This document shows, piece by piece, positions 1 through 37,968 of a stretch of DNA of 37,968 nt. A program made the translations under genes and the position numbers. The notes under the pieces were generated by a model. It was given only the letters and a program-made list of their open reading frames with translations, was not told the DNA's origin and made no database searches. How positions within the stretch are numbered: the stretch's first letter is position 1; each line of letters begins with the position of its first letter. The stretch is taken from positions 44,681 through 82,648 of the forward strand of contig KI547037.1 of NCBI GenBank assembly GCA_000497405.1. The letters run 5' to 3'. The stretch is from Streptomycetaceae bacterium MP113-05 (lineage in GTDB: Bacteria; Actinomycetota; Actinomycetes; Streptomycetales; Streptomycetaceae).

Positions 1-921
1 CACCGAATGCTCTCCGGGGTGCCCGCGCACGTCGACGGCGCGATGCTCGGTGTCACCGAGTCCGCAGGAGGCCGCCTGATCAACCGCGACCGGATGTGGC
101 ACTACACCGAGGGCATCGAGAACTGGAACCCGATCTGGGCACGGCACGGTATCCGCATCCTGCCGGGTCCGTCCTCGTTGTGGCTGGACGCCACCGGCAG
201 GCGGTTGCCCGGCCCGCTGTTCCCCGGCTTCGACACCCTCGGCACTCTCGAACACATCATGCGCACCGGCCGCGACCACACCTGGTTCGTCCTCAGCCGC
301 AAAATCATCGAGAAGGAGTTCACCCTCTCCGGTTCCGAGCAGAATCCGGACCTGACGGGGAAATCGGTCCGTGACGTGCTCGGACGGGTGAAGCCGGGCC
401 CCCCGGGGCCGGTACAGGCGTTCATGGACAACGGCGCCGACTTCGTCGTCGAGCGCGAACTGCCGGCGCTGGTACGGCGGATGAACGAGCTCACCGGCGA
501 GCGGCTGATCGACGAGGCCGCGCTGCGCCGTGAGATCGAGGCCCGGGACCGCGAGATCGACAACTCCTTCACCAAGGACCTGCAGATCACCGCACTGCGG
601 GGCGCTCGGAGCTACCTCGGCGACCGGCTGATCCGGGTCGCGTCCCCGCACCGCATCCTCGATCCGGCGGCGGGACCACTGATCGCCGTGCGGCTCAACG
701 TCCTCACCCGCAAGACACTAGGAGGTCTGGAGACCGACCTCTCCTCGCGGGTGCTTGCGGAAGGTGGCAAGCCGCTGCCCGGCGTGTACGCGGCGGGTGA
801 GGTGGCAGGTTTCGGAGGCGGCGGCGTACACGGTTACCGCTCGCTGGAGGGCACCTTCCTCGGCGGCTGCCTCTTCTCCGGCCGCGCAGCGGGCCGCTCG
901 GCGGCTGAGGCGGTCGGTTAG
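1..921 (+). CDS. FAD-binding dehydrogenase, 5'-truncated by window edge
   Basis: The frame is open from the first base, so this is the C-terminal ~306 residues of a longer protein whose N-terminal Rossmann FAD motif lies outside the window. The C-terminus has the FAD-domain signature of the fumarate reductase/3-ketosteroid dehydrogenase superfamily: GVYAAGEVAGFGGGGVHGYR followed by LEGTFLGGCLFSGRAAG. Such flavoproteins oxidise or reduce C-C bonds with FAD; the substrate cannot be read here. Streptomyces paralogues are usually ~550 aa and annotated simply as FAD-binding dehydrogenase. It ends in TAG, and no partner gene follows on this strand. The family call is firm and the substrate unknown. 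Confidence 0.85.
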   Translation, partial: HRMLSGVPAHVDGAMLGVTESAGGRLINRDRMWHYTEGIENWNPIWARHGIRILPGPSSLWLDATGRRLPGPLFPGFDTLGTLEHIMRTGRDHTWFVLSRKIIEKEFTLSGSEQNPDLTGKSVRDVLGRVKPGPPGPVQAFMDNGADFVVERELPALVRRMNELTGERLIDEAALRREIEARDREIDNSFTKDLQITALRGARSYLGDRLIRVASPHRILDPAAGPLIAVRLNVLTRKTLGGLETDLSSRVLAEGGKPLPGVYAAGEVAGFGGGGVHGYRSLEGTFLGGCLFSGRAAGRSAAEAVG

Positions 922-1084
922 GGCGGTCGGCTAGGGCAGGCCCCAGGCGGCGGTCGAGGCGCGGTGGTACGGGTTCGCCGAAGCGGAGCGGGGCGCCCCG
1001 TTTCCATCCGCACGGACTTCACGAGGGGTTCACGGAATACTGCTTGACGCGGTCCCGTCACTCGCGGTTGTGTGATCGTCGACC

Positions 1085-2029
1085 ATGACACCCCCACCCC
1101 CACCCCCCACGTTCCGGCTGCCCCTGCGCGGCGGAGGCACCAGGCCGGACCCGGCACTCGACGACACCGAGCTGGCCGCGGCCCGCGACGGACTCGCTCA
1201 GGGTCGCTGGGGCGAGAGCCGTGCGTCCTCACCGCCACCGGCGACGACTGGGACCGGCGCGGCCACCGCCTCGTGGTCCTGGCCGCCGGCCCCGGCAGCC
1301 TCGCCTGGGCCCGCGAGTGGCAGCAGACCGAACCGGAGAGCGCCGATGCAGCCGTCCTCACGGCCTGCGCGGCCGTGAACGCCGCGGTCCGTGGCCGCGC
1401 ACGCCCCGAGACCGCTCACCAAGCCGTCCAGGACGCCGCCGCCCTCAGCCCCGCCGACCCCAGCCCCTGGCTGGCGGCGCTGCTGCTCGCCCGGCACACC
1501 GGCACCTCCGACGAGGCCCAGCGGGCGCCTTCCAGGAAGTGAGCGTCCGACACCGCGAACACCACCACGCCCATCACCTGATGGCCGCCGTCCTCGCTGA
1601 ATCCCCCGATACGCAGAGGCTCTACGACTTCGCCCACGAGTCCGCCTCCCGCGCCCCCGCCGACTCCCCACTCGCTCTTCTCCCGGTCGTCGCCCACGCC
1701 GAGGGGTTCCGCGCACACCGCGGCAACGCCCGTACGGCGGACCGCTCCGCCGGCGAGCACTGGACCGGACGGCACGCAGTCCACCTGGTGCGCAGCGCCT
1801 TCGACTGGTGGCTGGAATGGGGCGGCGAGGAGGGTCACCCGCGCCGCGCGGTGGACCTCAACTTCCTCGCCTACGCCAAGTTTCACGAGGGACGCCTCGC
1901 AGAGGCCGCGGCCCTCTTCCAACGGGTCGGTCCGCTCGTCACCCCGGCCCCCTGGTCCTACGCGGGCCGCGACGCCTCCAAGGCGTTCCGAGCCGCGCGC
2001 GCCACCGCTTACGGGTCCGCGTGCCCCCC
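1085..2029 (+). pseudogene. Conserved Streptomyces hypothetical protein, frameshifted twice
   Basis: One protein-like sequence is spread over three frames. The N-terminus (MTPPPPPPTFRLPLRGGGTR, from the ATG at 1085) is in frame 2. The sequence from about 1223 (VLTATGDDWDRRGHRLVVLA) is in frame 1. From about 1530 (FQEVSVRHREHHHAHHLM to KAFRAARATAYG) it is in frame 3. Each join needs one base: a missing base near 1222 and an extra base near 1532. It recalls a Streptomyces-restricted tetratricopeptide-like family of ~310 aa with an acidic/aromatic core (AFDWWLEWGG); this is from memory, not a search. The 3' end is approximate because no stop follows in the last frame. It could be a real pseudogene or two indel errors in a draft assembly. 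Function unknown. Confidence 0.6.
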
Positions 2030-2080
2030 ACCCATACCCACACGAGCCCGCCCCGGACCCCGGAGAGGAACCCAGCCGTC

Positions 2081-3615
2081 ATGCGCACCGGCAGCACGGA
2101 CGAGATCAGAACGTACAAGGGCCAGCATCGAGCCCTGCGCGCCGGGCGGATCGGTACCGTCGGGCTCCTGCTCTCCGTACTCGCGGCGACCGCACCGCTG
2201 ATGGTCGTGGCAGGGGTCATGCCGACCACGTACGCCGTCATGGGCATCACCGGTCAGCCGCTGCTCTTCGTGATCCTCGCCGTGGTGATGGCACTGTTCA
2301 GCGTGGGCTACGCCGAGATGAGCTGGCACGTCCACAACGCCGGTGCCTTCTACGCCTACATCGCCCGTGGCCTCGGCGGGTTCGCCGGCGCCGGCGCCTC
2401 CTACGTCGCCCTCGCCGCCTACAACGCCCTCCAGGTCGGCATCTACGGAATCTTCGGCTTCGAGGCGTCTCTGCTGCTTCACGAGTATCTCGGCTTCCAG
2501 GTCTCCTGGTGGGTGCCCGCTCTCCTCGCCGTGGCCGTCACCGGGGTGCTGGGGGCGCTGAAGATCGACCTCAACGCCCGGGTGCTGGGCGTGCTGCTGG
2601 TGATCGAGGTGCTGCTCGTCATCGTGGTCGACCTGGCCTTCGCCGCAGATCCCGGTCCGGCCGGCCTCTCGCTCGAGGCCTTCGACCCGGCGACGCTCAC
2701 CGGAGCCGGACTGGGCACCGCACTGTGCTTCACCGTCGCCGCGTTCCTCGGCTTCGAACAGGCCCCGTCTATACCGAGGAGACGAGCCGCCCGCAGACCG
2801 TGGTGGCCCGCGTGATGTTCCTCTCCGTCGGCTGCGTCGCCGTCTTCTTCGCCGCCACCTCCTGGCTGATGGGTGTCGCCACCGGCCCCGAGAACGTGGT
2901 GGCCTCCTCTCAGCAGCACGGCCCGCAGCTGCTGTTCGTGCTCAGCGACGCCCGCCTCGGAGGCACCTTCACCGACGCTCTGCACCTCTTCTTCGTCACC
3001 GGGATCTTCGCCTCGATGCTCGCCTTCCACAACGTCGTGGCGCGCTACGCCTTCGCCATGGGCCGTGAGGGACTGCTCCCGGCGCAGATCGGTCGCGCCT
3101 CCGCCTCGACGGGCGCACCCGCCTTCGGCTCGCTTCTCCAGACCGTCATCGCCTTCGTCGTGGTCGCTGGCTTCGCCGTCACCGACGACAGTCCGGTCGG
3201 CGATCCCACCACCCCGGTGCTGCGCCTGTTCACCTGGATGGGAAACCTGGGCGCACTCGGCGTCATCGCGCTCATGGCGCTCGCCTCTGTCGCCGTCATC
3301 GCCTTCTTCGTACGGCGCGGCGCGACTGGTGCACAGGGACCACGTCTGCTCTGCTCAGGGCTCGCCGCCCTCGGCCTCACGGTGATCTTCTGCTACGCGG
3401 TGGCCGACTTCGAGGTGCTCATCGGCAGCGGCGACGGCTCCGTGCTGCGCTGGGCGTTGCCCGGCGTCCTCGTTCTCGCGGGTGCCGCCGGCGTGGTCGC
3501 CGCACTGGTGCTGCGCACCCGGAGCCCGGAGACGTACGCCCGCATCGGCCTGGGCAACGAGGCGTTCCGTCTGGAGAACGCCGCCTCCGCGAAGACCGAG
3601 GGCCGGGACCGGTAG
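2081..3615 (+). pseudogene. APC-family amino-acid permease, single frameshift
   Basis: ATG at 2081 follows a GGAGAGGAA ribosome site (2062-2070). The sequence encodes a polytopic membrane protein with about twelve hydrophobic segments, from RIGTVGLLLSVLAATAPLMV to LPGVLVLAGAAGVVAALVLR, typical of amino acid-polyamine-organocation permeases (~510 aa). Frame 2 runs to about 2767 (FLGFEQAP) and frame 1 resumes with VYTEETSRPQTVVARV, the conserved loop after TM6. One missing base in a C-rich stretch (ggccccg, about 2761-2767) explains the break, and restoring it gives 511 aa. Either a recent null allele or a homopolymer error; the rest is well preserved. Probable substrate is an amino acid, not further defined. 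Confidence 0.8.
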
Positions 3616-3661
3616 GACTCGCGTCGCCGGAAGCCGGGTCTCACCCCTGTGCGCGGTGACC

Positions 3662-4540
3662 TCAGTCCTCGACGAGGGCCGTGCGCAACCGCCGCAGGCA
3701 CCCCGACAGCAGCCGGGACACGTGCATCTGCGAGATGCCGAGCTGCCGGCCGATCTGCGACTGGGTGAGCTCCTCGCCGAACCGCATCTCCAGGATGCGC
3801 CGGTCGCGCGTCCCCAGCAGCGCCAGGTACGGCTTGAGTGCATGGAGCGACTCGACGGTCTCGAAGGCCGGGTCGCAGTCGCCCAACCGGTCCGCCAGAC
3901 TCGGACCCTCGCGGTCGTCGTCCCCGTCTTCACCGGTGCCGTCCAGGGAGTCCGCGGTGTAGCCGTTCGCCGCGACCTGTCCCTCCACGACCTCCTCGAC
4001 ACCGATGTCCAGGTGGTCGGCCAACTCCTGCGGCGTCGCGGCCCGGCCGAGCGAGGCGAGCAGCTCCTCACCGGCGACGGCCAGCCGGATCCGCAGCTCC
4101 TGGAGCGCCCGCGGCACATGAACGGCCCACGTCGTGTCGCGGAAGAAGCGCTTCATCTCACCGAGGATGTACGGCACGGCGAAGGAGGTGAACTCGACGC
4201 CCCGGTCCAGGTCGAACCGGTCGATGGCCTTGATCAGGCCGATCGTTCCGACCTGGACGATGTCCTCGTCCGGCTGGCCGCGGTGCCGGAACCGGGTGGA
4301 CGCGAACCGTACCAGCGACAGGTTCATCTCGATGAGGGTGTTCCGCGCGTACTGGTACTCGTGCGTGCCCTCCTCCAGGGTGCGCAGTCGCTCGAAGAAC
4401 AGTCGCGTCAGACGGCGGGCGTCCTTCGGCGCGACGGCGGTCGGCACGTCGAGCTGTGGCAGCTCGGCGGCACCGCCGTCCGACGTTCCCGCAGCCGCCC
4501 GGTGCGGCAGAACCGTGGACATCTCGGTCGCGGTGGTCAT
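3662..4540 (-). CDS. RNA polymerase sigma factor, SigB/SigF/SigG type
   Basis: 292-aa sigma-70 family protein. Region 2 carries ARNTLIEMNLSLVRFASTRF and EDIVQVGTIGLIKAIDRFD. Region 3 follows FTSFAVPYILGEMKRFFRDT. Region 4 ends with the helix-turn-helix LTQSQIGRQLGISQMHVSRL. Length and motifs fit the stress/sporulation SigB/SigF group, which is kept inactive by RsbW-type anti-sigma factors. The start at 4540 is set by AGGAGAGG seven bases upstream; the longer open frame has no ribosome site. It is the last gene of the minus-strand partner-switching cluster, 127 bp after the anti-sigma gene, and is the obvious output of the rsbR-to-phosphatase cascade. Streptomyces carry many paralogues, so the individual sigma name is not assigned. 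Confidence 0.93.
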   Translation of the reverse strand: MTTATEMSTVLPHRAAAGTSDGGAAELPQLDVPTAVAPKDARRLTRLFFERLRTLEEGTHEYQYARNTLIEMNLSLVRFASTRFRHRGQPDEDIVQVGTIGLIKAIDRFDLDRGVEFTSFAVPYILGEMKRFFRDTTWAVHVPRALQELRIRLAVAGEELLASLGRAATPQELADHLDIGVEEVVEGQVAANGYTADSLDGTGEDGDDDREGPSLADRLGDCDPAFETVESLHALKPYLALLGTRDRRILEMRFGEELTQSQIGRQLGISQMHVSRLLSGCLRRLRTALVED

Positions 4541-4667
4541 TGCGGGCCCTCTCCTCGGCAACTGTCGTCGTCGGCAACACGCGACAAGTGAGGAACTGCC
4601 CCGGAAAGCGCTGCCTACACGTCCCTGATTCCGCAGCGGCGCGAACACGCCGTTCCCGGGCGGGAAA

Positions 4668-5105
4668 TCACATCAGGGGGAGGTGTGCGGTGACGGACTT
4701 GCCGCCGCCGCTGTGCCGGGTGACCGTCACCCGGCTGGCGAGCCGGCAGGCCAGCGCCCACCCGTAGCCGCCGAGGGCGGGCGCACCCGTCAGGGACGGC
4801 TCGCAGCGGCGCGGCATCTCGTCACTGCCGTCCGCGATGGTGAGCACCAGGCAGTCGCGGTGGATCCGCGCTTGGAAAGCGGTGATGCCCTTGCCGTGCC
4901 GGATGGCGTTGGTGGCCAGTTCCGAGGTCACCAGCAGCGCGTCGGCGACCGTGACCGTCGCATCGGCGACGCGGCCCGCCGTGGTGCCCAGGTGCAGCTC
5001 CAGCAGGCGGGTGACGCGTTCCCGGGCCTCTGCCGCCGTGCACGGCGGCAGTATCGCCCGCTCCCGGGCCGGGCTCGGTGGCTGATCTTCTCTGAGCTGT
5101 TCCAT
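4668..5105 (-). CDS. RsbW-like anti-sigma factor, HATPase_c_2 serine kinase
   Basis: 145-aa GHKL-fold ATP-binding protein. The N-box is ELATNAIRHGKG (about residues 65-76), followed by IADGSDEMP and GGYGWALACRLAS as G1/G2-like elements. RsbW/SpoIIAB proteins bind their sigma factor and are displaced when an unphosphorylated STAS antagonist binds; they also phosphorylate that antagonist. No cognate single-domain RsbV antagonist is encoded next to it, so the partner is either elsewhere or the RsbS/RsbR-type STAS proteins upstream. It lies 127 bp before the sigma gene and 183 bp after the SpoIIE phosphatase gene, on the same strand. The family is clear; the pairing with this sigma is inferred from position. 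Confidence 0.85.
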   Translation of the reverse strand: MEQLREDQPPSPARERAILPPCTAAEARERVTRLLELHLGTTAGRVADATVTVADALLVTSELATNAIRHGKGITAFQARIHRDCLVLTIADGSDEMPRRCEPSLTGAPALGGYGWALACRLASRVTVTRHSGGGKSVTAHLPLM

Positions 5106-5288
5106 GGCTGCGTCTCGTCCCTACTCCGTCTGCCCGTCGCCTGCCCGCTCGACGGCGTGGCATGCGGCCGCGGCTGAGTCGGCGGGAAAAGACATGGCCC
5201 GCGGTGCCCGTGGCGATGAGGAGGCGCCGCACCCGAACTCCCCTCCGGAGGTGTCCGCCACGGGACGCCCCCGGACCGTACCGTGGCG

Positions 5289-6590
5289 TCAACCGCTTCT
5301 GCCCGACCGGCCGCAGCGGTGTGAGCCCGGCGCACCTGTCACCCGCCGGTACGCTCCGGCCCCGGCGGGCATCCGTATCACGAGCGCGAGGGTGTCGTCG
5401 CGGTGCAGCACCACACTGTGCATGTCGCGGGCGACGGCGCCCGGCACGTCGCCGATGGGCTCCCCCCGGTGCTCCCTCGCCGCGGCGACCAGCCGTGCCT
5501 CGCCCTCGACGGGGTCGCGGCGGCTCTCGGTGAGCCCGTCGGTGTACAGCACCGTCAGATCTCCGGGCGCGAGCCGGGTACTGAGCGTCCGTTCGCTTCC
5601 CGGAAGGGGGAAGCCGACGCCGCGGCCGCGCGCTTCCAGATACTCTGCGGTGCCGTCCCGCCGGACCAGCAGAGCAGGCGGATGGCTGCCGTTGGCCAGC
5701 GACAGTTCGCCGGTCGCCGGGTTCAGCCGGGCGAGGAGCACGGTGGCCATCACCTCGGCGTCCACCCCCGAGACGATCTGGCCCGTCCGCTCGACGAGAG
5801 TATCCAGCGGCTGCCCGTCCAGGGCGAGCGTCCGCACCGCGTGCGTGACGATGAGGGCCCCACGGGTACTGCGCACGCCATGCCCCAGCGCGTCGACCAC
5901 GGTGATGTGCACCGTCCCGTCCGGAAGGGTGAACCAGTCGTAGAGGTCGCCACCGGTCGGGGCGTGGGTGTCGGCCGGTGCGTAGTGCACGGACAGTTCC
6001 AGCCCGGGCACGTTCAACGGGGGTGGACGCAGCGCATCCTCGAGTTCCCGCAGGATGCGGCCGTGCGCGCCGCGCAGCTGCTCGTCCCGTTCCTCCAGCT
6101 CCACATACAGTGCGAGGACGCCGCTGTTGGTCTCGTCGAGTTCATGGGTGAGCCGACGGTGGTCGGCCGACAGCGAGTCCGCCCGGTCCAGGACGGCCCT
6201 CAACTCCTCCTCCGCCGCGTCTTCGTCGTCCAGCGGACCGCTGTGGACAGGCTGCTCCCCGGTGGGCGGCAGGGGCACGTGCCACACGGTGTGGCCGTCG
6301 CCCACCGGCTGGGCGGGCAGCGGCAGCTGTGGCAACGCAGCCGGTCGCGCGGCCGGTTGGGTGTGCAGGGTCACCGTGAGGGTGCCGGAACCGGTACGTC
6401 CGTGCGGACCGACGACCGCGGTGAGCCGGACACCGCGGCCCGCCTCCGTCTCGCGGCGGGCGATCAGCGTCACGGAGAGCACCAGCCGTGCGCGCTGCTC
6501 CACCGGCAGGCCGTGCTCGTGCGCCAGGCGGCGCACCGCCCGCCGCACGTCAGTCAGGTTCCTCAACAGGGCTGTGGCCAACGGGGTCAT
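5289..6590 (-). CDS. SpoIIE/RsbU-type PP2C phosphatase
   Basis: 433 aa. An N-terminal ~90-residue domain (LVLSVTLIARRETEAG) resembles a degenerate HATPase-like sensor. A heptad-like coiled-coil segment follows (SADHRRLTHELDETNSG to ALYVELEERDEQLRG, about 155-195). A C-terminal PP2C domain carries the metal-binding motifs GGDLYDWF, VVDALGHGV and TVLYTDGLTE, and the DDTLALV end motif. Such phosphatases dephosphorylate STAS anti-anti-sigma proteins and so free the sigma factor. The ATG at 6590 shares its A with the TGA of the upstream gene (GTGATG), and GGAAGG lies six bases before it; GTG at 6593 is an alternative. It is likely activated by RsbT-like proteins through the coiled coil, by analogy with RsbU. 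Confidence 0.87.
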   Translation of the reverse strand: MTPLATALLRNLTDVRRAVRRLAHEHGLPVEQRARLVLSVTLIARRETEAGRGVRLTAVVGPHGRTGSGTLTVTLHTQPAARPAALPQLPLPAQPVGDGHTVWHVPLPPTGEQPVHSGPLDDEDAAEEELRAVLDRADSLSADHRRLTHELDETNSGVLALYVELEERDEQLRGAHGRILRELEDALRPPPLNVPGLELSVHYAPADTHAPTGGDLYDWFTLPDGTVHITVVDALGHGVRSTRGALIVTHAVRTLALDGQPLDTLVERTGQIVSGVDAEVMATVLLARLNPATGELSLANGSHPPALLVRRDGTAEYLEARGRGVGFPLPGSERTLSTRLAPGDLTVLYTDGLTESRRDPVEGEARLVAAAREHRGEPIGDVPGAVARDMHSVVLHRDDTLALVIRMPAGAGAYRRVTGAPGSHRCGRSGRSG

Positions 6591-7594
6591 CACAGTCCTT
6601 CCATACTGAGTGCCGTTGCGTCGTCACGGTACTTGCGGTGACGGTGGGCGAGGGCCGCCGGCAGCAACTCGGGAGGCAGCCGCAGGAGGAACGGGCCGGG
6701 CGAGTGCGACCAGCGGGAGGCGATGCCGTCCGAATACAGCACCGCCACCTGCCCGGGCCGCAGCGGCACCGTGCGAACCTGCGGTGTGGGCAGGTTCCAG
6801 CCCACGACGCCCGGACGGCCGTCCAGCCGCCGGTGCTCGTCCTCCACGGAGAGCACGCACAGCCGCACGTTCCCGACGCCGCAGTACTCGGCGTGGCCCT
6901 CGCGCAGACGGAGCAGCCCCACTGCGGCGCCACGGGTGTGCCGCAGGCTCCGGTGCAGGTTGCGCACGATCTCCGGCAGGGCGTCGGCTGCCATTCCCTC
7001 GAAGGCGCGCAGTGCGGTCCGGGCGGCCCGTTCCGCCGGTGCCCCGTGCCCCAGCCCGTCGACCACCATGGCCGTCGGCGCCTCAGGGTCCCCCGTCACC
7101 GCGCAGCCGTCACCGCAGACGTCCTCCCCCTCGGCGGGGAGCCGGATCATCCCGGCCCGCGGTGCCGGCCGCACCGTGCCGGGAGGGGATATGCGTGCGG
7201 CGGCCACGGTGCCTTCGCCGGGCTGTGTGCGGACGACCAACTCGCCGGCGATCCGCTGGACGGCGCCCAGGCCGGTGCCCAGCGTCCCCGTCGTGGTGTA
7301 GCCGTCGGCGAGGCACCGCTGAAGATCCGCCATGCCGGGACCGCGGTCGGCGGCGAGGATCTCCAGGCCGGCGCCTCCGGGCGCCGGCTGCAGGTAGAGC
7401 ACGCCGTCCATGGCGTGCTTGCCCAGGTTGCTGGCCAGTTCGCTGGCGACCGCGCCGGCCCGGTCGGGCAGTGAGCCGGCCAGCCCGCACTGTACGGCCG
7501 TCTCCCGGGCCCGGGTCGCGGCCAGGTGCACGGCGCTGTAGTGATCGATGTGTACCTCGACCGTCGGGGGCGGCACCGGATCGGGGCCGCTCAC
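6590..7594 (-). CDS. RsbT-like ATPase fused to RsbX-like PP2C phosphatase
   Basis: 334-aa two-domain protein. Residues ~12-140 form a GHKL ATPase like RsbT: N-box ELASNLGKHA, then DRGPGMAD and GTLGTGLGAVQRIA. Residues ~150-330 form a short SpoIIE/RsbX phosphatase: VCGDGCAV, MVVDGLGHG, VAVLYSDGIASRW and the DDATAL end motif. In Bacillus, RsbT phosphorylates RsbS/RsbR and RsbX removes those phosphates; here both activities may sit on one chain. The GTG start at 7594 overlaps the rsbT stop (GTGA). This architecture recurs next to rsbRST in actinobacteria and is usually annotated ATP-binding SpoIIE family phosphatase. The opposing roles are inferred from domain homology. Confidence 0.85.
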   Translation of the reverse strand: MSGPDPVPPPTVEVHIDHYSAVHLAATRARETAVQCGLAGSLPDRAGAVASELASNLGKHAMDGVLYLQPAPGGAGLEILAADRGPGMADLQRCLADGYTTTGTLGTGLGAVQRIAGELVVRTQPGEGTVAAARISPPGTVRPAPRAGMIRLPAEGEDVCGDGCAVTGDPEAPTAMVVDGLGHGAPAERAARTALRAFEGMAADALPEIVRNLHRSLRHTRGAAVGLLRLREGHAEYCGVGNVRLCVLSVEDEHRRLDGRPGVVGWNLPTPQVRTVPLRPGQVAVLYSDGIASRWSHSPGPFLLRLPPELLPAALAHRHRKYRDDATALSMEGL

Positions 7595-8103
7595 CCGTCC
7601 GCCCAGCGCACGGCGGTCACCACCGTGCCGTCGCCCGGCGCCGTGCGCACCGCGAAGTCGTGCATCAGGCGCCGCGCCCCGCCCAGGCCGTGCCCCAGTC
7701 CCGCCCCGGTGGTGAACCCGTCGGTCAGTGCGCCGTCCAGGTCGGGGATGCCCGGCCCGTCGTCGCGCACGGTCAACCGCAGGCCGGCACCGCGGGCCTG
7801 ATGCAGCGCGTCCAGCGTCAGCGTTCCACCACCGCCGTGCACGTAGGCGTTCCGTGCCAGTTCGCTGGCGGCCGTCACCACGCGCGTCTGGTCCACCAGG
7901 CGGAACCCCAGAGCCTGCGTCGCCGAACGCACCGCGTGCCGGACCGTCAGCAGGTCCTCCTCGGTACGCACCGGGTACGACCCCGACGGGCCGTCGGGCG
8001 AGGCTCCCCCCGACCGCTGCCGCCCGATGCGGGACCTCTGCCCTCCCTGCCCGCTCCCCGTCCGCGAGCCCGGACTGTCGTGGGGATCGTGGGGGAAGGT
8101 CAC
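7591..8103 (-). CDS. rsbT: RsbT-like serine/threonine kinase of stressosome
   Basis: 170-aa protein with a C-terminal GHKL ATPase: N-box ASELARNAYVHGGGG, G1 RDDGPGIPD and G2 GLGHGLGGARRL. RsbT phosphorylates conserved Ser/Thr in the RsbS and RsbR STAS domains, is released from the stressosome, and then activates RsbU-like phosphatases. The first ~45 residues form a low-complexity Gly/Ser/Arg-rich extension that Bacillus RsbT (~133 aa) lacks. I chose GTG at 8103 because it overlaps the rsbS TGA as GTGA, like the other junctions in this operon. GTG at 8115 (+4 residues) and an internal GTG near 7970 (VRTEEDLL) are alternatives. Family assignment is strong; the start is uncertain. Confidence 0.82.
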   Translation of the reverse strand: MTFPHDPHDSPGSRTGSGQGGQRSRIGRQRSGGASPDGPSGSYPVRTEEDLLTVRHAVRSATQALGFRLVDQTRVVTAASELARNAYVHGGGGTLTLDALHQARGAGLRLTVRDDGPGIPDLDGALTDGFTTGAGLGHGLGGARRLMHDFAVRTAPGDGTVVTAVRWADG

Positions 8104-8558
8104 TCCGTCACCCACTCGGCGGTTCCGCGCCGAACCGCCCGCCGGGCGCCGCTCTGTCGGGTCTGCCGCCAGCCCAGCGCGGCCATGCCGTCCTCGGCGT
8201 TGAGCGCCGTCTCCACGCCGGTGAGTTCGATCCCGAGCTCCACCAGCGTGATGGCGACCGGAGGCCGCATGCCGGCCACGATCACTCGGGCGCCCAGCAG
8301 TTGCGCCATGGTGCTGAGCTCCATCAGCGCCCGCGCCACGAACGAGTCGATGATCTCGACGCGGGAGATGTCCAGCAGTACCCCCCGCGCGCGCTCGGTG
8401 ACGATGCGCGCCGTCAACTCCTCCGCCAGCGCCAGGGCGGTGGTGTCGTCGAGCTCGCTGAGCAGACCCGTGACCAGGGTGTCCCCGAGCCGGAGGATCG
8501 GCACCGTCGCTCCGCTGTCGGCATTCCGGTGCGCGTGGGCGGCGAGCGGCTCAGTCAC
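8100..8558 (-). CDS. rsbS: RsbS-like single-domain STAS protein
   Basis: 152 aa. A STAS domain spans about residues 18-115 (PILRLGDTLVTGLLSELDDT to LVELGIELTGVETALN), with the phosphorylation-site signature LLDISRVEIIDSFVAR, where the Ser after ID matches the RsbT target in RsbS. A basic ~35-residue tail follows (RQTRQSGARRAVRRGTAEW), beyond the usual ~120-aa RsbS. The GTG start overlaps the end of rsbR by eight bases, and its stop overlaps rsbT by four, so translation is probably coupled. With RsbR it would form the stressosome core that holds RsbT. Confidence 0.88.
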   Translation of the reverse strand: MTEPLAAHAHRNADSGATVPILRLGDTLVTGLLSELDDTTALALAEELTARIVTERARGVLLDISRVEIIDSFVARALMELSTMAQLLGARVIVAGMRPPVAITLVELGIELTGVETALNAEDGMAALGWRQTRQSGARRAVRRGTAEWVTE

Positions 8559-9426
8559 GGGCCGACCCGCGGGAGGAGGCAGCCTGCCCGGTGAGCTCGA
8601 TGGCCGATTCGAGCGCGTCGGCGAGGGTGGCGCGCGTGAGGATGTCCGAGAGGTCGATACCCAGCTGCACGATGGTCTGGGCGATGCTGGGCCGGATGCC
8701 GCTGATGACGCAGTCCGCGCCCATCATCCGCACCGCCTGCACCGTCTGCATCAGGTGCTGGGCGACGGAGGTGTCGACAGTGGGCACACCGGTGATGTCG
8801 ACGATGGCCACGGTCGCCTCGTACTGCTGGATGGCCTCCAGCAGGTTCTCCATCACGACCTGGCTGCGCGCGGTGTCCAGGTTGCCGATGAGCGGCACCG
8901 CCAGTACTTTCCGCCACAGCTGAACCACGGGGGTCGACAGCTCCAGGAGCTGACGGCTCTGCCGGCGGATGATCTCCTCCCGCCCCTCCACGAAGGTCTC
9001 GAAGGACAGTGCACCTGCGGCGTCCATCAGGCGGTTGAGCATCCGGGCGGCGGCGAACATCTCCTCGCCGGCCATCGACTCCTGCCGCGTGGCCTCCAGC
9101 AGCGCCTCCTTCAGCTGGAGGACCGCCAGCGCGGTCACCGTAGGAGAGACGCCGCCCCGGGCGCGGCGCAGCGAGAGGTCCTTCACCACGTGCCGCAGCT
9201 CCGCGTGTTCGGCCACCACGCGTTCCGCGGGAAGCCCGCAGGCGAGGGCCGAACCCAGGGTGGACACCAGGGCCTCCGCCTCCTCACGCAGTTCGGCTTC
9301 GATCAGGCCTTCCCGCAAGCCGGCCCGCTCCTCCTGCAACTGCACCCAGCGGTCGGCGATCTCGGAGCTGCGCTGCGACAGCACCTCCGTCAGGCGGTCT
9401 CGCACCGCGGACTCCGTGACACTCAT
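8551..9426 (-). CDS. rsbR: RsbR-like stressosome scaffold/sensor
   Basis: 291 aa. The N-terminal helical domain (about 10-150; SQRSSEIADRWVQLQEERAG to MLNRLMDAAGALSFETF) looks like the RsbRD_N type rather than the globin of Bacillus RsbRA. The C-terminal STAS domain (about 165-275) contains VDITGVPTVDTSVAQHLMQT and SGIRPSIAQTIVQLGI, the two regions that carry RsbT-phosphorylated Thr in RsbR. It has no membrane helix, so it senses in the cytoplasm. The ATG at 9426 follows GGGAGGG; the upstream in-frame extension lacks a ribosome site. First gene of the five-gene overlapping operon. Confidence 0.88.
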   Translation of the reverse strand: MSVTESAVRDRLTEVLSQRSSEIADRWVQLQEERAGLREGLIEAELREEAEALVSTLGSALACGLPAERVVAEHAELRHVVKDLSLRRARGGVSPTVTALAVLQLKEALLEATRQESMAGEEMFAAARMLNRLMDAAGALSFETFVEGREEIIRRQSRQLLELSTPVVQLWRKVLAVPLIGNLDTARSQVVMENLLEAIQQYEATVAIVDITGVPTVDTSVAQHLMQTVQAVRMMGADCVISGIRPSIAQTIVQLGIDLSDILTRATLADALESAIELTGQAASSRGSARD

Positions 9427-9514
9427 GAGGGAACCCTCCCACATCGCCGATTCGGGCCGGCCGGGACGTAGGAGCAGACCGACGGTGCTCACCAGCCACG
9501 GAACCGGGGCACCG

Positions 9515-10441
9515 TCACGGTGTTCGGGCGGCGAGGTGCTGGAGCAGGAGGCCTTCCCGCACCGCCCAGGGGCAGAGGACGACCTTGCTGAGCCCCATCT
9601 GTTTCAGAGCCGTGTGCGCCACCACGGCACCGGCCAGCGACTGTCGGCTGCGCGGGCCACTGATGCCCGGCAGCTTCGCCCGGTCGGCGGCAGGCAGACC
9701 GGCCAGTGTCCTCACTGCCTTCCGCAGGCCGGGGCGGGTCAACTCGCGCGTGACGTGGGCGCCCTCCCTCGCGGGCGGCGCTCCGCACATCCGGCCGAGC
9801 TGCTGGAAGGTGCGGGAGGTGGCGACCGCCGTGACCGGTTCCTCGGCCCGGACGCGGGCGGAGATCTCCCGCAACTGCTCCTCCGCCCGGCTGCGTACGG
9901 CCTTCACCGCACGCTTCGGAGGCGGGTCGGAGTGGCCGAAATAGCGCCGGGTGAGCCTGCCGGCACCCAGCGGCACCGAGGCGGCGAAGTCCGGCGCCTT
10001 GCTGCGGCCGAAGGCGATCTCCAACGAGCCGCCCCCGATATCCAGGACGACCATCGGGCCGGCGCGCCAGCCCATCCATGCCCGAGCGGCCCGAAAGGTC
10101 AGCCCTGCCTCCACCTCCCCGGACATCACCCGCAACGCCAGCCCGGTCTCCGCGAGGACCGTGTCCAGTGCCTCGGCGCGGTTCGGCGCGTCCCGGATGA
10201 CGGCCGTGGCGAACGCGTCCAGTTCTGTCACGTCCCAGCTCTCCGCCTCCTTGCAGGCGGCGGCCACCGCGTCGGACAGGAGGGTGATCGCGCGGGCGGG
10301 TAGCCGTCCGTCGGGTTCGACGAGCTCAGCCAGGCGAAGACGTTGCTTGGCCGTGTGTACCGGTGTGGGCACGGCCCCGTCGAGATCCGCGACCTCCAAT
10401 CGCACGGTGTTCGATCCTGCGTCCAGTACACCCACTCGCAT
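9515..10441 (-). CDS. Ppx/GppA-family exopolyphosphatase
   Basis: 308-aa protein of the ASKHA Ppx/GppA family. The phosphate-1 loop is at the N-terminus (MRVGVLDAGSNTVRLEV), ATAVIRDAPN lies mid-protein, and VLDIGGGSLEIAFG is the phosphate-2 loop. Single-domain actinobacterial members (~300-320 aa) hydrolyse polyphosphate or (p)ppGpp-type substrates. The start at 10441 fits the conserved family N-terminus; the frame is open further upstream but that part is low-complexity, and no good ribosome site is visible. It lies 88 bp before rsbR on the same strand, so read-through into the stressosome operon is possible. Polyphosphate or alarmone turnover would suit the stress context, but that link is inference. 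Confidence 0.85.
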   Translation of the reverse strand: MRVGVLDAGSNTVRLEVADLDGAVPTPVHTAKQRLRLAELVEPDGRLPARAITLLSDAVAAACKEAESWDVTELDAFATAVIRDAPNRAEALDTVLAETGLALRVMSGEVEAGLTFRAARAWMGWRAGPMVVLDIGGGSLEIAFGRSKAPDFAASVPLGAGRLTRRYFGHSDPPPKRAVKAVRSRAEEQLREISARVRAEEPVTAVATSRTFQQLGRMCGAPPAREGAHVTRELTRPGLRKAVRTLAGLPAADRAKLPGISGPRSRQSLAGAVVAHTALKQMGLSKVVLCPWAVREGLLLQHLAARTP

Positions 10442-10744
10442 GCGCTTGTGAGTACCCGTGCCCGGGGAGGACACCCGTCGCCATCCGGGTGCACTCTCCC
10501 GCGCGACGGGTGGGCCAGGCGGCGAACGCGGGTCCCACGACGGCGCGTCGGCCCGAGGAGAGGAGCCGTGTCCGGACACACGTCGGCGTTGCGCCGTGGT
10601 CGGCCGTGACACCCGTTAGGTGTCAGGTGGCCTGGCCGGCGGCCGCAACGAGCTGTTCGGGGGCGGTCGTTCGGGATCGTCGAGGGGCCCGTGTGCGGGA
10701 GCGGGGGACGAAACGGTCCTCGCCAGGAGGGCGCGAGGCGGGCA
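10442..10744. other. Intergenic region with one short inverted repeat
   Basis: 303 bases between the methyltransferase stop and the Ppx start, both on the minus strand. Apart from the perfect inverted repeat at 10607-10625 I see no convincing gene, promoter or RNA. The open frames crossing it have poor start contexts. Confidence 0.5.
10607..10625. repeat. Perfect 7-bp inverted repeat
   Basis: TGACACC, a five-base spacer CGTTA, then GGTGTCA. It lies about 120 bp past the methyltransferase stop and 166 bp upstream of the Ppx start. It could be an operator for the Ppx gene or a weak terminator for the methyltransferase. There is no T-run, and the stem is shorter than the strong terminators elsewhere in this window. 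Confidence 0.4.
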
Positions 10745-11554
10745 CTAGGGAGTGCCTTCGGCCCGGAGGCGGCCCCAGGCCGAGATCATCGGTGAGGTGG
10801 CGAGGTCGAGCCGTCCTGACGCGACGTTGGCGAGGTGCCGTTCGATCTCCTTGTCCGTGGCGAGGCCTGCGGCAGTGAGCCTGTCGCGCACCTGGCGGAC
10901 CGTCGCCTCCTCCAGGACGGCGCACGCGGGTGAGGTGATCGGGAAGTAGGCGTCGGCCCCGACGTCGGCGAGCCCCGCCTCGCGCAGCAGCCGTGGCAGT
11001 CGGCGTCCGTAGGCGAGCTCGGCCCCGCGCTGCTGCAGCAGCAGGCGGAAGCCCCGGCGCAGCCGGTTGGCGAGCTCCTGCTCGGGACCGTGCTCCTCGG
11101 GGCAGATCAGCGGCTGCAGTGCGGGGTCTGCGTCCTCGATCAGCAACCACCCGCCGGGGCGCAGCGCCCGCACCATCGTGCGCAGTGCGACGTCGCGGTC
11201 GCTGACGTGGACGAGGACGAGGCGGGCGTGGACCAGATCGAAGGTCCCGGCGGGGGGTGGGTCCAGCGCGACGTCGTGGCGGACCACCTCGACCCCCTCG
11301 GAGGTGGCGGCCCCGGCCCAGGACACGTCGATGTCGGTGGCGAGCACTCTCCCACCGGGCCCGACGCGCGTGGCGAGCCACGAGGGGACGGCCGGTCCGC
11401 CGGACCCCACCTCCCAGCACTGCCACCCCTCGGCGACGCCGACCGTCTCGAAGTGCCGGAACGTCGAGTCGTCGAAGAGGTCCGACAGGGCGTCGAAGCG
11501 TGTGCCCGCCTCGGCCTGCCCGTTGTCCAGGAGATACCCCGCGTCCTGACCCAT
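10745..11554 (-). CDS. Class I SAM-dependent methyltransferase
   Basis: 269 aa with a Rossmann-like methyltransferase core. Motif I is CWEVGSGGPAVPSWLA, a variant of E/DxGxGxG; RVLATDIDVSW carries the acidic residue that binds the SAM ribose. FDLVHARLVLVHV is motif II/post-I, and LRPGGWLLIEDAD is motif III. The substrate is unknown; similar proteins are annotated as methyltransferase domain 25/11 or ubiE-like. The ATG at 11554 has no strong ribosome site. It is divergent from the universal stress protein gene at 11805, with a 250-bp gap. It appears to be a single-gene unit. Confidence 0.82.
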   Translation of the reverse strand: MGQDAGYLLDNGQAEAGTRFDALSDLFDDSTFRHFETVGVAEGWQCWEVGSGGPAVPSWLATRVGPGGRVLATDIDVSWAGAATSEGVEVVRHDVALDPPPAGTFDLVHARLVLVHVSDRDVALRTMVRALRPGGWLLIEDADPALQPLICPEEHGPEQELANRLRRGFRLLLQQRGAELAYGRRLPRLLREAGLADVGADAYFPITSPACAVLEEATVRQVRDRLTAAGLATDKEIERHLANVASGRLDLATSPMISAWGRLRAEGTP

Positions 11555-11693
11555 GCGCTGATCATGTCACGGCCGACGGGACGAGGCCCGGGGCGAGAAT
11601 TCCCGCACGCCGCGGACCGGCCGGTTCGCCCGGCTCGGCCCCGGACCGAGGAGCGCGACAGGGCCGAGCGTCCGGGCCGAGCGTCCCCGGGTC

Positions 11694-11709
11694 GTCCCCG
11701 TTCGGCCCT
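11694..11709. promoter_or_regulatory. Candidate DevR/OsdR-like box upstream of stress-protein gene
   Basis: GTCCCCGTTCGGCCCT lies 95 bp before the ATG at 11805. On the other strand it reads AGGGCCGAACGGGGAC, with G-rich and C-rich half-sites like the boxes at 14491, 21416 and 28123. A second GGGCCGAGCG repeat occurs at 11661-11670 and 11674-11683. This is pattern resemblance only, with more degenerate arms than the other boxes. Confidence 0.3.
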
Positions 11710-11804
11710 GTGGCCGCGAGGGGTGAGGGCCACACGATGCGACTGGGCGGTGTTGTGCAGGCATCCGCGAGTGGTGCCGGGCCGCGGAGAGAAGGAGAGC
11801 TGAC

Positions 11805-12665
11805 ATGACCGGTCCAGTGCTCGTCGGGGTGGACGGTTCGGAGCAGAGCATCGTCGCCGTCGAGTCCGCCGCCCGTGAGGCACGTCTGCGGGGCGTACCC
11901 CTGCGGGTGGTGCACGCCTTCCGCCCGCCCGCCCTCCAGCCGCCGCTCGCCGATCCCCAGGCCGCTCGGAACACCGCAGAGCGGGTCACACAGGACGCGG
12001 CGCAGTGTGCGCGTGTGGTGGAACCCGGCATCGAGGTCTTCGCCAGCGTGGTGTCCGGGGACGTGCTGCCCGTACTCGAGGGCGAGTCCCGCCACGCGGC
12101 GGTCGTCGTGGTCGGAAACCGGGGGCACAACGCCTTCAGCGGACTGCTGGCGGGGTCCACAGGAGTGGAGCTGGCCGCTCACGCGCTCGGCCCGGTCATG
12201 GTGGTCCGCGACCGCTGGCTCCCCCAGGGGCGCGTGGCCCTCGGAGTGGACGGTTCGCCGGCGGGGGAGGCGGCGGCGGACTTCGCCTTTGCCGAGGCGT
12301 CCCTGCGGCGCGTCGGTCTCCTGGCCGTGCACGCCTGGACGCCGTGGAACGTCGAGCCGCCGCACCCTTCCGATCCGTCCGAGCCGTACGCCGCCGCCCC
12401 CGGTGCCCTGGCGGCGCAGGAGGAGCGGCTGCTCGCGGAGTCCCTGACGGGACACTGCCAGCGCTACCCGGACGTCGCCGTCGAGCGTCGGCCGGTGCGG
12501 GGCGAAACCCGGGAAGCGCTGATCGAAGCGAGCAGGGACGCCCAGATGGTCGTGGTGGGCAGCCGCGGGCGAGGCGGCTTCAAGGGGTTGATGCTCGGGT
12601 CCGTGAGCCAGGCACTCCTCCACCACGCCCACTGCACCGTCGCCGTCGTCCCTGCCGGAAGGTGA
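11805..12665 (+). CDS. Universal stress protein, tandem UspA domains
   Basis: 286 aa with two UspA domains. Domain 1 (about 4-135) opens with VLVGVDGSEQS and has the ATP-loop VVVGNRGHNAFSGLLAGS. Domain 2 (about 145-285) opens VALGVDGSP and has VVVGSRGRGGFKGLMLGS, ending CTVAVVPAG. Both domains keep the G-2x-G-9x-G-S/T motif for ATP binding, as in Rv2623 of the mycobacterial DosR regulon. The ribosome site AAGGAGAGC precedes the ATG. It converges on the CBS-BON gene with 14 bp between stops. One of four such proteins in this window; cytoplasmic. Confidence 0.92.
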   Translation: MTGPVLVGVDGSEQSIVAVESAAREARLRGVPLRVVHAFRPPALQPPLADPQAARNTAERVTQDAAQCARVVEPGIEVFASVVSGDVLPVLEGESRHAAVVVVGNRGHNAFSGLLAGSTGVELAAHALGPVMVVRDRWLPQGRVALGVDGSPAGEAAADFAFAEASLRRVGLLAVHAWTPWNVEPPHPSDPSEPYAAAPGALAAQEERLLAESLTGHCQRYPDVAVERRPVRGETREALIEASRDAQMVVVGSRGRGGFKGLMLGSVSQALLHHAHCTVAVVPAGR

Positions 12666-12679
12666 GCGAGTGCGCCGCA

Positions 12680-13366
12680 TTACCGTCCCAGCGGTGACCG
12701 CCGGGACATGGCGCCGGTGTCGTCCGTCCGGAACGTCAGGTTCTCCTGCACGCTGACGACGCCGTCCACCGACCGGCACAGCCGGACCAGGACCGGGATC
12801 AGACTCCGGGCCTCCACCCGGCCGAGCAGCTCCACCCGCCCGCCCCGGACGTCCGCCGTCACCTCGGACGGGGCCAGACCGAGGGTGTCACGCAGTACTT
12901 CCCGGTGGATCTCGTCGCGGATCGCGTCGTCCCGTCGCAGGAACACCCGCAGCAGGTCGCCGCGGCTCACGACGCCGACGAGCCGGTCCGCCCCGTCCAC
13001 GACGGGCAGCCGTTTCACTCCGTGTGCCTCCATCAGCTGGGCGGCCTCCACCACCGTCCATTCGGGCCGGACACACACGGGGGGAGCGGTCATCAGCTCC
13101 TCCGCCCGCGCTCCCTCTGCCTTGGCCCGCTCCCAGTCCTCCAAGGCCGGTAGCGGCACCAGTCCCGTGAGTCCCGGCTCATTGCTCGCCTTGCGCAGCA
13201 GGTCCGCCTCGGAAACGACGCCGACCGGACGACTGTCCGCGTCGACCACGGGCACGGCCGTCACGTCGTGGTCGGCCAGAGTCCGGACGACCTCCTTGAA
13301 CGGGGTCGCTCGCCGAGCAACCACGACGTCGCGGGTCATCAGGTCACTCACGGTGCGGTGCTGCAT
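12680..13366 (-). CDS. CBS-pair and BON domain protein
   Basis: 228 aa. CBS domain 1 (about 7-60: VSDLMTRDVVVARRATPFKE to [10 protein letters not shown]), CBS domain 2 (about 93-147: LMTAPPVCVRPEWTVVEAAQ to LVGVVSRGDLL), then a BON domain (about 158-215: VRGGRVELLGRVEARSLIPV to VDGVVSVQENLTF). CBS pairs bind adenylyl ligands such as AMP or ATP; BON domains bind phospholipids or stabilise assemblies. Mycobacterial DosR-regulon Hrp1 (Rv2626c) is a CBS-only relative. ATG at 13366 follows GGGAGG. It lies 23 bp after the universal stress protein gene on the same strand, likely one transcript. Paralogue of the gene at 19803-20561. Confidence 0.9.
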   Translation of the reverse strand: MQHRTVSDLMTRDVVVARRATPFKEVVRTLADHDVTAVPVVDADSRPVGVVSEADLLRKASNEPGLTGLVPLPALEDWERAKAEGARAEELMTAPPVCVRPEWTVVEAAQLMEAHGVKRLPVVDGADRLVGVVSRGDLLRVFLRRDDAIRDEIHREVLRDTLGLAPSEVTADVRGGRVELLGRVEARSLIPVLVRLCRSVDGVVSVQENLTFRTDDTGAMSRRSPLGR

Positions 13367-13389
13367 GGTGCTGCCTCCCGGTGTGGGTG

Positions 13390-14259
13390 TCAGTCGTGCG
13401 GGACGACGGCCACGGGAGCCGCGGCATGGTGCAGCACGGCGTGGGTGACCGGTCCGAGCGGGGTGCCGGATGCGAGGTGCTTGTGCCGCCGTCGTCCGAC
13501 GACGACCAGGGATGCTTCCGCAGCCGCCTGCAGCAGGCGCGGTGCGACCGCGCCTGCCGTGGTGAGGCGCTCGGCCTTCACGTCCGGGTAGGCCGCAAGC
13601 CACGGCGCCAGAGCGTTCTCAAGGGCACGGGCCGCCCGTGCCTCCAGGTCGGTGCCCACACGCGGGTCGGGCAGCGCGGAAGGGTAGGCGTAGATTCCCT
13701 GCAGGCTCCACACGCTGACGGCTACCAGCGGCCGGAGCGTCCGATCCGCCTCGGCGAAGGCGAACTCCGCGACCGGGGCGGTCCGGTGCTCCACGTCGAG
13801 TCCGACCACCACCGGATCGTCCCCGGCCGGCGCCGGGGCGTCACCTGCGCGCACGAGCACTACGGGACCGCTCGCGCGGGCCACCACGGGCAGCATGACA
13901 CTCCCGGTCAGAAAACCCGACATGCGTCCCGTGCCCCGGGATCCCAGCACCAGCAGCTGGGCCTCGCGGAGGGTGTCGAGCAACGCCTTCGCCGGGGTCT
14001 CCGACGTCTCCTCCCCGGTGACCGTCAGGTCCGGATGACGGCGTGCAGCATCCTGCCATGCGGTACTCAGCCGCTCGTGAGCCCATTCCTCCTGAGCGGT
14101 GAGGCCGATCGTGAACTGCTGGTTCCCCGCGCGCCACGGTCGCGCGTACACGATCCGCAGCGCCGCGCCGCGCCGTGCCGCTGCCGCGGCGGCCCCGTGC
14201 AGAGCCGCGATGCTCGGGTCGGAGCCGTCCACGCCGACGGCCACTGGCTTGTGCGTCAT
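13390..14259 (-). CDS. Universal stress protein, tandem UspA domains
   Basis: 289 aa. Domain 1 (AVGVDGSDPSIAALHGAAA) ends with LVLGSRGTGRMSGFLTGSV, a complete ATP-binding motif. Domain 2 ends with VVVGRRRHKHLASGTPLGPV, where the first glycines are replaced (GRRRHK), so its nucleotide binding may be lost. The ATG is at 14259, next to a 325-bp divergent intergenic region shared with the cNMP-fold gene at 14585. It is cotranscribed with the downstream CBS-BON gene (23-bp gap). Typical of DosR/OsdR-type regulons. Confidence 0.9.
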   Translation of the reverse strand: MTHKPVAVGVDGSDPSIAALHGAAAAAARRGAALRIVYARPWRAGNQQFTIGLTAQEEWAHERLSTAWQDAARRHPDLTVTGEETSETPAKALLDTLREAQLLVLGSRGTGRMSGFLTGSVMLPVVARASGPVVLVRAGDAPAPAGDDPVVVGLDVEHRTAPVAEFAFAEADRTLRPLVAVSVWSLQGIYAYPSALPDPRVGTDLEARAARALENALAPWLAAYPDVKAERLTTAGAVAPRLLQAAAEASLVVVGRRRHKHLASGTPLGPVTHAVLHHAAAPVAVVPHD

Positions 14260-14584
14260 ATGTGTCTCCGGTCAGGGTGAACTACGACGGACGCCGACGA
14301 GCGAACTCACCGCCGAGGCGGCTCACTCCTCCACGAACTCCTGCCGGGTTCGGTGCGCCCTGCGCATGCCGGACGAGGTGGGGGAATCCGGGGCGACCCG
14401 GTCGAACGGCCTCCGGCAGCGACATGTTCCCGCCATGCCAGGGTGCCCTGGGGGAGTGCTGCGGGACGAGGGCCGTGCGGTCCCCGTGGCGGGTCCTTCG
14501 GCCCCGTCCGGCGTGAGCGTGTCCGGTCCATGCTTGCCCCATCGGAATCGCCTGGGCTGTCGCCGCCGCGTGAGGAGGAACGAC
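14260..14584. promoter_or_regulatory. Divergent promoter region with two GGGNCC-type boxes
   Basis: 325 bases between the divergent universal stress protein and cNMP-fold genes. It contains GGGCCGTGCGGTCCC at 14470-14484 and GGGTCCTTCGGCCCC at 14491-14505. The second ends 79 bp before the ATG at 14585, almost the same spacing as the box before the gene at 21508. No gene-like frame with a ribosome site is seen. No obvious -10/-35 for the housekeeping sigma stands out. Candidate operator region for the DevR-like regulator; inference from pattern. Confidence 0.4.
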
Positions 14585-15046
14585 ATGATCAGCACGGACT
14601 CGAGTCTTCTGAGCGCTCTGTCCCCGGACGGCCGGGACCGCATTCTCACGGCTGCCCGCGAGGTGAACTTTCCGGCCGGCGAACGGTTGTTCCAGGAGGG
14701 GAGCCCGACCGACCGGTTCTGGACAGTGCGTACCGGCACGGTGACCCTCGACATGGCGGTTCCGGGCCGGCGTCCGGCGTCCGTCGAGACGTTGCATCCC
14801 GGCGACCTGGTCGGCTGGTCCTGGCTCATCCCCCCGTACACCTGGCACCTCGGGGCGGAAGCCCTGAGCCCCGTGCGCGCCCTGGAGTTCGACGCGCGGG
14901 AGGTCCGGGAGATGTGCGAGGCCGATCCGGAGCTGGGGAGGGCCGTCGCGATCCGGGTGGCAGAGATCATCGGTCACCGGTTGCAGCAGGCCCGGGCCCG
15001 GCTGCTCGACCTCTACGGACCGCCGGGCGACGTCCCGATGCGGTGA
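14585..15046 (+). CDS. Stand-alone cyclic-nucleotide-binding-fold protein
   Basis: 153 aa, almost only a Crp-type beta-barrel: LLSALSPDGRDRILTAAREV, then FPAGERLFQEGSPTDRFWTV, ETLHPGDLVGWSWLIPPYTW, and the C-helix ending GHRLQQARARLLDLYGP. No DNA-binding domain follows. The phosphate-binding cassette normally has GE-L and an Arg that holds the cyclic phosphate; here the region reads GDLVGWSWLIPPYTWHLGA without that Arg, so cAMP is an unlikely ligand. ATG at 14585 follows GAGGAGGA. It is monocistronic or read together with the nitroreductase 150 bp downstream. Close paralogue of the 20558-21028 product (shared LVGWSW/LLGWSW, CEADPELG, IIGHRLQ). Confidence 0.87.
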   Translation: MISTDSSLLSALSPDGRDRILTAAREVNFPAGERLFQEGSPTDRFWTVRTGTVTLDMAVPGRRPASVETLHPGDLVGWSWLIPPYTWHLGAEALSPVRALEFDAREVREMCEADPELGRAVAIRVAEIIGHRLQQARARLLDLYGPPGDVPMR

Positions 15047-15196
15047 GGAGTACGGGATGTACGCCGTGCGACGCACGTGTCATCCGCGCGACGGCTCGCA
15101 CCGTCGTCGCATCGGAGCGGCGCGCCCCGTCACCGGGGACGAAGGACGGACGGCCCGTCCGGGCCGGCAGCTGCGCGCAGCAGAGGAGTTCACGTG

Positions 15197-16195
15197 ATGG
15201 GCCGCCCCTCACCGGACCGGGAGACCGTTTGCGCTCTGGCACTGGCCGCGGCCTCCGCGCCGTCCATGCACAACGCACAGCCCTGGCGCTTCCGGTACAC
15301 CGTCAGCCGGAGCGCCTTCCACGTGCACGCGGACTTCGGACGTGCCATGCCTCATACCGATCCGCACAACCGCGCGCTGCACCTCGGGTGCGGTGCGGCC
15401 CTGCTGAACGCGCGCGCCGCTGCAGGGGCGGCAGGGCTGCCCGTGGTCACCTGCGTACTGCCCGCCCCGGATGACGACCCCAGCCTGCTGGCTACGGTCT
15501 GGTTCGACGGTGCCGCGGGATTCGTCGAGGAGGACGTGGCCCTGCTCGAACCGGTCGTACGCCTTCGCCACACCAGCCGGGAGCCGTTCGCAGAAAGGCG
15601 CCTGTCCCCTGAGGTCCGCGACGCGCTCATCGACGCTGCTGCCCGTGAGGGGACGTTTCTGACGTTCCCCGCCGACTGGCACCTGCAATGGGTGCTCGAA
15701 CTTGCGAACGAGGCGGCGACTCTGAACCGATCCGATCCGGAACGCCTGGACGACCTCGCACGCTGGACCCGGATCGGCGTGGCGGCGACGGACACCGCAA
15801 CCGACGGCGTCCCCGAGTACGCCTTCGGTCCTCGCAAGCTGGGGGGACGGGCACCCGTACGGGACTTCAGCGGCGGAGTACCGGTCGCCGACCGCGGTGC
15901 CGCCGCCTTCGAGGAGTACCCACAGGTGGCCCTGCTCAGTACGCACGGGGACCGTCCCCGCGACTGGCTCCGGGCCGGACAGGCGATGGAACGCGTCCTG
16001 CTCGTCGCCACCCGTCTCGGTCTCGCCTCGTCCTTCGTCACCGAGGTACTGGAGTGGCACGACACCCGCTGGCCGTTGCGGGACCCCCTGTCCGCCGCCG
16101 GGTCGGTGCAGATGGTGCTCCGTCTCGGTTACGGCCCGCAGGGGCCGACCACGCCCCGGCGAGCGGTGGCGGACCTGCTGGAGATCGAGCCCTGA
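15197..16195 (+). CDS. Acg-family nitroreductase
   Basis: 332 aa nitroreductase-superfamily protein of the Acg type (Rv2032/Rv3131-like, DosR regulon). It has APSMHNAQPWRF near the N-terminus (flavin-binding part), HTDPHNRALHLGCGAALLN, LRHTSREPF, and GQAMERVLLVATRLGLASSF near the C-terminus, the second half of the pseudo-symmetric fold. Acg proteins tend to bind flavin with a covered active site and may sequester FMN rather than reduce nitro compounds. The ATG at 15197 has GAGGAG eight bases upstream; a GTG one codon earlier is also possible. It follows the cNMP-fold gene on the same strand. About the same length as the paralogue at 18097-19071. Confidence 0.88.
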   Translation: MGRPSPDRETVCALALAAASAPSMHNAQPWRFRYTVSRSAFHVHADFGRAMPHTDPHNRALHLGCGAALLNARAAAGAAGLPVVTCVLPAPDDDPSLLATVWFDGAAGFVEEDVALLEPVVRLRHTSREPFAERRLSPEVRDALIDAAAREGTFLTFPADWHLQWVLELANEAATLNRSDPERLDDLARWTRIGVAATDTATDGVPEYAFGPRKLGGRAPVRDFSGGVPVADRGAAAFEEYPQVALLSTHGDRPRDWLRAGQAMERVLLVATRLGLASSFVTEVLEWHDTRWPLRDPLSAAGSVQMVLRLGYGPQGPTTPRRAVADLLEIEP

Positions 16196-16359
16196 CACCG
16201 ATCCTGCCGGGCCGCCCGGGTGGCACGCCCCGGTCGGTGCCGCCCCCCGGAGCCCGACGTGTGCATGCCCTCGGCGAGGGCGGGACTGGGCAGCCGCCGT
16301 TAGTGTGAAGGAGGGAGCGTCTGCTGCCGAGTACTCCGGGAACATGGGAGGTCGGTCCG

Positions 16360-18072
16360 GTGGAGGAGAACAGCGGCGAGCGCGGTCGTCTGCCGCGGCT
16401 GCACCTCGACGAGCTGCTGGAAGAGCTCCAGGTGAGCATCGATGCGGTGCGCACCACCCGCGATCGCGTGTACAGCCTCTTCGAGGCGGTACTGTCCGTG
16501 GGCAGCGAGTTGGATCTTCCACAGGCCCTGCGGCGTATCGTCGAGGCCGCCACGGTGTTGGTCGACGCCGAGTACGGCGCCCTCGGAGTGGTCGCCGATG
16601 ACGGCACACTCGCACAGTTCGTTCCCGTGGGAATGACGCAGGAGCAGATCGAGGCCGTCGGCCCGCTCCCCACCGGACACGGTCTGCTGGGCGAACTCAT
16701 CCGTCACCCGGAGCCCCTGCGCCTGGCCGAGATCGCCCGGCACCCGTCCTCCAGCGGCTTTCCGCCCCGGCACCCCCCGATGCGCACCTTCCTCGGAGTC
16801 CCGGTCAAGGTCCGCAACGAGGTCTTCGGCAACCTGTACCTCACCGAGAAACGCAATGGGCGCGATTTCGACGACGAGGACGAGGCGCTGTTGGCCACCC
16901 TGGCCGTGGCCGCGGGCGTGGCGATCGACAACGCCCGGCTCTACGAGCAGGCACGAAGCCGGCAGCACTGGCTGGAGGCCAACGCCGAGATCACGGAGAG
17001 CCTGCTCTCCGGTATGGAGGAGCCCGCTGTACTGGAACTGATCGTCACACACGCCAGGCGCATTCTCCGGGCCGACATGGGAGCTCTCGCCATCCCCGAG
17101 GGGGACAGCGGAACCCTCCGTGTCCGCCTGGCGTCCGGGGCGAAAGCCGACCGGCACTCCGGCCTGGTCCTGCCCCGTCGCGGCACATTCGTGGGAGCGG
17201 CAGCGGACGCCGGAAAACCCATCACCAGCAGCGATATCGCCCACGACCCCCGCATCACCGCCGGCCCGCCACGCTGGCAGGGACTCGGACCCGCCGTGGC
17301 GACCCCGATGGTCACCGAGGACGGGGTACGCGGAGTGCTGCTCCTGGCACGCACGGATCCGCTGGCTGTGTTCACGGAAGTGGAGACCGCTCCGCTGCTG
17401 GCCTACGCCGGCCAGGCCGCACTGGCGATGGAGGTTGCGCAGCGGAGAAGGGACGCAGAGCAGATCGCACTGCTGGAGGACCGCGACCGCATCGCGCGCG
17501 ACCTGCATGATCTCGCCGTCCAGAGGCTCTTCGCCACCGGCATCTCCGTGCAGAGCGCACTGCGCTTCGTGGACCATCCGGAAGCGCGTGAGCGGCTGCT
17601 GCGGGCCGTCGACGACCTGGACGAGACGACCCGGATCATTCGATCCACCATCTTCGGCCTGCGGCGACACTCCGAAGAGGCCACACACCGCAGTCTCCGG
17701 GTGCGTCTTGTCGGGGTGATCGAGGATGTCGTCGCAGCCCTCGGGTTCACGCCCGCGGTCAGGATGGACGGCCTGATCGACACCGACGTTCCCCCGGCTG
17801 TGGCCGAGGCGCTGGAAGCAGTCCTCGGCGAGGCCCTTTCCAACGTGGCACGACACGCCTGTGCGACCTCCGCAGACGTGTCGTTGACCGTCGCCGGGGG
17901 AGAGGCCAGGCTGGTCGTGCTGGATGACGGCATCGGCTACTCGGAGGAATCACCACGCTACAGCGGGTTGCGGAATCTGGAGGAGCGGTCCGAAAAACTG
18001 GGTGGCCGCTTCGTGGTCCGGAAGGGTGAGGCGGGGGGAACCCGGCTGGAATGGTGCGCGCCGGTCACCTGA
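16360..18072 (+). CDS. devS: DevS/OsdK-like GAF-GAF sensor histidine kinase
   Basis: 570 aa, no membrane helix. GAF-A spans about 48-195, GAF-B about 215-365, HisKA_3 dimerisation about 375-440 (DRDRIARDLHDLAVQRLFAT, phospho-His 383), and HATPase about 470-568 (EALSNVARHA, DDGIGY, GLRNLEERSEKLGG). GAF-A keeps GFPPRHPPMRTFLGVPV, where His138 aligns with the heme-ligand His149 of mycobacterial DevS, and NLYLTEK, where Tyr160 aligns with Tyr171. The Glu87 equivalent is Gly76. So a heme-based redox or gas sensor is plausible. GTG start with GGGAGG nine bases upstream. It converges on the nitroreductase-regulator operon (24 bp between stops), unlike the usual devRS order. Confidence 0.9.
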   Translation: MEENSGERGRLPRLHLDELLEELQVSIDAVRTTRDRVYSLFEAVLSVGSELDLPQALRRIVEAATVLVDAEYGALGVVADDGTLAQFVPVGMTQEQIEAVGPLPTGHGLLGELIRHPEPLRLAEIARHPSSSGFPPRHPPMRTFLGVPVKVRNEVFGNLYLTEKRNGRDFDDEDEALLATLAVAAGVAIDNARLYEQARSRQHWLEANAEITESLLSGMEEPAVLELIVTHARRILRADMGALAIPEGDSGTLRVRLASGAKADRHSGLVLPRRGTFVGAAADAGKPITSSDIAHDPRITAGPPRWQGLGPAVATPMVTEDGVRGVLLLARTDPLAVFTEVETAPLLAYAGQAALAMEVAQRRRDAEQIALLEDRDRIARDLHDLAVQRLFATGISVQSALRFVDHPEARERLLRAVDDLDETTRIIRSTIFGLRRHSEEATHRSLRVRLVGVIEDVVAALGFTPAVRMDGLIDTDVPPAVAEALEAVLGEALSNVARHACATSADVSLTVAGGEARLVVLDDGIGYSEESPRYSGLRNLEERSEKLGGRFVVRKGEAGGTRLEWCAPVT

Positions 18073-18096
18073 CCGTGAAGCAAGTCCCTCCCCGTT

Positions 18097-19071
18097 TCAG
18101 CCGGACATGACGTCGCGCAGCCGTCGGCGAGGCGTGTCCGGTCCTGGAGGTCCGTACCCGAACCGGATGAGCATCTGGGGGTTCGGCCCCATGCCGGGAT
18201 CGTAGGTGTGCAGGGCGGCCCGTATCCCCGGCCACTCGATCGCCTGGAAGAAGAGTGAGGTGCGCACACCGAGGTCGGTGGCGGTGAGAAGCACGCGCTC
18301 CAGCGCCTGCCCAGCCGTCACCCAGTCGGACGGCCGGTCACCGCGGGTGGTCAGGACCCCGATGTTCGCCCGCCTCTCGAAGTCGGCGGCTGTCCGGCGA
18401 CCCGTCGGTCCTGCGGCGGCGAAGTCGCGCAGAGGAAGCGCGCCCCGCCTGTCCCGGGAGCCGAGGGCTGTCAGCGGGATGCCGTCCCGTCCGTCGTCCC
18501 GGACCCAGGAGCGGCTCTCGGCGCGCCGGGCCGGGTCTTGCTCGTTGCGCCTCTCCGCTTCGGCCGTCGCACTGAGCAGGCGGGCCGTGACGGCACCGGT
18601 GGGCATCCGGAGAATGGCCCCCTCCTCGCGTGCCGCATCGGTCAGCGCGAGCACCACGGACGCCGGGAGCCGGAGATTCGAGAAGGGCTCTCGGCTGCTG
18701 TGCCGCCGCCACACCGAGTCGTACAGTTCGCCGTGGCCGCTCGGCGGTCGGTCGCGGCGCCACGCGCTGACGCTGGCAAGCAGGTCCGGCCTGGACGGGT
18801 CCGGAAGGGTGCGCACGTTCGTCTCCCACCCCTCATGGATCATGGCGACCCGCAGATTGAACAGAGCAGCGCCCCCGGAGATGTGCAGGGCCCGGTGCCG
18901 GGGGTCGGCGTAGCGGAGTGACCGCTCGGATGCCGAGAGCACCTCTACAGTCAGGGGAGCCCGTCCGAGCCGAAACCGCCACGGCTGCGTGTTGTGGATG
19001 GACGGCGCGGCCACCGCCGCCGTCACGAAGCGAGCAAGGGCCGCATCGTCCAGAACACCGGATGCCATCAT
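18097..19071 (-). CDS. Acg-family nitroreductase
   Basis: 324 aa. It shares with the 15197 product the motifs AAPSIHNTQPWRF, YADPRHRALHISGGAALFN, RHSSREPFSNLRLP and GQALERVLLTATDLGVRTSL, so it is a second Acg-like flavin protein of the DosR-regulon type. ATG at 19071 is chosen because GGAGAGG lies eight bases upstream; the frame opens 15 bases earlier with a GTG. It is the last gene of the minus-strand operon cNMP-fold protein, CBS-BON, response regulator, nitroreductase, 30 bp after the regulator stop. Probably an effector of that regulator. Confidence 0.88.
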   Translation of the reverse strand: MMASGVLDDAALARFVTAAVAAPSIHNTQPWRFRLGRAPLTVEVLSASERSLRYADPRHRALHISGGAALFNLRVAMIHEGWETNVRTLPDPSRPDLLASVSAWRRDRPPSGHGELYDSVWRRHSSREPFSNLRLPASVVLALTDAAREEGAILRMPTGAVTARLLSATAEAERRNEQDPARRAESRSWVRDDGRDGIPLTALGSRDRRGALPLRDFAAAGPTGRRTAADFERRANIGVLTTRGDRPSDWVTAGQALERVLLTATDLGVRTSLFFQAIEWPGIRAALHTYDPGMGPNPQMLIRFGYGPPGPDTPRRRLRDVMSG

Positions 19072-19101
19072 CGCTGTCCTCTCCACCTGCCGGACGGGCG
19101 C

Positions 19102-19806
19102 CTACCCCCGCCGGGGTTCGGGCGGGGGCCGGACGCCGGACTCGGTGGCGATCACCGCAGCTTGGACCCGCCGCTCGACTCCGAGTTTGCCGAGAAGCCG
19201 TGAGATGTTGTTCTTGACCGTCTTCTCGGAGAGGTACAGCCGCTCGCCGATCTGCCGATTCGTCAGTCCTTCGCCGATCAAGGCCAGAATCTCCCGCTCA
19301 CGCGGCGACAGGCCGACCAACGGACCACGCTCCGAGCCCTCGCCCGGAGAACCCCGCAGGCTGCGGAGGAGCCGGCCCGTGGTCGCCGGATCCAGCATGG
19401 ACTGGCCGGCGGCCACCGTCCGCACCGCGGTGAGCAGGTCGGAGCTCTTGATCTGTTTGAGCACATACCCGGCGGCACCGGCCAGGATCGCGTCCAGCAA
19501 CGCGTCGTCGTCGTCGAACGACGTCAGCATGAGACAGGCGAGTTCCGGCATGCGGGAACGAAGCTCACGGCAGACGGTGATCCCGTCACCGTCCGGCAGT
19601 CGGACATCCAGCACCGCCACGTCCGGGCGCAGCGCCGGACCGCGTGCCAGAGCCTGGTCCGCGCCGCCTGCCTCACCCACCACGTGAATGTCGGGCTCCG
19701 CCCCGAGGAGATCGTGCAGACCGCGACGGACCACCTCGTGGTCGTCGACGAGGAAGACGCGGATGAGTGATCCGTCCGGCGCGGCTGAGGGCGCGGTGTC
19801 GGTCAT
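19102..19806 (-). CDS. devR: DevR/OsdR-like NarL-type response regulator
   Basis: 234 aa. The receiver domain (about 14-130) has the acidic pair DD (21-22), the phosphoacceptor Asp67 in [13 protein letters not shown], Thr95 in MLTSFD and Lys117 in GYVLKQIK. The LuxR-type helix-turn-helix (about 165-225) reads [20 protein letters not shown] and [16 protein letters not shown]. These match DevR/DosR of mycobacteria, including the [13 protein letters not shown] recognition helix. The ATG overlaps the stop of the CBS-BON gene (ATGA). Its likely kinase is the DevS-like protein at 16360, and its likely targets are the universal stress, nitroreductase and CBS genes around it. Confidence 0.92.
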
Positions 19807-20561
19807 GCGGAACCCTCCTGGTCCACGCGCGGTCGCGGTGCGGAACCATCGTCGCCCGGTGCCCCGGAGTCCGCCAGGGCCGACCGGTCCCCGGGGCGGG
19901 TGCGGCCGGGGGAGTCCGGTGGTCGGTCGAGCCGGAAGTCGACATCCACGACTCCCTCGACGGACCAGGTCATCCGGGCAGCCAGCGGCACCAACGCAGT
20001 GTCCCGGAAGAAGCCGGTGAGAGTCACTATGCCCTCCTGCACATGGATCTGAACGGTCGGTTCGCCGAGCGGGAACAGCGGCCGCACGACCTGGTCGCGC
20101 ACCTCCTGCCCGATGTCCCCGTCGGGCCGGAGGAACACCTTCAGCAGGTCGCTTCGGCTGACGATCCCTACGAGGTGGTCCTCGGCGTCGACGACGGGGA
20201 GTCGTTTGAGCCTGCGTCGTGCCATGGCGCGCGCCGCATGGGGGAGGGCAGCGTCCGACCGGACCGAAACCGCCGGGGCGCTCATCAGGTCACGTGCGAT
20301 CACCGCACCGGCCTTCACCAGTTCCTCCAGCTGCCGGGCCTGGTCGACGAGGGAGGAGGGCCCCTCGCGGTGTTCCTCCTTCGGCAGCAGGTCGGCCTCG
20401 GAGACCACACCGACCACCCTGCCGTCGCCGGCGAGCACGGGAACGGCGCTGACGTGCCACTGCTCCATCGTCTGAACGATCTCCTTGAAGGAGGCGTCCG
20501 GCCCGACGGCCACGACGGTGTGCGTCATCACGTCGTTCACCACATGCGGGGATTCGTTCAC
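19803..20561 (-). CDS. CBS-pair and BON domain protein
   Basis: 252 aa. CBS 1 ([20 protein letters not shown] to [11 protein letters not shown]), CBS 2 ([20 protein letters not shown] to [11 protein letters not shown]), then a BON domain ([20 protein letters not shown] to [12 protein letters not shown]) and a ~35-residue Pro/Arg/Asp-rich tail absent from its paralogue at 12680. GTG at 20561 follows GGAGGAAT and overlaps the upstream stop as GTGA; the 3' end overlaps the regulator start as ATGA. Translational coupling on both sides suggests it acts with the cNMP-fold protein and the regulator, perhaps sensing adenylates. Confidence 0.9.
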
Positions 20562-21028
20562 GGCGATTCCTCCGTGAGCGGCGCGAGTCCGTACGGGCCG
20601 TACGTGTCGAGAAGGCGGCGGCGCGCGCGCTGCAGCCGGTGGCCGATGATCCGGGCGACGTGCCAGGCCAGCTCGTATCCCAGTTCCGGGTCGGCTTCGC
20701 ACAGCCGCCGCACCCTGGCCGCATCGAACTCGAGAGCGGTCACCCTGCTGACGGTCCGGGCGCTCAGCTGCCACTCGTACGGCGGGAAGAACCAGGACCA
20801 TCCCAGGAGGTCTCCGCAGTGCAGGGTCTCCACGATCACCGGAGGGTGCCCGGGAACGCCGAGGTCGAGTCGGACGGACCCGCTGCGCACTACCCAGAAA
20901 CGGTCCGCCCGGCGGCCTTCGCGGAAAATGCGGGTGTCCTGCGGAAACTCCACCTCCGCTCCGTAGTCGAGCAGGCGTTTCCGGCCGTTGGCGGACAGTT
21001 CCTCCAGAAGATGCAGGCTGGTGGCCAC
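20558..21028 (-). CDS. Stand-alone cyclic-nucleotide-binding-fold protein
   Basis: 156 aa. A single Crp-like barrel (LLEELSANGRKRLLDYGAEV, FREGRRADRFWVVRSGSVRL, ETLHCGDLLGWSWFFPPYEW) and a C-helix ending GHRLQRARRRLLDTYGPYG; no DNA-binding domain. As in the 14585 paralogue, the cassette Arg that binds the cyclic phosphate is missing. GTG at 21028 with GAGGAG nine bases upstream. First gene of a four-gene operon, coupled by GTGA to the CBS-BON gene. Position before a sensory CBS protein and a regulator suggests a signalling adaptor. Confidence 0.87.
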   Translation of the reverse strand: MATSLHLLEELSANGRKRLLDYGAEVEFPQDTRIFREGRRADRFWVVRSGSVRLDLGVPGHPPVIVETLHCGDLLGWSWFFPPYEWQLSARTVSRVTALEFDAARVRRLCEADPELGYELAWHVARIIGHRLQRARRRLLDTYGPYGLAPLTEESP

Positions 21029-21071
21029 GATGCCGTGCTCCTCTCCGCTCCGGCAGTGGAGTCGACGCTCC

Positions 21072-21096
21072 GGGGACCGTCATGGACAGAGTCCCC
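21072..21096. promoter_or_regulatory. Inverted repeat upstream of the regulator operon
   Basis: GGGGAC (21072-21077) and GTCCCC (21091-21096) are perfect inverted 6-mers 13 bases apart, 43 bp upstream of the GTG at 21028. On the gene strand the first part reads GGGGGACTCTGTCC, close to the GGGACTWWAGTCCC core of the mycobacterial DosR box but one base shorter. A candidate autoregulatory site for the DevR-like regulator; the resemblance has not been scored. Confidence 0.35.
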
Positions 21097-21210
21097 CGCG
21101 CGCGGTCCGACATACAGGGGCCACACGGCCCGGCTGTCGGCCGGCCGGCCTACGGCCTGCCGGACAGCCCGGCCCGTGCACCCGTTCTCCGCCGCGGGGG
21201 CAGCTGCCAC

Positions 21211-21450
21211 GATTCGACCTGGCTCTGCGCCACAGCGGGCACTGGGGCATCCGCCTTCGCATCACGGACGACTGCTTGAACATCAGCGTGCCCGAAGGGG
21301 CCCGGGAACCCGTGCGACTCGCCTTCGGCCGCCGCACCTTCGCCGTGCCCCCGGGGGGCTTCCGGGCGCTGGAGCTGCCTCCCTCCGACAGCTGGGAGCC
21401 GACCGGCTCCGCCCCGGGACCTGTGGCCCCTGTCCCCGCGTCCGCCAGGT
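21211..21450 (+). pseudogene. 3' remnant, possibly glycoside hydrolase family 65
   Basis: A ~75-residue stretch with strong G/C third positions and protein-like character: RFDLALRHSGHWGIRLRITD, then NISVPEGAREPVRLAFGRRT and AVPPGGFRALELPPS. It resembles the small C-terminal beta domain of GH65 phosphorylases/hydrolases. Nothing coding-like precedes it, it has no start, and the frame runs past the next gene's start without a stop. I read it as the tail of a deleted gene. The GH65 assignment is by eye and uncertain. Confidence 0.4.
21416..21430. promoter_or_regulatory. Candidate GGGACC-GGCCCC box before stress-protein gene
   Basis: GGGACCTGTGGCCCC ends 77 bp before the ATG at 21508. It has the same layout as GGGTCCTTCGGCCCC at 14491-14505 (79 bp before its gene). 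Candidate binding site for the DevR-like regulator. Confidence 0.4.
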
Positions 21451-21507
21451 GGCGAAGCTGTGAACACCACGGCGGTGCTCGGGCCGCCCGCATCAGGGAG
21501 GTGGACC

Positions 21508-22389
21508 ATGCCTCATGCGGTGACCGTCGGCCTCGACGGCTCCCGGGAGAGCGCGGCGGCTGTCGACTGGGCCGCCCGGGAAGCTCTGCTGCGCGGCGCA
21601 AGGCTGGACATCGTGCAGGTGAGGGATACGGGCCCGTACCCGTACTCGCCGATTCTGGACGACCAGGTCGAGCGTGACTGGGGTGAGCAGACGACGCGGG
21701 AGGCCGAGGCCGCCCTCGCACGGCGCTACCCCGCCCTGGAGACGACCGCACAGCTGTACTCCGGCCGTCCCTCCAAAGTGCTCGACACCCTCAGCGAGTC
21801 CTCGGAGTTGCTCGTCCTGGGCTCCCGCGGGGTGGGCCCGGTGACGGGATTCGTCGTGGGTTCTGTGGGCCTGCCCGCGGTGGCGCACGCCCACTGCCCG
21901 GTGATCCTGGTCCGCAACCGTCCGGTTCGGGAGGACGAGTCGGGCGACGGTGAACCCCCTCGCGGGGACGTCGTGATCGGACTCAAGACACTCGACCCGC
22001 CCGAGGAACCACTCGGATTCGCATTCGAGACGGCGGCTCGCTGGGATTGCCGACTGATCGCCGTGCACGGCTGGGAACTGCCGCCGTCCTACGGGCTCCG
22101 TCCGATTCCTGTGGAACCGGGACTGACGGAAGAATTGACCCGGGAGAAGTCAGAGGCGCTGCGCACTTTCCTCCTCCCCTGGCAGGCGAAGTATCCCAGT
22201 GTCCGGACGGAGGCCCGCACCGACTGCGACTGGCCCGCGCGCCAGCTCCTGCTGGCCTCCACCGGTGCCGGGCTCGTCGTGGTGGGCCGGCGTGCCCGCT
22301 CCGCACGCGTGGGGACACATTTGGGATCGGTCGCTCACGCCGTACTGCATCACGCAGCCATGCCGGTGGCCGTCGTGCCACATGTGTGA
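21508..22389 (+). CDS. Universal stress protein, tandem UspA domains
   Basis: 293 aa. Domain 1: AVTVGLDGSRESAAAVDWAA to LVLGSRGVGPVTGFVVGSVG (complete ATP motif). Domain 2: VVIGLKTLDPPEEPLGFAFE to VVVGRRARSARVGTHLGSVA, with a degenerate nucleotide loop, ending MPVAVVPHV. Domain 2 also lacks the usual DGS after its first strand. ATG at 21508 with GGGAGG five bases upstream. The next small ORF starts 46 bp downstream on the same strand. Confidence 0.91.
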   Translation: MPHAVTVGLDGSRESAAAVDWAAREALLRGARLDIVQVRDTGPYPYSPILDDQVERDWGEQTTREAEAALARRYPALETTAQLYSGRPSKVLDTLSESSELLVLGSRGVGPVTGFVVGSVGLPAVAHAHCPVILVRNRPVREDESGDGEPPRGDVVIGLKTLDPPEEPLGFAFETAARWDCRLIAVHGWELPPSYGLRPIPVEPGLTEELTREKSEALRTFLLPWQAKYPSVRTEARTDCDWPARQLLLASTGAGLVVVGRRARSARVGTHLGSVAHAVLHHAAMPVAVVPHV

Positions 22390-22435
22390 CCCGGCGTGTT
22401 CCGCTCGGGACAGGCACGCCAGGTGAGGTGAGGAC

Positions 22436-22540
22436 ATGAGGCTCCACACGTACGAGTTCGAGGGCGTCCGGCCCGGCATCCGGTCCTTTCCCGCCTCCCC
22501 GGGCTCCGCGGGCTCAGGGAAGTGGCAGGGCATCTCATGA
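22436..22540 (+). CDS. Small 34-aa ORF coupled to the Rv1733c-like gene
   Basis: ATG at 22436 follows a strong GAGGTGAGG site and encodes 34 residues (MRLHTYEFEGVRPGIRSFPA then SPGSAGSGKWQGIS). Nearly every codon ends in G or C, as in real genes of this DNA. The TGA overlaps the ATG of the next gene (ATGA), the same coupling seen in the operons around it. No known family is recognised. It may be a real small protein or a leader peptide controlling translation of the membrane protein. Confidence 0.5.
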   Translation: MRLHTYEFEGVRPGIRSFPASPGSAGSGKWQGIS

Positions 22541-23133
22541 AGGGAAGCCGGCCGCCCGGCCCGAACAACGTACCCGTCGCCCGGGGGCGAAACCCGTTGC
22601 GCAGGCCTGTGGACCGTCTGCAGCACCGGCTGGAGCTGCTCCTGGCGCTCATGGTGGTGGCCGGAGCGATCATGGTGGCAGTCGTCGCGGGGAACGCCGA
22701 GTACGCGTCGCAGAGCAGCGTCCTGCAGGAGCAGCGTGCCCAACGACACCAGGTCGCGGCTGTGCTCACCACGGACGTCCGGACCTCCCCGGCCGCCGAC
22801 GGCGCCGACATGGCCGGCCGGGCCGGCGTCCGATGGACGGACGCAGACGGCGAACGTCACACCGGCTCGGCCCCGGTCCGGGCGACCCAGGAGAAGGGCG
22901 ACACGATCCGCATCTGGACGGACGGGTCCGGGCGCATGACGGGCCCGCCGCGGTTCACCTCCGCGGAGACCGCCGCATGGGTGGCCGCCCTGATGTCGGC
23001 AGGTGCGGTCGCAGCAGCCGGCATCGGCGCACGCTACGGCCTGCGGCGGCTGGCCGACAGGCACCGGTACCGGGCCTGGGAAGAGGAGTGGCGAATCGTC
23101 GAACCGACGTGGTCGCGCCGGCGGCGGGCCTGA
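22537..23133 (+). CDS. Rv1733c-like two-helix membrane protein
   Basis: 198 aa. Basic N-terminus (RNPLRRPVDRLQHRLELLL), first membrane helix LLALMVVAGAIMVAVVAGNA (about 35-55), an external ~90-residue part with RTSPAADGADMAGRAGVRWT and ADGERHTGSAPVRA, then a second helix AAWVAALMSAGAVAAAGIGA (about 145-167) and a basic end. This layout and the NPLRR start match the Rv1733c family, a DosR-regulon membrane protein of M. tuberculosis that is widespread in Streptomyces. Function unknown. ATG at 22537 overlaps the upstream small ORF; a GTG at 22522 is an alternative. Confidence 0.82.
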   Translation: MKGSRPPGPNNVPVARGRNPLRRPVDRLQHRLELLLALMVVAGAIMVAVVAGNAEYASQSSVLQEQRAQRHQVAAVLTTDVRTSPAADGADMAGRAGVRWTDADGERHTGSAPVRATQEKGDTIRIWTDGSGRMTGPPRFTSAETAAWVAALMSAGAVAAAGIGARYGLRRLADRHRYRAWEEEWRIVEPTWSRRRRA

Positions 23134-23193
23134 ACACGGGGCTGCCGGATCCGCTGACCGCAGCAGGGAGTGATGAGGATGAAAGCGGTAGTC

Positions 23194-23207
23194 GCACCAC
23201 GTGGTGC
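23194..23207. repeat. Perfect 14-bp palindrome upstream of stress-protein gene
   Basis: GCACCACGTGGTGC, with no spacer, 85 bp before the ATG at 23293. It also lies within a possible 37-codon frame (23173-23286). An operator for a dimeric regulator different from the GGGNCC-type boxes is possible. Confidence 0.4.
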
Positions 23208-23292
23208 GCCACTCCACGGCCCGTCCGGTGCACCGCCACCATCGGTCTCCGGCGGTGCCCGCGTGTCGACGGACGGAAGGGAGTGAAACGGC

Positions 23293-24168
23293 ATGGAACT
23301 GCCACTGGTTGCCGCCACGGACGGCTCGACGTCCAGCCTCGCGGCGCTTGACTGGGCAGCGGACCACGCGGCGCGGCACGAACTTCCGCTGCGGGTGGTT
23401 CACGCATCGCTGTGGGAACGCTACGAGAAGGTGCTGCCGGACGTCAGCGCGGAGCGTCCACCGCTTCAGGTACTGGCGGACCACATCGTCGCCTCCGGGG
23501 CGGAACGGGCCAGGCTCCGGCAACCCGCGGTCAAGGTGACCACGGACGTCCTTCCGCAGGAGCCGGAGGCCGGCCTGGTGCAGGAGAGTTACGAAGCAGC
23601 CGCAGTGGTCACCGGCAACCGGGGGCGCGGAGGTCTCCCGGGAATGCTGTTGGGGTCGGTCGGCCTCGCCGTCGCCGCACGGGCCCACTGCCCCGTCGTT
23701 GTCGTGCGGGGAGAGCAGGCAGACTGGGAGGATGTCTCGCGACCTGTCGTGCTGGGGGTCGGCGATCTCGCGGAAGGCCCCGCGGCCACGGTCTTCGCCT
23801 TCCGCGAGGCCCGGCTGAGGAACTCACCCCTGCGCGCGGTGCGGGCCTGGCGCTGTCCGGCGTTCGAAACAGTGGAAGACCCGCTCTTCACGCAGGACCC
23901 GGCCCGCGTGCACGAGGAACGCGCATCCGCAGTCCTGACCGAAGTGCTGTACGGCCCGAGGCGCGAGTACCCGGGGGTCGAAGTACAGCGTCAGCCAGCC
24001 GAAGGGCCGCCGCAGCGGGTGCTCGTGGACGAGTCGGCCGGCGGCAGTCTGCTCGTGGCGGGCGCCCCGCGGCGCCACGGTCACACCGGCCTCCAACTCG
24101 GGCGGGTGACCCATGCCCTTCTCCACCACTCCGCCTGTCCCGTCGCCGTCGTCCCCGCGTCCGCGTGA
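23293..24168 (+). CDS. Universal stress protein, tandem UspA domains
   Basis: 291 aa. Domain 1: LPLVAATDGSTSSLAALDWA to VVTGNRGRGGLPGMLLGSVG (complete ATP motif) and CPVVVVRGE. Domain 2: VVLGVGDLAEGPAATVFAFR to LLVAGAPRRHGHTGLQLGRV, where the nucleotide loop is degenerate. ATG at 23293 with AAGGGAG about ten bases upstream. The following phosphatase gene starts eight bases after the stop, so the two are probably cotranscribed. Confidence 0.91.
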   Translation: MELPLVAATDGSTSSLAALDWAADHAARHELPLRVVHASLWERYEKVLPDVSAERPPLQVLADHIVASGAERARLRQPAVKVTTDVLPQEPEAGLVQESYEAAAVVTGNRGRGGLPGMLLGSVGLAVAARAHCPVVVVRGEQADWEDVSRPVVLGVGDLAEGPAATVFAFREARLRNSPLRAVRAWRCPAFETVEDPLFTQDPARVHEERASAVLTEVLYGPRREYPGVEVQRQPAEGPPQRVLVDESAGGSLLVAGAPRRHGHTGLQLGRVTHALLHHSACPVAVVPASA

Positions 24169-24175
24169 GGACACG

Positions 24176-25198
24176 GTGAACGGTTCCGCCGGTGTCGATC
24201 GCGGCTGGCTGCTTCTTTCCCTGGTTCTGACTTCCGTGGTCGGCCTTGCCGACGGCCTGCTCGGCCGCGAGTCCGTGCTCGCGGGACTCCTCGTGGTCGG
24301 CCCCGTCGTGGCCTGCGCTCGTTTGGACGCGCGACGTACCGCGCTCGTGGGCGGTTACGCGCTGCTGCTGGCACTGCTTCTGGGGCCCGTCAACGACATC
24401 TGGGGTACAGCGGATCACCTGCTGCGCATCGTCGTACTGGCCACCGGCTCCGTGCTCTCCGTATACCTGGCACGCAGTCGGACGCTGCGTGAGCACGCCC
24501 TCGGCAACGTGGCCAGGGCGGCGCAGGAGGCCATCCTGCTGCCCGTCTCTGAGCAGGTCGGCGGTGTGCGCATCGCCACACGTTACCGATCGGCGAGCCG
24601 GGACGCCCTGGTCGGAGGCGATCTCTTCGACGTGGTGAACGCCCGTATCGGCGTGCGGGTGCTCATCGGGGACGCGAGGGGGAAGGGGATCAGTTCCACG
24701 CAGACTGCTGCCGCAGCCCTCCGCGGTTTCCGGAACGCCGCCTACACGCAGGCCACGTTGCCGGAGGTGGCGAAGTCCATGGAAGCCGAACTCGTCGGCC
24801 GGATCGGGCCCGAGGACTTCGTGACGGCCGCCCTCGCCGAGTTCTCGCCGGGTCAGGTCACCCTCGTCAACTGCGGTCACCACCCGCCTGTGCTGCTGGA
24901 CGGGGACGTGTCCTTCCTGGAGCCCCACGAGCCGGAGCCACCTCTCGGCATGGGCAGCACACCGCGGGTCCGCACCGTCAGGCTGCAACCGGGCCAGCGG
25001 GTGCTTCTCTACACCGACGGGCTGGCCGAAGCACGGAACGCCGACGGCGAGATGTTCGACGTGCTCTCCGGAGCCCATCGGATCGGCGGGCTCATGGACC
25101 CGGAGGAGGCGCTGGACGCGATGCTGGAGCTGATGGATGCCCACACCGGAGGCTCGCGTGACGACGACGTCGCGCTGGTGCTGTGCCGCCCCCTCTAG
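24176..25198 (+). CDS. Membrane-anchored SpoIIE-type PP2C phosphatase
   Basis: 340 aa. Four N-terminal hydrophobic segments (WLLLSLVLTSVVGLADGLLG; SVLAGLLVVGPVVACARL; TALVGGYALLLALLLGPV; LLRIVVLATGSVLSVYLA) are followed by a PP2C domain with LVGGDLFDVVN, VLIGDARGKGISS, VLLYTDGLAEA and SRDDDVALVL. All metal-binding Asp are present. It would dephosphorylate a STAS-type anti-anti-sigma protein in response to a membrane signal. GTG at 24176 (VNGSAGVDRGW) is chosen because GTGAGG precedes it and it follows the stress-protein stop; the frame is open further upstream. It converges on the 811-aa phosphatase gene, and both TAG stops share one CTAG. Confidence 0.85.
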   Translation: MNGSAGVDRGWLLLSLVLTSVVGLADGLLGRESVLAGLLVVGPVVACARLDARRTALVGGYALLLALLLGPVNDIWGTADHLLRIVVLATGSVLSVYLARSRTLREHALGNVARAAQEAILLPVSEQVGGVRIATRYRSASRDALVGGDLFDVVNARIGVRVLIGDARGKGISSTQTAAAALRGFRNAAYTQATLPEVAKSMEAELVGRIGPEDFVTAALAEFSPGQVTLVNCGHHPPVLLDGDVSFLEPHEPEPPLGMGSTPRVRTVRLQPGQRVLLYTDGLAEARNADGEMFDVLSGAHRIGGLMDPEEALDAMLELMDAHTGGSRDDDVALVLCRPL

Positions 25199-27630
25199 AC
25201 TTTTCCGTCGGCGGGCGTGGTCTGCCTGCCCAGGAACTGCTCAGCCCAGATGATCTTCCCGTCGTCGTGGTGCCGGGAGCCCCATCGGTCGGCGACCTGG
25301 GAGATCACCATGAGCCCGCGTCCTCCCTCGTCGAACATCCGCGCCCGGCGGATCCGCGGCACCGCGCTGCTGCCGTCCGCGACCTCACAGGTCAGCGACG
25401 TCTCCCGGATGAGGCGCAGCCGTAGCGGGGCGGCGCCGTACCGAATGGCGTTGGTGACCAGTTCACTCGCGATCAGCTCGGTGGTGAAGGTCAGTTCGTC
25501 GAGTCCCCACCGGGTCAGCTGCTGGGACACGTTCTTGCGCACGTCGCCGACCGCGGCGGGGTCCGCCGGAACCTCCCACTCGGCCACCTGGTCGGGGGCC
25601 AGCACGTGGGTGCGGACGAGCAGCAGGGCGATGTCGTCTGCGGGCCGGTCCTGCAGCACGGACGCGACGACACTGTCGCACGTCTGCTCCAGAGATCCCG
25701 TGTGCCGGTGCAGCACCTCCCGAAGGGCGGTCGGTCCCGCGTCGTCGTCCGAGTCCGTGCCGCTCAGAAGGCCGTCGGTGAAGAAGGTGAGGAGCGTCCC
25801 GGACGGCACGTGGAGGCGGGAGGACTCGAACGGATGGCCGCCCGAGCCCAGCGGAGGCCCTTGCGGAATCTCGGGAGTCTCCACCAGTCCGTCGGGTGTG
25901 ACCAGCACGGGTGGGGGGTGTCCGGCGCGGGCCACCTCGCACTGGGCGGTCACCGGGTCGTAGACGGCGTACATGCAGCTGGCGCCCTGGCCTGAGGCCT
26001 GTGTGGGCCCGCCCTCCTCCCCGTACTCCCGTCCCGAACTGACGACCAGGTCGTCCAGACGGGTGAGCAGCTCGTCCGGAGGAAGATCCATGTCGGCGAG
26101 CGTGCGGACGGCAGTGATCAGCCGGCCCATGGTCGCTGCGGCTGCTATCCCGTGCCCGACCACATCGCCCACGACGAGTGCCACCCGGGCACCGGACAGG
26201 GGGATCACGTCCAGCCAGTCGCCGCCGACGCTCGCTGTCGAGGCGGGCAGGTAACGGGACGCCACCTGCACGGCCGGGTGCCGCTGCGGCAAGCGGGGCA
26301 GCAGGTCCCGCTGCAGAGTGAGCGCCGCGGCGCGCTCCCGGGTGTACCGGCGCGCGTTGTCCACGCAGACGGCGGCTCGTGCGGTGATCTCGCGAGCCAG
26401 CAGCAGGTCGTCGCTGTCGAACGGGAGCGGTGTGCGATGCCGGAAGAACTGAACGATGCCCAGAGTGGTCCCGCGTGCCACCAGCGGGACACCCATGATC
26501 GAGTGGAGGCCGTGCTCGCCTGCCGACTGCCGTCGGGCGGGCAGTTGCTCCAGCCAGCGCTGTACCTCGGGGGATTCCATGTCCTTTCGGTACGCCTGCC
26601 CGCTGCGCAGGGCGCAACCCGGGGGGGAGTCCTCGGAGTGGGCGTGGGCCTCGCCCGGTCGGATCACCGCCTCGGGGCAGCCTTCGACCACCGACTGCTG
26701 GGCCACGCGCCGGAAGAGCAAGGGCTTTCCCACCGGAAGTGTGGGGTCCACCTCATCGCCGTCGAGTACGGCGTCGAGTAGGTCGACGGTGACGAAGTCG
26801 CAGAACTCGACGCCTACGTCCGCTAGTTCCTGAGCGGTCTGTGAGACGTCGAGCGACCGGCCCACCCGGTCGCCGGCGTCGTTCACGATCGCCAGTCGCC
26901 GCCGGGCCCGGGCTTGTTGCGTCATGTCGATGAAGGCCAGGCACAGTGCGCGCACCTCGTCGCCCGAGCCGGACAGCGGGGACACGACGACGGACCACAG
27001 GTTCTCCCCCGAACCGTTCACGGACGGGGCCCGGGCTGTGTGCCGGAGGGTCTCTCCGCTCCTGGTGACGCGTTCCGCGGCCAGGGACAGCTCGCCCATC
27101 GAGCCTGGAAGCAGCAGGTCCACGTTCTCATGCAGGAGCCCCCGCTCGCTCCGCCCGGTGACGCGCAGCATCTCTCCGTTCATGGCAACGAGCCGTGCCC
27201 GCGTGTCACAGAGGGCCACCGGGATGTCCAGCTGGTCCCAGGCCCATTCCTTCAGAAGTGCTGGTGCGGTGCCGTCGCGGCGTGAGTGGTTCGCGCAGGG
27301 CTCGGCCCGGACCAGCCACCTGACCCGGCGCCGGACGCTCGTAAGAGGGAGGACGTGGACGTTCAGCTCGGTCTCCTGACCGTCCCGCCGGACTGCCACC
27401 ACACGGCCGGACCATTCGTGGCCGGCGGCGAAATCTTCCCGGAGGTCGGCGGGCAGAGAGTGGGCGAGCAGCTCACCGATCGGCCGTTCCAGCACCTCGT
27501 CGAAGGAGTAGCCCAGCAGAACGGAGGCTCCGTTTCCCCACGCCCTGACCACACCCCGATCGTCAAGGACGGCGAAGGACTCGCCCGGGCCCTCCGTCTG
27601 TGGCTGGTGTGTACGCGTGGTGTCTTCCAT
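25195..27630 (-). CDS. PAS-GAF-SpoIIE phosphatase with C-terminal RsbW-like kinase domain
   Basis: 811-aa soluble multidomain regulator. PAS domain at about 18-110 (SFAVLDDRGVVRAWGNGASV; LLGYSFDEVLERPIGELLAH). A second PAS-like domain at about 125-250 (ARLVAMNGEMLRVTGRSERG). GAF at about 260-440. SpoIIE/PP2C at about 465-670 (SVGGDWLDVI, VVGDVVGHGIAAA, LTFFTDGLLSG, DDIALLLVR). HATPase at about 690-800 (ELIASELVTNAIRYG, GGRGLMVISQVADRWG). Opposing phosphatase and kinase domains on one chain are common in Streptomyces and act on STAS antagonists. ATG at 27630 with GGAGTC upstream. Confidence 0.9.
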   Translation of the reverse strand: MEDTTRTHQPQTEGPGESFAVLDDRGVVRAWGNGASVLLGYSFDEVLERPIGELLAHSLPADLREDFAAGHEWSGRVVAVRRDGQETELNVHVLPLTSVRRRVRWLVRAEPCANHSRRDGTAPALLKEWAWDQLDIPVALCDTRARLVAMNGEMLRVTGRSERGLLHENVDLLLPGSMGELSLAAERVTRSGETLRHTARAPSVNGSGENLWSVVVSPLSGSGDEVRALCLAFIDMTQQARARRRLAIVNDAGDRVGRSLDVSQTAQELADVGVEFCDFVTVDLLDAVLDGDEVDPTLPVGKPLLFRRVAQQSVVEGCPEAVIRPGEAHAHSEDSPPGCALRSGQAYRKDMESPEVQRWLEQLPARRQSAGEHGLHSIMGVPLVARGTTLGIVQFFRHRTPLPFDSDDLLLAREITARAAVCVDNARRYTRERAAALTLQRDLLPRLPQRHPAVQVASRYLPASTASVGGDWLDVIPLSGARVALVVGDVVGHGIAAAATMGRLITAVRTLADMDLPPDELLTRLDDLVVSSGREYGEEGGPTQASGQGASCMYAVYDPVTAQCEVARAGHPPPVLVTPDGLVETPEIPQGPPLGSGGHPFESSRLHVPSGTLLTFFTDGLLSGTDSDDDAGPTALREVLHRHTGSLEQTCDSVVASVLQDRPADDIALLLVRTHVLAPDQVAEWEVPADPAAVGDVRKNVSQQLTRWGLDELTFTTELIASELVTNAIRYGAAPLRLRLIRETSLTCEVADGSSAVPRIRRARMFDEGGRGLMVISQVADRWGSRHHDDGKIIWAEQFLGRQTTPADGKV

Positions 27631-27678
27631 GACTCCGGCATTTCTCGTCGCCGGTCCGCAGGCCGTGTGCCCGCTCGC

Positions 27679-27948
27679 CTACGCCGATGCCGTCCTCCTT
27701 TCCGTATGCGGGGTGGTTCGGTCCCGTCCCGTGCCGATGTCCACCGGAGTGCAGCAGTCCCCGAAGGCGGAGGTGTGAGGGATGAGTACGCGCACGGTGT
27801 GTGGGCGCTTCGAGCCGACTGTGACCGGAAGTCCGCGCCGGCCCGGCAGGTGCGCTTCGGAGCAGGTCCAGACCGCCGACGCCGTCACGATCGCACTCGA
27901 CGCCGACGTGATCACTCCGGGAAGACCGGCGTACCCGTCTCTGTTCAT
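27679..27948 (-). CDS. Uncharacterised 89-aa ORF
   Basis: ATG at 27948 follows GGAGGTG with good spacing; the protein starts MNRDGYAGLPGVITSASSAI and is unrelated to any family I recognise. Third positions are mostly G/C, but so are those of the antisense 60-codon frame at 27782-27964, which has its own GGAGG, so codon use does not decide. It would sit 48 bp upstream of the 811-aa phosphatase gene on the same strand, which slightly favours it over the antisense frame. Confidence 0.3.
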   Translation of the reverse strand: MNRDGYAGLPGVITSASSAIVTASAVWTCSEAHLPGRRGLPVTVGSKRPHTVRVLIPHTSAFGDCCTPVDIGTGRDRTTPHTERRTASA

Positions 27949-28122
27949 CCCGGCACCTCCGTAGCGGTCGGGGGACACTCCCATTGTCGCTCTTCCGCGA
28001 CCAACCGGCAGAGGCCCTACGTCCCCGCGTGATGACGGACCGGCCTTGATTCCTCAAGGAAACCTCTGATCGTGGCGCGCATCCGGCCGGGGAACGTGTT
28101 TGCAGACCCCTCCCGCAACAGC

Positions 28123-28135
28123 GGGTCCTGGACCC
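28123..28135. promoter_or_regulatory. GGGTCC-T-GGACCC palindrome upstream of alcohol dehydrogenase
   Basis: Perfect 6-bp arms around one base, about 240 bp before the ATG at 28377. The arms match the half-sites of the boxes at 14491 and 21416. Candidate regulator site; the distance is longer than for the other two. Confidence 0.35.
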
Positions 28136-28376
28136 CGGCCACGTGGCGGGCGAGGGGCGGCGACGGCGAGGACGAGAACCGGGTGGTGAGGGTGCCCGGC
28201 TCAGCCGTGGCCCCGGAGCCACTCCGCCCCGGGGCCGGGGCCGGGGCCGGTCCGGGGCTCCTGGTCCCGGGCGGAGGGCCGTGAAGCCCCTGCACGCACT
28301 CGGGCCATGCGGGTCACGCTGGCAACGGTGCGCCGCACCACCGCCGACTGGTGCGGGAGGTCAGGGTGAGGAGGAC

Positions 28377-29152
28377 ATGAGCATGAAAGCGTACGTGTAC
28401 CACGGTCCCGGCAGGGCCGACTGGCAGGATGTGCAGGACCCCGGACTGCAGGATCCCTCCGATGTGATCGTCCGAGTCGACGCCGTCACCGTCTGCGGTA
28501 CCGACCTGCACATCCTGAAAGGCGACGTCCCCGACGTACAGCCGGGCACGGTTCTGGGTCACGAGGCTGTGGGGGAGGTCGTCGAAACCGGTGAGGCCGT
28601 GCGTTCCGTCCGCCCTGGTGACCGCGTTCTCATCTCGTGCATCTGCCCCTGCGGACGCTGTGGCTATTGCCGTGCCGCGGCCTACGGGCAGTGCCGGAAC
28701 GGCGGCGGATGGATCCTTGGCCATCTGATCAACGGCACGCAGGCCGAGTACGTCCGGGTCCCTTCGCCGACCACTCGGTCCACCCTCTGCCCGGGGCCGT
28801 CCCAGCACGCGAGGCCGTGCTGTTCGCGGACATCCTGCCCACCGCGTACGAGGTGGGGGTGCTCAACGGCGCAGTGCGGCCGGGCGACACCGTGGTGATC
28901 GTGGGCACCGGGCCGATCGGCCTCGCGACGGTCCTCACCGCACGCCTGTACTCACCCCTACGCGTCGTGGCCGTCGATCTCGCGCTTTCCCGGCTCGAGG
29001 CAGCGGTCCGGCTCGGCGCCGACGCCCACGTGCTGGCGGGGGACGATCCCGAACGCCTCGTCCTCGACCTGACCGGAGGCCAGGGCGCCGACGTCGCCGT
29101 CGAGGCCGTAGGCGTGCCCGAGAGCTTCGAGCTGTGCACCCGCATGGTTCGT
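28377..29152 (+). pseudogene. Zinc alcohol dehydrogenase, frameshifted and truncated
   Basis: ATG at 28377 follows GTGAGGAGG. MDR-family zinc dehydrogenase: catalytic-zinc motifs VCGTDLHI and GHEAVGEVVETGE, structural-zinc cysteines in CGRCGYCRAAAYGQC, and NAD-binding VVIVGTGPIGLATVLTA. The frame breaks near 28760: AEYVRVP continues in another frame as FADHSVHPLPGAVPA, consistent with one missing base in cccttc. The ISAs1-family element interrupts it after CTRMVR. Its continuation VRPGGHVANVG is found past the IS (30503-30536), where it ends abruptly at recombinase sequence. About 75 C-terminal residues are lost. Homologues sit in the S. coelicolor OsdKR neighbourhood, so it belongs to the dormancy-type island. 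Confidence 0.85.
29146..29152. repeat. ISAs1-family target duplication, left copy
   Basis: GGTTCGT, repeated directly at 30503-30509. Removing one copy plus the element restores the dehydrogenase frame CTRMVRPGG. Confidence 0.85.
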
Positions 29153-30502
29153 CCAGGGCTTGATCAAGTTCCGTGAGGGTCGGGGTTGTTGAGGATGCCC
29201 AGGAGTGGGAGGGCTCGTTCGGGCTGGTCGCGGATTGCGCGGGTGGTCTTGGCGATGTTGGCGGCTCCGAGGGTTTTGAGCAGGCCGATGGCGAGGTTGC
29301 GGAGGGTGGCCATGGCGCGTGGTGCGGTGCCGGTGTGGAGGGTGGAGGCGTCCTCTGCGTAGGTGACGTCTCTGACGTGGTGGAGGGCTTCGATGCTCCA
29401 GTGGCCGCGGACGGCGGCGGCCAGTTCGGCGGGGGTGGTCTGGTGGGCGTCGAGGCTGGTGACGGCGTAGACCGTCTCACGACTCTCGCGTCGGCCGGTC
29501 TGCAGGCGACGGCGGTGGACGCGGAGGGCGAGGTGGGCGTGGGGGAAGGCGATTCCGCCGAGTTCGTCGGCGATGCCGCAGGTCTTGATGGAGCGGGATT
29601 CGTGGCGGCCGTGTCCGGTGGAGGATGTGGTGTGCTGGACGGGGACGTCGGACCAGGGCAGGGCGGCGAGCTGCCGGTGGGCGGTCGGCTGATTGCGCTT
29701 GATCACGGCGATGTAGTGGGCGTTCTTGGTCTCGACCAGCCAGGTGACGTTCGCTTGGACCGAGTGCAGGGCGTCGAAGGTGACGAGAGCTCCGTCCAGG
29801 TCCAGCCCTTCGAGCAGGGGCCGGAAGTGCGCGGTCTCGTTCGTCTTCGCTCCGACCTCGGCCTGGGCGAGGGTCAGGGCCCGGTGGTGGGTGACGGCGG
29901 AGAGCAGGTGCCTGCGGCCGGCGGTCAGGCGGGCCGATCCCCTCAGCGACTTGCCGTCGACGGCGATCACCCGCCGTTGCTCCGGCTCCGGTCCCGCGGC
30001 GTTCCGGCCGGCGAGGTAGGCGCCGATCGCCTTGTCCAGGGCGTCACCGTCGACGGCCGCCAGCACACGGCCGATCGTGGTCCGCGAAGGGGCACGGCGC
30101 CACTGCAGCGGATGCCGTCGGACGCCGACGGCCATCAGCACGGTCTCCGAGGCCCGCGCCGTCCACTCGGCGATCTCGTCGACGGTCCTCGCTCCCGAGA
30201 CGGCCGCGCAGGCACAGACGAGGAGGATCGCGGTCAGCGAGTACCAGCGGCCCCGCCTCGCACGCGGGTCGGGCACCTGGTCCAGGAACGTCCGCAGGTC
30301 AGCGACTTGACCGATGTCCAGCGGACCCAGCCTCACCAACACCGGCGGGATGGGAGAAGATACAGCGGCAGGCACGGGCCACCTCATGATCATCGGGCTT
30401 AAGACACCACAATGATCACGAAGCCCGTGCCTGCTCTGCTATGCACCCCAACCGGTCACCACCAGACCAGCGCCACGTCTCCGGAACTTGATCAAGCCCT
30501 GG
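29153..30502 (-). mobile_element. ISAs1-family insertion sequence, complete (1350 bp)
   Basis: Perfect 21-bp terminal inverted repeats at 29153-29173 and 30482-30502 (outer part CCAGGGCTTGATCAAG) bracket one transposase gene. Direct 7-bp flanks GGTTCGT mark the target duplication. ISAs1-family duplications are usually 8-10 bp, so seven is short, but the boundaries are unambiguous. Ends, gene and duplication are intact, so it is probably a recent and potentially active insertion. Confidence 0.92.
29164..30393 (-). CDS. ISAs1-family transposase
   Basis: 409 aa DDE transposase: N-terminal DUF4338-like part with [20 protein letters not shown], first Asp in [14 protein letters not shown], second in [12 protein letters not shown], and the Glu region in [20 protein letters not shown]. 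The length is normal for the family. The TGA (29164-29166) lies inside the left inverted repeat, so the last residues (PDPHGT) are partly encoded by the IS end. Start at 30393 as the longest frame; MIMRWPVP is the likely N-terminus. Confidence 0.92.
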
Positions 30503-30509
30503 GGTTCGT
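30503..30509. repeat. ISAs1-family target duplication, right copy
   Basis: GGTTCGT, matching 29146-29152. Confidence 0.85.
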
Positions 30510-30536
30510 CCGGGCGGGCACGTCGCGAACGTCGGC
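30503..30536 (+). pseudogene. Alcohol dehydrogenase fragment beyond the IS
   Basis: Encodes VRPGGHVANVG in the dehydrogenase frame, the conserved strand-turn of MDR enzymes that normally continues VHG. It stops at about 30531-30537, where recombinase sequence (APVVRRIF) takes over in a different frame. This is therefore a rearrangement junction older than the IS insertion. Confidence 0.75.
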
Positions 30537-30999
30537 TCCAGTTGTCCGGCGCATCTTTCGGGAATACCTTCGAGGGCGTGGGCTCTTCGCCATTGCGGAA
30601 GGGCTGACTCGGGACGGGATTCTTTGTCCCTCTGCGTCCGACCCGCAGAGAAACAGGCATCGGTCCGGCGATGCATGGTCGAAAAGTGCGGTGCGGACGA
30701 TATTGCAGAACCAGCGCTACACGGGTCATCAGGTATGGAGTCGACAGCGCAAGGAAGAGATGTTGATAGACGTCGAGGACGTCGCGCTAGGCCATGAGAC
30801 CCGGCAGCGCTGGCACGTCCCAGAGAAATGGGTGTGGTCGACGACGATCGGGCACGAGCCAATCATCGACATGAGTACGTATCAGCAGGTGCAAGAGGTG
30901 TTGGCTGCCCACGGTCGTACTCGCCGTTACAGGGAAACATCGAGGACGCGGCATCCGTACGTCTTCCGAGGGCGACTCCACTGTGGTATATGCCAACGC
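30535..30999 (+). pseudogene. Large serine recombinase, middle part
   Basis: Recombinase domain and start of the zinc ribbon: APVVRRIFREYLRGRGLFAI, SKSAVRTILQNQRYTGHQVW, RKEEMLIDVEDVALGHETRQ, TRHPYVFRGRLHCGICQR. This is the pattern of Streptomyces large serine integrases/recombinases (~500 aa). The N-terminal resolvase catalytic domain with the nucleophilic Ser is absent, having been lost at the junction with the alcohol dehydrogenase. The IS630-family element splits it at the zinc-ribbon Cys pair; it continues at 32175. Non-functional. Confidence 0.85.
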
Positions 31000-31001
31000 T
31001 A
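31000..31001. repeat. IS630-family TA target duplication, left copy
   Basis: TA just outside the left inverted repeat; the partner copy is at 32173-32174. Confidence 0.7.
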
Positions 31002-32172
31002 GTGTCGCGTGATTCCGTTAGCGTTATTTGATTCTCTGTGGCAGGGTCTCTTGGTGTGGAGCTCTCCGTGGAACAGACCGCCGAGTTGCGGGAGTTGGTG
31101 AACAGCCGGGACGCACCCGCCGACATGGCGACGCGGGGCCGGATCGTGCTGTGGTCGGGCGAAGGCCGTCGGCGTAAGGACATTGCCGAGCTGCTTGGTG
31201 TATCGCTTCCGACGGTGGACCGCTGGAAGCGGCGTTATGCCGAGCTCGGACTGGCGGGCCTGGAAGGCGACCGGCCCGGCGGCGCACGGGAACAGGTGCC
31301 GGCGCGGGTGCGGGCCCGGGTGATCGCGCTGACGCGCATGACGCCGCCGGACGGCACGGGGCTTTCGCACTGGTCCACACGCGAGTTGGCGAAGTACCTG
31401 AAGCGGGTCGAGAACATCACGGTGTCCTGGCACTACATCGCGCGGATCTGGCGGGAGGAGGGTCTGAAGCCGCACCGGTCCGGCACCTTCAAGATTTCGA
31501 AGGATCCGGCCTTCGCGGAGAAGGTGACTGATGTGATCGGCCTGTATCTGGACCCGCCGGGTGGCGCGGTGGTCCTCTCGATCGACGAGAAGACGCAGAT
31601 CCAGGCGCTGGACCGGACGCAGCCGGTGCTGCCGGTCGCCCTCGGGGCGAGCGAGAAGCGCACCGCCGACTACGTGCGGCACGGCACCACGAACCTGTTC
31701 GCCGCCCTGAACGTGACCACCGGTGAAGTGCTCGGTGAGTGCAAGCCGTCCCGGAACGGCAAGGACTTCCTGGCCTTCCTCAAGAAGGCGGTGAAACCGC
31801 ACGCGGGGAAGGACATCCATGTTGTCCTCGACAACCTCTCGACGCACACCACCCCCGAAGTCAAGGAGTGGCTGGCGAAGAACCCACACGTCCACTTCCA
31901 CTTCACCCCCGTCGGCTCCTCGTGGCTGAACCAGATCGAGATCTGGTTCGGACTCCTGACCCGTCAGTCCATCCGGCGCGGAACGTTCGCCAGCGTCAAC
32001 GTCTTGATCAAACAGATCCGTGACTACATCAACACCTGGAACACGACTGCGAAACCGTTCACCTGGACCGCGACCGCCGGCGACGTCCTCGCAAAGGTTC
32101 GCCTCGTCGCGACTAACGCGAAGAAACTCGTCAATAACAACGCGAACTGACATAAACAGGATCACGAGACAC
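31002..32172 (+). mobile_element. IS630-family insertion sequence, complete (1171 bp)
   Basis: Imperfect terminal inverted repeats: the left end GTGTCGCGTGATTCCGTT matches the right end read on the other strand, GTGTCTCGTGATCCTGTT, with three or so mismatches. TA duplication on both sides, and one transposase frame fills the element. The insertion splits the serine recombinase remnant. Confidence 0.88.
31038..32150 (+). CDS. IS630-family transposase
   Basis: 370 aa. N-terminal helix-turn-helix (GRRRKDIAELLGVSLPTVDR, WKRRYAELGLAGL) and a C-terminal DDE domain: VVLSIDEKTQIQAL, IHVVLDNLSTHTT, and GSSWLNQIEIWFGLLTRQS with the catalytic Glu. Length typical of full IS630 transposases. GTG at 31038 is the longest start; another GTG at 31056 (VELSVEQTAEL) is possible. 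All catalytic residues are present, so it should be functional. Confidence 0.92.
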   Translation: MAGSLGVELSVEQTAELRELVNSRDAPADMATRGRIVLWSGEGRRRKDIAELLGVSLPTVDRWKRRYAELGLAGLEGDRPGGAREQVPARVRARVIALTRMTPPDGTGLSHWSTRELAKYLKRVENITVSWHYIARIWREEGLKPHRSGTFKISKDPAFAEKVTDVIGLYLDPPGGAVVLSIDEKTQIQALDRTQPVLPVALGASEKRTADYVRHGTTNLFAALNVTTGEVLGECKPSRNGKDFLAFLKKAVKPHAGKDIHVVLDNLSTHTTPEVKEWLAKNPHVHFHFTPVGSSWLNQIEIWFGLLTRQSIRRGTFASVNVLIKQIRDYINTWNTTAKPFTWTATAGDVLAKVRLVATNAKKLVNNNAN

Positions 32173-32174
32173 TA
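32173..32174. repeat. IS630-family TA target duplication, right copy
   Basis: TA just outside the right inverted repeat. Confidence 0.7.
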
Positions 32175-32765
32175 GATGCAGGGCCAGCGCAATCACGGAG
32201 AGCCTTACTGCCGGTGTCGTTACCCGGAGGAATACGCTCGCGCCGAACATGTACGGCACCCCGGTAACGTCTACCTTCGCGAGCATGATCTGATCAGGCC
32301 AGTGGATGAGTGGGCTGCTCACATTTGCTCCCCGCACCGCCTGGAAGAAGCCGTTCACGCTATGTGCGAGGCCCAAGGAGACCCGGATCAGGATTCTCGA
32401 GTGATGGCGGCGAAGAAAAAGATCAACGAATGCGACAATCGGCTCACTCGCTACCGGGACGCCCTGGACGCAGGCACAGACCCAGCGACGGTGGCTGCGT
32501 GGATATCCGAAGTTCAAGCGCTCAAGGCTGAGGCGCTTTCCACGCTGGCCGGGGCCCAGGGCCGTCAGCGACTCAGCGTAGTCGAGATCCGTGCCCTCCG
32601 TCGGAGGGCTGGCGGGTGCGCTGTCCAAGGCGACGGCCGAGGACAAGCGTGAGCTCTACCAAGCGCTGGGACTCCGCCTGACCTACGAGCCAGCCAGTAC
32701 GACAGTGCGGGCCGAGGTGAACCTCGACCCGCAGGCCGTGGGGCTAAAGGTAGTGTCGGGAGGGG
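32175..32765 (+). pseudogene. Large serine recombinase, C-terminal part, frameshifted
   Basis: Continues the fragment at 30535-30999: MQGQRNHGEPYCRCRYPEEY carries the second zinc-ribbon cysteine, then HPGNVYLREHDLIRPVDEWA and a coiled-coil-like helix (VMAAKKKINECDNRLTRYRD). At about 32600 the frame shifts (VVEIRAL to GGLAGALSKATAEDKRELYQ), explained by one extra C in ccctccgtc. The end, LRLTYEPASTTVRAEVNLDP, runs into the 3' end of tRNA-Leu without a stop before it. Rejoining the two parts without the IS leaves an in-frame TAG at the insertion site. Confidence 0.82.
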
Positions 32766-32838
32766 GACTTGAACCCCCACGCCCTGTAAAGGGCACTAGC
32801 ACCTCAAGCTAGCGCGTCTGCCATTCCGCCACCCCGAC
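32754..32838 (-). tRNA. tRNA-Leu (anticodon GAG)
   Basis: 85 nt class II tRNA. The acceptor stem GTCGGGG pairs with TCCCGAC (one G-U), discriminator A. D-arm TGGCGGAATGGCAGAC. Anticodon stem CTAGC-TTGAGGT-GCTAG gives GAG. Long variable arm around TGCCCTTTACAGGGCG, and T-arm GGGGGTTCAAGTCCCCC. CCA is not encoded. A TAGAGT -10-like hexamer lies about 43 bp upstream on the gene strand. Its 3' end abuts the recombinase remnant, a position often used by integrating elements. Confidence 0.95.
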
Positions 32839-32976
32839 AAAGGTGTGCGTCCGGCGGCCGGGGCCGCCTCGACGGGAACAACTCTAACATCGGCGTGCGG
32901 GTGGTCGATCACACCGCCTCTTGGGCGGCGGGTGGTCGAGGGGAGAGGATGGAGGCCCGCAATCTCAGGAGGCAGC

Positions 32977-34302
32977 GTGAGCCAGTCGAGCCCGGTACCG
33001 GAGCGCAGGGGCGAGGACGAGGTCGTCGACCTGTGCCGTGATCTGATTCGCATCGACACCAGTAACTTCGGCGGGAACGACGCCCGCGGCGAGCGGGCGG
33101 CTGCGGAGTACGTGGCGTCCATGCTGGCAGAGGTCGGTGTGGAGCCGAAGATCATCGAGTCCGAGCGGGGCAGGGCGTCCGTCGTCGCCCGGATCGAGGG
33201 GGAGGACTCCTCCCGGCCCGGTCTGCTCATCCACGGCCACACCGACGTGGTCCCTGCGAACGCCGAGGACTGGACGCACCACCCGTTCTCCGGTGAGATC
33301 GCTGACGGGTGCGTGTGGGGCCGCGGAGCGGTGGACATGAAGGACATGGACGCCATGACCCTCGCGGTGATGCGTGACCGGATGCGCAGCGGCCGGAGGC
33401 CGCCGAGGGACGTGGTGCTCGCCTTCCTCGCCGACGAGGAGGCCGGCGGCATCTACGGTGCCCGGCACCTGGTGGACCACCACGCGGATCTCTTCGAGGG
33501 CGTCACCGAGGCGATCGGCGAGGTGGGCGGATTCTCGTTCACCGTCAACGAGAACCTCCGGCTCTACCTGGTCGAGACCGCCCAGAAGGGCATGCACTGG
33601 ATGCGGCTCACCGTGGACGGTACCGCGGGTCACGGTTCCATGACCAACGCCGACAACGCGATCACCGAGCTGTGCGAGGCGGTCGGGAGGCTCGGACGGC
33701 ACCGCTTCCCCGTGCGGGCGACCAAGACGGTGCGGTCCTTCCTGGACGAGCTCTCGGACGCACTGGGCACCGAACTCGACCCCGAGGACATGGAGGAGAC
33801 CCTCACCAAGCTCGGTGGGATCGCCAAGATCATCGGCGCCACTCTGCAGAACACCGCGGCGCCCACGCAGCTCGGTGCCGGTTACAAGGTGAACGTCATT
33901 CCGGGGCAGGCCACGGCGCACGTCGACGGGCGGTTCCTGCCGGGGCACGAGGAGGAGTTCCTCGCCGACCTGGACCGCGTCCTCGGCCCCCGGGTGCGGC
34001 GCGAGGACGTGCACGCCGACAAGGCACTGGAGACCACGTTCGACGGTGCCCTGGTGGAGGCCATGCAGTCCTCGCTGCGGGCGGAGGACCCGGTGGCGCG
34101 TGCCGTGCCGTACATGCTCTCCGGAGGCACGGACGCCAAGTCCTTCGACGACCTGGGCATCCGCTGTTTCGGGTTCGCGCCGCTCAAGCTGCCCCCGGAC
34201 CTCGACTTCGCCGGCATGTTCCACGGCGTGGACGAGCGTGTGCCGGTGGACGGTCTCCAGTTCGGCGTGCGGGTGCTGGACCGTTTCCTGGACCAGTGCT
34301 GA
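32977..34302 (+). CDS. M20-family metallopeptidase
   Basis: 441 aa di-zinc peptidase/deacylase of the M20/M25/M40 group. GLLIHGHTDVVPAN supplies the first metal His and the catalytic Asp, CVWGRGAVDMKDMDA the bridging Asp, and FLADEEAGG the Glu pair (catalytic base and ligand). A dimerisation lid domain includes GTAGHGSMTNADNA, and GGTDAKSFDDLGI plus FHGVDERV (ligand His) close the site. GTG at 32977 follows AGGAGG exactly; the upstream frame crosses the tRNA region and is not coding. Cytoplasmic, no signal peptide. A conserved Streptomyces housekeeping gene divergent from tRNA-Leu. Confidence 0.93.
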   Translation: MSQSSPVPERRGEDEVVDLCRDLIRIDTSNFGGNDARGERAAAEYVASMLAEVGVEPKIIESERGRASVVARIEGEDSSRPGLLIHGHTDVVPANAEDWTHHPFSGEIADGCVWGRGAVDMKDMDAMTLAVMRDRMRSGRRPPRDVVLAFLADEEAGGIYGARHLVDHHADLFEGVTEAIGEVGGFSFTVNENLRLYLVETAQKGMHWMRLTVDGTAGHGSMTNADNAITELCEAVGRLGRHRFPVRATKTVRSFLDELSDALGTELDPEDMEETLTKLGGIAKIIGATLQNTAAPTQLGAGYKVNVIPGQATAHVDGRFLPGHEEEFLADLDRVLGPRVRREDVHADKALETTFDGALVEAMQSSLRAEDPVARAVPYMLSGGTDAKSFDDLGIRCFGFAPLKLPPDLDFAGMFHGVDERVPVDGLQFGVRVLDRFLDQC

Positions 34303-34368
34303 GTCGGACTCCGAACTTTCGCACCCCTGTGCGGGATTACTCATGAAGAGTGAATGAGTCTCCGGAGT

Positions 34369-34396
34369 CGTAGCCCGGCTTCCCCCTCCTCGTTAC
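34369..34396 (+). promoter_or_regulatory. Possible ECF-type promoter of the short chaplin gene
   Basis: CGTAGCC (34369-34375) and CGTTAC (34391-34396), 15 bases apart, 50 bp upstream of the chaplin ATG. Chaplin genes are known targets of the ECF sigma BldN, whose -10 elements begin CGT. The match is suggestive only. Confidence 0.25.
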
Positions 34397-34445
34397 ACGG
34401 TGTGCGGTCCGCAGTATGGGATCGCATTGTCAACTAGGAGGAACA

Positions 34446-34679
34446 ATGCTCAAGAAGGTCGTCGCCACCGCGGCTGCCACCGGCTCCCTCGTGCTCGCTG
34501 GCGCGGGCATGGCCGTCGCCGACGCCGGCGCCAACGGTGCCGCCGTGAACTCCCCGGGCGTGCTGTCCGGCAACGTGGTCCAGGTTCCCGTCCACGTGCC
34601 CGTCAACGTGTGCGGCAACACCGTGAACGTCATCGCGCTGCTGAACCCGGCGTTCGGCAACGCCTGCGTCAACGACTGA
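34446..34679 (+). CDS. chpH: Short chaplin (ChpH type)
   Basis: 77 aa: Sec signal peptide (KKVVATAAATGSLVLAGAGM, cleavage after AVADA about residue 27), then one chaplin domain: GAAVNSPGVLSGNVVQVPVH to NPAFGNACVND with Cys56 and Cys74 for the intramolecular disulfide. Secreted, it assembles into amyloid-like fibrils that make aerial hyphae and spores hydrophobic. ATG at 34446 preceded by AGGAGGA. Adjacent to the long chaplin, the same pairing as chpH/chpC in S. coelicolor. Expected to be developmentally controlled. Confidence 0.95.
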   Translation: MLKKVVATAAATGSLVLAGAGMAVADAGANGAAVNSPGVLSGNVVQVPVHVPVNVCGNTVNVIALLNPAFGNACVND

Positions 34680-34714
34680 GGTCGTTCGCCCCGTGAGGGG
34701 TAACCGCCGCGCGG

Positions 34715-34743
34715 CCCCGGAGTGCGAGCCATGTGCTCCGGGG
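34715..34743 (+). terminator. Hairpin after the short chaplin gene
   Basis: CCCCGGAG (34715-34722) pairs with CTCCGGGG (34736-34743) around a 13-base loop, 36 bp after the chaplin stop. No T-run, as is common in Streptomyces. It may separate the two chaplin transcripts. Confidence 0.5.
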
Positions 34744-34828
34744 TCGTCGGCCTTCTGGACGAGTCGATGCGACGGTACGAACCGCGCAGATTCGTGATTT
34801 CGTGAGAAATGAAGTCAGGGGAAGAACC

Positions 34829-35572
34829 ATGCGACAGGTCACCAGAAAAGGCCTGATCACCGTGGCCGCGGCGGGCGGCGTGCTTGCGATCTCGGGAGGC
34901 TCCGCCTTCGCCGACGCGACCGCTGACGGCGGCGCCGCGAACTCGCCCGGCGTGCTGTCCGGCAATTCGGTGCAGGCACCGGTCCACGCACCGGTCAACG
35001 CGTGCGGGAACACCGTGGACGCTGCGGCTCTGCTGAACCCGGCGTTCGGCAACACCTGCGTCAACGACGGTGGCCACGGCCCGGCGAAGTCCGACGGCGG
35101 CCACCACGGTGGCGGCCAGCAGGGTCCCGACGGGGGCACCCACCAGGACGGTGGCCACCAGGGCGGCGGCAGCACCGCGAACAGCGGCGCCGTCAACTCG
35201 CCGGGCGTCGGTTCCGGCAACAACGTGCAGGTCCCGATCGAGGTGCCGGTCAACGCCTGTGGCAACGGCATCGATGTCGCCGGCCTGCTGAACCCGACCT
35301 TCGGCAACTCCTGTGTCAACGAGTCGGGGGAGACCCCGCAGGAGGAGCCGCCGAACGCGCCGGAGGAGGAGACCCCGGAGCCGGAGACTCCCGAGGAGCC
35401 GAAGCCCGAGGTCCCGAAGGAGCCGAACGCGCCGGAGACTCAGACCGTCACCCAGCCGGAGCTCGCCCAGACCGGTGCCGACTACCAGATCGAGACCGCC
35501 TTGGGCATGGGTGCCAGCCTGCTTCTCGGCGGCAGCATTCTGTACCGGCGCGCCCGCGCAGCCCAGCGCTGA
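34829..35572 (+). CDS. chpC: Long chaplin with sortase signal (ChpC type)
   Basis: 247 aa. Signal peptide (1-30, ending GSAFADA), chaplin domain 1 (about 35-80, Cys59/Cys77), a Gly/His/Gln-rich linker (GGHHGGGQQGPDGGTHQDGG), chaplin domain 2 (about 118-164, Cys144/Cys162), a Pro/Glu-rich wall-spanning spacer, then the sorting signal LAQTG (212-216), a hydrophobic helix (TALGMGASLLLGGSILY) and a basic tail. Sortase E would link it to peptidoglycan. ATG at 34829 with CAGGGGAAG upstream. Follows chpH; cotranscription is uncertain because of the hairpin between them. Confidence 0.93.
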   Translation: MRQVTRKGLITVAAAGGVLAISGGSAFADATADGGAANSPGVLSGNSVQAPVHAPVNACGNTVDAAALLNPAFGNTCVNDGGHGPAKSDGGHHGGGQQGPDGGTHQDGGHQGGGSTANSGAVNSPGVGSGNNVQVPIEVPVNACGNGIDVAGLLNPTFGNSCVNESGETPQEEPPNAPEEETPEPETPEEPKPEVPKEPNAPETQTVTQPELAQTGADYQIETALGMGASLLLGGSILYRRARAAQR

Positions 35573-35611
35573 CGCACTCCGCACGACCACCCCTCGGCCG
35601 GGCAGGCCGAC

Positions 35612-35640
35612 GAGCGGGCCCCGCCCTGCGGGGCCCGCTC
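35612..35640. terminator. Strong bidirectional hairpin terminator
   Basis: Perfect 12-bp stem GAGCGGGCCCCG / CGGGGCCCGCTC with a five-base loop, between the convergent long chaplin and DUF5703 genes. Confidence 0.85.
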
Positions 35641-35657
35641 AGTGCGTCGTGCAGCAG

Positions 35658-35846
35658 TCACCAGGTGGCGCACAACTGGCGGATGATCCGGCGGCGCAGC
35701 CGGACCCGCCGGCTTCCGTCCGGATGCAGCCGCAGCCTGTCCAGCTCCCAGTGCCCGTACTCGGCGTGGTAGGTGAGGAGCTGCGTGGCAGCCTTACGGG
35801 AGACCCCACGCGGCACGTACACATCGCGAAATTCGTATTCCGGCAT
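35658..35846 (-). CDS. DUF5703 family protein
   Basis: 62 aa: MPEYEFRDVYVPRGVSRKAA, then HAEYGHWELDRLRLHPDGSR and a basic C-terminus RRVRLRRRIIRQLCATW. This matches the small DUF5703 family found throughout Streptomyces near the chaplin locus; function unknown, probably a basic nucleic-acid- or membrane-associated protein. I chose ATG at 35846 because the family starts MPEYEF; an ATG three codons upstream (35855) is the longer alternative. Divergent from the acidic-protein gene at 35894 with 47 bp between. Confidence 0.88.
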   Translation of the reverse strand: MPEYEFRDVYVPRGVSRKAATQLLTYHAEYGHWELDRLRLHPDGSRRVRLRRRIIRQLCATW

Positions 35847-35893
35847 CTCATCCATTGTGCGGGCAGAGGCCGAATGCCGATAGCGTCTGCACT

Positions 35894-36595
35894 ATGTCTG
35901 ATGCTGAGCAGCCCACCGCTGCCGACGTACGCGCCGCCGCCGAATCGGTCAAGGCCGCGCTGGACCGTCACCTGGAGGCGGTCGAACGCCGTGCGGAGGC
36001 TCTCACCAGGGGGAATGCCGCTCCGGAGGCCGACACCGCGGTCTATGCCGCGTTCGATGAACTCGCCGCGGCGGGGGAGGCGTACGACGAGCTGCTCTAT
36101 GACGTCCACGACGAGGTCACCCCGTTCGACATCCCGGGCGGGGACACCATGCCCGACTACACCGGCCCCGACGAGCCGCGGGCGCTCAGTGTCTTCATCC
36201 GGCGGGACTACACGGTCACCGAGCCGCACCGGTTGCTCTCCCAGGCGCAGCGCGTCACCGACCTCGACCCGGAATCGGCGGAGGACGAGACCGAGTGGAG
36301 TGGCGGAGCGGCCGGTCGCAGTGTCCACGCGGCGCTGGGCGTGCTGTTCGGGGAGTTCGAACCCGACGAGATCGCCACCCGGCACAAGGAGTTCGGGCTC
36401 GACGAGGGCGACGCCACGCTCTGGATCGCCGCCGCCGACGAGGCGAGCGAGCCGGGGGAGTGGCTCGCGGCGCCCTTCGACGAGGCCGACCCCGAACGGG
36501 TGGTGTGCCGCTTCGACGTGAGCACTGCTTTCGACGACGAGGACGTCTATGGCGGCACGGCAGTCGGGGGACGCGCCGGGGGACCGACCGGCTGA
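35894..36595 (+). CDS. Conserved acidic actinobacterial hypothetical protein
   Basis: 233 aa, strongly acidic, soluble. The N-terminus is helical (VRAAAESVKAALDRHLEAVE; AFDELAAAGEAYDELLYDVH), followed by PRALSVFIRRDYTV and FGEFEPDEIATRHKEFGLDE, and a C-terminal part ending FDVSTAFDDEDVYGG. I recall similar uncharacterised proteins beside chaplins in other Streptomyces but know no function. ATG at 35894 is the first good start; the ribosome site is weak. Converges on the helicase gene across a terminator. Confidence 0.8.
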   Translation: MSDAEQPTAADVRAAAESVKAALDRHLEAVERRAEALTRGNAAPEADTAVYAAFDELAAAGEAYDELLYDVHDEVTPFDIPGGDTMPDYTGPDEPRALSVFIRRDYTVTEPHRLLSQAQRVTDLDPESAEDETEWSGGAAGRSVHAALGVLFGEFEPDEIATRHKEFGLDEGDATLWIAAADEASEPGEWLAAPFDEADPERVVCRFDVSTAFDDEDVYGGTAVGGRAGGPTG

Positions 36596-36598
36596 CCC

Positions 36599-36644
36599 GG
36601 GCGGCGAGGGCGCCCCGCCCGCCTGAGGGGCGCCCTCGCCGCCC
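36599..36644. terminator. 18-bp stem terminator between convergent genes
   Basis: The left arm 36599-36616 (GGGCGGCGAGGGCGCCCC) pairs perfectly with 36627-36644; ten-base loop. It starts four bases after one stop codon and ends two bases before the other, so it serves both genes. Confidence 0.88.
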
Positions 36645-36645
36645 C

Positions 36646-37968
36646 TCAGGCGTCCTCGGCCCGTGTCGCGGCGACTGACTGGGCGACAAGGTTCCGCAGC
36701 CGGGTGGTGCGCTCCGGAGCCGTGCGGTCCGCGACGGCCTCGGCCAGCGCGTTCTGTGCGCCGTGCACCACCGACAGGTGGCGGTCGGCGCGGCCGAACG
36801 CGGTGTACACCCATTCCCGCGTCAGGGCTTCCGTCGCGTCGCCCGGCAGCACCGCGACGACGGCCGGCCAGCGGGCCCCGGCCGCCTGGTGGGCGGTCAT
36901 GGCCCACCCGTGGTGCACCGTGGCGGGCACCCGGTCCGGGGGGACGGTCACCACTCGGCCGGGCAGGTCGATGCGCAGCCCGTCCTCTCCGCCCGCCGCC
37001 ACGGTGCCGGCGACGCTGCGGCCGGGCAGGGGGGAGCACACCACCCGGTCGCCGGGATCGAATCCGCCGAACCGGCCGGGGCCGGGGTTGAGCCGTTCCT
37101 TCAGAGCGGCGTTCAGCACGCGGGTGCCCGCCGCCCCGTCGTTCGCGGGCGTGATCACCTGCGTCTCCCCGGACGGCACTCCGATCGCTCGCGGCACGGA
37201 GTCCGCCACCAACTGCACCGTGCGGTGCACCGCCTCGCCGCCGTCCCGCACCGGGATGATGACGACCTCGCGGTTCGGGGCGTCCACCTGGAGGAGTTCA
37301 CCGGCGCCGACGCCCGACACCAGCTCGCCGAGTGGGCCGGGGTCCGGCGTGCGCGAGGTGACCCGGGGGCAGCAGCGGGCGGCGAGCACGTCGCGGAAGA
37401 CGTCTCCTGCGCCGGCCGGGCCCAGTTCCCCGGGGTCGCCGCTGAGCACCATCCGGGCGCCGTCCGGCAGCGACTCCGCCAGCGCCGCCGCCTCCTCGGT
37501 GCCGAGCTGCGCGGCGTCGCACACCACTAGCAGGTCGAGTTCCCAGGTGCCGTCCGAGTCCCGGGCGGGACCCTCCCGGCCCTCCAGCAGCCCGGCTACC
37601 GTGCCGGCCGTGTCACCGTCGCCGGGTAGCAGCCGCGCGAGGCGTGCACGGCCGTTCTCGCCGTGAGCGACGGCGTAGGCCCGCAGTCCCAGCGTGTTCG
37701 ACGCGGCGACCAGCGAGGCGGGTTCGGCGCGAGCGGCCTCGCTGCCGGTGTGCGTGACCAGTCCGTGGCCCGCGGCGGCCCGTACCAGCTCGGCGGCCGA
37801 CGGGGTGGCAGACGCCACGGCCACGGCCTCCCATGCCTCCGTGTCCGCGGCTGAGACGGTGCCGACAAGTCTGGCCAGGGCGTCGGCCAGGCTCTCCTCG
37901 GCCAGAGCGTGCCGCTCCAGACCGACCAGCAGCCGGACCGGGCGGTCCGGCTCCCCCCCCCCCCCCCC
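36646..37968 (-). CDS. RecD-like helicase domain protein, 5'-truncated by window edge
   Basis: The minus-strand frame is open to the window edge, so about 440 C-terminal residues are seen (MAVASATPSAAEL is internal). RecD2/TraA-like landmarks: ELDLLVVCDAAQLGTEEAAA in the motif II region, MVLSGDPGELGPAGAGDVFR (motif III), TQVITPANDGAAGTRVLNAA, and WAMTAHQAAGARWPAVVAVL plus REWVYTAFGRADRHLSVVHG (motifs V/VI, UvrD_C_2). Motif II reads CDAA instead of DE, lacking the catalytic Glu, and motif V lacks the usual KxQGSE. Probably a degenerate helicase-fold ATPase conserved in Streptomyces. Walker A lies outside the window. The last 16 bases (poly-C) should not be trusted. Confidence 0.8.
   Translation of the reverse strand, partial: GGGGGEPDRPVRLLVGLERHALAEESLADALARLVGTVSAADTEAWEAVAVASATPSAAELVRAAAGHGLVTHTGSEAARAEPASLVAASNTLGLRAYAVAHGENGRARLARLLPGDGDTAGTVAGLLEGREGPARDSDGTWELDLLVVCDAAQLGTEEAAALAESLPDGARMVLSGDPGELGPAGAGDVFRDVLAARCCPRVTSRTPDPGPLGELVSGVGAGELLQVDAPNREVVIIPVRDGGEAVHRTVQLVADSVPRAIGVPSGETQVITPANDGAAGTRVLNAALKERLNPGPGRFGGFDPGDRVVCSPLPGRSVAGTVAAGGEDGLRIDLPGRVVTVPPDRVPATVHHGWAMTAHQAAGARWPAVVAVLPGDATEALTREWVYTAFGRADRHLSVVHGAQNALAEAVADRTAPERTTRLRNLVAQSVAATRAEDA

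Follow-up and report, generated by a model that had tools for sequence, protein, structure and literature searches.

The DNA analyzed here, a stretch of 37,968 nucleotides from Streptomycetaceae bacterium MP113-05 (the window), carries a conserved five-gene stressosome operon followed by the genes of an RsbW-like protein and a SigB-type sigma factor. It is best interpreted as a stressosome module of actinobacterial type linked to a partner-switching sigma system whose RsbV is probably supplied from elsewhere in the genome, a reading to which we assign a probability of about 60%. A first-pass annotation had listed seven genes in this order on one strand, and all of them are present on the minus strand. 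The operon is an overlapping series of rsbR (8551..9426, stressosome co-antagonist), rsbS (8100..8558, RsbT antagonist), rsbT (7591..8115, switch kinase), rsbTX (6590..7594, an RsbT-like GHKL domain fused to an RsbX-type feedback phosphatase) and gene 5 (5289..6593, an rsbU-like output phosphatase). After a U-W gap of 183 bp (5106..5288) follows gene 6, coding for an RsbW-like anti-sigma protein and serine kinase (4668..5105), and 127 bp further the likely ATG start (4540) of gene 7, the SigB/SigF/SigG-type sigma factor (3662..4540). As one cluster, the arrangement therefore holds for the tight five-gene operon and not for RsbW and sigma, which are not tightly coupled to it.

The open reading frame of rsbR opens at GTG 9492, upstream of its likely start at ATG 9426. 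Overlaps along the operon measure 8, 16, 4 and 4 bp, the second of which shrinks to 4 bp if rsbT starts at GTG 8103, which is likelier than 8115. With the likely starts (8, 4, 4, and 4 bp), the previously stated range of 1-8 bp is correct. The sigma ATG at 4540 is preceded by GAGGAGAGGG, and an alternative start at the opening of the frame (GTG 4648) would add 36 residues.

RsbR, RsbS and RsbT together form the RsbRST stressosome gene set within one operon, and Pfam and NCBIfam domain matches bear out the gene identities assigned earlier, including the RsbT-RsbX fusion. RsbR combines an RsbRD_N-type sensor domain (PF14361, 49.9 bits) with a STAS domain (PF01740, 58.7 bits) and has its best PDB match in the RsbR-type stressosome protein 7o0i (126 bits). 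RsbS consists of a single STAS domain (PF01740, 44.9 bits) and matches the structural RsbS 6qcm with 102 bits. Counting along the alignments places Thr207 and Thr241 of RsbR and Ser72 of RsbS opposite T175, T209 and S56 in the solved structures, which we take to be the phosphosites; the phosphorylatable residues are thus present. Position 207 is Thr in 69 and Ser in 16 of 85 relatives, while Thr241 and Ser72 are invariant (85/85 and 87/87, respectively). RsbT, of GHKL fold, was recognized as HATPase_c (46.8 bits) and HATPase_c_2 (41.4 bits), and its N-box and G-box residues are kept in 84-86 of 86 relatives. In RsbTX, a GHKL domain (approximately residues 10-140) precedes a phosphatase domain (approximately residues 148-330; SpoIIE PF07228, 43.5 bits). 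Though the N-terminal HATPase match is weaker (20-22 bits) and below the cut-offs, 87-88 of 88 relatives retain the ATP-binding GHKL residues, and the only other match of RsbTX in its own genome at E≤1e-10 falls within rsbT. The C-terminal half qualifies as an RsbX-like PPM domain, with the metal-binding Asp kept in 86-88 of 88 relatives and structural matches to the SpoIIE-type 3zt9 (64 bits) and to RsbX 3w40 (44 bits). The order R-S-T-TX-U recurs in 73 of 80 named loci, and the other seven comprise four R-S-T-TX modules with another output and three loci cut by contig ends. This recurrence indicates that the gene order reflects more than chance; the five-gene core is conserved and its signaling residues are intact.

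Gene 5 was previously called RsbU-like, which is appropriate for its SpoIIE phosphatase domain (PF07228, 111.8 bits; PPM Asp kept in 79/79 relatives) and inappropriate for its N-terminus, as RsbU_N was found neither in gene 5 (Pfam, E≤0.01) nor in 43 N-terminal domains (E≤1). Instead, AF2 models place a degenerate RsbT-type GHKL domain (approximately residues 1-110), a helix of 66 residues (123-188) and the PPM phosphatase (199-407) in succession. The predicted fold of the N-terminus is RsbW/SpoIIAB-like according to the models and fold matches, it aligns with RsbT in hhalign, and it lacks the Mg-binding Asn. A comparison with the RsbTX profile was not significant (score 20.8, probability 1.7), so that its relation to the RsbTX half runs only via RsbT. 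Judging from the predicted fold, there seem to be three RsbT-type domains per operon: RsbT itself, the N-terminal half of RsbTX and the N-terminus of gene 5.

The RsbW-like protein matches HATPase_c_2 with 32.3 bits (cut-off 27.4), RsbA_anti_sig with 34.6 bits, far under the NCBIfam cut-off of 210, and the RsbW structure 6m36 weakly in sequence (E 0.45). Its gene adjoins that of the sigma factor, which scores 272.5 bits against TIGR02980 (SigBFG, cut-off 234.35), and the RsbW-like protein probably controls this sigma. Whether the pair also answers to the stressosome operon is a separate matter, since both could be an independent downstream unit beside an operon that signals elsewhere. Such a chance neighborhood is the alternative that survives best, and we consider it unlikely. 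It would account for the gaps of 183 and 127 bp and for the position of the sigma in a phylogenetic tree, where it is sister to a paralogue from its own genome (G000:C11:35835, 70% identity) and falls into none of the clades formed by sigmas linked to other modules, so that the neighborhood could be accidental. It would further agree with the lack of a SigB-type sigma in the examined flank of 51/64 Streptomyces loci and with L254, where an RsbW homologue stands beside a sigma in the order of the window with no module nearby. By coordinates, this order also occurs in G026, G020 and G013, and among the 20 closest RsbW homologues, only three have a sigma within about 1.5 kb. However, the genes share strand and order in the window, and the 1.195 Mb of sequence flanking 64 Streptomyces loci contains 14 SigB-type sigmas, distributed over 13 of these loci, where about 1.2 would be expected from a hand count of 89 over-cut-off TIGR02980 matches in 11 Streptomyces genomes (approximately 90.8 Mb). 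This excess of about 12-fold is spread over several unlike arrangements and clades. The tree rules out that the module-linked sigmas form one orthologous group. RsbW and sigma are a separable plug-in to the five-gene core. A GGGTAY-type SigB promoter pattern occurred in the window at chance level and not ahead of rsbW or sigma, and for the promoter consensus quoted in an excerpt of PMC8346170, 435, 400 and 155 of 500 shuffles were equally good ahead of rsbR, rsbW and sigma, respectively.

The absence of RsbV from the cluster, as noted earlier, is confirmed: of the STAS/STAS_2 matches in the genome, only RsbR and RsbS fall in the window, which holds no third STAS gene. The complete cascade wired to a sigma factor that had been claimed is therefore retained as a core with a likely sigma link and loses its completeness, since the RsbV step is locally absent. 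An RsbV-like STAS gene lies within 5 kb of the core in 13/64 loci, while the other 51 have no separate STAS gene within this distance. In L114, L129, L132 and L134, rsbV occupies the U-W interval in the same orientation; in other module types, a STAS gene precedes rsbR or lies at the end of the operon (L068, L071, L272; L267, L268), in L068 and L071 upstream of R-S-T-TX-U. As relatives keep rsbV in a position where it is absent here, the antagonist is probably encoded elsewhere. The whole-genome search for RsbV paralogues that had been suggested returned four free stand-alone STAS proteins, all outside the window: C2:443928, which is BldG-like, together with C1:366152, C13:75264 and C9:287. 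A profile of RsbW-linked RsbVs found no close match in the genome and recovered the same four proteins at 28-34 bits. With 42 HATPase_c_2 matches over the cut-off, RsbT and RsbW included, sharing of these antagonists is likely. In S. coelicolor, according to a section of PMC8346170, BldG and SCO7325 act on anti-sigma factors encoded elsewhere and BldG is phosphorylated by several RsbW homologues. Of the two options raised at the outset, an antagonist encoded elsewhere is thus the better supported, given the four free STAS proteins, the rsbV genes of relatives and, as far as these excerpts go, the BldG and SCO7325 precedents; loss of the local rsbV and use of a distant or shared antagonist is the likeliest history. 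The assembly is approximately 98% complete in 75 contigs, and an rsbV outside the assembled sequence is therefore possible. Two further STAS-type matches, in a 556-residue frame (C11:25918) and, below the cut-off, in an 838-residue frame (C2:458831), were not counted as free antagonists.

The second option was a shorter circuit in which RsbS or RsbR itself antagonizes the RsbW-like protein and RsbV is unnecessary. This we regard as improbable. It fits the lack of rsbV in the window and the recurrence of V-less W-sigma clusters in L058/L112, L079, L083, L088 and L094, where W follows U after 42-69 bp, then a convergent sigma, and whose persistence in several loci means that they may work with no local antagonist. 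SCO7325 could serve as a precedent by analogy if it were itself the RsbS of its module; an upstream STAS gene of the L068/L071 type would, however, suit SCO7325 as a separate RsbV. Against the shorter circuit, RsbS resembles structural RsbS proteins, a distinct RsbV-like gene adjoins the module in some relatives, and among the 20 closest RsbW homologues, 12 are directly preceded by an rsbV-like STAS gene (0.4-0.6 kb upstream, same strand). It would also leave a SpoIIE-type output phosphatase deprived of its usual substrate class.

That rsbV was lost recently, leaving the RsbW-sigma arm uncoupled and the core to serve another target, is quite improbable, as the W and sigma frames are still open, other species keep V-less clusters, and the trace in its favor, a U-W gap frame resembling the C-terminal end of RsbV, was spotted by eye before it was scored and varies with the model: 5.5 bits for the model built from all 50 STAS proteins collected (equaled by 0/2000 shuffles and 45/17,626 non-STAS segments), 4.0 bits for 11 RsbW-linked RsbVs (3/2000 and 172/17,626), and no resemblance, at -2.5 bits, for the four U-W RsbVs (1111/2000 shuffles). 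Since one model of the three speaks against it, the frame is a weak candidate for an rsbV remnant.

In the circuit with a distant antagonist, for which we infer the binding and phosphorylation steps, the identity of the antagonist and the control of sigma by RsbW, RsbR and RsbS would form the sensing core and hold RsbT. Upon stress, RsbT would phosphorylate the conserved Thr and Ser residues of both proteins, exit the core and activate the gene 5 output phosphatase, while RsbTX would remove the phosphates and reset the core. The active phosphatase would dephosphorylate an RsbV-type antagonist, presumably one of the four stand-alone STAS proteins, which would then strip RsbW from the sigma factor.

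The three RsbT-type domains raise the tentative idea, to which we give somewhat less than even odds, that RsbT signals through copies of itself, with these domains letting both phosphatases dock by pairing or seat-sharing. GHKL anti-sigma kinases form dimers, and RsbT set free by stress may form such a pair with the pseudo-RsbT domain of gene 5, order its long helix and thereby activate the phosphatase. Alternatively, both fused domains may occupy RsbT's seats in the stressosome and so recruit the feedback and output phosphatases. A like domain was also found on histidine kinases of other stressosome modules, which would make the gene 5-type domain a stressosome receptor that is exchangeable and differs from RsbU_N. 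The idea bears on how free RsbT recognizes targets devoid of RsbU_N: the excerpted text of PMC9237108, on the Vibrio stressosome, reports RsbU_N for only some outputs and states that no RsbT-output interaction was detected in Vibrio. A degenerate RsbT-type receptor would be a concrete and testable answer for Streptomyces, Amycolatopsis and stressosome-linked histidine kinases.

Except for RsbV, components and order resemble rsbRSTUVW-sigB-rsbX of Bacillus subtilis, as do the conserved RsbR Thr, RsbS Ser, RsbT and PPM residues. In contrast to B. subtilis, RsbX appears as a fusion with an RsbT-like domain between T and U, a degenerate GHKL domain replaces RsbU_N in gene 5, and RsbV is missing with W-sigma set apart, so that the rsbRSTUVW-sigB operon is incomplete. 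This extended operon seems restricted to Bacillales, as stated in part of PMC9237108. The minimal rsbRSTX modules described there for Vibrio vulnificus and others likewise place an output protein after an RSTX core; these outputs include PP2C-type phosphatases, and a passage of PMC12143880 cites the same work for histidine kinase outputs. Whereas some of these outputs carry RsbU_N-like domains, the N-terminus of the output is here predicted to be a degenerate version of the RsbT-type fold, and an RsbT-like domain precedes RsbX. In Mycobacterium marinum, the available portion of PMC8115616 lists rsbR/S/T/X, rsbUW, rsbV and SigF, and RsbW/SigF is the presumed target of the stressosome genes; the window has neither rsbUW, a fusion by name, nor rsbV. 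RsbR-headed genes are known in the genus from the five-gene SCO7324 operon of S. coelicolor and from san7324/san7324L of S. ansochromogenes, likened here by description only, and excerpts of PMC7244524 and PMC8465540 note RsbS, RsbT or sigma genes next to the latter. S. coelicolor BldG and RsbV (SCO7325), in the sections available (PMC8346170; PMC11472566), are encoded away from their target anti-sigma factor like the antagonist proposed here. Outside Bacillales, stressosome cores and SigB-type sigmas have come together on more than one occasion, and the cluster shows RsbV as a separable part.

Several neighboring genes were not counted as parts of the system because they are absent or rare at the other 100 module loci (L054-L153): the Ppx/GppA and methyltransferase genes upstream of rsbR occur near the module in none of them, Usp genes in one (L095) and a CBS protein in one (L078).

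On the minus strand of the source genome (5.96 Mb, 75 contigs), the window (C1:44681-82648) carries, in order, rsbR, rsbS, rsbT, rsbTX (an RsbT-like GHKL domain joined to an RsbX-type phosphatase), an rsbU-like phosphatase gene (gene 5), an rsbW-like gene and a SigB/SigF/SigG-type sigma factor gene. The first five genes overlap by 8, 16 or 4, 4 and 4 bp, whereas the rsbW gene lies 183 bp past gene 5 and the likely sigma factor ATG another 127 bp on. The genes, order, strand and leading overlaps of the first-pass annotation are confirmed, but its seven-gene set is better described as a five-gene operon from which rsbW and the sigma factor are set apart. The extended rsbRSTUVW-sigB-rsbX operon is seemingly confined to Bacillales, according to one study (PMC9237108); that arrangement includes rsbV and rsbW-sigB, whereas rsbV is missing here. 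A Ppx/GppA-type phosphatase gene (9515-10612, minus strand) precedes rsbR on its strand, with 88 bp between its end and the likely start of rsbR, and no such neighbor of rsbR was found in the other module loci examined. Upstream of the operon lie genes for two universal stress proteins and one CBS-BON protein, at 11805-12665 (plus), 12680-13603 (minus) and 13390-14259 (minus); Usp-like genes were found close to one other module locus (L095) and a CBS-like gene close to another (L078). On the plus strand, a reading at about 1808-3615, named by eye as amino-acid permease-like, is split across two frames (ORFs 1808-2815 and 2509-3615, neither with a Pfam match) and may be frameshifted.

The signaling residues of the core are strongly conserved. 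RsbR and RsbS match their solved stressosome counterparts at 126 and 102 bits, and T207 and T241 of RsbR and S72 of RsbS correspond, counted by hand along printed alignments, to T175 and T209 of RsbR (278-residue chains) and S56 of RsbS in the solved proteins, which we take to be the phosphosites. The first position is T/S and the second T in 85/85 sequences, the third S in 87/87. ATP-binding residues are kept in 84-86 of 86 RsbT sequences and in 87-88 of 88 RsbT-like domains of RsbTX, whose phosphatase half (64 bits to 3zt9, 44 bits to RsbX 3w40) has its Asp residues conserved in 86-88 of 88; those of gene 5 are kept in 79/79. These counts take in the window sequence, exclude rows below a length or score limit and contain, per protein, three or four exact copies from genomes entered by two routes.

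An RsbTX-family scan of named genomes, of which the best 80 of 285 relatives were kept (64 Streptomyces, 12 Amycolatopsis, 1 Nonomuraea and 3 proteobacterial records), revealed the order R-S-T-TX-U in 73 of these 80 loci. Four loci (L147, L151, L152, L153) carry R-S-T-TX with a different output, and in three (L077, L145, L149) the module is interrupted by contig ends. The module is not universal, as 28 of 61 genomes searched with RsbTX gave a match at E<=1e-10. Another type in the genus, in which genes for a histidine kinase and a phosphatase come after R-S-T-TX, was present in all nine regions fetched from the 13 genomes with a match among 150. Mycobacterial stressosome genes (PMC8115616) and RsbR-headed genes of Streptomyces (PMC7244524, PMC8465540) are on record. 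In the open-access literature, as far as accessible, no description was found of RsbT-RsbX fusions or of RsbT-like/GHKL domains on stressosome outputs, though either may be in print.

Gene 5 has no RsbU_N domain by Pfam, nor was one found in 43 N-termini, seven of which match HATPase_c_2 weakly. According to PMC9237108, only some stressosome outputs possess RsbU_N. Its AlphaFold2 model (60 sequences, mean pLDDT 87) comprises an N-terminal domain, a helix (123-188) and a PPM domain closest to Rv1364c RsbU. For the N-terminus modeled alone (43 sequences, pLDDT 83), the first 13 Foldseek rows are RsbW, SpoIIAB and UsfX chains (probability 0.92-1.00; best E 3e-3, none <1e-3), and VIA-align 2 gave UsfX (Z 11.6, rmsd 2.4, 103 aligned), RsbW (11.5, 2.5, 99) and SpoIIAB (10.2-10.5) before SiaB (7.8). 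By profile comparison it is closest to RsbT (score 41.6, probability 88.5), against 22.2 for the best of 200 column shuffles, 10.8 reversed, 9-10 for STAS, 29.0 for own-genome HATPases in general and only 20.8 for RsbTX. The Mg-binding position is Asn in 0/79 sequences (gap in 2) and the base position Glu in 18/79. N-terminal sequences from 11 module-linked histidine kinases likewise score 47.2 to RsbT (probability 93, with 23.3 for the best of 100 shuffles) and 34.1 to the gene 5 domain (probability 72; shuffles 18.2), both above HATPases in general (21.9). In the Aquabacterium locus L151, this position is occupied by a full-length HATPase_c_2 match. With RsbT itself and the RsbT-like half of RsbTX, the gene 5 domain brings the operon to three RsbT-type domains, which suggests docking that could proceed via GHKL pairing or shared stressosome seats.

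Some relatives carry an rsbV-like gene at or near the place where the window has none. L114, L129, L132 and L134 have a same-strand STAS gene interposed between rsbU and rsbW; it overlaps rsbU by 4 bp in all but L129, and a SigB-type sigma factor in convergent orientation follows in two of these loci (L114, L129). A separate STAS gene occurs within 5 kb of the core in 13/64 Streptomyces loci; in other module types it is placed before rsbR (L068, L071, L272) or comes last in the operon (L267, L268). In the latter two, a histidine kinase whose N-terminus is RsbT-like serves as the output, and the phosphatase and STAS genes come after it. An RsbW search matched 192/295 genomes, and among the best 20 matches after the window itself, 12 have a same-strand STAS gene 0.4-0.6 kb upstream (L224 weakly) and three a sigma factor within about 1.5 kb. 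STAS-RsbW-STAS sets, accompanied by a divergent STAS gene and one resembling a phosphatase gene, recur in several genomes of the genus (L216, L219, L221, L223, L225, L226, L227, L230), with no sigma factor detected near these sets. Evidence to the contrary comes from L058/L112, L079, L083, L088 and L094, where rsbW lies 42-69 bp past rsbU, leaving no space for an rsbV.

One frame in the 183 bp gap resembles the C-terminal end of RsbV, as spotted by eye ahead of scoring. It reached 5.5 bits against a model built from the full set of 50 STAS proteins gathered (equaled by 0/2000 shuffles and 45/17,626 non-STAS segments) and 4.0 bits against a model of 11 RsbW-linked RsbVs (3/2000 and 172/17,626), but did not match a model of the four RsbVs intervening between rsbU and rsbW (-2.5 bits; 1111/2000 shuffles as good). 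A remnant of rsbV is hinted at, no more.

The genome search for RsbV paralogues proposed in the first-pass annotation yielded four stand-alone STAS proteins (C2:443928, C1:366152, C13:75264, C9:287), which at 28-34 bits do not closely match the RsbW-linked RsbV class. As these four face 42 HATPase_c_2 matches over cut-off (counted by hand; among them RsbT, RsbW and probably further kinases), antagonists are probably shared. In S. coelicolor, BldG is reportedly phosphorylated by several RsbW homologues, and the RsbV of SigB, SCO7325, is encoded away from SigB (PMC8346170, PMC11472566). Together with the RsbV genes beside the core or RsbW in relatives, these cases make the previously offered shorter circuit, in which RsbS/RsbR would bind RsbW directly, unnecessary and rather unlikely.

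Fourteen SigB-type sigma factors (phmmer >150 bits to that of the window) were found in 13/64 Streptomyces loci within 1.195 Mb of flank, where about 1.2 are expected from 89 TIGR02980 matches over cut-off in 11 Streptomyces genomes (matches counted by hand; about 90.8 Mb by the printed sizes); this 12-fold excess is approximate, since the two measures of a SigB-type sigma factor differ, the 11 genomes were selected as carriers of the module and independence does not hold among related loci. A HATPase gene lies within about 1.5 kb of the sigma factor in four of the best 19 matches outside the own genome (L242, L246, L250, L252); the twentieth region, L254, chosen for its RsbW match beside the sigma factor, has the order of the window. 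In the tree, the window's sigma factor groups with its own paralogue C11:35835 (support 100/99; 70% identity), apart from the linked clades L058/L112/L079/L083/L088/L094/L114/L129, L056/L093/L107/L108 and L066/L067/L125/L126 (the last including one unlinked row). Module-sigma linkage thus seems to have arisen several times, which favors a functional link in general and stops short of proof for the window's own pair. No RsbW-like or STAS gene was detected within about 6 kb of the paralogue (G000:C11:35835-36671), and the window's RsbW might control both sigma factors.
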